Origin: an uncultured bacterium
GTDB lineage: Bacteria > Pseudomonadota > Gammaproteobacteria > Burkholderiales > Burkholderiaceae_E
Assembly (NCBI GenBank): GCA_903934795.1
Contig: CAIZPE010000123.1
Location: forward strand, 1-53,504
Direction: 5' to 3'
DNA: 53,504 nucleotides
The notes below the pieces were generated by a model. It saw nothing but the letters and a program-made list of their open reading frames with translations. It ran no database searches and was not told the origin of the DNA. A program made the position numbers and the translations under genes. Shown in pieces: positions 1 through 53,504 of this stretch; position 1 is the first letter of the stretch; each line of letters starts with the position of its first letter.

Positions 1-943
1 CGCTGGTGCCGGCCGCGTGCGCGGCGGTCTCGGGCGCGACCACGCCCAAGAACTCGCCCGTTCCGAAGCGCGCGCCATTGGGCGAGAAGCGCGTGGCCAT
101 GCCGGAGCGCATGAACGAGGCCGGCGTGGCGCCGCCGGGGGTGATGCCCATCCAGCAGCCGATCAGGGTGCCGCGGATCGCGGTGGCCCAGTAGCGCGGC
201 AGCTTTTTCCAGGTGTCGAGAACCACCCGCGCGTTGATGCCCGAGCGCCCGCCTTTGAACGCGAGGCCTTCCTCCATGGTGACGAGGATCTCGCCCACGC
301 CGAACAGGCCGATCACCGCCACCAGGAAGTCGAAACCGCGCAGCAGCTCCTGCTGGCCGAAGGTGAGGCGCAACTGGCCGGTGACGGTGTCCATGCCCAC
401 CGCACCCAGCGCGAAGCCGAGCATCATGGCCGCGATGGTCTTGTAGGCCTTGTTGCCGCTCATGCCCACGAAGCTGCAGAAGGTGAGGAACTGCACCGCG
501 AAGAACTCCGCCGGGCCGAACTTCAGCGCGAACTTCGCCACCACCGGCGCCAGGAAGGTGACCATCAGCACCGAGAGCAGCGCGCCGAAGAACGACGAGG
601 TGAAGGCGGCGGTCAGCGCCTCGCCGGCGCGGCCCTGCTGGGCAAGCGGATAGCCGTCGAAGGTGGTGGCCACCGACCAGGGTTCGCCCGGGATGTTGAA
701 CAGGATCGAGGTGATCGCCCCGCCGAACAGCGCGCCCCAGTAGATGCACGAGAGCATGATGATCGCGCTGGCCGGCGGCATGGTGAAGGTGAGCGGCAGC
801 AGGATCGCCACGCCGTTGGCGCCGCCCAGGCCGGGCAGCACGCCGATCAGCACGCCCAGCACGATGCCCAGCAGCATGAATCCGAAGTTCTGCAGCGACA
901 GCGCGACCGAGAAGCCGTGCATCAGGTTGCCGAGGTCTTCCAT
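1..943 (-). CDS. tctA: Tripartite tricarboxylate transporter large permease TctA (partial, 3' end outside window)
   Basis: Large membrane subunit of a tripartite tricarboxylate (TTT) transporter, which uses ion gradients to import carboxylates captured by a periplasmic Bug protein. Reading from the ATG at 943 gives about 314 residues with no stop before the window edge, against roughly 500 for the family. The hallmark segments are visible: GVLPGLGG near residues 34-41 and a Gly-rich stretch with GALFGGAITS and FNIPGEP near residues 65-84, between long hydrophobic helices. It starts 3 bases after the tctB stop, so the two are probably translated together. The family is clear; the substrate cannot be read from the permease. 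Confidence 0.93.
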   Translation of the reverse strand, partial: MEDLGNLMHGFSVALSLQNFGFMLLGIVLGVLIGVLPGLGGANGVAILLPLTFTMPPASAIIMLSCIYWGALFGGAITSILFNIPGEPWSVATTFDGYPLAQQGRAGEALTAAFTSSFFGALLSVLMVTFLAPVVAKFALKFGPAEFFAVQFLTFCSFVGMSGNKAYKTIAAMMLGFALGAVGMDTVTGQLRLTFGQQELLRGFDFLVAVIGLFGVGEILVTMEEGLAFKGGRSGINARVVLDTWKKLPRYWATAIRGTLIGCWMGITPGGATPASFMRSGMATRFSPNGARFGTGEFLGVVAPETAAHAAGTS

Positions 944-946
944 GGC

Positions 947-1456
947 TCAGAACCCCAGCAGTCGTTCGATCGGGCCCTTGGGCAGGGACACCAGGAACCA
1001 GCGCTCGAAGAGCATGAACAGCAGCAGCGGCACGCCCACCGAGACCGCGCCCGTGAGCGGCCAGCCGAAGCGGCCATGGCGGCGCATGAAATAGCCGATG
1101 AACAGCGCCGAGGAGACATAGATGCCCACGCCATAGATGGCCGCGACATAGATCGCCGTGGGCACGAACACCTGGGCCACCCGGCCGAGCTGCTCGCGGC
1201 TGGCGAAGGCCTCGCCGGCGCCGATGCCGGCACGAAGCGCATCGACCACGCCGACCATCGCGGCGGCTGCCAGCGCCAGGCCGATGTAGAAAGGGAAGTA
1301 GCCGGCCTGCGGCCCGTCGTCGGCCCAGCCCGCGCCGATGCGGTGGCTGTCCACCGCGACCACCACCCCAACCGCCAGGAAGAACAGCGAGGTGATCAGC
1401 TCGACCTGCGTGTGCCGCAGGCGTGAGGGGGTTTCATCCCCCGTGGGATGGGACAT
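947..1456 (-). CDS. tctB: Tripartite tricarboxylate transporter small permease TctB
   Basis: Small membrane subunit of the TTT transporter, 169 residues, the usual size. The protein has four hydrophobic stretches, near residues 20-36, 55-75, 95-118 and 135-155, with a charged N-terminus. Sequence conservation in TctB is low, so the call rests on size, topology and its place between tctC and tctA. It begins 21 bases after the tctC stop and ends 3 bases before the tctA start, which indicates one transcript. Confidence 0.88.
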   Translation of the reverse strand: MSHPTGDETPSRLRHTQVELITSLFFLAVGVVVAVDSHRIGAGWADDGPQAGYFPFYIGLALAAAAMVGVVDALRAGIGAGEAFASREQLGRVAQVFVPTAIYVAAIYGVGIYVSSALFIGYFMRRHGRFGWPLTGAVSVGVPLLLFMLFERWFLVSLPKGPIERLLGF

Positions 1457-1477
1457 GGTGGCGCTCCGCTCTCGGGT

Positions 1478-2515
1478 CTACTTGGCCAGGAAGCCGGCTT
1501 CCTGCATCAGGCCCTTGTGGAGCGCCTCGGCCTTGACCAGCCAGTCGTTGAACTCCTTGCCGGTCATGAAACTGTCCTTGAACGCACCCTTCTCGACAAA
1601 CTCCTTCCAGTCGGGGGTGGCGCGCACCTTGCGGAACAGGTCGATGTAGAAGTTGACCTGCTCGGGCGTGACGCCCGGGGGCATGAAGATGCCGCGCAGC
1701 ATCAGGTAATCGACATCGACGCCGGCCTCCTTGCAGGAGACGATGTCGTTCCACGACTGGGTGTCGGTGACCTTGGCCTTGAAGGGCATGCGCTCGTCGT
1801 CGAGCACGCACAACGGGCGCAGCTTGCCGGCACGCCAGTGGGCCACTGCCTCGATCGGGTTGTTCACGGTGGAGTTGACATGCTTGCCCACCAGCTGCAC
1901 CGCCACATCGCCGCCGCCCTTGAAGGGCACATAGATGAACTTGCGGCCGGCGACCTTCTCGAGCGCGACCGTGATGATCTGGTCTTCCTGGCGCGAACCG
2001 GTCCCGGCCATCTTGAAGGTGGCTGGCGGGGCGGCCTTGACCGCGTCGAGGTATTCGCGGGCGGTCTTGTAGGGCGACTCGGCATTGACCCACAGCACGA
2101 ACTGGTCGAGCGCGAGCATCGACACCGGGGTCATGTCCTTCCAGTTGAACGGCACGCCGGTGCCCAGGGGCGTGGTGAACAGGTTGGACAGGGTGATGAC
2201 GATCTTGTGCGGATCGCCCTTGGCCGACTTGACCTCGAGGAAGCCCTCGGCCCCGGCGCCGCCCGCCTTGTTGACCACGACCAGCGGCTGCTTCATGAGG
2301 GAGTGCTTGCTGATGACGCCCTGCAGGAAGCGCGCCATCTGGTCGGCACCGCCCCCGGTGCCGGCCGGCACCACGAACTCCACCGGCTTGGTGGGTTCCC
2401 AGGCTGCTGTTGCGTTCAATGAAACCGCAAGACCGGCTGCGAGCGCCAGCCCTCTCGCAGCGCGTTGCAGGCCAAGGGAGACAGCCGCAGGGAAGAGCGT
2501 TGATTGTTTTAGCAT
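1478..2515 (-). CDS. tctC: Bug-family periplasmic substrate-binding protein TctC
   Basis: Solute-binding protein of the TTT transporter, expected in the periplasm. I chose the ATG at 2515, giving 345 residues, because it opens a normal signal peptide (MLKQST, then a hydrophobic stretch ending near AWEP at about residue 38). Starting further upstream would put a non-signal-like 39-residue tail in front. After the signal come PVEFVVPAGTGGGAD and a series of Bug-type motifs including GSRQEDQ and PFKGGGD. The family is greatly expanded in Burkholderiales and binds many mono- to tricarboxylates, so the ligand is unknown. It is first in the tctCBA operon and divergent from the acyl-CoA synthetase at 2620. 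Confidence 0.92.
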   Translation of the reverse strand: MLKQSTLFPAAVSLGLQRAARGLALAAGLAVSLNATAAWEPTKPVEFVVPAGTGGGADQMARFLQGVISKHSLMKQPLVVVNKAGGAGAEGFLEVKSAKGDPHKIVITLSNLFTTPLGTGVPFNWKDMTPVSMLALDQFVLWVNAESPYKTAREYLDAVKAAPPATFKMAGTGSRQEDQIITVALEKVAGRKFIYVPFKGGGDVAVQLVGKHVNSTVNNPIEAVAHWRAGKLRPLCVLDDERMPFKAKVTDTQSWNDIVSCKEAGVDVDYLMLRGIFMPPGVTPEQVNFYIDLFRKVRATPDWKEFVEKGAFKDSFMTGKEFNDWLVKAEALHKGLMQEAGFLAK

Positions 2516-2619
2516 TTGAAACTTTGCCTGGAAGTTGATCGGTATCGTCGGTCGCGGATGGTACTGGCAAGGCCTCCCCGTAGAATCAAAGGTTTGGCCA
2601 ATTAGTCGGGGATTTCCAG
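2516..2619. promoter_or_regulatory. Divergent promoter region tctC / acyl-CoA synthetase
   Basis: This 104-base gap must hold both promoters. On the plus strand TAGAAT at 2581-2586 is a good -10 hexamer, predicting a start near 2593 and a leader of about 27 bases before the ATG at 2620; the -35 is poor. A TTGGCCAA palindrome lies at about 2594-2601, close to that start. No regulator gene is adjacent. Confidence 0.4.
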
Positions 2620-4140
2620 ATGCCGCAAGCAAGCACCCTCGTGGAACTGATGTCGGCAGGCGCCGACGATGCCATCGCCCTCACCGCGCCCGGGGTCGCG
2701 GGTCTGAGCTTCGCGGCGCTGCGCGCCCAGGTGCATGACACCGTGGCCGCGCTCAATGCCATGGGCATCGGCCGTGGCGATCGCGTGGCGATCGTGCTCA
2801 ACAACGGCCCCGAGATGGCCACCGCCTTCATCTCGGTGGCGGCTGGCGCGGCCTCGGCGCCGCTCAATCCGGCGTATCGCGCCGACGAGTTCGAGTTCTA
2901 CCTCTCGGACCTGAACGCGCGCGGCCTGATCGTGGAGGCCGGCAGCACCTCGCCCGCGGTGGAGGTGGCGCGCAAGCTCGGCGTGCGCATCATCGAGCTG
3001 CAGCCGCGGCGCGAAGCAGGCGCCGGCGCGTTCACGCTCGCGGCCGGTCCGGCGGGCACGCCGGCCCAGCCCGGCATGGCGCAGCCCGACGATGTGGCGC
3101 TGGTGCTGCACACCTCGGGCACCACCTCGCGCCCGAAGATCGTGCCGCTCACCCAGCGCAATGTCTGCGCCTCGGCACGCAACATCCGTGGCTTCCTGTC
3201 GCTCACCGCCGAAGACCGCGGCCTGAACATCATGCCGCTCTTCCACATCCATGGCCTGATCGCCGGCATCCTCGCGCCGCTGTCGGCGGGCGGTCAGGTG
3301 TGCTGCACGCCGGGCTTCAATGCCCTGAAGTTCTTCGCCTGGATGGAGGAGTCGCGGCCCACCTGGTACACCGCCGTGCCCACCATGCACCAGACCATCC
3401 TCAGCCGCGCGGCGAACAACCGCGCGGTGATCGAGGCCAACCCGCTGCGCTTCATCCGCTCCTCGTCGTCGGCCATGCCCACGCAGGTGATCCGCGAGAT
3501 CGAGCAGGTGTTCGGCGCGCCGCTGGTCGAGTCCTACGGCATGACCGAGGCGGCCCACCAGATGGCAGCCAACCCGCTGCCTCCGCGCGAGCGCAAGCCC
3601 GGCTCGGTGGGCATCGCCGCCGGCCCCGAGATGGCGATCATGGATCTGGACGGCCGCCTGCTGCCCCCGGGCGAGACCGGCGAGATCGTGATCCGTGGCG
3701 AGAACGTCACCCTGGGCTACGAGAGCAACCCCAAGGCCAATGCCGAGGCCTTCACCCACGGCTGGTTCCGCACCGGCGACCAGGGCGTGATGGATGCCGA
3801 GGGCTACTTCACCATCACCGGGCGTCTCAAGGAGATCATCAACCGCGGCGGCGAGAAGGTCTCGCCGCGCGAGGTCGACGAGGTGCTGATGGACCATCCC
3901 GCGGTCGCCCAGGTGGTCACCTTCGCGATCCCGCACGACAAGCTCGGCGAGGAGGTGGGCGCCGCGGTGGTGCTGCGCGAGGGCGCAGCCCTGGCCGAGA
4001 AGGAGCTGCGCGAGTTTGCCGCCAAGCGGCTGGCCGACTTCAAGGTGCCGCGCAAGGTGGTGTTTCTGGAGGAGATCCCCAAGGGCGCCACCGGCAAGCT
4101 GCAGCGCATCGGCCTGGCGGCCAAGCTCGGCCTGGCCTGA
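2620..4140 (+). CDS. AMP-dependent acyl-CoA synthetase, oxalyl-CoA synthetase-like
   Basis: Adenylate-forming ligase of 506 residues that would activate a carboxylate with ATP and join it to CoA in the cytoplasm. The phosphate-binding motif is HTSGTTSRPK at 164-173, with Ser where most relatives have Gly; YGMTE lies at 306-310, RTGD at 384-387 and the catalytic-lysine motif GATGKLQR has Lys493. Long stretches, such as PLFHIHGL, TWYTAVPTMHQ and NRGGEKVSPREVD, recall the plant AAE3 / yeast Pcs60 oxalyl-CoA synthetases rather than fatty acyl-CoA synthetases. The divergent TTT transporter makes a small di- or tricarboxylate plausible as substrate; that is inference. No formyl-CoA transferase or oxalyl-CoA decarboxylase is in view. 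Confidence 0.85.
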   Translation: MPQASTLVELMSAGADDAIALTAPGVAGLSFAALRAQVHDTVAALNAMGIGRGDRVAIVLNNGPEMATAFISVAAGAASAPLNPAYRADEFEFYLSDLNARGLIVEAGSTSPAVEVARKLGVRIIELQPRREAGAGAFTLAAGPAGTPAQPGMAQPDDVALVLHTSGTTSRPKIVPLTQRNVCASARNIRGFLSLTAEDRGLNIMPLFHIHGLIAGILAPLSAGGQVCCTPGFNALKFFAWMEESRPTWYTAVPTMHQTILSRAANNRAVIEANPLRFIRSSSSAMPTQVIREIEQVFGAPLVESYGMTEAAHQMAANPLPPRERKPGSVGIAAGPEMAIMDLDGRLLPPGETGEIVIRGENVTLGYESNPKANAEAFTHGWFRTGDQGVMDAEGYFTITGRLKEIINRGGEKVSPREVDEVLMDHPAVAQVVTFAIPHDKLGEEVGAAVVLREGAALAEKELREFAAKRLADFKVPRKVVFLEEIPKGATGKLQRIGLAAKLGLA

Positions 4141-4182
4141 CCCGCCGCCGGCAGCGGCGGGCATGCGGGCTTGCGCTGCCCG
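4141..4182. terminator. GC-rich hairpins between convergent genes
   Basis: A perfect 8-base-pair stem (CCCGCCGC at 4141-4148 with GCGGCGGG at 4154-4161) begins directly after the synthetase stop, and a second 6-base-pair stem (GCGGGC/GCCCGC) follows within about 4165-4181. There is no T tract, so these may only stall polymerase or protect the 3' end. Their place between convergent genes suits a terminator for one or both. Confidence 0.35.
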
Positions 4183-4246
4183 CTGATCGTCGCGCGAGCA
4201 GCCGCTGGCACCCGCGCATCGCGCCCGCCGATCCTGGCGCGCGGGG

Positions 4247-4717
4247 TCAGCAGGCCGGCTGCGCCAGCAGCGCCTCGATCAGCTGCCAGTGGGCATCGGA
4301 CACCGGCGTGATCGACAGCCGGTTACCCCGGCGCAGCACCAGCAGATCGGCCAGTCCGGGGTGGGCACGCAGCTCGGCCAGCGACAGCAGCCGGGTGCGG
4401 CGCAGGGCCTGCACATCACGCAGCAGCCAGCGCGGCGCGTGCACCTGCGCGGTGGGGTCATACCAGGGCGAGGCGGGGTCGAACTGGGTGGGATCGGGGC
4501 GGCACTCGGAGGCGATGCGCGCGATGCCGGCGATGCCCGGCTGCGGACAACTGGAGTGGTAGAAGAGCACCGGGTCTCCCACCTGCATGGCATCGCGCAG
4601 GAAGTTGCGCGCCTGATGGTTGCGCACGCCGGTCCAGGGCACGGTGGCGTCGGGTGCGGCGAGCGCGTCGTCGATGGAGCAGTCCGAGGGCTCGGACTTC
4701 ATCAGCCAGCGGGCCAT
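4247..4717 (-). CDS. EVE domain-containing protein (thymocyte nuclear protein 1-like)
   Basis: Small cytoplasmic protein of 156 residues made of a single EVE domain, a PUA-like fold thought to bind modified bases in nucleic acid. The usual opening WLMKSEPSDCSIDD and the WTGVRNHQARNFLRD segment near residues 28-42 are present, followed by GDPVLFYHSS and a C-terminal LSITPVSDAHW. Length is normal. It lies immediately downstream of 6S RNA and zapA on the same strand. The molecular role of stand-alone EVE proteins in bacteria is unsettled. Confidence 0.9.
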   Translation of the reverse strand: MARWLMKSEPSDCSIDDALAAPDATVPWTGVRNHQARNFLRDAMQVGDPVLFYHSSCPQPGIAGIARIASECRPDPTQFDPASPWYDPTAQVHAPRWLLRDVQALRRTRLLSLAELRAHPGLADLLVLRRGNRLSITPVSDAHWQLIEALLAQPAC

Positions 4718-4749
4718 GGTGAACGCGGGTGTGCTGGTGATGGTGGAAG

Positions 4750-4931
4750 AAGGTGCCCCGCCTGTGCCGGTAGACCGGCATCCTGAACCATGAGGCTCAG
4801 GTCGGCCGCAGCGGGCATCACATCAGGTTCATCCGACGGGGGACGAGCTCAACAGCGACGCGCCATTCGCCACGGCCTGGTACGACACATTGGTTCAAGG
4901 AATGTAAGGCCTTGTCGGACACCGCAGGGCA
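4750..4931 (-). ncRNA. ssrS: 6S RNA (SsrS), RNA polymerase regulator
   Basis: On the minus strand the 5' end TGCCCTGCGGTGTCCG at about 4931 and the 3' end GGGGCACCTTC at about 4750 enclose roughly 182 bases, the size of proteobacterial 6S RNA. The ends pair as the closing stem, and the interior carries ACATTCCTTGAACCAATG and a matching ATGAACC/TGGTTCAGG arm around a bubble. The promoter fits: TACAAT on the minus strand at 4943-4938 places the start 7 bases later at 4931. The position directly downstream of zapA is the conserved location of this gene in beta- and gammaproteobacteria. 6S RNA mimics an open promoter and holds the housekeeping holoenzyme in stationary phase. Exact ends are estimates. 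Confidence 0.85.
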
Positions 4932-4937
4932 GCACAC

Positions 4938-4943
4938 ATTGTA
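4938..4943 (-). promoter_or_regulatory. -10 box of the 6S RNA promoter
   Basis: TACAAT on the minus strand, 6 bases before the inferred 6S RNA 5' end. No good -35 hexamer is visible at 16-18 bases. Confidence 0.55.
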
Positions 4944-4974
4944 GCCCCGGATGCGGCGCCCGCCGTGCCGCCGG

Positions 4975-5271
4975 TCAGAAGAGCGACTCCTGGCGGCGGA
5001 TCTCGGCCTCGAGGGCCTCGTTCACGGCGCGCAGGCGTCGCGCGCTGTCGGGCCCGGGCGCGGCGGGCTGGCGGGCGAGGATGAGCTGCTCGGCAAGCTG
5101 CAGTGCCGCGCCGATGGCGATGCGGTCGAGGTGGGTGAGCCGGTTCTCGTCGCGCACCGTGCGCATGGTCTGGTCGACCAGCGCGGCGGCCTCGATCAGG
5201 CGGGGCTTTTCGTCGGGGCCGACCGCAAGACGGTAGTCGCGGTCGAGGATGCGCACATCGATCTGTTCCAT
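4975..5271 (-). CDS. zapA: Cell division protein ZapA
   Basis: FtsZ-ring-associated protein that cross-links FtsZ filaments at midcell. The protein from the ATG at 5271 is 98 residues and begins MEQIDVRILDRDYRLAV, matching the family N-terminus; a longer reading would only add seven unlike residues. The middle carries LIEAAALVDQTMRTVRDE and the C-terminal half (LTHLDRIAIGAALQLAEQLI onward) is the expected dimerising coiled coil. It starts one base after the stop of the upstream coiled-coil gene (TGA-C-ATG), indicating translational coupling, and 6S RNA follows downstream. Confidence 0.92.
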   Translation of the reverse strand: MEQIDVRILDRDYRLAVGPDEKPRLIEAAALVDQTMRTVRDENRLTHLDRIAIGAALQLAEQLILARQPAAPGPDSARRLRAVNEALEAEIRRQESLF

Positions 5272-5272
5272 G

Positions 5273-5479
5273 TCATTCCTGCGGGGCGGCATCGGGAAGC
5301 CGCCCCAGCGCGCTGCGCACCTGCGCCCTGGCTTCGTCCATGCGCTGGCGCAGGGTCTGCTGCGCGAGGCGGGCGTCCTCGAGCGCCTGGCGCAGCTGGC
5401 GGTTTTCGTCGGCGAGCCGCTGGCTGCCGGCGATCAGCTGCTGGATCTGGCCTTCCAGCCGGTCGAGTTCGGGGTCCAT
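5273..5479 (-). CDS. Small coiled-coil protein upstream of zapA (ZapB-like / TIGR02449 type)
   Basis: A 68-residue protein starting at the ATG at 5479 (MDPELDRLEGQIQQLI). Almost the whole length is a heptad-rich helix dense in Leu, Gln, Arg and Glu, with a short Pro-containing tail. Small coiled-coil proteins of this kind commonly precede zapA in proteobacteria and are annotated as ZapB-like or TIGR02449 family, suggesting a division-ring accessory role. That role is inferred from context; the sequence itself only shows a coiled coil. Confidence 0.75.
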   Translation of the reverse strand: MDPELDRLEGQIQQLIAGSQRLADENRQLRQALEDARLAQQTLRQRMDEARAQVRSALGRLPDAAPQE

Positions 5480-5540
5480 GCGCCGATGGTAGGCAGGGTG
5501 GTGAGGGGGGTCAAGCGCGGGCCTGCGGTAGCATCGCCCG

Positions 5541-7853
5541 ATGGTTGAGCGCTTCTTGTGCCGCGGGCTGCGCGGCGCCTTCCTTGCGTGCGTGATGGCG
5601 GTCGCGGCGGGCCTCGCCCTGCTGTCCCTGCCTGCGGCCGCGCAGGGTACGCGGGTGGAGGCGGTGGAGGTGGCGCTGGTGGCGCGCGATGCCGCGGCGG
5701 TGGCCGGGCGGCCGCTGCAGGTGGCCCTGCGCATCCGCCACGATCCGCACTGGCACAGCTACTGGCGCAATCCCGGCGACTCCGGCCTGCCCACGCGGCT
5801 CGAGTGGCGTCTGCCGCCGGGCTGGCAGGCCGGCGAGATCCGCTGGCCGGCGCCGCAGCGGGTGCTGATCGGCCCGCTCGCCAACTTTGTCTACGAAGAT
5901 GAGGTCCTGCTGCCGGTGAGCCTGAGCGTCCCGGCGCAGGCCGCCGGGCAGGTCACCCTGCAGGCTCAGGCCCATTGGCTGATGTGCCGCGATGTCTGCA
6001 TCCCTGGCGAGGCCAGCCTGTCGCTGTCGCTCCCGGTGCAGGCCGCGGGCGAGCCGCCCGCCTCGCCGCACCGCGCGGCCATCGATGCCACGCTGGCCGC
6101 GCTGCCGGTGTCGCCGCTGCCGGCGCAGGCCCTGCTGGCCGAGGGGCGGCTGTCGCTGCGCCTGGCGGCCGCGGCACTCGGGCGGGCCGAGTTTTTCCCT
6201 TACGAGGAAGGCAAGCTGCAGGCGGCGGCGCCCCAGCGGCTCATGCGTCTGCCCGATGGCAGCCACCGGCTCGACATCGCGCTTGCCGAGCCCGTGCAGG
6301 GCGAGGCCTTGTCCCTCTCGACCACGCCCCGTGCGCTGGGTGTCATCCGCCTCGATGACCGGGTGAGCGAGGTGGTGGCGGTGGCCGCGAGCGGTCCCAT
6401 GCCTGTTGGCGAACCGGTGAGCGAGGCGCTCGGCCGGCAGCTGCTGCCCGCGGCGGGCCGAGCGGGCGGTGGCGGGCTCATCGCGCCGAGCGGCCCGCAG
6501 GCTGCCGCAAAGTCGGCCGTTTCGGGCCCGGGTTCGCTGTGGCTTGCCTTGCTGTTCGGCGCGCTGGGCGGGCTCATCCTCAACCTCATGCCCTGCGTGT
6601 TCCCGGTGGTCGGGCTCAAGGTGATGGGGTTCGTGGGGCATGGCCCCGCGCAGGCGCGCCGGGCGGCGATCGCCTTCGCCCTTGGCGTGCTTGCCACCTT
6701 CCTCGGGCTGGCCGGACTGCTGCTGGCGCTGCGTGCGGCCGGGCAGGCGGTGGGCTGGGGCTTTCAGCTGCAGTCGCCGGTGTTCGTGGCGCTGCTCGCG
6801 CTGCTCTTCGTGCTGATCGCGCTCAATTTCGCCGGCCTGTTCGAGGTGGGCATGAGCCTCACCCGTCTGGGCGGCGTCGAAGCGGCGATCACCGCCGGCT
6901 CGCTTGCACGCCCCGGCGGCGGTCTGCCCGGGGCCTTCGGCTCGGGCGCGCTGGCGGTGCTGGTGGCCACGCCCTGCACCGCGCCCTTCATGGGCTCGGC
7001 GCTGGGCTTCACGCTGGGCGAGCCGGCGCCGGTGGTGCTGGCGGTCTTCGCGGCGATCGCCGCCGGCATGGCGCTGCCGTATCTGGTGCTGGGCTTCATG
7101 CCGGCGCTGATTGTCCGCCTGCCGCGGCCGGGTCGCTGGATGGAGAGCCTGCGTCAGTTCATGGCCTTCCCCATGCTGGCCAGCGCGGCCTGGCTGGCCT
7201 GGGTGCTCGGGCAGCAGGCGGGCATCGACGCAGTGCTCGGGCTGGCGATCGGCGCGGTGCTGCTGTCGCTGGCGGGCTGGATCGTCGGGCGCTTCGCGCA
7301 GCCGGCCGCGGCTACCCGTCGCCCGTTTTCCGTCGCCCTGGCGCTGGGCGCGGCGATTGCCGGCGTGTGGGTCACCCTGATGCCGCTGTCCCAGGGGCGA
7401 CCGGCCTCCGGTGATGAGTCCGCCGCTGGCGGCGGCGCCCCCGCGCCCGGGGCAGGCGCGCCGCAGGCTTCGGGCGCCGCCGCCCCGGCGACGGGCGCTC
7501 CCGCGGCCACCGACTGGCAGCCCTGGAGCGAAGCCCGGGTTGCCCAGGCCATCGCCCAGGGCCAGCCGGTGTTCATCGACTTCACCGCGGCCTGGTGTGT
7601 GAGCTGCCAGGCCAACAAGCGTCTGGCCCTCGAGCGCGAGTCGGTGCGCGAGGCCTTCGCGCGCGCCGGGGTGCTGCGCCTGCGCGCCGACTGGACCCGC
7701 CACGATCCGGCGATCACCGCCGCGCTGGCCCGTCATGGCCGCCATGGCGTGCCGCTCTATCTGCTGCATCGGCCCGGCCAGGCCCAGCCGCTGATCCTGC
7801 CCGAGATCCTCACCCCGGGGCTGCTGCTCGAGGCGCTGGCCGGCCTGCGCTGA
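5541..7853 (+). CDS. dsbD: Thiol:disulfide interchange protein DsbD (ScsB-like, large form)
   Basis: Inner-membrane protein that carries electrons from cytoplasmic thioredoxin to periplasmic substrates. Of its 770 residues, about 1-35 form a signal peptide. The periplasmic N-terminal domain carries the pair Cys149/Cys153 (MCRDVCIPGE). The CcdA-like membrane domain starts near 335 with Cys352 (LMPCVFPV) and Cys479 (ATPCTAP). After a Pro/Ala/Gly-rich linker comes a C-terminal thioredoxin-fold domain with CVSC at 686-689. It is well over the roughly 565 residues of E. coli DsbD, and the CRDVC arrangement looks like ScsB-type relatives. The ATG at 5541 lacks a Shine-Dalgarno and lies 6 bases after TAGCAT (5529-5534). 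Confidence 0.9.
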   Translation: MVERFLCRGLRGAFLACVMAVAAGLALLSLPAAAQGTRVEAVEVALVARDAAAVAGRPLQVALRIRHDPHWHSYWRNPGDSGLPTRLEWRLPPGWQAGEIRWPAPQRVLIGPLANFVYEDEVLLPVSLSVPAQAAGQVTLQAQAHWLMCRDVCIPGEASLSLSLPVQAAGEPPASPHRAAIDATLAALPVSPLPAQALLAEGRLSLRLAAAALGRAEFFPYEEGKLQAAAPQRLMRLPDGSHRLDIALAEPVQGEALSLSTTPRALGVIRLDDRVSEVVAVAASGPMPVGEPVSEALGRQLLPAAGRAGGGGLIAPSGPQAAAKSAVSGPGSLWLALLFGALGGLILNLMPCVFPVVGLKVMGFVGHGPAQARRAAIAFALGVLATFLGLAGLLLALRAAGQAVGWGFQLQSPVFVALLALLFVLIALNFAGLFEVGMSLTRLGGVEAAITAGSLARPGGGLPGAFGSGALAVLVATPCTAPFMGSALGFTLGEPAPVVLAVFAAIAAGMALPYLVLGFMPALIVRLPRPGRWMESLRQFMAFPMLASAAWLAWVLGQQAGIDAVLGLAIGAVLLSLAGWIVGRFAQPAAATRRPFSVALALGAAIAGVWVTLMPLSQGRPASGDESAAGGGAPAPGAGAPQASGAAAPATGAPAATDWQPWSEARVAQAIAQGQPVFIDFTAAWCVSCQANKRLALERESVREAFARAGVLRLRADWTRHDPAITAALARHGRHGVPLYLLHRPGQAQPLILPEILTPGLLLEALAGLR

Positions 7854-7914
7854 ACGGAATGCCGGCCCGATCGGGTCGGCGGGCGGCGCAGACCCCGGTG
7901 CTAGACTGGCTGGG

Positions 7915-8135
7915 CTTTCGGTGCATCGCCCGCAGTCGTCGGGCGGCGTTAAACGGGAAACAGAGGGTCCGCCCGGCGTCCAGCCGGTCAGCCCAACCTG
8001 TGCTGCCCCCGCAACGGTAAGCAGGCGCGATCGCCGCTATGGCGGTCGCGGGCGGTTCCATGCCACTGGGGTCCGGTCATGCCGGCCCTGGGAAGGCGAA
8101 TCGCTCGGTCCTGCCAGCCCGGATACCGGCCGAGA
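7915..8135 (+). promoter_or_regulatory. Cobalamin (B12) riboswitch
   Basis: Coenzyme-B12-sensing leader controlling btuB. The conserved blocks appear in the right order: TTAAACGGGAA at 7949-7959, GCTGCCCCCGCAACGGTAA at 8002-8020, GCCACTG at 8062-8068, CTGGGAAGGCG at 8088-8098 and the B12 box AGCCCGGATACCGGCC at 8116-8131. A possible -10 (TAGACT, 7902-7907) lies just upstream. Family knowledge says cobalamin binding represses the downstream uptake gene, usually by hiding the ribosome binding site in Gram-negative bacteria. Confidence 0.95.
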
Positions 8136-8166
8136 GGGAGAAGGGGTTTCCCTTCATGTCGCCAAC

Positions 8167-8191
8167 GATGCGCTGCGGTGGGCAGCGCATC
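8167..8191 (+). promoter_or_regulatory. Perfect hairpin between B12 riboswitch and btuB start
   Basis: GATGCGCTGC (8167-8176) and GCAGCGCATC (8182-8191) form a perfect 10-base-pair stem with a GGTGG loop. Pyrimidine-rich sequence follows but no T run, so it is not a classical intrinsic terminator. It sits between the aptamer and the Shine-Dalgarno GAGGAG at about 8230-8235, where an expression platform would be. Confidence 0.55.
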
Positions 8192-8242
8192 CTGCGTGCC
8201 GTCCCTTTCCCCTGTCCTGGGCGGTACGCGAGGAGTCCTTCC

Positions 8243-10081
8243 ATGCGTTTCCCATGTCTGCCGGTCCGGGCCTGCTCGAGCCTGGCCCTTCTTTGCTGCG
8301 GTCTGTCGCCCCTGGGCGCCCAGACCCTGCCCGAGGTGGTGGTCACCGCCACCCGCACCGAACGTCCCGCCCAGGAGACCCTGGTCGACCAGGTGGTGAT
8401 CGATGCCGCCGAGATCGCCCGCTCGGGCGCGACCTCGCTCGCCGAACTGCTGCGCGCCCGCGCCGGCGTCGAGATCTCGCAGAACGGCGGGCCGGGCGCG
8501 ATCTCGGGCGTGTTCCTGCGTGGCACCAAGACCGCCCAGACCCTGGTGCTGGTCGACGGTGTGCGCATGGAGAATCCCGCCGGCGGCGGCGCCAATCTCG
8601 AGTACATGCCGTTGTCGATGATCGAGCGGGTCGAGGTCATCCGCGGTCCGGCATCGGCGCTGTACGGATCGGCGGCGATCGGCGGGGTGATCCAGATCTT
8701 CACCCGTGGTGGCACGGGCCCGTCGACCTCGGCGCTGCTGGCCTTGGGCACGCAGGGCAGCAGCCAGGGCCAGGCTGGTTTCGCGCGCGAGACCGCCGAC
8801 GGCCGCACCCGGCTCAATGCCTCGGTATCGGCCGAGCGTACCGGGGGTTTCGAGGCCACCCGACCCGGATCGCCCGATTACCAGGCCGATCGCGATGGGC
8901 ACCGCCGCGTGGCTGCCAGCGTCGGACTCTCGCATCGGCTGGCCGGCGGCTGGCAGCTGAGCGCCTCGGCTCTGGCCACCGATGGCCGCACCGCCTACGA
9001 CGACACCTTCTCCACACCGCAGACCGCAAAGCTGAGCTACCGCACCTCCACACTGGGGCTGGCTGCCCGCGGTCCGCTCACGGCTGGCTGGAACACCGAG
9101 CTGCGGCTCGGCCAGGGCGGCATCGACTATGCCTACCAGGCCTTCTCGTTCGCGCCGCGCACCGCGTCGGACTCGCTGCTCTGGCTGAATACGCTCTCGC
9201 TGCCGGCCGGCCGGCTGGAGATCGGCCTGGAGCATCTCGCGCAGCGCATGACGGGTGACGGCGTGAGCGTGGGCGGCAGCACCTACATCCGCTCCCGCCG
9301 CCGCACCGACGCGGGATTCGCAGCCTGGGAGCTGGTGGCCGGCGACCACCGGCTGCGGATGCAGGTGCGTCACGATCACATCGAGACCGTGGGCGCCGAG
9401 CCCACCGCCGCCATCGGCTGGGGCTGGCAGTGGCGGCCGGGGTGGCGGCTGCGGGCATCATGGGCCTCGTCGTTCCGGGCGCCTACCTTCGATGATCTCT
9501 ACAGCCCCTTCGGCGCCAATCCGTCCCTGCGGCCCGAGCGGGGGCAGGGCGCCGAGATCGCGGTCGAGCATCGCGGTGCTGGCGGCGCGGGCGCCTCGCT
9601 GGTGCTCTTCGAGAACCGCATTCGTGATGCGATCGAGCTCGATGGCAGCTACCTGCCGCGCAATCTCGCCCGGGCGCGGGTGCAGGGCGCGAGCCTCTCG
9701 CTGACCCAGCCCTGGGCCGGCCTGCGCTGGCAGGCCTCGGCCACGGTGCAGGACGCCCGCGGCGAACGCGATGATGCCGTCGGCACCAGCCAGCGCCTGG
9801 CGCGACGCGCCCGCGTGTTCGGGGTGCTGGGCGCGCAGTGGCAACAGGGGCCCTGGGTCGTCGATGGCCGCTGGACCGCGCAGGGCGATCGGGTGGACAC
9901 CCTCGGGCAGAAGCTCGCCGGCTACGGCATCGTCGACCTCACCGTCTCACGGCGGATCGACGCCCGCTGGGAGCTCTTCGCGCGAGCCGGCAATCTCGGT
10001 GACCGCGACTACCAGACCGCCGCGGGTTACGTGATGCCCGGTCGGACGCTGTGGGCCGGACTGCGCTTCAGCGAGCGCTGA
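8243..10081 (+). CDS. btuB: TonB-dependent outer-membrane cobalamin receptor BtuB
   Basis: Outer-membrane receptor for vitamin B12 uptake, energised by TonB. I chose the ATG at 8243 (612 residues): it follows GAGGAG with good spacing and opens a signal peptide ending near LGAQ at residue 27. A TonB box (EVVVTAT, 31-37) follows, then the plug domain with LLRARAGVEISQNGGPG and the VEVIRGPASALYGSAAIGGVI signature, then a 22-strand-type barrel with SSFRAPTFDDLY near the middle of the C-terminal half. The chain ends LRFSER, so the usual C-terminal Phe is four residues from the end. The upstream B12 riboswitch supports cobalamin as ligand. The next gene overlaps its 3' end. Confidence 0.93.
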   Translation: MRFPCLPVRACSSLALLCCGLSPLGAQTLPEVVVTATRTERPAQETLVDQVVIDAAEIARSGATSLAELLRARAGVEISQNGGPGAISGVFLRGTKTAQTLVLVDGVRMENPAGGGANLEYMPLSMIERVEVIRGPASALYGSAAIGGVIQIFTRGGTGPSTSALLALGTQGSSQGQAGFARETADGRTRLNASVSAERTGGFEATRPGSPDYQADRDGHRRVAASVGLSHRLAGGWQLSASALATDGRTAYDDTFSTPQTAKLSYRTSTLGLAARGPLTAGWNTELRLGQGGIDYAYQAFSFAPRTASDSLLWLNTLSLPAGRLEIGLEHLAQRMTGDGVSVGGSTYIRSRRRTDAGFAAWELVAGDHRLRMQVRHDHIETVGAEPTAAIGWGWQWRPGWRLRASWASSFRAPTFDDLYSPFGANPSLRPERGQGAEIAVEHRGAGGAGASLVLFENRIRDAIELDGSYLPRNLARARVQGASLSLTQPWAGLRWQASATVQDARGERDDAVGTSQRLARRARVFGVLGAQWQQGPWVVDGRWTAQGDRVDTLGQKLAGYGIVDLTVSRRIDARWELFARAGNLGDRDYQTAAGYVMPGRTLWAGLRFSER

Positions 10082-11043
10082 GCCGCGCGGGGCTGGCGCT
10101 GCGCCTGCATCCTGGCTGGCGCGAGGCCTTGCCGCTGCGCCCCGGGTGGCAGGCCCGCTGGCTGGCGCGCGTGTCAGGTCTGCTGCTGGCCGTCCTGGCC
10201 GGGCCGCTCAGCGCGGCTGGCCTGACCCTCACCGACGACCGGGGCCGATCGGTGAGCCTGCCCGCGCCGCCCGCGCGCATCGTGTCGCTGGCACCGCATG
10301 CCACCGAGTGGCTGGCCGCATTCGGTGCCGCGCCGCGGCTGGTCGGACTCGATCCGCACAGCGACTACCCGCCCGTACTGCGCGGGTTGCCGAGGCTGAG
10401 CGCCTACCCGACACCCGATGTCGAGGCGATCGCGGCGCTGCGCCCCGATCTGGTGGTGCTCTGGGGCGCGGGCCTGCGCCGCAGCGCGCTCGATCGCCTC
10501 GCTGCACTCGGCATCGCCACCTTCGTGACCGAGCCGCACGGCCTGGCCGGACTGGCCGAGTCGGCGCAGCGGCTGGCGCCGGTCGCGGGTGACGCCGTGC
10601 GCGCGGCCCAGGTGCTCGGCGCCTTCCGTGCGACGCTGGCCGCGCTCGAGGCGCGGCACCGCACGGACTCCCCGCTGCCGGTGTTCATCCAGGTGGCGCA
10701 GCAGCCGCTCTTCACGATCACCGATCGCGATCCGCTCGCGCAGGCCCTGGCCCTGTGCGGCGTGCGCAATGTGTTCGCCGACGCGCCCGGACTGTCGGTC
10801 GCGGTCGGGCCGGAGGCGGTGCTGGCGCGGGCGCCACGGGTCGTGATCCGGGTGCAGGGCGGGCAGGAGACCGAGCCCTGGTCGAGGCTGGGTGTGCTGG
10901 CGCCGACCGGTCCGCTGCGGATGGTGGCGGCCGACCCGGCACTCGCGCGGCCGGGCCCGCGGCTGCCCGCCCTGCTCGCGACGGTCTGCGCCGAGATCGA
11001 TGCGGTGCGTCGACCCGCTGGCCCCGTCCGGGCGCAGGGATAG
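10051..11043 (+). CDS. btuF: Cobalamin-type ABC substrate-binding protein (BtuF-like)
   Basis: Periplasmic binding protein of the helical-backbone metal/cobalamin receptor family. Conserved features are RIVSLAPHATEWLAAFGA near the mature N-terminus, SAYPTPDVEAIAALRPDLVV, and a C-terminal domain with QPLFTITDRDPLAQALALCGVRNVFAD. The start is uncertain: GTG at 10051 overlaps btuB by 31 bases, while the in-frame TTG at 10129 or GTG at 10171 would give a tidier signal peptide ending near LSAAG. No permease or ATPase gene (btuC, btuD) is next to it, so it must work with components encoded elsewhere. Cobalamin as ligand follows from the riboswitch and btuB. Confidence 0.83.
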   Translation: MGRTALQRALSRAGLALRLHPGWREALPLRPGWQARWLARVSGLLLAVLAGPLSAAGLTLTDDRGRSVSLPAPPARIVSLAPHATEWLAAFGAAPRLVGLDPHSDYPPVLRGLPRLSAYPTPDVEAIAALRPDLVVLWGAGLRRSALDRLAALGIATFVTEPHGLAGLAESAQRLAPVAGDAVRAAQVLGAFRATLAALEARHRTDSPLPVFIQVAQQPLFTITDRDPLAQALALCGVRNVFADAPGLSVAVGPEAVLARAPRVVIRVQGGQETEPWSRLGVLAPTGPLRMVAADPALARPGPRLPALLATVCAEIDAVRRPAGPVRAQG

Positions 11044-11046
11044 AAT
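11041..11046 (+). promoter_or_regulatory. Candidate -10 box overlapping the btuF stop codon
   Basis: TAGAAT begins on the TAG stop of btuF. It would start a transcript near 11053, about 70 bases before the TldD-like gene. The -35 is weak. If real, the protease pair and chaN could be expressed apart from the riboswitch. Confidence 0.35.
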
Positions 11047-11047
11047 C

Positions 11048-11078
11048 CGCCTCACCCGCCTCACCCGCCTCGCCCGCC
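11048..11078 (+). repeat. Short tandem repeat (9-base unit)
   Basis: CGCCTCACC is repeated: two exact copies, a third with A to G, then a partial copy. It lies in the 80-base spacer between btuF and the TldD-like gene, directly before further TACCGG motifs at about 11080, 11089 and 11107. Confidence 0.7.
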
Positions 11079-11123
11079 GTACCGGCCATACCGGTCCTAT
11101 CGCCCATACCGGCCACACGCGTC

Positions 11124-12581
11124 ATGCTGCCTGACCTGCCCGATCGCCTGCCCGAGCTGCGCTGCCCGCCTGGCGCAAGCCTGTCGGTGCGCATGGTGGC
11201 CGAGCGCCATCACCAGCTGCAGGTGCTGCGTGGCGTGGTCCAGCCCGATGCAGTGTCGCTCGATGCCGGTGCCATGGTCACCGCCTGGCACGCCGGCGGC
11301 GTGGGCTACGCGGCCAGCGCCGATCTCTCGGCGGCGGGGCTGCAGGCCGCTGCCGATCGCGCGATTGCCTGGGCCGTCACCGTCGGCCGGCTCGGCCTGT
11401 TCGCCGGCATCACGCTGCCTCGGCCCTCGGCGCGCGCGGTGGCCTGGCGCAGCCTGGTCGAGCGCCCGCTGCCCGCCCGACCCGATCTGCTCGCCGAGCT
11501 GGTGGCCGAGTCTGCCGCGTTGCGTCGCGATGCGCGCATCGTCCACTGGGCGGCCACGCTGCGGCGCGTCGAGGGCCGCCAGCGCCTGTTTTTCGATGGC
11601 GAGCCGGTGGCCGACCAGGCCTTCGCCTTCGTCGAGCCCAACCTCGAGGCCACCGCGGCGCAGGACGGACGCAGCCAGACCCGCACCCTCGGTGGCCAGT
11701 ACAACGGGTTCTGCATGCAGGGTGGCGACGAGGTGATCGCGCGCTCGGGTCTGCGCGGCGGCGGTGAGCGCATCGGCGAGGAGGCGCTGCAGCTGCTCAT
11801 GGCGCCCAACTGCCCGAGCGGGCCGATGTCGCTGCTGCTCGAGCCCGACCAGATGCTGCTGCAGATCCACGAGTCGATCGGCCATCCGCTGGAGCTCGAT
11901 CGCATCCTGGGCGACGAGCGCAACTTCGCGGGCACCAGCTTCGTCACGCCCGACATGTTCGGTCACTACCGCTACGGCTCGCCGCTGCTCGATGTCAGCT
12001 TCGACCCGGGCGTGCCCGGGCAGTACGCCAGCTATGGCGTCGACGACGAGGGCGAGCCGGCGCGGCCGGTGCGCCTGATCGAGCGCGGCGTGCTGATGCG
12101 CCCGCTCGGCGGCGCGCTCTCGTTGGCGCGGGCGGCTGCACTCGGCCACCGGCTGCAGGGCACGGCCAATGCGCGGGCCAGTGGCTGGCATCGCCCGCCG
12201 ATCGACCGCATGGGCAACATCAATGTCGAGCCGGGCAGCTCGAGCCTGCCGGAGATGATCCGCGCCACCGAGCGTGGCGTGCTGATGCGCACCAATGTCT
12301 CCTGGTCGATCGACGACTCGCGCAACAAGTTCCAGTTCGGCTGCGAATGGGGCCGGCTCATCGTCGACGGCGAACTCGGCCCGGTGGTGCGCAATCCCAA
12401 TTACCGCGGCGTGTCGGCCACCTTCTGGCGCAGCCTGGCCGCGGTCGGTTCCGCCGACGAGGTGCGGCATCTCGGCACGCCCTACTGCGGCAAGGGCGAG
12501 CCAGGGCAGGTGGCGCGGGTGGGACATGCCGCACCGCCCTGCCTGTTCCACGCGGTGGATGTCTTCGGGGCCGAGGCATGA
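11124..12581 (+). CDS. TldD-like metalloprotease subunit (TldD/PmbA family, catalytic type)
   Basis: Likely the metal-bearing half of a TldD/TldE-type heterodimeric protease, which trims unfolded peptides in the cytoplasm. The ATG at 11124 gives 485 residues. The HExxxH metal site is H249-E-S-I-G-H254, and the C-terminal segment YCGKGEPGQ carries the conserved Cys expected as third metal ligand. The chain between them (NFAGTSFVTPDMFG, GYGVDDEGEP-like YASYGVDDEGEP, RMGNINVEPG) is recognisable but distant from E. coli TldD, so it may be a paralogue rather than the housekeeping copy. Its stop overlaps the start of the partner gene (ATGA). Substrate unknown. Confidence 0.88.
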   Translation: MLPDLPDRLPELRCPPGASLSVRMVAERHHQLQVLRGVVQPDAVSLDAGAMVTAWHAGGVGYAASADLSAAGLQAAADRAIAWAVTVGRLGLFAGITLPRPSARAVAWRSLVERPLPARPDLLAELVAESAALRRDARIVHWAATLRRVEGRQRLFFDGEPVADQAFAFVEPNLEATAAQDGRSQTRTLGGQYNGFCMQGGDEVIARSGLRGGGERIGEEALQLLMAPNCPSGPMSLLLEPDQMLLQIHESIGHPLELDRILGDERNFAGTSFVTPDMFGHYRYGSPLLDVSFDPGVPGQYASYGVDDEGEPARPVRLIERGVLMRPLGGALSLARAAALGHRLQGTANARASGWHRPPIDRMGNINVEPGSSSLPEMIRATERGVLMRTNVSWSIDDSRNKFQFGCEWGRLIVDGELGPVVRNPNYRGVSATFWRSLAAVGSADEVRHLGTPYCGKGEPGQVARVGHAAPPCLFHAVDVFGAEA

Positions 12582-13924
12582 GCGCAGCATCATCCGCACC
12601 GCTGCTCGAGCGCGGTCTGCCGCTGCTCGATCGGATCGGCTCAGCGGCGCGGCCCGGCGAGGTGGTGCTCGGCTGGCTGCGTGCCGAGTCCTCCGACTTC
12701 GTGCGCTTCAATCATGGCCGGGTGCGGCAGGCCGGCACCGTGGAGCGCGCCCTGCTCGAACTGCGTCTGGTGCGTGATGCCCGCCAGGCCACGCTGCAGT
12801 TCGTGCTGTCCGGTCATGAGGCCACCGATGCCGACCGCCTCGGCGCGGCGCTGGCCGAGCTGCGTGGCCTGCTTGCCGACAGTCAGCCCGATCCCTGGCT
12901 CAGCCTGTGCGAGCAGCCCCGCGAGCAGATCACCCGGCTCGATCCCGCGCTGCCGCCGCGCGAGGCGCTCTGCGACACGGTCTGCACCGCCGCCGGCGAC
13001 GCCGACCTGGTGGGTTTCTATGCCGGCGGCGCGCTGGCCTGCGGCTTTGCCAGCAGCCTGGGTCACCGGCTCTGGCACGAGGCCTCGCCCTGGTTCTTCG
13101 ACCACAGCGTGCAGGCGGGCGGTGATCGCGCGGTGAAGTCCACGCTGTCGTGGCCGGCCTGGGATGCGCAGGCGCTGGCTGCCGGCATCGCCCGGGCCCG
13201 TCGTGATGCCGCCATCCTCGCCCGACCGGTGCGCACCCTGCCACCCGGCGCCTACCGCGCCTGGCTGAGTCCTGCCGCGATGGCCGAGCTGATCGGCATG
13301 CTGAACTGGGGTGGCTTTTCCGCGGCGGCGCTGCACAGCGGCCAGTCTCCGCTGACGCGTCTGGCCGAGGGCGGCCAGCGCTTCAGCCCCATGGTCAGCC
13401 TCGCGGACGATCTCGCTGCGGGCGGCCTGCCCCGCTTCCAGTCCGAGGGCTTCGCCCGCCCCGATCGCCTGCCGCTGGTGCAGGCCGGCGCGTGGGCCGG
13501 ATCGCTGGTCTCGCCGCGCAGCGCACGCGAGTTCGGTCTTGCCGGCACCGGTGCCGATGCCGGGGAGACTGCGCAGGCGCTGAGCCTGGCCGGTGGCGAT
13601 CTGCCCGAGGCCGATGCGCTGCGCCGGCTGGGCACCGGCGTGGCCGTCAGCAACTTCTGGTACCTGAACTGGTCCGACCGTGCCGCCGCGCGCATCACCG
13701 GCATGACCCGCTTCGCCACGCTCTGGGTGGAGGACGGCGAACCGGTGGCGCCGCTCGCGGTCATGCGTTTCGATGACTCCCTGTATCGCCTGCTCGGCAG
13801 CGAGCTGGAGGCCCTGTCGCAGGCGCCGGCCCGTCTGCCCGATACCCAGACCTACGAACATCGCAGCTTCGGCCTGAGTCTCACACCGGGCGCGCTGGTC
13901 AGCCGCCTCTCGTTCACGCTGTGA
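12578..13924 (+). CDS. TldE/PmbA-like partner subunit
   Basis: Non-catalytic partner of the TldD-like protein, 448 residues from the ATG at 12578. It has the family fold, with ESSDFVRFNHGRVRQAG near the N-terminus and a C-terminal ending RSFGLSLTPGALVSRLSFTL, but no HExxxH site, as expected for TldE/PmbA. The ATGA overlap with the upstream gene and the paired arrangement indicate a 1:1 complex. The closest known functions are peptide processing in microcin B17 maturation and CcdA decay; nothing here says what this pair cuts. Confidence 0.85.
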   Translation: MSAASSAPLLERGLPLLDRIGSAARPGEVVLGWLRAESSDFVRFNHGRVRQAGTVERALLELRLVRDARQATLQFVLSGHEATDADRLGAALAELRGLLADSQPDPWLSLCEQPREQITRLDPALPPREALCDTVCTAAGDADLVGFYAGGALACGFASSLGHRLWHEASPWFFDHSVQAGGDRAVKSTLSWPAWDAQALAAGIARARRDAAILARPVRTLPPGAYRAWLSPAAMAELIGMLNWGGFSAAALHSGQSPLTRLAEGGQRFSPMVSLADDLAAGGLPRFQSEGFARPDRLPLVQAGAWAGSLVSPRSAREFGLAGTGADAGETAQALSLAGGDLPEADALRRLGTGVAVSNFWYLNWSDRAAARITGMTRFATLWVEDGEPVAPLAVMRFDDSLYRLLGSELEALSQAPARLPDTQTYEHRSFGLSLTPGALVSRLSFTL

Positions 13925-14889
13925 AGCGTCGTCGCCTGCTCGATGCCACGCTGCTGTCCGCGGGCGGCCTGCTGCTGGCGGGCTGCGCCGGCGTGGGGCG
14001 GTTCCCTGCCGGCGTCCCGGCTCCCGGTGACCCGGGCGCCGCACACCGCACCACAGCCGGCGCGGACACCGACCCGCCTGCCCCCGCGGCGCTGACCGCG
14101 CTGCTGCGCGAGCCGGCGGCGGGGGCGATGCTGATCCTCGGCGAGGTCCATGACCACGCCCGCCTGCATCAGGCGCGGCTGGCCTGGCTGCGCGCCTGGG
14201 CGGCATCGGGCCTGCGCTTTGCGATCGCCTTCGAGCAGATGGACGCGCCGCGTCAGCCCGCGCTCGACGCCGCCCGGCGCCAGCCCGGGATCACCGCGCG
14301 GGCCCTCGCCGAGGCCGGCGGGCTCGACTTCGCCGGCTGGGACTGGCCGCTCTACCAGCCGGTGGTCGAACTCGCGTTGCAGCATGGTCTGCCGCTGGTG
14401 GCGGCCAACCTCCCCGCCGTCGAGGTCGCGGCCGTGGCTCGCGGTCGGTCCGGGATGTCCCTGCCGCCCCCGCCTGACTGGACCGAGTCCGACGAGGCCG
14501 CGCAGCGGCGCGAGATCGACGAGGGGCACTGCGGAGTGCTGCCGCCCGCGGCGCTGGCCCCCATGGCGCTGGCCCAGCGCGCGCGCGACGCCGCCATGGC
14601 CCAGGCGATGCGCGCGGCGCAGGCCAGCCACGGCCTGCCGGTGGTGCTGCTCACCGGCAACGGCCATGCCCGGCGCGACCTCGGCGTGGCCCGCCATCTT
14701 GCCGGGGCCTTGCCGCGCGAGCGGCTGCGCTGCGTGGGCTTCCTGGAGGCCGAAGGCGAGGCGCAGCCGCGCCTGCTGACGCAGGCCGATGAACGATTCG
14801 ACTGGCGGGTGCTGGCCGTGCCGCACGCCCGCCCCGATCCCTGCGAGGCCTTGCGCGGCCGGTTCCGCGCGCCGCCGGCCCGCGGCTGA
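13921..14889 (+). CDS. ChaN-like lipoprotein (DUF399, haem-binding fold)
   Basis: A 322-residue lipoprotein. The GTG at 13921 overlaps the previous stop (GTGA). The N-terminus MKRRRLLDATLLSAGG leads to the lipobox LLAGC with Cys22, followed by a Pro/Ala-rich spacer. The DUF399/ChaN domain shows ILGEVHDHARLHQ, AFEQMD, FAGWDWPLYQPVVE and TGNGHARRDLG, the family's conserved His/Glu-bearing motifs. ChaN of Campylobacter binds haem at the outer membrane; whether this one binds haem or another tetrapyrrole is open. Its coupling to the TldD/E-like pair and the cobalamin genes is unusual. Confidence 0.87.
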   Translation: MKRRRLLDATLLSAGGLLLAGCAGVGRFPAGVPAPGDPGAAHRTTAGADTDPPAPAALTALLREPAAGAMLILGEVHDHARLHQARLAWLRAWAASGLRFAIAFEQMDAPRQPALDAARRQPGITARALAEAGGLDFAGWDWPLYQPVVELALQHGLPLVAANLPAVEVAAVARGRSGMSLPPPPDWTESDEAAQRREIDEGHCGVLPPAALAPMALAQRARDAAMAQAMRAAQASHGLPVVLLTGNGHARRDLGVARHLAGALPRERLRCVGFLEAEGEAQPRLLTQADERFDWRVLAVPHARPDPCEALRGRFRAPPARG

Positions 14890-14958
14890 GAGCGCCTGCC
14901 TCGCCCGACGTCGCCAACTCAGCGCCATCGGAGCCGGATCAGCCCAGTCGGCGCCCGC

Positions 14959-16440
<1,482 letters not shown>

Positions 16441-16494
16441 GGCGGTCCTCCGGGAGAGCAGTGGGCCGGCGAGCGTGGCGCGGCCGCGGACGGG

Positions 16495-17304
16495 TCAGGG
16501 GCGCAGGCCGAGCACATCCTGCATGTCGTAGAGCCCGGGCGCTCGGTCCATCAGGAAGCGGCAGGCCCGCAGGCTGCCGCTGGCATAGCCCTGGCGGCTG
16601 GCCGACTTGTGGGTGATCTCGATGCGCTCGCCCAGGCCGGCGAACATCACGGTGTGCTCCCCGACGATGTCGCCGCCGCGGATCACCGAGAAACCGATGC
16701 TCGAGGGATCGCGCTCGCCGGTGACCCCGTGCCGCCCGTGCACCGCCACCTCGTCGAGCCGGCGGCCGAGCGCGGCCGCGACCACCTCGCCCATGCGCAG
16801 CGCGGTGCCCGAGGGCGCATCGATCTTGTGGCGGTGGTGCGCCTCGATGATCTCGATGTCGTAGCCCTCGGGCAGCATGCGCGCCGCGACCTCGAGCAGC
16901 CGCAGCGTGGCATTGACCCCCACGCTCATGTTGGGCGCGGCCACGATGGGGATGCGGGTGGCCGCCTCGCGAAGGCTGGCAAGACCGGCTTCGTCGAACC
17001 CGGTGGTGCCGATCACCATCCGCACACCGCCGGCCTGCGCGGCCGCGAGATGGCGCAGCGTGCCTTCCGGGCGGGTGAAATCGATGAGCACATCGGCGCC
17101 CGCCAGCGCCGTGGCGAGCTCATCGGTGACCTGCACGCCGGTGGTCTGGCCGATGGCCTCGCCGGGGTCGCGGCCGTAGCCGGGCGAGCCGGGCAGGTCG
17201 ATGGCGCCGCTCAGACGGGCGTCAGCGGCGCCGATGATGGCCTCGACGAGCATGCGGCCCATGCGGCCACCGGCTCCGGCCACGGCGATGTTCATGATGC
17301 GCAC
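16495..17304 (-). CDS. dapB: 4-Hydroxy-tetrahydrodipicolinate reductase DapB
   Basis: NAD(P)H-dependent enzyme of the diaminopimelate/lysine pathway, 269 residues. The Rossmann motif [10 protein letters not shown] lies at 8-17, GTTGF follows in the middle, and the catalytic region has [18 protein letters not shown] with the His-His-Lys signature. I prefer the GTG at 17304 because GAGGGA sits 7-8 bases upstream; the ATG at 17295 (MNIAVAG) would have its Shine-Dalgarno too far away but gives the more conventional N-terminus. It follows bamE by 12 bases. Confidence 0.95.
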
Positions 17305-17316
17305 GGCAGGTCTCCC

Positions 17317-17784
17317 TCAGCGCCGCTCGCCCGCCGGCGGCTTGTAGCCGGGCAGGGCGGGGTCGATGACCGCCTCGCTGGCCGGCAGGGTGTCGGCGCG
17401 GATGGTGGTGATCTGGTCGTCCTTGAAGATCAGTGCCACCCGTCGCAGTTCAGCACGCCCGTTCGGATACTGGTAACGAAAGACATAGTCCCAGCGGTCG
17501 GGTCGGAACAGGGGGTTGAGCAGCGGGGCGCCGAGCACCTGGCGCACCTGCTCGCGGGTCATGCCGGGCTTGACCTGGTCGAGCATCTCGGCGGTAAGGT
17601 AGTTGCCCTGCGGCAGGTCGATCCGGTAGGGCGAGAACAGCCCGCTCGCCTGGTCGCTGCCCTTGCCGGCGCACCCGGCCAGAGCCGCGACGCAGGCCAG
17701 CGCAAGCGCCAGGCGCCACCCGCGGGCCTGCGGCCGTGCGCAGAGGCCGGCCGACGGCGGGCGAAGGAACACGGGCTCGGTCAT
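17317..17784 (-). CDS. bamE: Outer membrane assembly lipoprotein BamE
   Basis: Small lipoprotein of the BAM complex, which inserts beta-barrels into the outer membrane. The ATG at 17784 gives 155 residues with a lipobox LAGC (Cys38). The SmpA/OmlA domain is clear: [28 protein letters not shown] and [21 protein letters not shown] Pro-rich tail ends the protein. It leads the bamE-dapB pair and is divergent from fur, an arrangement common in betaproteobacteria. Confidence 0.94.
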
Positions 17785-17871
17785 GGGGGGTTCACCTGTC
17801 GCTTGCGCGGGTTCGATGGGCCGCAGGGGCAATCCCGATATGATAGCGAGTCTGTTTTCCTCGGGCGCCGC

Positions 17872-18309
17872 ATGCCGTCCAGCCACGACCTCAAGACCAT
17901 CGGGCTCAAGGCCACCCTGCCGCGCCTGAAGATCCTCGAGATCTTCCGCGCCGGGCGGCACCGTCACATGAGCGCCGAGGATGTCTACCGCGAACTGCTC
18001 GCGGTCAACGAAGATGTCGGCCTGGCCACGGTCTACCGGGTGCTCACCCAGTTCGAGCAGGCCGGGCTGCTGCAGCGCAGCCATTTCGAGTCGGGCAAGG
18101 CGGTGTTCGAGCTCAACCAGGGCACGCACCACGACCACCTGGTCTGCCTGCAGTGCGGGCGGGTCGAGGAGTTCTATGACGCCGACATCGAGCAGCGCCA
18201 GAACCGCATCGCGCGGGAACACGGTTTCAGCCTGCACAGCCACGCCCTGGCGCTGTACGGCAACTGCACCAAGACCGATTGCGCGTACCGTCCGGCCGAT
18301 GCCGGTTGA
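17872..18309 (+). CDS. fur: Ferric uptake regulator Fur
   Basis: Iron-responsive repressor of 145 residues from the ATG at 17872. The winged helix ([41 protein letters not shown]) is followed by the dimerisation/metal domain with HHDH at 86-89 and Cys92/Cys95 of a structural zinc site, and a second Cys pair at 132 and 137. Its divergent promoter region with bamE is 87 bases; TATGAT at 17839-17844 is a possible -10 with a 21-base leader. Confidence 0.96.
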
Positions 18310-18340
18310 ATGACGGCATGACCTTTGCTTGAATGGGGGC

Positions 18341-19810
18341 ATGACCGCCAGTCTCAAGTTGATTGCACCAAAAGAGGGCGTCTTTGACGAGATGCTCGAA
18401 GCCGGTGCCCTGACTCCGCGCGAGCACTACCGCCCCTATGCCGAATGGCTGGCGGCAAGCAGCGCGGAGGCCATGGCTGCCAAGCGTGCCCAGGCCGACC
18501 TGATCTTTCGCCGCATCGGCATCACCTTCTCGGTGTACGGCGACGAGAGCGGCACCGAGCGGCTGATCCCCTCCGATGTCGTGCCGCGGATCATCACCGC
18601 CACCGAGTGGGCCCGGCTCGAACGCGGGCTCATCCAGCGGGTCACCGCGATCAACCGGTTCCTGGCCGACATCTACGGCCCGCAGGAGATCCTGCGCGCG
18701 GGCCTCATCCCCGAGGACCAGATCCTCGCCAATGACCAGTACCAGGTGGCGATGATCGGCATGAAGGTGCCGCACGACATCTACGCGCACATCGTCGGGG
18801 TGGACATCGTTCGCCACAACGACGGCGAGTACTACGTGCTCGAGGACAACCTGCGGGTGCCTTCGGGCGTGTCCTACATGCTGTCCAACCGCAAGATGAT
18901 GATGCGGCTGTTTCCCGACCTGTTCCGCCGCTACCGCGTGAGGCCGGTGGAGCACTACCCCGCCATGCTGCTGCGAACGCTGCGCTCGGCTGCGGTGGTC
19001 GATGATCCGGTGGTGGTGCTGCTCACGCCGGGCCGCTTCAACAGCGCCTACTTCGAGCACACCTTCCTCGCCCAGCAGATGGGCATCGAGCTCGTCGAGG
19101 GCCAGGACCTGTTCGTCAAGGACGGTTTCGTCTTCATGCGGACCACCTCCGGGCCGCAGCGGGTCGATGTCATCTACCGGCGGCTCGATGACATCTTCAT
19201 CGATCCCCTGGCCTTCCGGCCCGACTCCCTGCTCGGGGTTCCCGGCCTGATGGCCGCCTACCGCCTGGGCAATGTCGTGATTGCCAATGCGGTGGGCACG
19301 GGCGTGGCCGACGACAAGTCGATCTACCCCTATGTGCCCGAGATGGTCCGCTTCTACCTCGGCGAGGAGCCCATCCTCAAGAACGTGCCCACCTGGCAGT
19401 GCCGGCGCCCCGATGACCTCGCCCATGTGCTGGCCCACCTGCCCGAGCTGGTGGTCAAGGAGGTTCACGGCGCCGGCGGCTACGGCATGCTCGTCGGGCC
19501 CACCGCCTCGCGCGAGGAGATCGAGGCCTTCCGTGCGGTGCTGAAGGCCAATCCCGGCAACTACATTGCCCAGCCCACGCTCTCGCTGTCCTCGTGTCCC
19601 ACCTTCGTCGACGAGGGCGTGGCGCCGCGGCACATCGACCTGCGGCCCTTCGTGCTGGTCGGCCGTGAGGTCCGCATCGTGCCGGGTGGGCTCACCCGGG
19701 TGGCGCTGCGGCGCGGGTCGCTCGTGGTCAACTCCTCGCAGGGCGGGGGCACCAAGGACACCTGGGTGGTCGACGACGACGAGACCGCCGAACCGGGCGG
19801 GGGTGCCTGA
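18341..19810 (+). CDS. Circularly permuted ATP-grasp type 2 protein (COG2308)
   Basis: A 489-residue protein of the circularly permuted ATP-grasp family, predicted to form peptide-like bonds with ATP; no substrate is established. Features include PREHYRPYAEW near the start, FSVYGDESGTERLIPSDVVPR, VLEDNLRVPSGVSYM (a Glu/Asp/Asn-rich metal and nucleotide region), VVKEVHGAGGYGM and IAQPTLSLSSCPT, then RHIDLRPFVLVG, all typical. I chose the ATG at 18341. The gene is the first of three coupled genes (ATP-grasp, alpha-E, transglutaminase-like), overlapping the next start by one base. Confidence 0.9.
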   Translation: MTASLKLIAPKEGVFDEMLEAGALTPREHYRPYAEWLAASSAEAMAAKRAQADLIFRRIGITFSVYGDESGTERLIPSDVVPRIITATEWARLERGLIQRVTAINRFLADIYGPQEILRAGLIPEDQILANDQYQVAMIGMKVPHDIYAHIVGVDIVRHNDGEYYVLEDNLRVPSGVSYMLSNRKMMMRLFPDLFRRYRVRPVEHYPAMLLRTLRSAAVVDDPVVVLLTPGRFNSAYFEHTFLAQQMGIELVEGQDLFVKDGFVFMRTTSGPQRVDVIYRRLDDIFIDPLAFRPDSLLGVPGLMAAYRLGNVVIANAVGTGVADDKSIYPYVPEMVRFYLGEEPILKNVPTWQCRRPDDLAHVLAHLPELVVKEVHGAGGYGMLVGPTASREEIEAFRAVLKANPGNYIAQPTLSLSSCPTFVDEGVAPRHIDLRPFVLVGREVRIVPGGLTRVALRRGSLVVNSSQGGGTKDTWVVDDDETAEPGGGA

Positions 19811-20727
19811 TGCTCTCGCGAGTCGCCTCCCATCTCTACTGGCTGTCGCGCTACCTCGAGCGCGCCGAGAACATGGCCCGCATCATCGATGTCGGCCATT
19901 CGCTCGCGCTGCTCTCGGGCGCGAGCGACGACTCCGGTGCGTTCGAGCTGCTGGTCATCACCGACACGCTCGAGGCCTTTCGTGCCACCGGGCGCCCGAT
20001 CACCGCCGAGAATGTCGCGCGCTTCCTCGCGTGGGATCCCTCGCTGCCCTCGTCGATCGTCAACTGCCTGGAGTCCAGCCGCGAGAACACCCGTGCGGTG
20101 CGTGGTTCGGTCACTTCCGAGATGTGGGAGACCATCAACGACACCTGGCTGCAGCTGCAGGCGCGCCAGCGCAGCGGTCGGGAGCCGGTCGACTCCGAGT
20201 TCTTCGACTGGGTGAAGGAGCGCAGCCACCTCTTTCGCGGTGTCACCTTCGCCACCATCCGGCGCGACCAGCCCTACCAGTTCATCCGGCTGGGCACCTT
20301 CGTGGAGCGGGCCGACAACACCGCGCGCATCCTGTCGGTCAAGCAGGTGGTCGGGCAGGACGAGTCCGAAGACGACTACTACCGGCTGTCCTCGGTGCTG
20401 CGCTCGGTGTCTTCGCTCGAGGCCTACCGCGACACCTACCGCGACACCATCGAGGCGCGTCGCGTGGCGCAGCTGCTGATCTTCGATCCGCAACTGCCGC
20501 GCTCGCTGCGCTCCTGCTTCGACGAGATCGAGCGCATCCTCGCGGCGCTGCCGCAGGAGTCGGGCCGGCAGGCACGGCGGCTCTCGGCGGTCATCCGCGC
20601 GGGCCTGGCCCACGGCGACCTCGACGAAGTGCTCGGCATGGGCCTGCGCGAGTACCTCGACGCCTTTCTGCGCGACAACAACGCCCTCGGCTCGGCGCTG
20701 CACAGCGGTTTCATGGAGATGCGCTAG
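19810..20727 (+). CDS. Alpha-E domain protein (COG2307)
   Basis: A 305-residue, almost wholly helical protein of the alpha-E family. The opening MLSRVASHLYWLSRYLERAENMARIIDV is the family signature, and a second Arg/Glu/Asn motif (LGTFVERADNTARILSVK) occurs near residues 163-180. Function is unknown; these proteins are almost always encoded with a circularly permuted ATP-grasp protein and a transglutaminase-like protein. Start and stop abut both neighbours (TGATG upstream, TAGATG downstream), so the three are very probably made in fixed ratio. Confidence 0.9.
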   Translation: MLSRVASHLYWLSRYLERAENMARIIDVGHSLALLSGASDDSGAFELLVITDTLEAFRATGRPITAENVARFLAWDPSLPSSIVNCLESSRENTRAVRGSVTSEMWETINDTWLQLQARQRSGREPVDSEFFDWVKERSHLFRGVTFATIRRDQPYQFIRLGTFVERADNTARILSVKQVVGQDESEDDYYRLSSVLRSVSSLEAYRDTYRDTIEARRVAQLLIFDPQLPRSLRSCFDEIERILAALPQESGRQARRLSAVIRAGLAHGDLDEVLGMGLREYLDAFLRDNNALGSALHSGFMEMR

Positions 20728-21519
20728 ATGCGCCTGTCGGTCATCCACTCCACCCGCTACCGGTACCACACGCTGGTGTCGCGCAGCACCCAGTACATCC
20801 GGCTCACGCCCTGCACAGTGCCGCAGCAGCGCATCGTGCAGTGGCGCGTCGAGCTGCCCCGGCCCTGCGTCACCATGCGCGACGCCTTCGACAATCTCAC
20901 CCATGTGCTCACGCTTGACCAGCCCCATGAGGAGATCCGCATGGTGGCTCGTGGCACGGTCGAGGTGCCCGATGTCGATGACGGCGAGCCGGCGGGTCGC
21001 ATCAACCCCAAGGTGTTCCTGCGGTCCACGCCCCTCACCGCACCGGACGAGGCCATCCGCGGCTTCGTCGAACCCATGCGCGCCACCGTGCGCGCACGTC
21101 CGCTCATCGGCGTGAGCGATCTCATGAGCGCAGTGCTCGACCGGCTTCCCTATCGACGCGGGCTCACCTCCGCCGAGACCACCGCGGCCCAGGCCTTCGC
21201 CGCCGGCGGCGGGGTCAGCCAGGACCACGCCCAGGTGTTCATCGCGGCCTGTCGGGTGCTCGGCGTGCCGGCCCGCTATGTCAGCGGCTATGCCTACTCG
21301 CCCGACCGCGAGGCGGTGGCCAGCCATGCCTGGGCCGAGGCCTGGCTGGCCAACCGCTGGGTGAGCTTCGATGTCAGCAATGCCCGGTCAGCCGGCGGTG
21401 GCCACATCAAGCTGGCGGTGGGGCTCGACTATCTCGATGCCTGCCCGGTGCGCGGCATTCGCCTGGGCGGCGAGGGCGAAGACCTGCTCGCCGACGCCGA
21501 GGTCAGCCCCCAGGCCTGA
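20728..21519 (+). CDS. Transglutaminase-like protein with Ser at the catalytic Cys position
   Basis: A 263-residue protein with the N-terminal bacterial transglutaminase-associated domain (IHSTRYRYHTLVSRSTQYIRLTPC) and a transglutaminase-like core. The catalytic motif, normally G-V-C-Q-D-x-A-H, reads GGVSQDHAQVFIAACR, with Ser164 (codon AGC at 21217-21219) where Cys is expected. The rest of the triad is intact: His200 in SHAWAEAW and Asp215 in SFDVSNA. Third gene of the ATP-grasp/alpha-E cluster. Either the protein is inactive as a thiol enzyme or it uses Ser; the sequence cannot tell. Confidence 0.9.
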   Translation: MRLSVIHSTRYRYHTLVSRSTQYIRLTPCTVPQQRIVQWRVELPRPCVTMRDAFDNLTHVLTLDQPHEEIRMVARGTVEVPDVDDGEPAGRINPKVFLRSTPLTAPDEAIRGFVEPMRATVRARPLIGVSDLMSAVLDRLPYRRGLTSAETTAAQAFAAGGGVSQDHAQVFIAACRVLGVPARYVSGYAYSPDREAVASHAWAEAWLANRWVSFDVSNARSAGGGHIKLAVGLDYLDACPVRGIRLGGEGEDLLADAEVSPQA

Positions 21520-21591
21520 GCGGCGGCGGGGTGCTGATCGGGCCCAGGCCTCCCGCTGCAGCGCGGACTTCGGCGCCCCCGGCGATCGGAA

Positions 21592-22881
21592 TCAGGCGTC
21601 GACCGGATGCCGGTCAGCCCCTGAGAGCGTGCGCGGGCCTTCTTCCTCGCGGATGAGTTCCGGCAGCCAGCGCTGGGTGAAGTCTTCGGCGCTCATGGCG
21701 GCGCTGTAGGCAAAGCCCTGGGCGCAGCTCACGCCGAGCTGGCGCAGGTGCGCCCCCTGGGCGCGGGTCTCGACCGCCTCGGCGATCAGATGCACGCCGG
21801 TCTGGCGGCTGGCCAGCACGATCGCGTCGAGCACGGGACGCATCACCGAGTCGGTTCCGATGGTGGCGACGATGCGGTTGTCGATCTTCACCAGATCCAC
21901 CGGCAGGCGCTCCAGCCAGCGCGTGCCGCCGTAGGCGGTGCCGAAGTCGTCCAGCGCGATCAGGAAGCCGGCGTCCTGCAGTCGGGCCAGCCGCGGCGGC
22001 AAGGCGGGGTCGCGCGCGTCGGTCTCGCTGACCTCGATCACGGTGTACCAGCGTCGCCCGCCCGGCCGCGCCAGTGCGGTGAAGCGCTCGCAGTCGGCCT
22101 CGCGCATCAGCTGCGCGCCGGTGAAGTTCACGCTCAGCATGAAGCCCTCCCCGAGGTGTTCGCAAGCGTCGAGCTGGTCGGCCACCGCCCGAAAGCAATG
22201 CTCGGTCATGTCGGTGATCAGACCGGTGGCCCTGGCCAGCGGCAGGAAGCTGGCCGGCCCGACCAGACCCTCGGTGGGGTGACGCCAGCGCATCAGCATC
22301 TCGGCACCGACGCAGCGGCCGCTGGCAAGCTCGATGATCGGCTGCAGATGCCCTTCGAACTCGCCGCGGGCCAGCGCGCGGCTCAGGCCCTCGCGGATGT
22401 CGTCGTCGGGCGAACGGCGCTGGCGCAGCGCCACCAGGCCGAGCAGGGCACAGGCCAGCGCGCCAGCGGCTGCCAGCGGCATGGCCGGCCGGCTGCGCTC
22501 CCACAGACCTCGTGCATCGAATCCGGCCTGAACCACATGACCGTGGCGCGGTGATCGCACGAGGGTGCTGAGCAGCAGCTCGTCCGAAGCGGCGCTGCTG
22601 GCTGCGCTGTCGGAGAACACGCTCAGGCGCATGGGATCGGAGGGCAGGGAGATCCGGCCACTCACCACGCGCGCCGGGCTCCCGGTGGCGCCGAGCTGAT
22701 CGACATCGGCGTCGAGGATCTCCACCCGGCGGCGCGCTTCCTGGCGCAGTTCGCCCTGCGCCAGGGCCACGGCGAGCATGACGCAGGCCAGCAGGAAGGC
22801 GAGCGCCGGTGCGGCCACCCAGGCCAGCCACCGCAGTGCGCCTTCCATGGTGCGGGCAGGGAAAAGTTCGTGAAGCGCCAT
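21592..22881 (-). CDS. Membrane-anchored EAL-domain protein (cyclic-di-GMP phosphodiesterase)
   Basis: A 429-residue protein with one membrane helix near 16-41, a periplasmic loop of about 90 residues, a second helix near 133-152 and a C-terminal EAL domain from about 163. The signature reads EML rather than EAL (GAEMLMRWRHP), but the metal and catalytic residues look kept: Asn in LSVNFTG, Glu in VIEVSE, the Asp pair in ALDDFGTAYGG, Lys in DLVKID, Glu in IAEAVET and Gln in AQGFAY. It is probably an active phosphodiesterase. The short loop resembles a reduced periplasmic sensor. It is downstream of recN on the same strand and convergent with the transglutaminase-like gene. Confidence 0.87.
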   Translation of the reverse strand: MALHELFPARTMEGALRWLAWVAAPALAFLLACVMLAVALAQGELRQEARRRVEILDADVDQLGATGSPARVVSGRISLPSDPMRLSVFSDSAASSAASDELLLSTLVRSPRHGHVVQAGFDARGLWERSRPAMPLAAAGALACALLGLVALRQRRSPDDDIREGLSRALARGEFEGHLQPIIELASGRCVGAEMLMRWRHPTEGLVGPASFLPLARATGLITDMTEHCFRAVADQLDACEHLGEGFMLSVNFTGAQLMREADCERFTALARPGGRRWYTVIEVSETDARDPALPPRLARLQDAGFLIALDDFGTAYGGTRWLERLPVDLVKIDNRIVATIGTDSVMRPVLDAIVLASRQTGVHLIAEAVETRAQGAHLRQLGVSCAQGFAYSAAMSAEDFTQRWLPELIREEEGPRTLSGADRHPVDA

Positions 22882-22896
22882 CGGGAAGAAGGAGGA

Positions 22897-22913
22897 TCTG
22901 ACCCGGGATCAGA
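22897..22913. repeat. Short palindromic element upstream of the EAL gene
   Basis: TCTGACCCGGGATCAGA is an inverted repeat (TCTGA/TCAGA) around CCCGGGA, flanked by AGGA and CCCCTTTT. It lies in the 154-base spacer between the recN stop and the EAL start. The outward motifs GATCTGACCC and GTCTGATCCC on the two strands recall REP-like intergenic repeats, but only one copy is in this window. Confidence 0.45.
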
Positions 22914-23035
22914 CCCCTTTTCCGGGCTTTGCGCCGCTGGTGGCCGACGGGAGGCGAGGAATGCGCAGCAGCCGGTGACCCGAGGGCCCGGCGGCGGCGC
23001 ATTGCCGATCACCGGCCGGTGCTGCCGGGGCTGCC

Positions 23036-24685
23036 TCAGGCGCCCGCGAGCAGCTCGCGGGCGTGCTGACGGCTGGTGGCGGTGATCTCGGCGCCGGCAA
23101 GCATGCGGGCAACCTCGTCGATGCGGGCCTGGCGATCGAGCGCCGCGATGCGGCTCACGGTGCGCCCGCCGGCCTGCGCCTTGCTCACCGACAGGTGCTG
23201 GTGCGCGCGCGCCGCCACCTGCGGCAGGTGGGTGACGCACAGCACCTGCCGCGCCTCGCCCAGCGTTCGCATGAGCTGCCCGATGGCCTCGCCCACCGCG
23301 CCACCCACGCCGGCGTCGGCCTCGTCGAAGATCAGGGTAGGCACCGGATTGGCCTGCGCGGCGAGCACCGCCACCGCCAGGCCCACCCGCGAGAGTTCGC
23401 CGCCCGAGGCAACCTTGGCCAGCGCTCGTGGCTGCGTGCCGGCGTGACCGGCGATGCGGAACTCCACCCGGTCGATGCCGCCGGGCCCCGGATCGGCGGT
23501 CTGCACATCGACCTCGAAGCGCGCGCCAGCCATGCCCAGTGGCTGCAGCCGCGCGCTCACCCCACGGGCCAGGCGCGTGGCGGCTTCGCGGCGCGCGGCC
23601 GACAAGCGATCGGCCGCGGTCTGGAAGGTCTGACGCGCAGCCGCTTCCTCAGCCCGCAGCCGTTGCGGGTCGGCCGCGGCCTCGAGCTCGGCCAGCCTGG
23701 CGCGCGCGCCGAGCAGCGTGCCGGCCAGAGCTTCTGGTGCCAGCCGCAGCTTGCGGGCCAGCGAGAAGGCCTGGCCGATGCGCTGGTCGAGCTGCGCGAG
23801 CCGCTCGGGATCGAGATCGAGCCGGTCGGCATAGGCCGACAGCGCAGAGGCGGCTTCGTCGGCCTGGATGCAGGCATTCTCGAGCATCAGCAGCGCCTCG
23901 CCCAGCCGGGCGTCGATGGCCGCGAGCGGCCTCAGCCTCTGGGTGATGGCCTGCAGTCGCCCGCTGATGGCGTCGTCGCTCTCGGCCAGGGCATCGACCG
24001 CGGCTTGCGCGCCTTCGAGCAGGGCTGCGGCATGGGACAGCCGGCGGTGCTCCTGGTTGAGGGTCTCCCACTCGCCTTCTGCCAGCGCGAGCTGCTCGAG
24101 CTCGCCGAGCTGCCATTGCAGGCGCTCGCGTTCGAGGTCGAGTTCGCGCGCGGCAGCCTGCGCCTGCGCGAGCCGCTCCTGCGCGGCCCGCCAGCGCCCG
24201 AAGCCGGCGGCCACCTCGGCGGCGAGGGGCAGCTGCTGTGCGAAGGCATCGAGCAGGTCGCGCTGGCCGCCGGCGCGAAGCATGGATTGGGCGGCATGCT
24301 GGCCGTGGACATCGACCAGCTGCTCGCCGAGTTCGCGCAATTGCGCCACGGTGGCGGGATGGCCGTTGACCAGGGCACGCGAGCGGCCGTCGGTCTCGAT
24401 CAGGCGGCGCAGCATCACGGTACCCGGATCGCCGGCAAGATCGCGCTCGGCCAGCCAGGCACCAAGCGCCGGGGTGAGCGCGAACTCGGCGACGATGTCG
24501 GCGCGGGACGCGCCCTCACGCACCACGCCGGCATCGCCGCGGCCGCCCAGCGCGAGCTGCAGCGCGTCGATGAGGATGGACTTGCCGGCGCCGGTCTCGC
24601 CGGTGAGCACGGTAAAGCCCGGCCCGAACTCGAGTTCGAGCGTGTCGACGATGACGAAGTCCCGCAGGCGCAGGGCAAGCAGCAT
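23036..24685 (-). CDS. recN: DNA repair protein RecN
   Basis: SMC-like ATPase for double-strand break repair, 549 residues. The Walker A motif GETGAGKS lies at 29-36, followed by the Q-loop region VDVHGQHAAQSM, a long coiled-coil middle (about 150-360) rich in Glu, Arg and Ala, and the C-terminal signature with ASGGELSR and the Walker B TLIFDEADAGVGG. Downstream of nadK by 17 bases on the same strand. RecN is LexA-controlled in many bacteria, but no LexA-like box was found near nadK or recN here. Confidence 0.96.
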   Translation of the reverse strand: MLLALRLRDFVIVDTLELEFGPGFTVLTGETGAGKSILIDALQLALGGRGDAGVVREGASRADIVAEFALTPALGAWLAERDLAGDPGTVMLRRLIETDGRSRALVNGHPATVAQLRELGEQLVDVHGQHAAQSMLRAGGQRDLLDAFAQQLPLAAEVAAGFGRWRAAQERLAQAQAAARELDLERERLQWQLGELEQLALAEGEWETLNQEHRRLSHAAALLEGAQAAVDALAESDDAISGRLQAITQRLRPLAAIDARLGEALLMLENACIQADEAASALSAYADRLDLDPERLAQLDQRIGQAFSLARKLRLAPEALAGTLLGARARLAELEAAADPQRLRAEEAAARQTFQTAADRLSAARREAATRLARGVSARLQPLGMAGARFEVDVQTADPGPGGIDRVEFRIAGHAGTQPRALAKVASGGELSRVGLAVAVLAAQANPVPTLIFDEADAGVGGAVGEAIGQLMRTLGEARQVLCVTHLPQVAARAHQHLSVSKAQAGGRTVSRIAALDRQARIDEVARMLAGAEITATSRQHARELLAGA

Positions 24686-24702
24686 GGCAGGACGACCCGC
24701 CC

Positions 24703-25596
24703 TCAGGCGGCCGGGCGCGACAGGACGGGCAGCTCGTGCCAGTTGAGCTTGCCGCGCAGGGTGGCGAAGTGGCTGTAGCCGGCCGGGTGGAGCAGGTGCA
24801 CCTTGAACGGCGCGCGCTCGATCACGATGTCATCGCCGACATGCAGATCGCTGAACACCTGCATGTCGGCGGCCACGCGTGGCTCGCGGCCGTCGACCAC
24901 GCGGATGTCGATGCGGACATCGTCGGGCAGCGTGATCGGCCGGTTGGAGAGCGACTGTGGTGCGACCGGCACCAGCACGATGCCGGCCAGCCGGGGATGC
25001 AGGATGGGCCCGTTGGCCGACAGCGCATAGGCGGTGGAGCCGGTGGGCGTGGCCACGATCAGGCCGTCGGCCCGCTGGCTGTACATGAACACGCCATCGA
25101 CCCGGGCCTGCAGCTCGATCATGCCGGTGCGCGAGGACCGGTTGACGACGACATCATTCATGGCCAGCGCGCGCCAGACCTCGCGGCCATCGCGCACCAC
25201 CCTTGCGACCAGCATGGTGCGGTCTTCCGAGGAGTAGCTGCCATCGAGGATGGCGCCGAGCGCTGCGGGCCACTGGTTGAGCGCGATGTCGGTGACGAAG
25301 CCCAGGCGGCCGTGGTTGATGCCCACCAGCGGCACCTGGGAGCGCGCAAGCTGTCGGGCCAGGCCGAGCAGGGTGCCGTCGCCGCCCACCGCGATGGCCA
25401 GATCGGCCTCGCGGCCGATGCGCTCGGCATCGGCGGCCTCGAGCTCGGGTCGGCCGATGGCCTCGAAGGTGTCGGCCTCCACCAGCACCCGGATGCCGCG
25501 GCCGGCGAGAAAGCGTGCGATCTCGAGAAGCGCCGGCGCCACCCCTTCCGACTGATAGCGGCCCACCAGCGCGACGGTTCGGAATGCCTGGGTCAT
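24703..25596 (-). CDS. nadK: NAD kinase NadK
   Basis: Phosphorylates NAD to NADP with ATP, 297 residues. The signature GGDGT is at 71-75, followed by GINHGRLGFVTD, AMNDVVVNR and the glycine-rich ADGLIVATPTGSTAYALSANGPI segment that forms the NAD site. Length and N-terminus (MTQAFRTVALVGRYQ) are normal. It is divergent from hrcA with 113 bases between and is followed by recN, a widely conserved order. Confidence 0.96.
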   Translation of the reverse strand: MTQAFRTVALVGRYQSEGVAPALLEIARFLAGRGIRVLVEADTFEAIGRPELEAADAERIGREADLAIAVGGDGTLLGLARQLARSQVPLVGINHGRLGFVTDIALNQWPAALGAILDGSYSSEDRTMLVARVVRDGREVWRALAMNDVVVNRSSRTGMIELQARVDGVFMYSQRADGLIVATPTGSTAYALSANGPILHPRLAGIVLVPVAPQSLSNRPITLPDDVRIDIRVVDGREPRVAADMQVFSDLHVGDDIVIERAPFKVHLLHPAGYSHFATLRGKLNWHELPVLSRPAA

Positions 25597-25672
25597 GCGG
25601 GGGATTAAACCATGAATCCCCCGGAGCCCACCCCGGCCGGACGGCCGACCCGAAGGGCGGATCGCCCACGGC

Positions 25673-25700
25673 TTGCGCGGGTTTCGCAGTCCAATAGAAT
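25673..25700 (+). promoter_or_regulatory. Candidate hrcA promoter
   Basis: TTGCGC at 25673-25678 and TAGAAT at 25695-25700 with a 16-base spacer. The predicted start is near 25707, only 3 bases before the hrcA ATG, so the transcript would be essentially leaderless. Confidence 0.45.
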
Positions 25701-25709
25701 AGGTCTGTC

Positions 25710-26738
25710 ATGCGAGAACTCGACAGCCGCGCCAAGACGCTGCTCAAGACCCTGGTAGAGCGGTACATCTCCGATGGTCAGCCGGTGGGCTCGCGCACGC
25801 TCTCGCGTCACTCCGGACTCGATCTCTCGCCGGCCACCATCCGCAATGTCATGGCCGATCTCGAGGAACTCGGCCTGATTTCCAGCCCCCACACCTCGGC
25901 CGGCCGGGTGCCTACGCCCCGCGGCTACCGGCTGTTCGTCGACACCCTGCTTACCGTCCAGCCGCTCGAGCTCGGCCAGACCGAGCGCATCCATGATCGC
26001 CTGCAGGCCGAGGAGCCCCAGCGCCTGCTCTCGGCCGCAGCGGGTCTGCTGTCCAGCCTGTCGCAGTTCGCCGGGGTGGTCACCACGCCGCGTCGCTCCT
26101 CGCTGTTCCGGCAGGTCGAGTTCATGCGGCTGTCCGAGCGCCGGGTTCTGCTCATCCTGGTGACGCCGGATGGCGATGTGCAGAACCGCATCCTCGCGGT
26201 CGAGCGCGACTACTCCGGGCCCGAGCTCACCGAGGCGGCCAACTACCTCAATCATCATTTCGCCGGTCTCGATCTCGAATCCATCCGACGCCGGCTGCAG
26301 ACCGAGCTCACCAGCCTGCGCGACGACATCACCCGTCTCATGACCCGCGCGGTCGAGGCGGGCGGCCGCGCCCTCACGGAAGAGACCGAGCCCATGGTCA
26401 TCTCCGGCGAGCGCAACCTGCTGGGCGTAGCCGAACTCTCCGACAACATGGAGCGCATGCGCCGGCTGTTCGATCTCTTCGAGAAGAAGACCGGCCTGCT
26501 CACACTCATGGATGCCTCCAGCCGGGCCGATGGCGTGCAGATCTTCATCGGTGGCGAATCATCGCTCGTGCCCATGGATCAGGTCAGCGTGGTGGTGGCG
26601 CCCTATGAGGTCGAGGGCCGCATCGTGGGCACGCTCGGTGTCATCGGGCCCACCCGCATGGCCTACGAGCGGGTGATCCCCATCGTGGACATCACCGCGC
26701 GGCTGGTCTCCAGCGCGCTCAGCCACAACGTGGCCTGA
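25710..26738 (+). CDS. hrcA: Heat-inducible transcription repressor HrcA
   Basis: Repressor of chaperone operons that binds CIRCE elements, 342 residues. The N-terminal winged helix is clear ([58 protein letters not shown]), followed by the GAF-like domain ([27 protein letters not shown]) and [40 protein letters not shown] at the C-terminus. The ATG at 25710 is the natural start; only a weak AGG precedes it. No CIRCE element is visible in the gap to nadK. Confidence 0.95.
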
Positions 26739-26755
26739 CAGCGGCGTCGCCCGGC

Positions 26756-27172
26756 TCAGTCGTCCCAGGTCTGTGCCAGCAGCCGCTTCAGGTCGGCCAG
26801 GCGCGCGTCGCCCAGGCGGGCGGCAATGTCAGCCTCGATCCGCTGGATCATCTGCGCGCCGGCGCGGTTCACCAACCTGCCCTTCTCGGTGTAGCGCACC
26901 AGCTTGGAGTTGCCCCGCTGCGGGTCGTCGGCGGTCTCCAGGATGCCGCGGCGGGCGAGTTCGGCCACGGTCTTGTGCACCGCCTGACGCGAGATGGCCA
27001 GGCGGCGGGCGAGTTCGGCCATGCTCATCGGCTTGCCGCCCATGTGGGCGAGCAGGCGGCTCTGCGCCGGCGTGATGTAGGCATGCTCGCTGCGGCGCAC
27101 GTTCTTCATGATTTCGCGGGCGAACCAGTCGGAGCGCTCGAGCAGCAGCTGTTTGAGGTTGGGCTCGGCCAT
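26756..27172 (-). CDS. MarR-family transcriptional regulator
   Basis: Winged-helix regulator of 138 residues from the ATG at 27172 (MAEPNLKQLLLERSDWF); the TTG at 27193 lies inside the operator. The DNA-binding part has MSMAELARRLAISRQAVHKTVAELARRGILE and a wing with DPQRGNSKLVRYTEKGR, with flanking helices for dimerisation. It is divergent from etfB, and two 22-base inverted operators lie between them, so it probably represses itself and the ETF/acyl-CoA dehydrogenase operon and is released by a ligand such as an acyl-CoA or carboxylate. The ligand is inference. Confidence 0.9.
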   Translation of the reverse strand: MAEPNLKQLLLERSDWFAREIMKNVRRSEHAYITPAQSRLLAHMGGKPMSMAELARRLAISRQAVHKTVAELARRGILETADDPQRGNSKLVRYTEKGRLVNRAGAQMIQRIEADIAARLGDARLADLKRLLAQTWDD

Positions 27173-27182
27173 CGGAATCCAT

Positions 27183-27204
27183 CTCGTCAACAACGGTTGA
27201 CAAG
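27183..27204. promoter_or_regulatory. MarR operator O1 (with etf -35 box)
   Basis: The core GTCAACAACGGTTGAC (27186-27201) is a perfect 6-4-6 inverted repeat. The plus-strand TTGACA (27197-27202), a consensus -35 for etfB, is embedded in its right half. Read on the minus strand, 18 of 22 bases match O2 at 27230-27251. Confidence 0.7.
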
Positions 27205-27225
27205 TTCATTTTGCTGGACTATCGT
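27197..27225 (+). promoter_or_regulatory. etfB promoter P1
   Basis: Consensus TTGACA at 27197-27202, a 17-base spacer and TATCGT at 27220-27225. The start would be near 27232, inside operator O2, so a regulator on both sites would block polymerase at both ends. Confidence 0.6.
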
Positions 27226-27237
27226 GCGCCTTGTCAA
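27208..27237 (-). promoter_or_regulatory. marR promoter, overlapping etfB P1
   Basis: On the minus strand TTGACA at 27237-27232 lies within operator O2, with an 18-base spacer to CAAAAT at 27213-27208. The start would fall near 27201, inside O1, with a leader of about 29 bases. Confidence 0.5.
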
Positions 27238-27251
27238 CCAAGGTTAACGAG
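27230..27251. promoter_or_regulatory. MarR operator O2 (with marR -35 box)
   Basis: The core GTCAACCAAGGTTAAC (27233-27248) is an inverted repeat with one mismatch. Its centre is 47 bases from that of O1, and the two 22-base sites are inverted copies of one another. Confidence 0.7.
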
Positions 27252-27280
27252 TCCGGTGTCGCCGAGCCGGCTCCCGGTCC

Positions 27281-27307
27281 GTCGGGCGCAGTGCCCGACC
27301 TTATAAT
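27281..27307 (+). promoter_or_regulatory. Second candidate etfB promoter with adjoining hairpin
   Basis: A perfect TATAAT at 27302-27307 is preceded by a 7-base-pair inverted repeat (GTCGGGC at 27281-27287, GCCCGAC at 27293-27299). The -35 is poor. It may be a second promoter outside the MarR operators, or the hairpin with its following TTATAAT may act on transcripts from P1. Confidence 0.4.
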
Positions 27308-27355
27308 CGGCCGTTCAGCCGGGCTTGCCCGGCACCACCCCACCGAGACCAGCCC

Positions 27356-28105
27356 ATGAAGATCCTCGTGCCCGTCAAGCGCGTCGTCGACTACAACGTC
27401 AAGGTCCGCGTCAAGAGCGACCAGACCGGTGTCGACATCGCCAACGTCAAGATGTCGATGAATCCGTTCGACGAGATCGCCGTCGAGGAGGCGGTCCGCC
27501 TGAAGGAGAAGGGCGTGGCCACCGAGATCATCGCGGTCAGCTGCGGTGTGGCCGCCTGCCAGGAAACCCTGCGCACCGCGCTGGCCATCGGCGCCGACCG
27601 CGCGGTGCTGGTCGAGACCGATGTCGAGCTGCAGCCGCTGGCCGTGGCCAAGCTGCTCAAGGCGCTCATGGACAAGGAAGGCGCCGGCTTTGCCATCGTC
27701 GGCAAGCAGGCCATCGATGACGACGCCAACCAGACCGGCCAGATGCTCGCCGCGCTGGCCGGCATGCCGCAGGCCACCTTCGCCTCCAAGGTCGAGATCG
27801 CCGATGGCAAGGCCAAGGTCACCCGTGAGGTCGACGGGGGTCTCGAGGTGGTCTCCATGAGCCTGCCCGCGGTCATCACCACCGACCTTCGCCTGAACGA
27901 GCCGCGCTATGTCACGCTGCCCAACATCATGAAGGCGAAGAAGAAGCCGCTAGACACCGTCAAGCCGGCTGACCTGGGCGTGGATGTCGCGCCGCGCCTG
28001 AAGACCCTGAAGGTGTCCGAGCCGCCGGGCCGCAAGGCCGGCATCAAGGTGGCCGATGTGGCCACGCTGGTCGACAAACTCAAGAACGAAGCGAAGGTGA
28101 TCTGA
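27356..28105 (+). CDS. etfB: Electron transfer flavoprotein subunit beta EtfB
   Basis: Smaller ETF subunit, 249 residues, which binds AMP and with EtfA passes electrons from acyl-CoA dehydrogenases to ETF-ubiquinone oxidoreductase. The start [20 protein letters not shown] and the segments [42 protein letters not shown] and [29 protein letters not shown] are typical. It leads a three-gene operon; etfA starts one base after its stop. The promoter lies beyond a leader of up to 124 bases controlled by the MarR sites. Confidence 0.97.
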
Positions 28106-28106
28106 C

Positions 28107-29036
28107 ATGGCTGCCCTGGTTATCGCCGAACACGACAACGCGTCGCTCAAGCCCGCCACCCTCAACGCGGTCACCGCCGCAGCCGCCACCGGCGGCGAGG
28201 TGGCCATCCTGGTGGCCGGCCATCAGTGCGGCCCGGCCGCCGCTGCCGCGGCCCAGGTGGCCGGCGTCTCGCGGGTGCTGGTGGCCGATGCGCCCCAGCT
28301 CGCCGACCAGCTGGTCGAGAACATTGCCGAGCAGGTGATCGCCGTGGCCGGTGGCTTCAGCCATCTGCTCGCCCCGGCCACCGCGCACGGCAAGAACGTC
28401 ATGCCGCGCGTGGCCGCCCGCCTCGATGTCTCGCAGGTCTCCGACATCATCGGCGTCGAGACGCCTGACACCTTCACCCGGCCCATCTATGCCGGCAACG
28501 CCATCGCCACCGTGCAGTCGGCCGATGCGGTCAAGGTGATCACCGTGCGCACCACCGGCTTTGACGCCGCGCCCGCCACCGGCGGGTCGGCCCAGATCCA
28601 GGCGGTCGATGCCGTGGCCGACTCCGGCAAGTCGAGCTTCCTCGGCCGCGAGATCGCCAAGAGTGACCGCCCGGAACTCACCGCCGCCAAGGTGGTGGTC
28701 TCGGGTGGTCGCGGCATGGGCAGCGCCGAGAACTTCAAGCTGCTCGAGCCGCTGGCCGACAAGCTCGGTGCGGCCATGGGCGCCTCGCGCGCGGCGGTCG
28801 ATGCCGGCTATGCCCCCAACGACTGGCAGGTCGGCCAGACCGGCAAGATCGTTGCGCCGCAGCTCTATGTGGCGGTGGGCATCTCGGGCGCCATCCAGCA
28901 CCTGGCTGGCATGAAGGACTCCAAGGTGATCGTCGCCATCAACAAGGATGCCGAGGCGCCGATCTTCGGCGTGGCCGACTACGGCCTGGTCGCCGACCTG
29001 TTCCAGGCGGTGCCCGAGGTGGCGTCCGCCCTCTGA
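28107..29036 (+). CDS. etfA: Electron transfer flavoprotein subunit alpha EtfA
   Basis: FAD-binding ETF subunit of 309 residues. The N-terminal domain ([22 protein letters not shown]) is followed by the C-terminal FAD domain with [14 protein letters not shown], the [25 protein letters not shown] signature, [34 protein letters not shown] and [11 protein letters not shown]. It is coupled to etfB and followed after 30 bases by the acyl-CoA dehydrogenase, its likely electron donor. Confidence 0.97.
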
Positions 29037-29066
29037 TCATCCGGGTCATCCCCGCGGAGACTGCCC

Positions 29067-30890
29067 ATGAGCTATCAGGCCCCGGTCAAGGACATGCTGT
29101 TCACCATGCGCGAGCTCGCCGGGCTCGCGTCGGTGCGCAGCCTGCCCGGTTTCGAGGACGCCACCGACGACACCGTCGAGGCGGTGCTGCATGAATCGGC
29201 CCGCTTCAATGCCGAGGTGCTCGCGCCCCTGAACTGGACCGGCGACCTGCAGCCGTCCTCGGTTGCCGACGGGGTGGTCACCACCACGCCGGGCTTTCGC
29301 GACGCCTTCCGGGGTTTCGCCGAGGCCGGCTGGCAGGGTGTGCAGCATCCTGCGGCCTTCGGTGGGCAGAACCTGCCCAAGCTGGTGGCCACGGCCTGCA
29401 TCGAGATGCTCAACAGCGCCAACCTGTCGTTTGCGCTGTGCCCGCTGCTCACCGACGGCGCCATCGAGGCCCTGCTCACCGCCGGCAGCCCCGAGCAGCA
29501 AGCGCTGTTCATTCCGCGCATGATTGCCGGCGACTGGACCGGCACCATGAACCTCACCGAGCCGCAGGCCGGCTCCGATCTCTCGCAGGTGCGCAGCCGG
29601 GCCGAGCCGCAGCCCGATGGCAGCTACCGGATCTTCGGCCAGAAGATCTACATCACCTATGGCGAGCACGACATGGCCGAGAACATCGTCCATCTCGTGC
29701 TGGCCCGCACGCCGGGCGCGCCCGAGGGCGTCAAGGGCATCTCGCTGTTCATCGTGCCCAAGTTCATGGTCGGCCAGGATGGCAGCCTGGGCGCGCGCAA
29801 CGATGTCTACTGCGCCTCGGTCGAGCACAAGCTCGGCATCAAGGCGAGCCCCACCGCGGTGCTGCTCTACGGCGACGGCAAGTTTCCGCTCGCCTCGCCC
29901 GGCGGTGGCGCGGCCGCGGCCGGTGCGGTGGGCTGGCTGGTCGGCCAGGAGAACCGCGGCCTCGAGTACATGTTCGTGATGATGAACGCCGCCCGCTTCG
30001 CGGTCGGCATGCAGGGCGTGGCGGTGGCCGAGCGCGCCTACCAGAAGGCAGTGCAGTACGCGCGCGACCGGGTGCAGAGCCGCGCGGTCGAGGGTTCGCC
30101 CGGGCCGGTGGCGATCATCGCCCACCCCGATGTGCGCCGCATGCTCATGACCATGCGTGCGCTCACCGAAGGCGCCCGCTCGCTCGCCTATGTGGCTGCG
30201 GCCGCCTACGACGCCGCCCATGCGTCACCGGATGCCGACACCCGCAAGGCGAACGCGGCCTTCTATGAATTCCTGGTGCCGATCGTCAAGGGCTTCTCCA
30301 CCGAGATGAGCCTCGAGGTCACCTCGCTGGGCGTGCAGGTGCATGGCGGCATGGGCTTCATCGAGGAGACCGGCGCCGCGCAGTACTACCGCGATGCCCG
30401 CATCCTGCCCATCTACGAGGGCACCACCGCCATCCAGGCCAACGATCTCATCGGTCGCAAGACCGTGCGCGATGGCGGCCAGACCGTGCGCGGCGTGCTC
30501 GGGCGTGTCGCGCAGACCCTGGCCGAGCTGCCGGACGATGGTGAACTCGGTGGCATCCGGCGGCGCCTCGAAGAAGGCGCGCACGCCCTCGGCGCAGCGG
30601 CCGACTATCTGGTTGCCCAGGGCAAGGCCGACCCGCGGGCCACCTATGCCGGCAGCGTGCCCTACCTCATGCTGTGCGGCACCGTCCTTGCTGGCTGGCA
30701 AATGGCCCGCGCCGCGCTGTCTGCCAGCCAGCAGCTGGCTGCCGGTGCCGATGACGCCGACTTCCTGAAAGCCAAGATCGGCACGGCTCGCTTCTATGCC
30801 GACCACATCCTGTCGCGTTCGCTGTCGCTGCGCGCAGCCATCGTCGACGGCGCCAGCGGTACGCTGGCGCTCGAGGAAGCGATGTTCTGA
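29067..30890 (+). CDS. Acyl-CoA dehydrogenase, large C-terminal-extended type
   Basis: FAD-dependent dehydrogenase of 607 residues that would introduce the 2,3-double bond into an acyl-CoA and pass electrons to the ETF encoded upstream. It belongs to the longer class with an extra C-terminal domain (the DmdC / AcdB-like group). Signatures include [61 protein letters not shown], and [41 protein letters not shown] split over adjacent blocks. The Glu of IYEGTT is in place as catalytic base. The substrate chain is not predictable; candidates include medium-chain and methylmercaptopropionyl-CoA. Confidence 0.93.
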
Positions 30891-30925
30891 CGCCACGCCC
30901 CGGTGCGCCGGGGTCTGGACAGATA

Positions 30926-30941
30926 CTGGATATTCATCCAC
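30926..30941 (+). promoter_or_regulatory. Candidate LexA (SOS) box
   Basis: CTGGATATTCATCCAC has the CTG-N10-CAG form with one mismatch and the inner GGATATTCATCC inverted repeat. It lies in the 132-base gap between the acyl-CoA dehydrogenase and the radical SAM gene, about 82 bases before the chosen start of the latter. PA0069 of Pseudomonas aeruginosa, the family's namesake, is a reported LexA target as I recall it. Confidence 0.45.
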
Positions 30942-31022
30942 TATCAAGGGGTGAGCCACACCCCTGCATCCGCCTTCCTGCGTCCCGCCCGCCCGGCAGC
31001 CGCGCCGCCGGTCGGCTCGGTC

Positions 31023-32117
31023 ATGGCCGGGCAGGCGGTGCAGGTATGCCGGGGCCGCGGCGCGGTTTCAAGCCCCCAGCCGCGGTTCAACCAGCAGGTT
31101 CGTGAGGCCGCGCCTGATGGCTGGCTGAGCGTCCCAGAGCCCTCGATGGCGGTCACCCGTATCGCCACCGAGACCGCGCGCAGCCTGATCAGCCGCAACC
31201 TGTCGCCGGACGTCTTCTTCGACCAGTCGGTCAATCCCTATCGCGGATGCGAGCATGGCTGCATCTACTGCTACGCCCGGCCCAACCATGCCTGGGTCGG
31301 TCTGTCGCCAGGCCTTGACTTCGAAACCCGCCTGTTCGCCAAGGTCAACGCGCCGGAAGTCCTCGCCCGCGAGCTCGATGCCCCGGGCTACCGCTGTGCG
31401 CCCATCGTGCTGGGCACCGCCACCGATGCCTACCAGCCCGCCGAGCGCGAGTTCCGCCTCACCCGTCAGCTCATCCAGGTGATGGCCGAGCGCCAGCACC
31501 CGCTGGCCCTGATCACCAAGTCCAGTCTGGTCGAGCGCGACATCGATCTGCTCGCGCCCATGGCAGCCGCGGGTCAGGCTGCCGCCTATGTCACCGTCAC
31601 CACCCTCGATCCCGATCTCGCGCGGCACTGGGAGCCGCGTGCGCCGGCACCCTGGCGGCGCCTGGAGACCATCCGAAAGCTCTCGCGAGCCGGCATTCCC
31701 GTGGGGGTCATGGTGGCGCCACTCACGCCCTTTCTGAACGAGCCCGAACTCGAGCAGGTGCTGCAGGCGGCGCACGAGGCTGGCGCGCGCAGTGCCCACT
31801 ACACGGTGCTGCGCCTGCCCCAGGAGCTCGATCCGCTCTTCAGGGACTGGCTGGCCGCCCATTACCCGCAGCGGGCGGCCCGGGTGCTGGCCCGTCTGGC
31901 GGACATGCGCCCGCAGCCTGCAGGTGGGCGGCAGCGCCTGAACGACGCCCGATTCCATCACCGGATGCGCGGACAAGGCCCCTGGGCCGAACTCATCCGT
32001 CTGCGGTTCCAGGTCGCATGCCAGCGTCTGGGTCTGCGCCGGGATCGTCCGGTGCTCCATGCCGATGCTTTCCGGCCTCTGCGGCCGTCGGCCCAGCTCG
32101 CTCTGTTTCCGGCCTGA
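31023..32117 (+). CDS. PA0069-family radical SAM protein (SplB-like)
   Basis: Radical SAM enzyme of 364 residues from the ATG at 31023, chosen because the family begins shortly before an RGRGA motif (here CRGRGAVSSPQPRF) and because earlier starts would place a probable LexA box inside the gene. GTG at 30951 remains possible. The iron-sulfur motif is CEHGCIYCYARP, Cys-x3-Cys-x2-Cys. Other features are NPYRGC, GTATDAYQPAEREFRLTRQ and VMVAPLTPFLNEPELEQVL. The fold is related to spore photoproduct lyase; its substrate is unknown. The possible SOS box suggests a DNA-damage role. Confidence 0.88.
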   Translation: MAGQAVQVCRGRGAVSSPQPRFNQQVREAAPDGWLSVPEPSMAVTRIATETARSLISRNLSPDVFFDQSVNPYRGCEHGCIYCYARPNHAWVGLSPGLDFETRLFAKVNAPEVLARELDAPGYRCAPIVLGTATDAYQPAEREFRLTRQLIQVMAERQHPLALITKSSLVERDIDLLAPMAAAGQAAAYVTVTTLDPDLARHWEPRAPAPWRRLETIRKLSRAGIPVGVMVAPLTPFLNEPELEQVLQAAHEAGARSAHYTVLRLPQELDPLFRDWLAAHYPQRAARVLARLADMRPQPAGGRQRLNDARFHHRMRGQGPWAELIRLRFQVACQRLGLRRDRPVLHADAFRPLRPSAQLALFPA

Positions 32118-32156
32118 GCACCCAGACCCCGTTTCCGGCCTGAGCACCTTGATGGC
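32105..32156 (+). repeat. 26-base tandem duplication across a stop codon
   Basis: GTTTCCGGCCTGAGCACC occurs at 32105-32122 and again at 32131-32148. The first copy holds the last codons and TGA of the radical SAM gene, so the second is a duplicate of that gene end. Confidence 0.8.
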
Positions 32157-32196
32157 CGGGCCTGCGGCCCTCCGCGCTCCAGGGGTTGCGTGGCAA

Positions 32197-32226
32197 TTGC
32201 CCTGGTGTGCGCTTTCCCGCTATCAT
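32197..32226 (+). promoter_or_regulatory. Candidate rpsP promoter
   Basis: TTGCCC at 32197-32202 and TATCAT at 32221-32226, 18-base spacer, predicting a start near 32233 and a 32-base leader with AAAGGGG before the rpsP ATG. Confidence 0.5.
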
Positions 32227-32264
32227 CTCGGGTTTTCCCGATTCACCCGGCAAAGGGGTTCAGC

Positions 32265-32534
32265 ATGGTTGTCATCCGCCTGTCGCGCGGTGGCGCGAAG
32301 AAGCGCCCGTTCTACAACATCGTGGCCACCGACAAGCAGAATCGTCGTGACGGCCGCTTCATCGAGCGCGTGGGTTACTACAACCCCATCGCCGCCGCGG
32401 GTGAGGCTGGTCTGAAGATCGCGCTTGATCGCATCACCTACTGGCAGGGGCATGGGGCGCAGGTTTCGCCTGCCGTGGCCCGTCTGGTGGCCGAGTTCTC
32501 GGCCAAGAACGCCGCGGCGCCGGCCGCGGCCTGA
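32265..32534 (+). CDS. rpsP: 30S ribosomal protein S16
   Basis: Ribosomal protein of the small subunit, 89 residues from the ATG at 32265, with [41 protein letters not shown] at the N-terminal half (a near-universal sequence) and an Ala-rich tail. AAAGGGG ahead of the start is a strong ribosome binding site. It opens the conserved rpsP-rimM-trmD-rplS operon. Confidence 0.98.
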
Positions 32535-32545
32535 GTTCCGCCCGG

Positions 32546-33229
32546 GTGAGCGTGCGCCGAGCGCCGCCGCTGCGTGGCGGTCGTCGTGTCGTGCCGCAGG
32601 CTGGCTCCCCGAGCGCTGCCGCGTCGGCTCCTGCCGGCCTGACCATCCCCACCGACCTGGCCATTCCCGCCGACCTTCTCGTGGTCGGCCGTGTCAGCGG
32701 CACCTATGGCATCCGGGGGTGGATCCGTATCGATCCCGTCAGCGCGCCGCCGGAGTCCGTGCTGCTCGGCGCGCGTCGCTGGTGGCTGCGTCGAACAGCC
32801 TCACCCGCCGAGCCCGGTCTCGTGGCGCAGGCCCGTGCCGGCCAGGCGCAGGCTGTCGCCCCCCGCTGCCTCGATATCGAGCGGGTGAGGGTGCACACCG
32901 ATGCCCTGGTGGCCAAGCCGGTTGGCATCGAGACCCGCGAGGCGGCAGCCCTGCTCAAGGGCGAGCAGGTGCTGGTGAGCCGGGCCGACTTTCCCCCTGG
33001 CGAAGAAGGCGAGTTCTACTGGGCCGACCTGATCGGCTGTCAGGTGGTCAATCCTGCGCAAGAGGCGCTCGGCGAGGTCTTCGCGGTGGAAGACCATGGC
33101 GCTCATCCCGTGCTGCGCCTGCGCCAGCCGGATTCGGCCGAGCGAATGATTCCCTTCGTGTCGGCCTTCATCCTTCAGGTCGACCTGGATGGCAGGCGCA
33201 TCCTGGCCGACTGGCAGACCGACTACTGA
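32546..33229 (+). CDS. rimM: Ribosome maturation factor RimM
   Basis: Assembly factor for the 30S head that binds S19, 227 residues. The RimM domain begins near residue 43 with DLLVVGRVSGTYGIRGWIRI, followed by a C-terminal PRC-barrel (EFYWADLIGCQVVNP, GEVFAVEDHGAHPVLRL, IPFVSAFILQVDLDGRRI). From the GTG at 32546 the protein carries about 42 extra residues, rich in Arg, Pro and Ala, ahead of the domain; a GTG near 32588 would shorten this. It starts 11 bases after rpsP. Confidence 0.95.
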   Translation: MSVRRAPPLRGGRRVVPQAGSPSAAASAPAGLTIPTDLAIPADLLVVGRVSGTYGIRGWIRIDPVSAPPESVLLGARRWWLRRTASPAEPGLVAQARAGQAQAVAPRCLDIERVRVHTDALVAKPVGIETREAAALLKGEQVLVSRADFPPGEEGEFYWADLIGCQVVNPAQEALGEVFAVEDHGAHPVLRLRQPDSAERMIPFVSAFILQVDLDGRRILADWQTDY

Positions 33230-33242
33230 GCCCGGTCAGGCC

Positions 33243-34004
33243 ATGCGCTTCGATGTCATCACGCTTTTCCCGGCGATGTTCGACGCGATCAGCGCGTGGG
33301 GCATCACCAGCCGGGCGCTGCAGCGCGGGCTCTGGTCGCTGCACCGCTGGAATCCCCGCGACTTCGCCACCGACGCCTACCGCAGCGTCGACGACCGGCC
33401 CTATGGCGGTGGCCCCGGCATGGTAATGCTGCCCGAACCCCTGGCCGACACGCTGGCCGCGGTCGCGCGATCGCAGGGCGAGCCCCGCGGCCGGGTCATC
33501 CATCTCAGCCCGCGCGGCCGTCCGCTCGATCAGGCTCGAATCGAGGCGCTCGGTGAACTCGGCGCGATCACCCTGATTGCCAGCCGCTACGAAGCGGTCG
33601 ACCAGCGACTGCTCGATCGCCATGTCGACGAGGAGATCGCGGTCGGCGAGTTCATTGTTTCGGGCGGCGAGTTGCCGGCCATGATGCTGATCGATGCGCT
33701 GGTGCGGCGCCTGCCCGGAGCGCTCAACGATGGCCGTTCGGCGCAGGAGGAGTCCTTCGCCGCCGGTCTGCTCGAGGGGCCGCACTACACGCGCCCGGAA
33801 CACTTCGAAGGCGAGCCGGTGCCGGCGGTGCTGCTGTCAGGTCACCATGAGCGCATCGCGCGCTGGCGGCGCGAGCAGTCGCTGCTCACCACTGCGCGGC
33901 GCCGTCCGGATCTGATCGCCGCCGCGCGTACGGCGGGCCACCTCGACGCGGCCGACGAGCGGGTGCTGGCGAATCTGGCCGCAGCCCGCGACAACAACCG
34001 CTGA
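33243..34004 (+). CDS. trmD: tRNA (guanine37-N1)-methyltransferase TrmD
   Basis: SPOUT-class enzyme that methylates G37 of tRNAs reading CNN codons, 253 residues. The ATG at 33243 gives [21 protein letters not shown]. Signatures are the [13 protein letters not shown] segment, [42 protein letters not shown] around the knotted SAM site, and [22 protein letters not shown]. It follows rimM by 13 bases. Confidence 0.97.
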
Positions 34005-34016
34005 TTCGGCTAGAAT
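33988..34016 (+). promoter_or_regulatory. Candidate rplS promoter inside the trmD end
   Basis: GCGACA at 33988-33993 and TAGAAT at 34011-34016 with a 17-base spacer, predicting a start near 34023, at the foot of the rplS leader hairpin. Confidence 0.4.
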
Positions 34017-34020
34017 CGAG

Positions 34021-34073
34021 GGTTCCCCGAAAAGGCGTGGTGGCGGCAACGCTGTTCGCGCAGTCGGGGAGCC
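34021..34073 (+). promoter_or_regulatory. Structured leader upstream of rplS
   Basis: GGTTCCCCGA (34021-34030) pairs with TCGGGGAGCC (34064-34073), 9 of 10 plus one G-T pair, enclosing about 33 bases that can form an inner stem. It occupies the 211-base gap between trmD and rplS, which is unusually long for this operon and fits a ribosomal-protein autoregulatory leader. Confidence 0.45.
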
Positions 34074-34215
34074 CCATCCTCTGATCGTCAGCCGCGGCAT
34101 GGTGCCGCGCAGACCCCGCCCGGATCACCCGGCGGTGGGCGCCGGCCCTGCCGGTGTCCCGCTTGCCTGGCCGTGGCGCCCTGGTCAGCGATGCAAGATG
34201 GTGACCGGAGCCCCC

Positions 34216-34593
34216 ATGGACCTCATCAAGCAACTCGAGCAGGAAGAGATCGCCCGCCTGGGCAAGACCATTCCTGACTTCGCCCCCGGCGATACCGTCA
34301 TCGTCAGCGTCAATGTGGTCGAAGGTACGCGCAAGCGCGTGCAGGCCTACGAAGGCGTGGTGATCGCCAAGCGCAACCGCGGCCTGAATTCCTCCTTCAT
34401 CGTCCGCAAGATTTCCTCGGGCGAAGGTGTCGAGCGCACCTTCCAGACCTACTCGCCGCTGATCGCCTCCATCGAGATCAAGCGCCGTGGCGATGTCCGG
34501 CGCGCCAAGCTCTACTACCTGCGCAATCGCTCCGGCAAATCGGCGCGCATCAAGGAAAAGCTCCCGGGCAAGTCGGCCGCCAAGGCCGCCTGA
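34216..34593 (+). CDS. rplS: 50S ribosomal protein L19
   Basis: Large-subunit protein at the 30S-50S interface, 125 residues from the ATG at 34216 ([22 protein letters not shown]). Family hallmarks include [34 protein letters not shown] and [27 protein letters not shown], divided over consecutive blocks. A Lys/Ala-rich tail ends the chain. Last gene of the rpsP operon, with its own long leader. Confidence 0.98.
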
Positions 34594-34679
34594 GCCTGCC
34601 AGGGCGGCCGCCGGGCCATGTCGCCGGTGGCTGCTGCACGCTGCGCCCGGGTGGTGTCGAGCTGATCTCGCGCTGATTC

Positions 34680-35402
34680 ATGGCCCAGGCCCCTGAGCCC
34701 AGCCCGTCCGGATCGTCCGTATCGCCCTGGCGTACGGTCGATCCCCGTCAGGTGCCGGTCGCGCAGCGTTATCACCATCTGCCCGCGGTTCCCGCCGAGC
34801 GGCTCTCGCTGCCCTGGCTGAGGCAGCGCGTCGCGCAACCGCCGCAGGCATGGGAGCCTGAGCACCGCGGTGATCAGTCCCGCCTGGCCGGCCGCGAGAT
34901 GCGGCCGGCAGCGGTGCTGGTGCCGATCGTCGCTCACGACCACGGCGCCACCGTGTTGCTCACCCAGCGGCCGGCGCACATGCGTGAGCATGCCGGCCAG
35001 GTCGCCTTTCCGGGGGGCCGAACCGATGAGTCGGATGGCAGTCCGGAGAACACCGCGCTGCGCGAGGCCTGGGAAGAGGTGGGTCTGCCGCGCGAGCATG
35101 TCGATGTCATCGGACGCCTGCCCCGCTATGTCACCGGCACCGGCTACGAGGTCACGCCGGTGGTGGCGCTGGTGCGGCCCGGCTTCAGCCTGCGCCTGCA
35201 GGCCGGCGAGGTGGCCGATGCCTTCGAGGTGCCGCTGCGCTTCCTGATGGACCCGCGTCACCACGAGCGCCGCCGCCTGGTGCTCGCCGATCTCGAGCGG
35301 GATTTCCTCGCCATGCCGTACAGTGAGGGCGATCGGGAGTTCTTCATCTGGGGGGCCACTGCGGCCATGCTGCGCAATTTCTACCGTCTGCTGATGGCCT
35401 GA
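34680..35402 (+). CDS. Nudix hydrolase, probable CoA pyrophosphatase
   Basis: A 240-residue Nudix protein of the YeaB/NudL type, expected to cleave CoA to phosphopantetheine and 3',5'-ADP. The Nudix box is GGRTDESDGSPENTALREAWEEVGL, and the CoA-hydrolase-type motif preceding it, LTQRPAHMREHAGQVAFPGG, is present. The first 50 or so residues are a Pro/Ser-rich extension. It is 86 bases after rplS and 3 bases before the CobD-like gene. Confidence 0.88.
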   Translation: MAQAPEPSPSGSSVSPWRTVDPRQVPVAQRYHHLPAVPAERLSLPWLRQRVAQPPQAWEPEHRGDQSRLAGREMRPAAVLVPIVAHDHGATVLLTQRPAHMREHAGQVAFPGGRTDESDGSPENTALREAWEEVGLPREHVDVIGRLPRYVTGTGYEVTPVVALVRPGFSLRLQAGEVADAFEVPLRFLMDPRHHERRRLVLADLERDFLAMPYSEGDREFFIWGATAAMLRNFYRLLMA

Positions 35403-35405
35403 GTC

Positions 35406-36341
35406 ATGGGTTTCATCGCGCTGGTTTTCGCGCTGCTGATCGAGCAGGGCAGGCCCCTGCCGCCGGGCAACCAGGTGCATCGTCTGTTCATCGCCCTGGC
35501 CGATGCCGTGCGACGCGGCACCGATGCCGGTGAGCGGCAGCACGGCCTGATCGGCTGGCTGCTGGTCGCCGGCGGCGTGTGCGGTGGTGCGCTTGCGCTG
35601 CAATGGGCGAGCGCCTGGCTGCATCCCGTTGCCGGCTTCTGCGTGCATGTCGCGGTGCTCTACCTCACCGTCGGATTCCGTCAGTTCAGCCATCCTTTCA
35701 CCGAGGTCCAGCTCGCGCTGGCAGCGGGTGATCTGCCCGCCGCGCGACGCACCCTGGCTGCCTGGATCCGGCCCGAGGGCGAGCCCGGACAGTTCGCCGA
35801 GGCCTCGCAGGCCGAGATCTGCCGCAGCGCGATCGCCCATGCGCTGGTCGAGTCGCATCGCCATGTGTTCGGGCCGCTGCTCTGGTATGTGCTTCTGCCG
35901 GGCGTGGTCGGTCCCGCGCTCTACCGGATCGCCGAGCTGCTGGGCCGGCGCTGGGGCGCCGATGGCGAGCCCTATGGCGTCTGGGCGCGGCGGATCTTCG
36001 GCTGGATCGACTGGATCCCCCTGCGTCTGAGCGCAGCCGGCTTCGCGGTGGTTGGCAACTTCGAGGATGCGGTCTATGCCTGGCGCGGTGCAGCCGCGGC
36101 CGGGCGCGAAGACGATGGCCGTTCGCTGCTGCTGGCTGCCGGTGGCGGCGCGCTCGGGCTTCGGCTGGCCGACCCGGCCCTCGAGGCCAGCTGGGCGGCG
36201 CAATCCGGCGGCGAGGAGCCGCTCGGCGTGGCGCCCGGACCCGAGGGGCTGCGCAGCGCGGTCGGTCTGGTGTGGCGCTCGGTGGTGCTGTGGATTGCGC
36301 TGTTCGCGATGCTCAGCGCCGCCAGCTGGCTGGGGCGCTGA
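35406..36341 (+). CDS. CobD/CbiB-family membrane protein
   Basis: A 311-residue integral membrane protein of the CobD/CbiB (AmpE-like) family. Hydrophobic helices lie near 1-15, 47-65, 73-90, 150-170 and at the C-terminus (289-308); conserved patches include ESHRHVFGPLLWYVLLPGVVGPALYRIAELL and VYAWRGAAA. True CobD acts in adenosylcobinamide synthesis, but no other cobalamin-synthesis gene is nearby and this Burkholderiales-type homologue is often found beside rsgA, so its role is uncertain. Its last 29 bases overlap the 3' end of rsgA on the other strand. Confidence 0.82.
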   Translation: MGFIALVFALLIEQGRPLPPGNQVHRLFIALADAVRRGTDAGERQHGLIGWLLVAGGVCGGALALQWASAWLHPVAGFCVHVAVLYLTVGFRQFSHPFTEVQLALAAGDLPAARRTLAAWIRPEGEPGQFAEASQAEICRSAIAHALVESHRHVFGPLLWYVLLPGVVGPALYRIAELLGRRWGADGEPYGVWARRIFGWIDWIPLRLSAAGFAVVGNFEDAVYAWRGAAAAGREDDGRSLLLAAGGGALGLRLADPALEASWAAQSGGEEPLGVAPGPEGLRSAVGLVWRSVVLWIALFAMLSAASWLGR

Positions 36342-37221
36342 CCCGCGACTCCTCGTGCAGGCGCAGCAGCAGGGCGTAGCGTCTGGCGTCGATGCGCCCT
36401 TCCTGCACCGCCAACCGGATCGCGCAGCCCGGCTCGTCGCGGTGCGTGCAGCTGTGGAAACGGCATTGCCCCAGGAGCGCCCGGCACTCCGGCATCGCGT
36501 GCAGTTGCTGCGAGCCCGAGAGGTGCTCCAGGCCGAAATGCTGGAAGCCGGGTGAGTCGATCAGCCGCCCGCTCAGGGGCGCCGGCAGCTCGAACAGACG
36601 GGTGAAGGTGGTGGTGTGCCGCCCCGCGTCCAGCGCCGTGGAGATTGCCTGGGTGCGCAGACCCGCATCGGGCACCAGGCAGTTCACCAGGGTGGATTTG
36701 CCCATTCCCGATTGACCGGTGAGGAGTGTGGTGCGCCCGGCCAGCCATGCCCTCAGGCCGGCCACGCAGCCTGCCGGATCGGTGCGGGCACTGACCTCGA
36801 ACACCGGATAGCCCAGCGAGCGGTAGAGCGCGAGGCGCGGCCCGATCTCGGCCGAGGCCGCGAACAGATCGGCCTTGTTGGCGATCAGCGCCACCGGCAC
36901 ATCCTGGGCACCGGCCTCGATCAGCACCCGCGAGAGCAGGTCGTCGGAGAAGGGCGGCGAGGGCGCGATCACCACCGCCACCTGATCGACATTGGCGGCC
37001 AGCGGCTTGGCCCGCCAGGCGTCGCTGCGCTGGACGAGGTTGCGCCGCGGCAGCACCGTCTCGATCACCGCCTGCCCGGCGCCGAGCTCGCGGACCTCCA
37101 CCCGGTCTCCGACCGTGATGTCGTTGCGCCGGCCCCGGGTGACCGCGGTGAGGCGGGGCCCGCCCTCGGGCAACACCAGCAGCCGGTGGCCGTGGCGGGC
37201 CTCGACCGTGGCCTCGATCAT
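36313..37221 (-). CDS. rsgA: Ribosome small-subunit GTPase RsgA
   Basis: Circularly permuted GTPase that checks late 30S assembly, 302 residues. The OB-fold domain (1-70) precedes the G domain with NKAD at 115-118, the P-loop GQSGMGKST at 169-177 and DSPG at 222-225; the permuted order is visible. The C-terminal zinc site has Cys253, Cys258, His260 and Cys266 (CRFHSCTHRDEPGC). It is last in an M48 peptidase-phhB-rsgA run on the minus strand. Confidence 0.96.
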   Translation of the reverse strand: MIEATVEARHGHRLLVLPEGGPRLTAVTRGRRNDITVGDRVEVRELGAGQAVIETVLPRRNLVQRSDAWRAKPLAANVDQVAVVIAPSPPFSDDLLSRVLIEAGAQDVPVALIANKADLFAASAEIGPRLALYRSLGYPVFEVSARTDPAGCVAGLRAWLAGRTTLLTGQSGMGKSTLVNCLVPDAGLRTQAISTALDAGRHTTTFTRLFELPAPLSGRLIDSPGFQHFGLEHLSGSQQLHAMPECRALLGQCRFHSCTHRDEPGCAIRLAVQEGRIDARRYALLLRLHEESRVSAPASWRR

Positions 37222-37279
37222 CGCAACGGCCGCGGTTCGTGGTGACGGCTCAGCCGGCGACGATCCATACCGCGAGGGT

Positions 37280-37630
37280 TCATCCGGCCGGGGCGAAGAC
37301 CGCGTCGGTGCGCGCCGCGCAGATGAAGTCGTTCTCGGACACGCCGCCCACCGAGTGGGTGTTCCAGCGCACCAGGCACCGGTTGTAGGTCACCACCAGC
37401 TCCGGGTGGTGGTCTTCGGCGTGGATCATCCAGGCCAGCGCCCCGACGAATCCGATGGTGCGGTGGTAGTCGCTGAACGCGAAGCTGCGTTCCAGGCAGC
37501 CGTCGCGCAGCGACCAGCCGGGCAGCTCGGCGAGTTGCGCAGCGATCTCGGCATCGGTGTGCGCGCGTTCGCCGTGCAGGGGACGGCAGCGCCGGGCCAG
37601 CAGCTGCGGGCGGGTGAGCATGGGTTTCAT
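37280..37630 (-). CDS. phhB: Pterin-4a-carbinolamine dehydratase PhhB
   Basis: Recycles the pterin cofactor of phenylalanine hydroxylase, 116 residues; the ATG at 37621 (MLTRPQLLARRC) is an alternative start. The signature is AEDHHPELVVTYNRCLVRWNTHSVGGVSENDF with the conserved His-His-Pro and catalytic region. No phenylalanine hydroxylase gene is in view. It lies between the M48 peptidase and rsgA, with 40 and 58 bases to them. Confidence 0.93.
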   Translation of the reverse strand: MKPMLTRPQLLARRCRPLHGERAHTDAEIAAQLAELPGWSLRDGCLERSFAFSDYHRTIGFVGALAWMIHAEDHHPELVVTYNRCLVRWNTHSVGGVSENDFICAARTDAVFAPAG

Positions 37631-37670
37631 GGTGATGCGATCAGGCGGTTTGGGGCGGCGCTGCCGGCAG

Positions 37671-38927
37671 TCAGGCGCTGGCCAGCCGACCGACCCGGAT
37701 GGCCGCCGGCGGATGCGAGTCGTAGAACGCCGAATGCAGCGGATCGGGGGTGAGGGTGGCCGCGTTGTCCTCGTAGAGCTTGACCAGCGCGGCGATCAGG
37801 TCGCGCCCGCTGCTGTGGGCCGCGGCGAAGCGGTCGGCCTCGAACTCATGACGGCGCGAGGCCAGGCTGGCCAGCGGCTTGAGCATGAAGGTGAACACCG
37901 GAGCAGCCAGGAAGAACAGCACCAGCGCCAGCGCCTCGGCGTCGGCCGCCGGATTGACGCCCAGGCCGTGGTAGAACCAGACCTGCCGCGACAGCCAGGC
38001 AAGCAGCCACAGGCCGGCACCGCTGATCAGAAAGCTCACCACGATGCGCTGGGTGATGTGGCGGTGTCTGAAATGGCCAAGCTCATGGGCCAGCACTGCC
38101 TCGACCTCGGCGCCGTCCAGCCGGTTGAGCAACGTGTCGTAGAAGACGATGCGCCGGGCCCGACCCATGCCGGTGAAGTAGGCGTTGCCGTGCGCCGAGC
38201 GCCGGCTGCCATCCATGACGAACAGACCGCGCGAGGCGAATCCGCAGCGGGCAAGCAGCTGCTCCACCCGTTCGCGCACCGGCCCCTGGGGCATGGGCTC
38301 GAAGCGGTTGAAGAGCGGCGCGATCACGGTGGGGTAGAGCACCAGCACCCCGAGGTTGAAGCCTACCCACAGCAGCCAGGCCCAGAGCCACCAGCTCTCG
38401 CCGGCCGATCGCATCAGCGCGAGCACCGCGGCCAGCAGGGGCACGCCGAGCGCAAGCCCTACCAGCAGCCCCTTGACCTGATCGGCGATCCAGAGCCGCA
38501 GGGTCATGCGGTTGAAGCCGAAGCGTTGCTCGAGCCGGAACTGCCGGTACCAGTCGAGCGGGGTTTCGACCAGTCCGCCGATGAAGCTCACCAGCAGCAC
38601 CAGCAGCACCGGACGCCACCAGCCGGCCTGCGGCAGCAGCGACACCAGGCTCTCGTGCAGCCACTGCAGTCCGCCGAGCAGCGTGAAGCCCACCAGGGTG
38701 AGCATGCCCAGCACGAACTCGACGATGCCCAGACGGGTTCGGGCCATGGTGTAGTCGGCGGCCCGCTGGTGCGCGGCAAGGCTCACCCGCCCGGCGAATG
38801 CCTCGGGCACGGTGCCGCGGTGTCGGCTGACATGTCGGATCTGGCGCGCGGCCAGCCACAAGCGCAGCCCGGCGGTGAGCAGCACGGCCGCGGCAAAGAC
38901 CAGGCTGAAGGCGAGCGCGCTCGTCAC
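37671..38927 (-). CDS. M48 family metalloprotease (Ste24 / CAAX protease-like)
   Basis: Membrane zinc protease of 418 residues. The first 310 residues contain several helices (near 2-20, 68-85, 105-125, 150-172, 180-198) and the zinc site is HELGH in EVEAVLAHELGHFRHRHI near residue 280; a downstream Glu in SRRHEFEADRFAA supplies the third ligand. Length and topology match bacterial Ste24 homologues rather than HtpX (about 290). The substrate is unknown. It is divergent from orn by 59 bases. Confidence 0.92.
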   Translation of the reverse strand: MTSALAFSLVFAAAVLLTAGLRLWLAARQIRHVSRHRGTVPEAFAGRVSLAAHQRAADYTMARTRLGIVEFVLGMLTLVGFTLLGGLQWLHESLVSLLPQAGWWRPVLLVLLVSFIGGLVETPLDWYRQFRLEQRFGFNRMTLRLWIADQVKGLLVGLALGVPLLAAVLALMRSAGESWWLWAWLLWVGFNLGVLVLYPTVIAPLFNRFEPMPQGPVRERVEQLLARCGFASRGLFVMDGSRRSAHGNAYFTGMGRARRIVFYDTLLNRLDGAEVEAVLAHELGHFRHRHITQRIVVSFLISGAGLWLLAWLSRQVWFYHGLGVNPAADAEALALVLFFLAAPVFTFMLKPLASLASRRHEFEADRFAAAHSSGRDLIAALVKLYEDNAATLTPDPLHSAFYDSHPPAAIRVGRLASA

Positions 38928-38986
38928 GAGAGGGGAGGGGCCTGCGCGGGGAGCCGCTGACGCGGCTGTGACAGAATCGCGGGATT

Positions 38987-39619
38987 ATGACACAGCCCCC
39001 TGACTTCGCTTCGGCTTCCCCGGCCGGCACCGCACTGGCCATCCGCCCCGACGAGACCCGGCTGGTCTGGATCGACATGGAGATGACCGGCCTGCGCCCG
39101 GAGGTCGACCGCATCATCGAGGTTGCCGCCGTGATCACCGACAGTGATCTCAATGTGCTGGCCCAGAGCGAGTCCTATGCGGTCCATCAGCCCGAGGCGG
39201 TGCTCGAGACCATGGACCAGTGGAATCAGTCCACCCATGGCCGCTCCGGCCTCACCGCGCGGGTGCGCGCCTCGCGGCTGTCCGAGGCGGATGTCGAGCG
39301 CTCGCTGCTGGCTTTCCTTGCTCCGTGGGTGCCGGCGGGCAAGACCCCGATGTGCGGCAACTCCATTGGCCAGGACCGCCGTTTCATGACCCGCTACATG
39401 CCGCAGCTCGAGGCCTGGTTCCACTACCGCAACCTCGATGTCAGCACCCTGAAGGAGCTCGCCCGCCGCTGGGCGCCGGCGGTGGCCCGCAGCTTCGTCA
39501 AGCGCAGCGCGCATACCGCGCTGGCCGACATCCACGAGTCGATCGACGAGCTGCGCCACTACCGGCAGCACTTCATCGTTTCGCAGCCGCAGCCGCAGCC
39601 GCAGCCGCCGGCTGGCTGA
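38987..39619 (+). CDS. orn: Oligoribonuclease Orn
   Basis: DEDDh 3'-5' exoribonuclease that removes dinucleotides, including pGpG from cyclic-di-GMP turnover, 210 residues. Motifs are WIDMEMTGL with the DxE pair, [12 protein letters not shown] and [18 protein letters not shown] with the His and last Asp. The first 25 residues are an N-terminal extension relative to E. coli, and the tail is [12 protein letters not shown] from a CAGCCG repeat (39581-39607). The ATG at 38987 lies 9 bases after CAGAAT (38972-38977) with no strong Shine-Dalgarno. Confidence 0.96.
39581..39607 (+). repeat. CAGCCG microsatellite in orn 3' end
   Basis: Four tandem CAGCCG units, encoding the Gln-Pro repeat in the Orn tail, outside the catalytic domain. 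Confidence 0.75.
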
Positions 39620-39625
39620 ATCGCA

Positions 39626-40984
39626 TCAGGCAGCCGGCATCCGCCACACCCGGCGGATCACCAGCGCCAGCCCCGCGCTGGCCACCACCAGGCCGATCAC
39701 CCCGGCCAGCCAGAAGCCGAGCGCGCCGCTGCGCGAGCCGTGCAGCGCAGCCGCGCCGAGCGCGGCCGGTTCGCCCGCGACAGTGAGCAGCCAGCCGCCG
39801 CCCAGACCCACGCCCCACATCGACACCACGCATACCACCATGGGCAGCGTGGCGATCTTGTAGGCCCGCAGCACGAAGGCGATCTGCGTCTGCAGGCTGT
39901 CGAACACCGAGAACACCGCCAGCGCGGCCAGCAGGGGCAGGGCTGCCGCCACCACGGACGGATCGGTACTGTAGGCCTGCGCGATCGGCGCGCGCAGCAG
40001 CCACAGCAGCGCGCCTGCCAGCACGGCCAGCGCCACGCCAAGCCGGATGCCGGTGAGGGCCAGCACGCGTGCCCGGGCGAGGTCGCCAGCGCCCAGTGAT
40101 TGCGCGACCAGGGTGCTGGTGGCGCTCGCGATCGCCATGGCGATCATGTAGATCACGCCGGTGAGGTTGGCCGCGATCTGATGGCTGGCCAGCGTCACGG
40201 TGCCAAAGCGCGCCACCAGGATCGACATGAAGGTGAACGAGGTCACCTCGATCAGGTAGGTGGCGCCGATCGGCAGCCCCAGGCGCAGCAGCTCGGCCAT
40301 CGCCCGCGCCCGCGGCGCCACCGGGCGGCGCAGCGCCAGGCCGTTGTAGCGCGGGTCTCGCCAGAGCCATGCCGCGGCGCCGATCACGCTCGCCCAGGCG
40401 ATTACGCTGGTGGCCAGCGCGCACCCCGGCCCGCCGAGCGCCGGCAGGCCCAGCATCTCGCTGCCATGCATGAACAGCAGGTTCAGCGGAAACTTCGCAG
40501 CCACGCCGATCAGGTTGATCGCCATCACGACCTTGGGCTGGGCAATGGCGGTGTTCAGCGCGTAGAAGCAGCGAAACAGCAGTGCCGCCGGGATGCCCGC
40601 CGCGGTGTAGCCAAGATAGGCATCGATGCGCCCGGCGAGCTCGGCGGGCGCATCGGCCAGTGCGATCCAGGGCTGCGACCAGCCCAGCGCGATGCAGCCC
40701 GGCACGCTCAGCGCCAGCGCCACCCACACTGCTTGCCAGAAGGCGGCGCCCACCTCGGCCCGGCGGCCGGCGCCCAGGTGCTGGGCGGCGATCGGGGAGA
40801 GCGCGAGCAGCACGCCCATCAGCGACACATAGACGCTGACATAGACGCTCGAGCCCAGACCCACCGCGGCGAGGTCCTGGGCCGACAGCCGGCCCGCCAT
40901 GGCGGTGTCGATGATCCCGTTGACCATCACCGCGAGCTGGCCGATGTAGAGGGGCCAGGCCAGGCGCAGGATCTCGCCGCGCAT
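39626..40984 (-). CDS. MATE family multidrug/toxin exporter
   Basis: Integral membrane antiporter of 452 residues with twelve hydrophobic segments in two similar halves (about 1-220 and 235-450). Recognisable stretches are LAWPLYIGQLAVMVNGIIDTAMAGRLS at the start and LGLPIGATYLIEVTSFTFMSILVARFGTVTLASHQIA in the second half, split across blocks. The ATG at 40984 overlaps the stop of the upstream glycosyltransferase gene by one base (TGATG), so they are coupled. Convergent with orn. Substrate unknown. Confidence 0.92.
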   Translation of the reverse strand: MRGEILRLAWPLYIGQLAVMVNGIIDTAMAGRLSAQDLAAVGLGSSVYVSVYVSLMGVLLALSPIAAQHLGAGRRAEVGAAFWQAVWVALALSVPGCIALGWSQPWIALADAPAELAGRIDAYLGYTAAGIPAALLFRCFYALNTAIAQPKVVMAINLIGVAAKFPLNLLFMHGSEMLGLPALGGPGCALATSVIAWASVIGAAAWLWRDPRYNGLALRRPVAPRARAMAELLRLGLPIGATYLIEVTSFTFMSILVARFGTVTLASHQIAANLTGVIYMIAMAIASATSTLVAQSLGAGDLARARVLALTGIRLGVALAVLAGALLWLLRAPIAQAYSTDPSVVAAALPLLAALAVFSVFDSLQTQIAFVLRAYKIATLPMVVCVVSMWGVGLGGGWLLTVAGEPAALGAAALHGSRSGALGFWLAGVIGLVVASAGLALVIRRVWRMPAA

Positions 40985-42687
40985 CAGGGCTGCCGGTACA
41001 GGCGAAAAAGTTCGTCGCGGTCGCGCGGCCGGGCGCCCTCCCAGACCAGCGTCCAGCCCATCGGCAGGTTGGCGGGCTGGCGCGCTGCCGCGCCGCTCAC
41101 CTGTTCGATGCGCCAGCGGCACGCCGGGTCGGACTCGGCCAGCGGCAGGCCGCCGAAGTACTGCAGCATGGCCCGCTGGGCCCGCCCCAGCGCCACCGGG
41201 GTGATGCAGGTCTGGCCCGCGGGCAGGCGCGCTGCAATCTGCGCGGCCAGCTCGCGGTAGGTGTTGCGCTGGTTGATCGCCGGCAGCCACAGGGTCATCA
41301 GCAGCAGCCAGGCCAGCACCAGTCCGCCGCAGGAGAGCGTGACCGGGCGCCAGAGCGCCGGCCGATGGCGGGCCACCCGCCAGCGCACCAGCGCCAGCCA
41401 GGCCAGGGTGGCCGCGGCACCCAGCGCGAGCGCACCCGGCGACCACTGCGGCTGGAAGCCCGGTGACAGCGCCGCCGCGCTCGTGGCCATGGGCCGTGGG
41501 GCACCGATCAGCCAGGCCAGCCAGTAGGCCCACACCGCCAGGCCGATGAGCGTGTAGGTCATCACCGCGAACCAGTCGATCAGGCTGGTGATCGAGCGTC
41601 GCAGCGTCGGCAGGCCCATGGCCGCGAGCATGGCGAGCGCGGCCGCCGGCTGCATGATGAAGCCCTCCGGCGCATCCGATCGGGCGAGTGCGGCCACGGC
41701 CAGCACCACCGCGCTCAGCGTCGGCAGGGCGAGCGCCGGCTCGTCGAGACGCCCGCGCCAGCGCAGGATCGCCCAGGTGGCCACCGGCCACACCGGCCAC
41801 AGGAACCACGGCACCGTGCGCGCGTAGTAGCCCAGTCCGGCGGCGTCGGGCAGGCCGAACCCGGTCGAATTCCAGTCGAGCCACTGTCGCAGATGGTCGC
41901 CCGCACCAGGCGCGGACGACAGGGCCAGCGCAAGCGGCCAGGCCAGACCGAGCATGAGTGCCGCAGGCAGCGCGGCCAGCAGCCAGCGCACGGCCACCAC
42001 CCGCCAGGCCGACGACACCATCGGCAGCCCGAGGGTGATCGCGGTCAGGGCTGCCGCCGGCAGCAGGCCGCGCGTGGTCACGGTGGCCGCGATCATTGCG
42101 CCGGCGATCAGGCCGCCGGTCAGCGGCCGCTCGATGGCGATCGCCGCGCCGAACAGGAAGACCGCGATCCACACCAGCTGCGCCGCGTCGGCGCTGTTCT
42201 CGTGCAGCGGCGCGATCAGGCCGATCGTGGCCATCAGCAGCAGCAGGGCGCTGTCGGCGACCGCCCGCCCGAAATCGGTGGGCGTGGCGCGCGCGTCGAA
42301 GGGATCGGCAGGCAGCAGCCTCGGCTGCCGGGCAAGCTGCAGGGTGGCGTACCAGAGCGCCACGAACATCAGCCCGAGCAGCGCCATGGCCGCGAGCTGC
42401 GCGGCCACATGCGCCGGCAGCGCCGGCAGCGCGCGGATGGCCAGCGCTGCCAGCCAGTGCGGCAGCGGCCCTTCGTCGGGCACCGGCTCGCCGGCGATCT
42501 CGGGCATCAGCCATTGCGTCGGCCCGCCACGGGCCATGGCCAGCGACACGCCGAAGCCGAGTGCGTCGGCCGCGCGCCAGGGGTCTCGGCCGGCAAGACC
42601 GGGAACGATGTAGAGCAGGCTGAGCAGCCACAGGCCCCACCGGGGCAGCTTGCCGGCCTGCAGATCGGTCACCAGGAAGGAGCGCAT
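40984..42687 (-). CDS. Polytopic membrane protein, glycosyltransferase-39/83-like (ArnT/PMT type)
   Basis: A 567-residue protein with about twelve membrane helices and a C-terminal soluble part. The first periplasmic loop has GRDPWRAADALGFGVSLAM and WLMPEIAGEPVPDEGPLPHWLAALAIRAL, the kind of loop that carries the catalytic acid in polyprenol-phosphate-sugar-using transferases such as ArnT. The C-terminal region (TYRELAAQIAARLP, ITPVALGRAQRAMLQYFGG) is globular. Function is not certain; a role in decorating lipid A or another envelope glycan fits, and the coupled MATE transporter is suggestive only. Confidence 0.75.
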   Translation of the reverse strand: MRSFLVTDLQAGKLPRWGLWLLSLLYIVPGLAGRDPWRAADALGFGVSLAMARGGPTQWLMPEIAGEPVPDEGPLPHWLAALAIRALPALPAHVAAQLAAMALLGLMFVALWYATLQLARQPRLLPADPFDARATPTDFGRAVADSALLLLMATIGLIAPLHENSADAAQLVWIAVFLFGAAIAIERPLTGGLIAGAMIAATVTTRGLLPAAALTAITLGLPMVSSAWRVVAVRWLLAALPAALMLGLAWPLALALSSAPGAGDHLRQWLDWNSTGFGLPDAAGLGYYARTVPWFLWPVWPVATWAILRWRGRLDEPALALPTLSAVVLAVAALARSDAPEGFIMQPAAALAMLAAMGLPTLRRSITSLIDWFAVMTYTLIGLAVWAYWLAWLIGAPRPMATSAAALSPGFQPQWSPGALALGAAATLAWLALVRWRVARHRPALWRPVTLSCGGLVLAWLLLMTLWLPAINQRNTYRELAAQIAARLPAGQTCITPVALGRAQRAMLQYFGGLPLAESDPACRWRIEQVSGAAARQPANLPMGWTLVWEGARPRDRDELFRLYRQP

Positions 42688-42749
42688 CGCAGCGGTCGGT
42701 GCTTGCCGGCCGGCTCGGGCCGCGCGGTGGGTGACGTCAGGATGAACAC

Positions 42750-42788
42750 GGCAGCGCTTCGCTGCCAGCCGGCGGCGCGGGCGCCGCC
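42750..42788. terminator. Two adjacent hairpins downstream of rpmE2
   Basis: GGCAGCG/CGCTGCC (42750-42756, 42760-42766, loop CTT) and GGCGGC/GCCGCC (42771-42776, 42783-42788). They lie in the 167-base gap between rpmE2 and the glycosyltransferase gene; no T tract follows on the minus strand. Confidence 0.35.
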
Positions 42789-42854
42789 AGGCGCCGGATC
42801 AGCCGCCGGCCATCCCGCAAGGGACTGCCGTGGCGTGTCCGGCGGATGCGCCGT

Positions 42855-43112
42855 TCAGGCGCCGGCCTTGGTGCGGGCGAATTTCTGGCGGAACTTCTCG
42901 ACCCGGCCGGTTTCGCTGATGCGCTGCTGGGCGCCGGTGTAGAAGGGGTGCGACTCGGAGGTGACATCCAGCTTCATCAGCGGATACTCCTTGCCGTCTT
43001 CCATGGTGATCTTCTCGCGCGAGGACAGGGTCGAGCGGGTGATGAACTTGAAGCCCGTGGACATGTCCTGGAACACGACCTCGCGGTACTCGGGGTGGAT
43101 GCCAGATTTCAT
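42855..43112 (-). CDS. rpmE2: 50S ribosomal protein L31 type B
   Basis: Large-subunit protein of 85 residues. It is the zinc-free form: no CxxC pairs are present, and the sequence ([59 protein letters not shown] in consecutive blocks) matches type B. In many bacteria type B replaces the zinc-binding L31 when zinc is scarce; here, next to rho, it may be the only copy. It follows rho after 147 bases. Confidence 0.96.
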
Positions 43113-43259
43113 CGCGATTCCTTCAGGATGCCGACCGCCGCGCGCCGACGGGCGCTTGGCCGCGGCGTTGAGCCACGGCCCATGGTTGGGGCGAATTCAG
43201 CGAAGCCTTAAATCATGGCACAGGCGTGCGCCTGCGGCAAGTTGCGCGGGCGCGGGCGC

Positions 43260-44516
<1,257 letters not shown>

Positions 44517-44755
44517 GGGGTGCGGGGAGCCGGAACCTGGGTCGGGAAGGACGGCGGGCAGTGCCGGGCCGTGGCGGGTGGGCGTGTCTGGGACGACCTG
44601 GCTCGCGGCGGATGCTGCGGGGCCCCTCGGGACGGGCCGGGTTCAGCAGGACGAGGGGCGGGAGGGGGCGAGTGGCCCTGGGGGTGCGGGCGACCGGCAT
44701 GAGCCGGCAGCCCACGGCGGCGGTGCCGTCGAGCGTGCCGGGAGATTACAACGAA
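44517..44755 (-). promoter_or_regulatory. C-rich leader of rho
   Basis: Between trxA and rho the minus-strand (sense) sequence is strongly rich in C and poor in G over roughly 44540-44720, with many CCC runs. This is the composition of Rho-utilisation sites, and rho is known to attenuate its own leader in other proteobacteria. No other gene is visible in this gap. Confidence 0.5.
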
Positions 44756-45076
44756 TCAGAGATGGCTGTCCAGAAACTGGGCAAGCTGGGATTTCGAGAC
44801 CGCGCCGACCTTGGTGGCGATCACTTCGCCGCCCTTGTAGAGCAGCAGCGAGGGGATGCCGCGGATGCCGTAGCGGGTGGCGGTCTCGGGGTTGTCGTCG
44901 ACATCGATCTTGGCGATCTGGACGCGGCCGTCGTAGTCGCGAGACAACTCCTCGAGGATGGGCGCGATCTGCTTGCACGGGCCGCACCAGGGTGCCCAGT
45001 AATCGACCAGGACGGGCTTGTCGGCCTTCAGCACGTCCTGCTCGAAGCTCTTGTCGGAAACATGGGTGATGCTCAT
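44756..45076 (-). CDS. trxA: Thioredoxin TrxA
   Basis: Disulfide reductase of 106 residues from the ATG at 45076 ([16 protein letters not shown]), preceded by GGAGGATC. The active site is WCGPC at 30-34, with [20 protein letters not shown], the [22 protein letters not shown] segment carrying the cis-Pro, and the usual C-terminal helix. Minus-strand TATTTT at 45108-45103 is a possible -10. It sits directly upstream of rho, a common order. Confidence 0.97.
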
Positions 45077-45223
45077 GGCGGGATCCTCCGGGAAGGTCGG
45101 GGAAAATACCACAGGCGCTGCGCCCCCGCATGGCGTGCCCGCACAGCGGGGCCAGGTCATGCCGGCGGCCAGCGGGCTCATCCGGGCGAGGAGGGCCGCG
45201 CCGCTGCGATCCCCGTCGGCTGT

Positions 45224-45229
45224 TAGAAT
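45224..45229 (+). promoter_or_regulatory. -10 box of the SRP RNA promoter
   Basis: TAGAAT, 7 bases before the inferred 5' end of the 4.5S RNA at 45236. The -35 region is not convincing. Confidence 0.55.
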
Positions 45230-45235
45230 GGGTTC

Positions 45236-45335
45236 GGGCGGGCCCCCCCGCATCGCGGCGTGGTCAATCTGGTCAGGTCCGGAAGGAAGCAGCCACAGCC
45301 AGCCGTCGCGAGTGCCGGGGTCCCGGCTCGCCCCC
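45236..45335 (+). ncRNA. ffs: 4.5S signal recognition particle RNA
   Basis: Small SRP RNA of about 100 bases that binds Ffh. The invariant apical domain GGTCAGGTCCGGAAGGAAGCAGCC is split here as GGTCAGGTCCGGAAGGAA followed by GCAGCC (45271-45294), with the matching arm TGGTC before and CAGCCA after. The outer stem pairs GGGCGGG at the 5' end with GGCTCGCCC at the 3' end. It is immediately upstream of dnaX, as in many proteobacteria. The ends are estimated from the stem and the promoter spacing. Confidence 0.93.
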
Positions 45336-45358
45336 CTCCCTTTCCGCCGGCAGTCACC

Positions 45359-47095
45359 GTGGCCCATCAGGTACTTGCGCGCAAGTGGCGCCCCCGCGAC
45401 TTCTCAACCCTGGTCGGCCAGGACCATGCCGTGCGCGCGCTCTCGCACGCCCTGGTGTCGGGGCGGCTGCACCACGCCTACCTGTTCACCGGCACCCGCG
45501 GCGTGGGCAAGACCACCATCGCGCGCATCCTCGCCAAGGCGCTCAACTGCGAGACCGGCGTCACCGACCGGCCCTGCGGCGTGTGCTCGGCCTGCACCGA
45601 GATCGATGCCGGACGCTTCCCCGATTACCTCGAAATGGACGCGGCCTCCAATCGCGGCGTCGACGAGATGGCCCAGGTGCTCGAGGCGGCGGTGTACTCG
45701 CCCTCGGCCGGTCGCTACAAGGTCTACATGATCGACGAGGTGCACATGCTCTCGTCGCACGCGTTCAACGCGATGCTCAAGACCCTCGAGGAGCCGCCGG
45801 CGCATGTGGTGTTCATCCTGGCCACCACCGATCCCCAGAAGGTGCCGGTCACGGTGCTCTCGCGCTGCCTGCAGTTCGGGCTGCGCAACATGCCGCCCGA
45901 GGCCGTGGCCTCCCATCTGGCCGGCATCCTGCAGGCCGAATCCGTGGCCTTCGAGCCGGGCGCACTCGGGCTGATCGGCCGGGCCGCTGCGGGCAGCATG
46001 CGCGACGCGCTTTCGCTGCTCGATCAGGCGATCGCCTTCGGCGGCGGCTCGGTGGCGCAGGCCGATGTCGCCGAGATGCTCGGCGTGGTCGATGCCGGCT
46101 GGATCCGGCAGCTGACCGCCGCGCTGCTCGCCGGTGACGGCGCCGGCCTCATCGCGCTCGCCGACGACATGGCCGCCGCCGGCGCGCCCTGGCGCCGGGT
46201 GCTCGATGAGTTCGCGGTGCGCCTGCAGCGCATGGCCCTGTGCCGGGCCGGCCTCGTCCAGGCGCCGGAAGACGACCCTGACCTTGCCGCGCATGCCGCG
46301 CAGGCCGAGCCCGAAGAGCTGCAGGTCTACTACCAGATCGTCATCCACGGCGCGCGTGACCTTCCCCTCGCGCCCGACGAGCGGGTGGGTTTCACCATGA
46401 CGCTGCTGCGGCTGCTGGCGTTCCGGCCGGAGGCGGCCGGCGTCGGTGGGCCGCCCCCGGTGGGGCGCGGGCAGCCTGCGGCGACGCCGCGGCCGGCCTC
46501 GTCGCCCGCCGTTCCGCTCAGCACGGCGCCGTCGCCGCGGGTGAGCATCGCCGCGCCGCCCAGGCCAGTGCCGGCGCCGGGTGCGCCCGCGGTCTCGGCG
46601 GCCCCGGCAGCGCCCGCAGCCGCATCGCCCGAAGCCGCGCCTCCCGCAGCCGCCGCTGCCCCCGCAACCGCAGCCCCCGCAGACCAGCCCCGATCCGAGG
46701 CCACCGGATCCTCGCCCTTCGACGGCAACTGGCCGGCCCTTGCCGCCCGGGTGCGCCTGGGGGGCTTCGCGCAGCAGTTCCTCGAGCAGAGTGAACTCCT
46801 GGGCCATGACGGGCTCGCCTTCCGGGTGCGGGTGCCGATCCGGCCGCTGGCCGAGGCCGGCACGCTCGCCAAGGTCCGCGAAGGACTGGCCGCGCACTTC
46901 GGCCAGCCGGTGCAGCTGTCGGTCGAGGTGGGTGCGGTGGGCCAGGCCACCGCCGCGCAGGTCGCCCAGGAGCAGCGCAACCGCCGCCTGGCCCAGGCCC
47001 GCGATTCCCTCGAGCGCGACCCCTTCGTGCGCGGCCTGATCGACGATCTCGGCGGGCGCATCGTTCCCGATTCCATCCGGCCGGTCGATCCCTGA
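45359..47095 (+). CDS. dnaX: DNA polymerase III subunits gamma/tau DnaX
   Basis: Clamp-loader ATPase, 578 residues. The GTG at 45359 gives the standard N-terminus [23 protein letters not shown]. Motifs are GTRGVGKTT (Walker A), the zinc module CGVCSAC with its preceding Cys, [25 protein letters not shown] and [13 protein letters not shown] (sensor 2). An Ala/Pro-rich linker spans roughly residues 360-450, then a tau-type C-terminal domain ([21 protein letters not shown]) that would bind polymerase alpha. No A-rich slippery site for a gamma frameshift is visible. It starts 24 bases after SRP RNA. Confidence 0.96.
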
Positions 47096-47161
47096 TCGAC
47101 CGCCGACCCCTTTCCGCCCAACCCGTCGCCCGATCGCGACGCAGCCAAGGACACCATCGCC

Positions 47162-47488
47162 ATGATGAAGGGACAACTCGCCGGCCTGATGAAGCAGGCC
47201 CAGCAGATGCAGGACAACCTCAAGCGCGTGCAGGAGCAGCTCGCGCAGGTCGAGGTCGAGGGCCAGTCGGGCGCCGGTCTGGTCAAGGTCATTGTCACCT
47301 GCCGCAACGAGGTCAAGCGGGTGGTGATCGATCCCAGCCTGGTGGCCGATGACCGCGACATGCTCGAAGACCTGGTGGTTGCTGCCGTCAACGATGCCCT
47401 GCGCCGTGCCGAGCAGACCTCGCAGGAGCGCATGAGCAGCGTCACCGCGGGCATGCCCATGCCCCCGGGCTTCAAGCTGCCCTTCTGA
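47162..47488 (+). CDS. ybaB: YbaB/EbfC family nucleoid-associated protein
   Basis: DNA-binding protein of 108 residues found between dnaX and recR in most bacteria. [35 protein letters not shown] opens the family's helical dimer, followed by [16 protein letters not shown] and a C-terminal [13 protein letters not shown]-like end ([12 protein letters not shown]). ATG at 47162 and the next codon ATG are both possible starts. Confidence 0.96.
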
Positions 47489-47504
47489 GCGTGCTGCCGC
47501 GGCC

Positions 47505-48116
47505 ATGAAATCCGCTGCGCCGCCCGGCCTGCTCGAGGCGCTGGTGCAGGCCCTGCGCCGACTGCCCGGGGTCGGCCCGCGCGCGGCGCAGCGCCACGCC
47601 TATCACCTGCTGCAGCACGATCGCGAGGGCGCGCGCCAGATCGTGCGCGCACTCGACGCCGCGCTCGGCGGACTGGGGCGCTGCCGCCTGTGCAACACCT
47701 TCGCCGATGCCGAGCTCTGCGAGACCTGCGCCTCGCCGCGGCGCGACCCCAGCCTGCTCTGCGTGGTCGAGACCCCGGCCGACCAGGCCATGGTCGAACA
47801 GACCCTGGCCTTCCAGGGGCGCTACTTCGTGCTGATGGGCCGGCTCTCGCCGCTCGACGGGGTGGGGCCGCGTGAACTGGGCCTGCAGCGCCTGCTCGAG
47901 CGAGCCGGCGACGGCGTGGTCACCGAGGTGATCCTCGCTACCAACTTCACCCAGGAGGGCGAGGCCACCGCGCACTACCTCGGCGAGCTGCTTCGGGCCC
48001 GGGGGCTGGCGGTGAGTCGGCTCGCCCGCGGCGTGCCGGTGGGCGGCGAACTCGAGTATGTCGACGCCTCGACCATCGCGCAGGCCATGCGCGATCGCAA
48101 GACCATCCGCGGCTGA
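47505..48116 (+). CDS. recR: Recombination mediator RecR
   Basis: Gap-repair protein that works with RecO and RecF, 203 residues. The helix-hairpin-helix [20 protein letters not shown] is followed by the zinc site [16 protein letters not shown] and a Toprim domain with [36 protein letters not shown], all in the expected order. It is 16 bases after ybaB. Confidence 0.97.
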
Positions 48117-48162
48117 GTCTGGCGGGCGGGTCGGGAGTGCGGGTCGGCCTGCCCCGCCGTGC

Positions 48163-48168
48163 TATCAT
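48163..48168 (+). promoter_or_regulatory. Candidate -10 box for carA
   Basis: TATCAT, predicting a start near 48175 and a leader of about 172 bases. The -35 is weak. Confidence 0.4.
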
Positions 48169-48263
48169 CCGCAGGTTTGACCGCCGCTGCGCAAACCGCG
48201 CATCGGGCTGCTTGCGAGCGTCATCGATCCGGGTCTATTCGCAGGCCCGGCGCGGTGATCCGG

Positions 48264-48316
48264 CGGACGGGCCTGCGCCCGTCCGGGGCCGGGCCCGCCG
48301 GGTCCGCGCCCGGCCC
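48264..48316 (+). promoter_or_regulatory. Tandem hairpins in the carA leader
   Basis: Two abutting perfect 9-base-pair stems: CGGACGGGC/GCCCGTCCG (48264-48272, 48277-48285, loop CTGC) and GGGCCGGGC/GCCCGGCCC (48286-48294, 48308-48316). No T tract follows. Apart from these and a possible promoter, the 230-base gap between recR and carA shows no gene. Confidence 0.5.
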
Positions 48317-48346
48317 GTCAGGCGGACCTCGCCCAGGAGTCGTCCT

Positions 48347-49510
48347 TTGTTGCCCCAAACAGCCCCCGCCGTCCTGGCGCTCGCCGACGGCAGCGTCTTC
48401 CACGGCCAGTCGATCGGCGCACCGGTGCGCCGCGTGGGCGAGGTGGTGTTCAACACCTCGCTCACCGGTTACCAGGAGATCCTCACCGATCCCAGCTACT
48501 GCCGTCAGATCGTCACCCTCACCTATCCGCACATCGGCAACACCGGGGTCAATCCCGAAGACGCCGAGTCCTCGCAGGTGCACGCCGCCGGTCTGGTGGT
48601 GCGCGACCTGCCCGCGCTCGCCTCCAACTGGCGCAGCACCGGCAGCCTGATCGCCTACCTGCGCGACCATGCCATCCCCGGCATTGCCGGCCTGGACACC
48701 CGTCGCCTCACACGCCTGCTGCGCGAGAAGGGCGCGCAGGCCGGCTGTCTCGTGGCGGCCGACGCACCCGGTGCCACGCTCGATGTGGCCGAGGCGCTCG
48801 CCGCGGCCCGCGCCTTCCCGGGGCTGGCCGGCATGGACCTCGCCCGCGAGGTAAGCACCACGCACGCCTATGCCTGGCAGGAGGGTTCCTGGGCGCTAGG
48901 CGAGGGCCATCGCGCCCCGGGTGCGCCGGTCGGTGGCCGGGCGCTGCGCGTGGCGGCCTTCGACTTCGGCGTCAAGCGCAACATCCTGCGGCTGCTGGCC
49001 GACCGCGGCTGCGAGGTGACCGTGCTGCCGGCGCAGGCCGGTGCCGCGCAGGCGCTGGCATTGCAGCCCGATGGCGTGTTCCTGTCCAACGGCCCCGGTG
49101 ACCCCGAGCCCTGCGACTACGCCATTGCGGCAGCGAGCGAACTCATCGGCCGCGGCCTGCCCACCTTCGGCATCTGCCTTGGGCACCAGATCATGGGTCT
49201 CGCCTCGGGCGCACGCACCCTCAAGATGAAGTTCGGGCATCACGGCGCCAACCATCCGGTGAAAGACCTCGACACCGGACAGGTGCTGATCACCAGCCAG
49301 AACCACGGCTTTGCCGTCGATCCCGACAGCCTGCCGTCCAACCTGCGCGTCACCCATGTCTCGCTGTTCGACGGCTCCATCCAGGGGCTCGCCCGCACCG
49401 ACCGGCCGGCCTTCTGCTTCCAGGGCCATCCCGAGGCCAGCCCGGGGCCCCATGACATCGGCTACCTGTTCGACCGGTTCGTGGCGCTGATGCGTCAGGC
49501 ATCCGCCTGA
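48347..49510 (+). CDS. carA: Carbamoyl-phosphate synthase small subunit CarA
   Basis: Glutamine-amidotransferase subunit feeding ammonia to CarB for arginine and pyrimidine synthesis, 387 residues. The start is a TTG at 48347, supported by AGGAG 7 bases upstream; the next codon is also TTG and no ATG or GTG suits. The N-terminal domain has [17 protein letters not shown] and [16 protein letters not shown]; the class I amidotransferase domain has [10 protein letters not shown] with the catalytic Cys, [11 protein letters not shown], and [11 protein letters not shown]. carB follows after 44 bases. Confidence 0.96.
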
Positions 49511-49554
49511 TGCCGCCCGTGTCCGTCGTCCACCCTTTCGCCTGACAGGCCGCC

Positions 49555-52803
<3,249 letters not shown>

Positions 52804-52816
52804 GTCGCCCCCGACC

Positions 52817-52841
52817 GCCGCCCCGCGCCGCGGGGGGCGGC
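52817..52841 (+). terminator. Hairpin between carB and greA
   Basis: GCCGCCCC (52817-52824) pairs with GGGGCGGC (52834-52841). There is no T tract. It lies just before the greA ribosome binding region and may partially end the carB transcript. Confidence 0.35.
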
Positions 52842-52866
52842 CGCGCACCTGAACCGGAGTTCCGCC

Positions 52867-53343
52867 ATGCCCACCATTCCGCTCACCCTGAGGGGCGCCC
52901 AGCTGCTCAAGGACGAGCTGCACCGCCTCAAGACCGTCGACCGCCCGGCCGTGATCACCGCCATCGCCGAGGCCCGCGCCCAGGGCGACCTTTCAGAGAA
53001 TGCCGAGTACGACGCCGCCCGCGAGCGCCAGGGATTCATCGAGGGTCGCATCACCGATCTCGAGGGCAAGCTCGCTAATGCCCAGGTGATCGATGCCCGC
53101 CTGGTCGACGCCGAGGGCCGCGTGGTGTTCGCGGCCACGGTCGAGCTCGAAGACCTCAAGAGCGGTGACACCGTCACCTATCAGATCGTCGGCGACGACG
53201 AGGCCGACATCAAGACCGGGCGCATCTCGGTGTCGAGCCCGATCGCCCGGGCCCTCATCGGCAAGTACGCCGGCGATGTCGCCGAGGTGCAGGCCCCCGG
53301 CGGCGTTCGCGAGTACGAGATCCTGAACGTTCGCTACGAGTAG
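52867..53343 (+). CDS. greA: Transcription elongation factor GreA
   Basis: RNA polymerase secondary-channel factor that rescues backtracked complexes, 158 residues. The N-terminal coiled coil has [52 protein letters not shown] in consecutive blocks, with the acidic tip [10 protein letters not shown], and the C-terminal FKBP-like domain has [32 protein letters not shown] at 52867 follows a CCGGAG site. Confidence 0.97.
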
Positions 53344-53350
53344 GCCTGCA

Positions 53351-53365
53351 CGGGCCGGCGGCCCG
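53351..53365. terminator. Hairpin between greA and the convergent gene
   Basis: CGGGCC (53351-53356) pairs with GGCCCG (53360-53365), loop GGC, 7 bases after the greA stop. No T tract. Confidence 0.3.
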
Positions 53366-53377
53366 CGTGGCGCGTAT

Positions 53378-53504
53378 TCAGCGCTTGCGGCCGCCGCCGG
53401 TTCGGCCCGCCGGCGCGCCGCGGGGGGCGCCCGTGCCGGCACCACGTCCGCCCCGGGTGCGCTCGCCGGGTGAGGCCAGGGTGGGCGCACGGCCCGGCCG
53501 TGCC
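53378..53504 (-). CDS. C-terminus of a Gly/Arg-rich protein (partial, 5' end outside window)
   Basis: On the minus strand an open frame enters at the window edge and ends at a TGA at 53380-53378. About 41 residues are visible, rich in Gly, Arg, Ala and Pro, including RTRGGRGAGTGAPRG and ending GGGRKR. Such basic tails occur on RNA-binding proteins; CRS1/YhbY-domain proteins often lie near greA in betaproteobacteria, and DEAD-box helicases also carry RGG tails. The domain itself lies outside the window, so the family is not established. Confidence 0.5.
   Translation of the reverse strand, partial: ARPGRAPTLASPGERTRGGRGAGTGAPRGAPAGRTGGGRKR

Follow-up and report, generated by a model that had tools for sequence, protein, structure and literature searches.

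Regulators of the MarR family have a standard scheme, in which the regulator gene is divergent from the genes that it controls and palindromes lie in the promoters (PMC5487221). A well-described case is CouR of Rhodococcus jostii RHA1, a MarR family autorepressor divergent from catabolic genes, whose inverted repeat lies over divergent -35 boxes and whose operator binding is abolished by p-coumaroyl-CoA (PMC4737184). According to the same source, Arg36 and Arg38 of CouR bind the phosphates of CoA, and some homologues are without both arginines. Between couN and couR there is a single repeat, whose spacer is 5 bp long (cATTGA--TCAATg); couT and couH have operators as well (PMC4737184). HucR, too, is encoded divergently from its target and both are repressed (PMC5487221). 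Overlapping divergent promoters that exclude each other's polymerase are described for PacrA/acrR of E. coli, where the gene of a local repressor flanks one side (PMC12825309). Finally, FadP, PsrA, LiuR and LiuQ regulate the breakdown of fatty acids or branched-chain amino acids in Proteobacteria, and some of these regulators are betaproteobacterial (PMC5343134).

The locus that we describe here, the region between a marR gene and etfB in an uncultured member of the Burkholderiales, resembles each of these systems in part. It shares with CouR a predicted autorepressor divergent from catabolic genes and palindromes over the -35 boxes of the predicted divergent promoters, but there are two operators instead of one, their spacer is 4 bp, the promoters are interleaved and the whole arrangement is confined to a single locus. 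Repression of both the regulator gene and its target, as in HucR, is a prediction here; HucR, unlike this regulator, acts at a single site and on another substrate and other genes (PMC5487221). The bidirectional promoters of E. coli share one -10 box (PMC12825309), whereas here there are two separate ones, 6 bp apart (27208-27213 and 27220-27225), and each keeps its own place in the relatives. FadP and LiuQ are of the TetR type and LiuR is of the MerR type, unlike the present MarR protein, and the FadP regulon averages 17.9 genes per genome (PMC5343134) against one locus here; the main text of that paper does not contain the string 'etf'. A search of open-licence papers recognised no MarR regulator of etfBA with this operator. 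The type of control is already well known, and what is particular here is that the inner halves of the operators double as -35 boxes, that the geometry is strict, that the regulon in this genome has a single locus and that there is a probable second promoter.

The window, by which we mean the whole stretch of 53,504 nucleotides that was analysed, belongs to a genome of 4,182,444 bases in 353 contigs. On its reverse strand, marR (26756-27172) encodes a protein of 138 amino acids, and the forward strand carries etfB (27356-28105, electron transfer flavoprotein subunit beta; Pfam ETF), etfA (28107-29036, subunit alpha; Pfam ETF and ETF_alpha) and an acyl-CoA dehydrogenase gene (29067-30890, 607 amino acids, with Pfam acyl-CoA dehydrogenase domains). 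The small protein is, by its predicted winged-helix domain and modelled fold, a member of the MarR family: it matches Pfam MarR_2 with 49.9 bits (cut-off 27), and its AlphaFold2 model (pLDDT 93.4) has MarR proteins as its closest solved structures in Foldseek, with matches to PcaV, MarR and HcaR. No NCBIfam model reached its cut-off for this protein, and no RNA element was found by Rfam in 26700-27500.

The two putative operators lie between marR and etfB. O1 occupies 27183-27204 (CTCGTCAACAACGGTTGACAAG; core 27186-27201, GTCAACAACGGTTGAC) and O2 occupies 27230-27251 (CTTGTCAACCAAGGTTAACGAG; core 27233-27248, GTCAACCAAGGTTAAC); both follow the pattern GTCAAC-N4-GTTGAC, which O1 matches perfectly and O2 with a single mismatch. 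The original prediction had placed them at these positions as inverted copies identical at 18 of 22 bases, and our comparison agrees, the inverted pair being listed at 82%. The word "inverted" nevertheless says little beyond the fact that there are two copies of a palindrome, since each site is self-complementary at 16 of its 22 positions, and in direct-repeat orientation the two are still identical at 17 of 22. A terminator-like call at O1 was rejected, its signal being the operator palindrome itself. In the 4.18-Mb genome O1 and O2 are the only sites at up to one mismatch, and the reversed control pattern has no site at that threshold, so that the suggested search for further members of a regulon added none in this genome. 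In the window alone, at up to two mismatches, a pair of matches is unremarkable, as it was reached in 20 of 100 shuffles; the case for operators therefore rests on their conservation in relatives.

Each operator is tied to a predicted promoter. P1 (27197-27225, forward strand, towards etfB) has TTGACA at 27197-27202, a spacer of 17 bp and TATCGT at 27220-27225; PmarR (27208-27237, reverse strand, towards marR) has TTGACA at 27237-27232, a spacer of 18 bp and CAAAAT at 27213-27208. A consensus scan of 26700-27400 returned exactly these two promoters, both as originally predicted; 50 shuffles gave 0.0 on average. In the window both -10 boxes are weak ones. The inner half of O1 forms the -35 box of P1 and that of O2 the -35 box of PmarR. 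The starts, predicted at about 7 nt past each -10 box, would fall near 27232 for P1, which is in O2, and near 27201 for PmarR, which is in O1, in line with the earlier prediction of the starts. Palindromes thus stand in the regulator's own predicted promoter, as is expected of a MarR autorepressor. The spacers of the two promoters (27203-27219 and 27214-27231) overlap, and together they fill the interval between the -35 boxes.

Conservation in relatives, which had been proposed as a check, gives the strongest evidence. Among 101 genomes searched with the protein, 21 had a clear MarR orthologue, at 60-100% identity (our own included), the next match being at 41% or less. A profile search of 74 genomes of the family gave 25 matches at E <=1e-25, of which 24 are the MarR orthologue; the one remaining match, in G113, belongs to a distant homologue (39%) in another context, with neither an operator site nor an etfB neighbour, and it is left out of the counts below. 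The orthologue occurs in 8 of the 16 genera of the family. When 399 genomes of the order were searched at E <=1e-20, with 10 candidates per genome scored, at least 7 matched, and those listed are all in the family. The nearest loci in named records bear Betaproteobacteria or Burkholderiales labels and include Zeimonas arvi, Quisquiliibacterium transsilvanicum and a Lautropia assembly. The gene etfB is divergent from marR at all 24 orthologue loci, the window included (for G015 the neighbour check covered etfB only), and the order marR, etfB, etfA, acyl-CoA dehydrogenase is found at 20 of the 22 loci compared (L062-L083), the contig ending within etfB at the other two.

The same module, two -35 boxes that each form the inner half of an operator and a -10 box in either direction, is present at all 24 of these loci. 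The inward-facing pair of -35 boxes is separated by 29 bp in 14 of them and by 28 bp in 10, while the distances from this pair to marR and to etfB vary. The forward box reads TTGACA in every case, and the reverse box does so in 22, with TTGACG in G003 and G007. A forward -10 box (A at position 2, T at position 6) lies 17 bp from its -35 box at 20 loci and 18 bp from it in G023, G058, G101 and G102; a reverse -10 box of the same definition is present in all 24, at 18 bp in 14 and at 17 bp in 10. As a control, the pattern of the inner halves was looked for elsewhere in the family; of nine further occurrences, none has both -10 boxes and two have the forward one only. Among family genomes that lack the orthologue, five contain the pattern somewhere, in no case with both -10 boxes. 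Since the 24 loci represent one family, these counts are not independent observations.

We also asked what lies upstream of etfB where marR is missing. Thirty etfB loci were retrieved from 51 of the 61 genomes that gave a match, and 14 of these loci are without the orthologue; one of the 14, L111, has only 6 bp of upstream sequence, which leaves 13 readable loci, 11 from the family and two from other families. In the 320 bp upstream of etfB none of the 13 has an operator, apart from a single match in L105, at -317, with two mismatches and a 3-bp spacer. The operators are thus found at 24 of 24 loci with marR and at 0 of 13 without it. Further, a perfect palindrome lies upstream of the marR gene in all four distant homologues (38-41% identity), from Aromatoleum anaerobium, Pseudomonas delhiensis, Pseudomonas vancouverensis and a Comamonadaceae assembly, and in three of the four this gene is divergent from an acyl-CoA dehydrogenase gene. 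The recognition helix that these four share is not independent evidence, because the peptide search patterns included part of it. No site at up to two mismatches was found at nine loci of weaker MarR homologues (L024-L032), nor, with a 4-bp spacer, at L140.

The two Pseudomonas loci deserve a separate remark. At both, a transporter gene is present whose product exceeds the cut-off for MhpT, which transports 3-(3-hydroxyphenyl)propionate, and the homologue of 38-41% identity (L085 and L087, about 3790-5800) lies between this gene and that of the acyl-CoA dehydrogenase. A full site and a half site are seen between the divergent genes and more sites before the transporter gene, and this homologue is possibly a phenylpropionate regulator.

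It might be argued that a regulator other than the adjacent MarR protein recognises the palindromes, and indeed ten genomes without the orthologue carry perfect sites. Altogether, 31 of the 101 genomes searched have a perfect site. Twenty of the 21 marR genomes from the protein search have it at the marR-etfB locus; the remaining one, G060, has 3-bp spacers at its own marR locus and a perfect site only as a stray. These strays fit chance, since the reversed control pattern is about as common (13 of 101 genomes). As the operators also co-occur with marR at the locus and the same palindrome stands beside all four distant homologues, we regard a foreign reader as very improbable. We attribute the operators to the adjacent MarR protein on three grounds: this co-occurrence, the palindromes of the distant homologues and the preservation of those operator halves that serve as -35 boxes.

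Twelve stray places were read. A recurring one, GTCAACGCAGGTTGAC, is at the end of an apparent flagellar hook gene (judged from the protein by eye). In G021, which does have marR, an additional perfect site away from marR-etfB (L034, 1501-1516) has a TAAAAT box 16 bp after it. In genus g15, two genomes that are without the orthologue (L052 in G055 and L053 in G052) have a perfect GTCAACN4GTTGAC at about 1501; the surroundings are alike and seem to be non-coding, and TAGATTGGGCTCATGA or its reverse is close by. These sites are perhaps the operator of another regulator.

Natural variants illuminate which bases matter. Four loci of one genus (G024, G032, G039 and G045) have lost the outer half of O1, and G018 has lost that of O2. 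At all five loci the inner half with the -35 box is kept, and since these halves survive the decay of the outer ones, the -35 boxes are kept for their own sake. Milder changes are seen in G007, whose O1 has two mismatches in its outer half, and in G004 and G008, where one mismatch in the inner half of O2 leaves the -35 box intact. The spacer of O2 is 3 bp in G023, G044, G058, G101 and G102, and both spacers are 3 bp in G060, so that the repressor seems, judging by these variants, to tolerate 3 or 4 bp.

The rigid distance between the operators, just two gaps of 28 and 29 bp over 24 loci, could be taken as a sign that MarR dimers on O1 and O2 bind cooperatively or loop the DNA between them. In our opinion this is quite unlikely. 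The centres of the operators are 46-47 bp apart, about 4.4-4.5 helical turns, which would place the dimers on roughly opposite faces, and the five loci just mentioned retain the gap after the loss of an outer operator half. Besides, any insertion or deletion in the interval would alter at least one promoter, so the promoter spacers that fill it could account for the rigidity alone, without contacts between repressors.

The original prediction did not include a further element. A TATAAT box (P2, 27302-27307, forward strand) outside the operators starts 54 nt ahead of the etfB start codon and recurs in relatives. At 25-100 nt from the etfB ATG an exact TATAAT is found at 18 of the 24 marR loci and at 10 of the 13 loci without marR, against 0.4 and 0.7% of shuffles; allowing one mismatch raises these counts to 22 and 13, respectively, and the shares of base shuffles to 9 and 14%. 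The best -35 sequences at spacers of 16-18 bp match only 1-4 of 6 positions, mostly 2. Because loci without marR have P2 alone, it looks ancestral, and it is probably the older etfB promoter, though one without a good -35 box. Its distance to the centre of O2 ranges from 37.5 to 162.5 bp over 22 loci, and with such variation P2 is not part of the operator design. On the same grounds we rejected activation of P2 from O2.

A reader may object that P1, with its perfect -35 box, is the sole working etfB promoter, the TATAAT being inactive or silenced from O2, in which case MarR would control etfBA fully. P1 must indeed serve etfB in G018 and G022, where no P2 box is found within 25-100 nt of the etfB ATG, and at 8 of the 22 loci the predicted P2 start follows the centre of O2 at about 50-54 bp, near enough for it to be disturbed. 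In the window, however, that distance is about 73 bp, the exact box is far commoner than in shuffles, and every one of the 13 loci that have no marR matches it at 5 or 6 of 6 positions, a level (at least 5) that 9-14% of shuffles reach. Full control appears unlikely to us. Since P2 lies outside both operators and is present where marR is not, repression from O1 and O2 probably leaves basal transcription of etfBA; MarR would gate the added promoter P1 and not all ETF expression. Thus the twin MarR operators on two overlapping promoters are supported, by their co-occurrence with marR and the palindromes of the distant homologues, while the predicted control of the whole ETF and acyl-CoA dehydrogenase cluster is not supported in that form, on account of P2.

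The reading that we prefer, and consider likely, is a local MarR autorepressor acting on a two-way module, with P1 inducible and P2 giving a base level independent of MarR. One MarR dimer would sit on O1 and another on O2. As each operator covers one promoter's -35 box and the other promoter's predicted start, filling either should block both directions, and repression of both interleaved promoters by MarR is, as a deduction from this geometry and its conservation, well supported. Owing to the interleaving, RNA polymerase should hold only one of the two promoters at a time. Release would presumably follow the binding of an acyl-CoA or aryl-CoA on which the neighbouring dehydrogenase acts, after which P1 would add transcription of etfB, etfA and the dehydrogenase gene and marR would be made again; P2 would supply basal etfBA expression regardless of MarR. 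The ligand is the weakest step: the neighbouring genes suggest an acyl-CoA or aryl-CoA, and the release of CouR by a CoA thioester (PMC4737184) is an analogy only.

How the arrangement arose can be described tentatively. The etfB tree has 36 rows, 22 with marR and 14 without (G044 and G058 are omitted, their etfB being cut by a contig end). It is weakly resolved; the presence of marR needs about eight changes on it, two of them forced by supported branches, and an independent-pairs test on this same tree has two supported independent pairs. We infer that the marR module would have been added upstream of P2, or lost, several times. It is possible, though we would not call it probable, that marR and the interleaved promoter-operator pair form a self-contained cassette upstream of the ancestral etfB promoter, gained or lost several times within one Burkholderiales family, in which operator halves are -35 bases and competition for polymerase ties the supply of repressor to the output of the operon. 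The ETF genes of this little-studied family hereby receive a likely dedicated regulator with exact operators and a probable single target. The locus can also serve as a small natural model of how a single repressor acts on two interleaved promoters, and relatives with half operators or without P2 provide variants for comparison.

The genes hrcA, nadK and recN of the window stand beside marR only at the two closest loci (L062 and L063). In the window hrcA (forward) and marR (reverse) are convergent, with stop codons 17 bp apart (26738-26756), and a terminator scan of this gap found none. Directly downstream of the acyl-CoA dehydrogenase gene lies the gene of a PA0069-family radical SAM protein (30903-32117), whose true start is probably further in, because the family match begins at residue 50.
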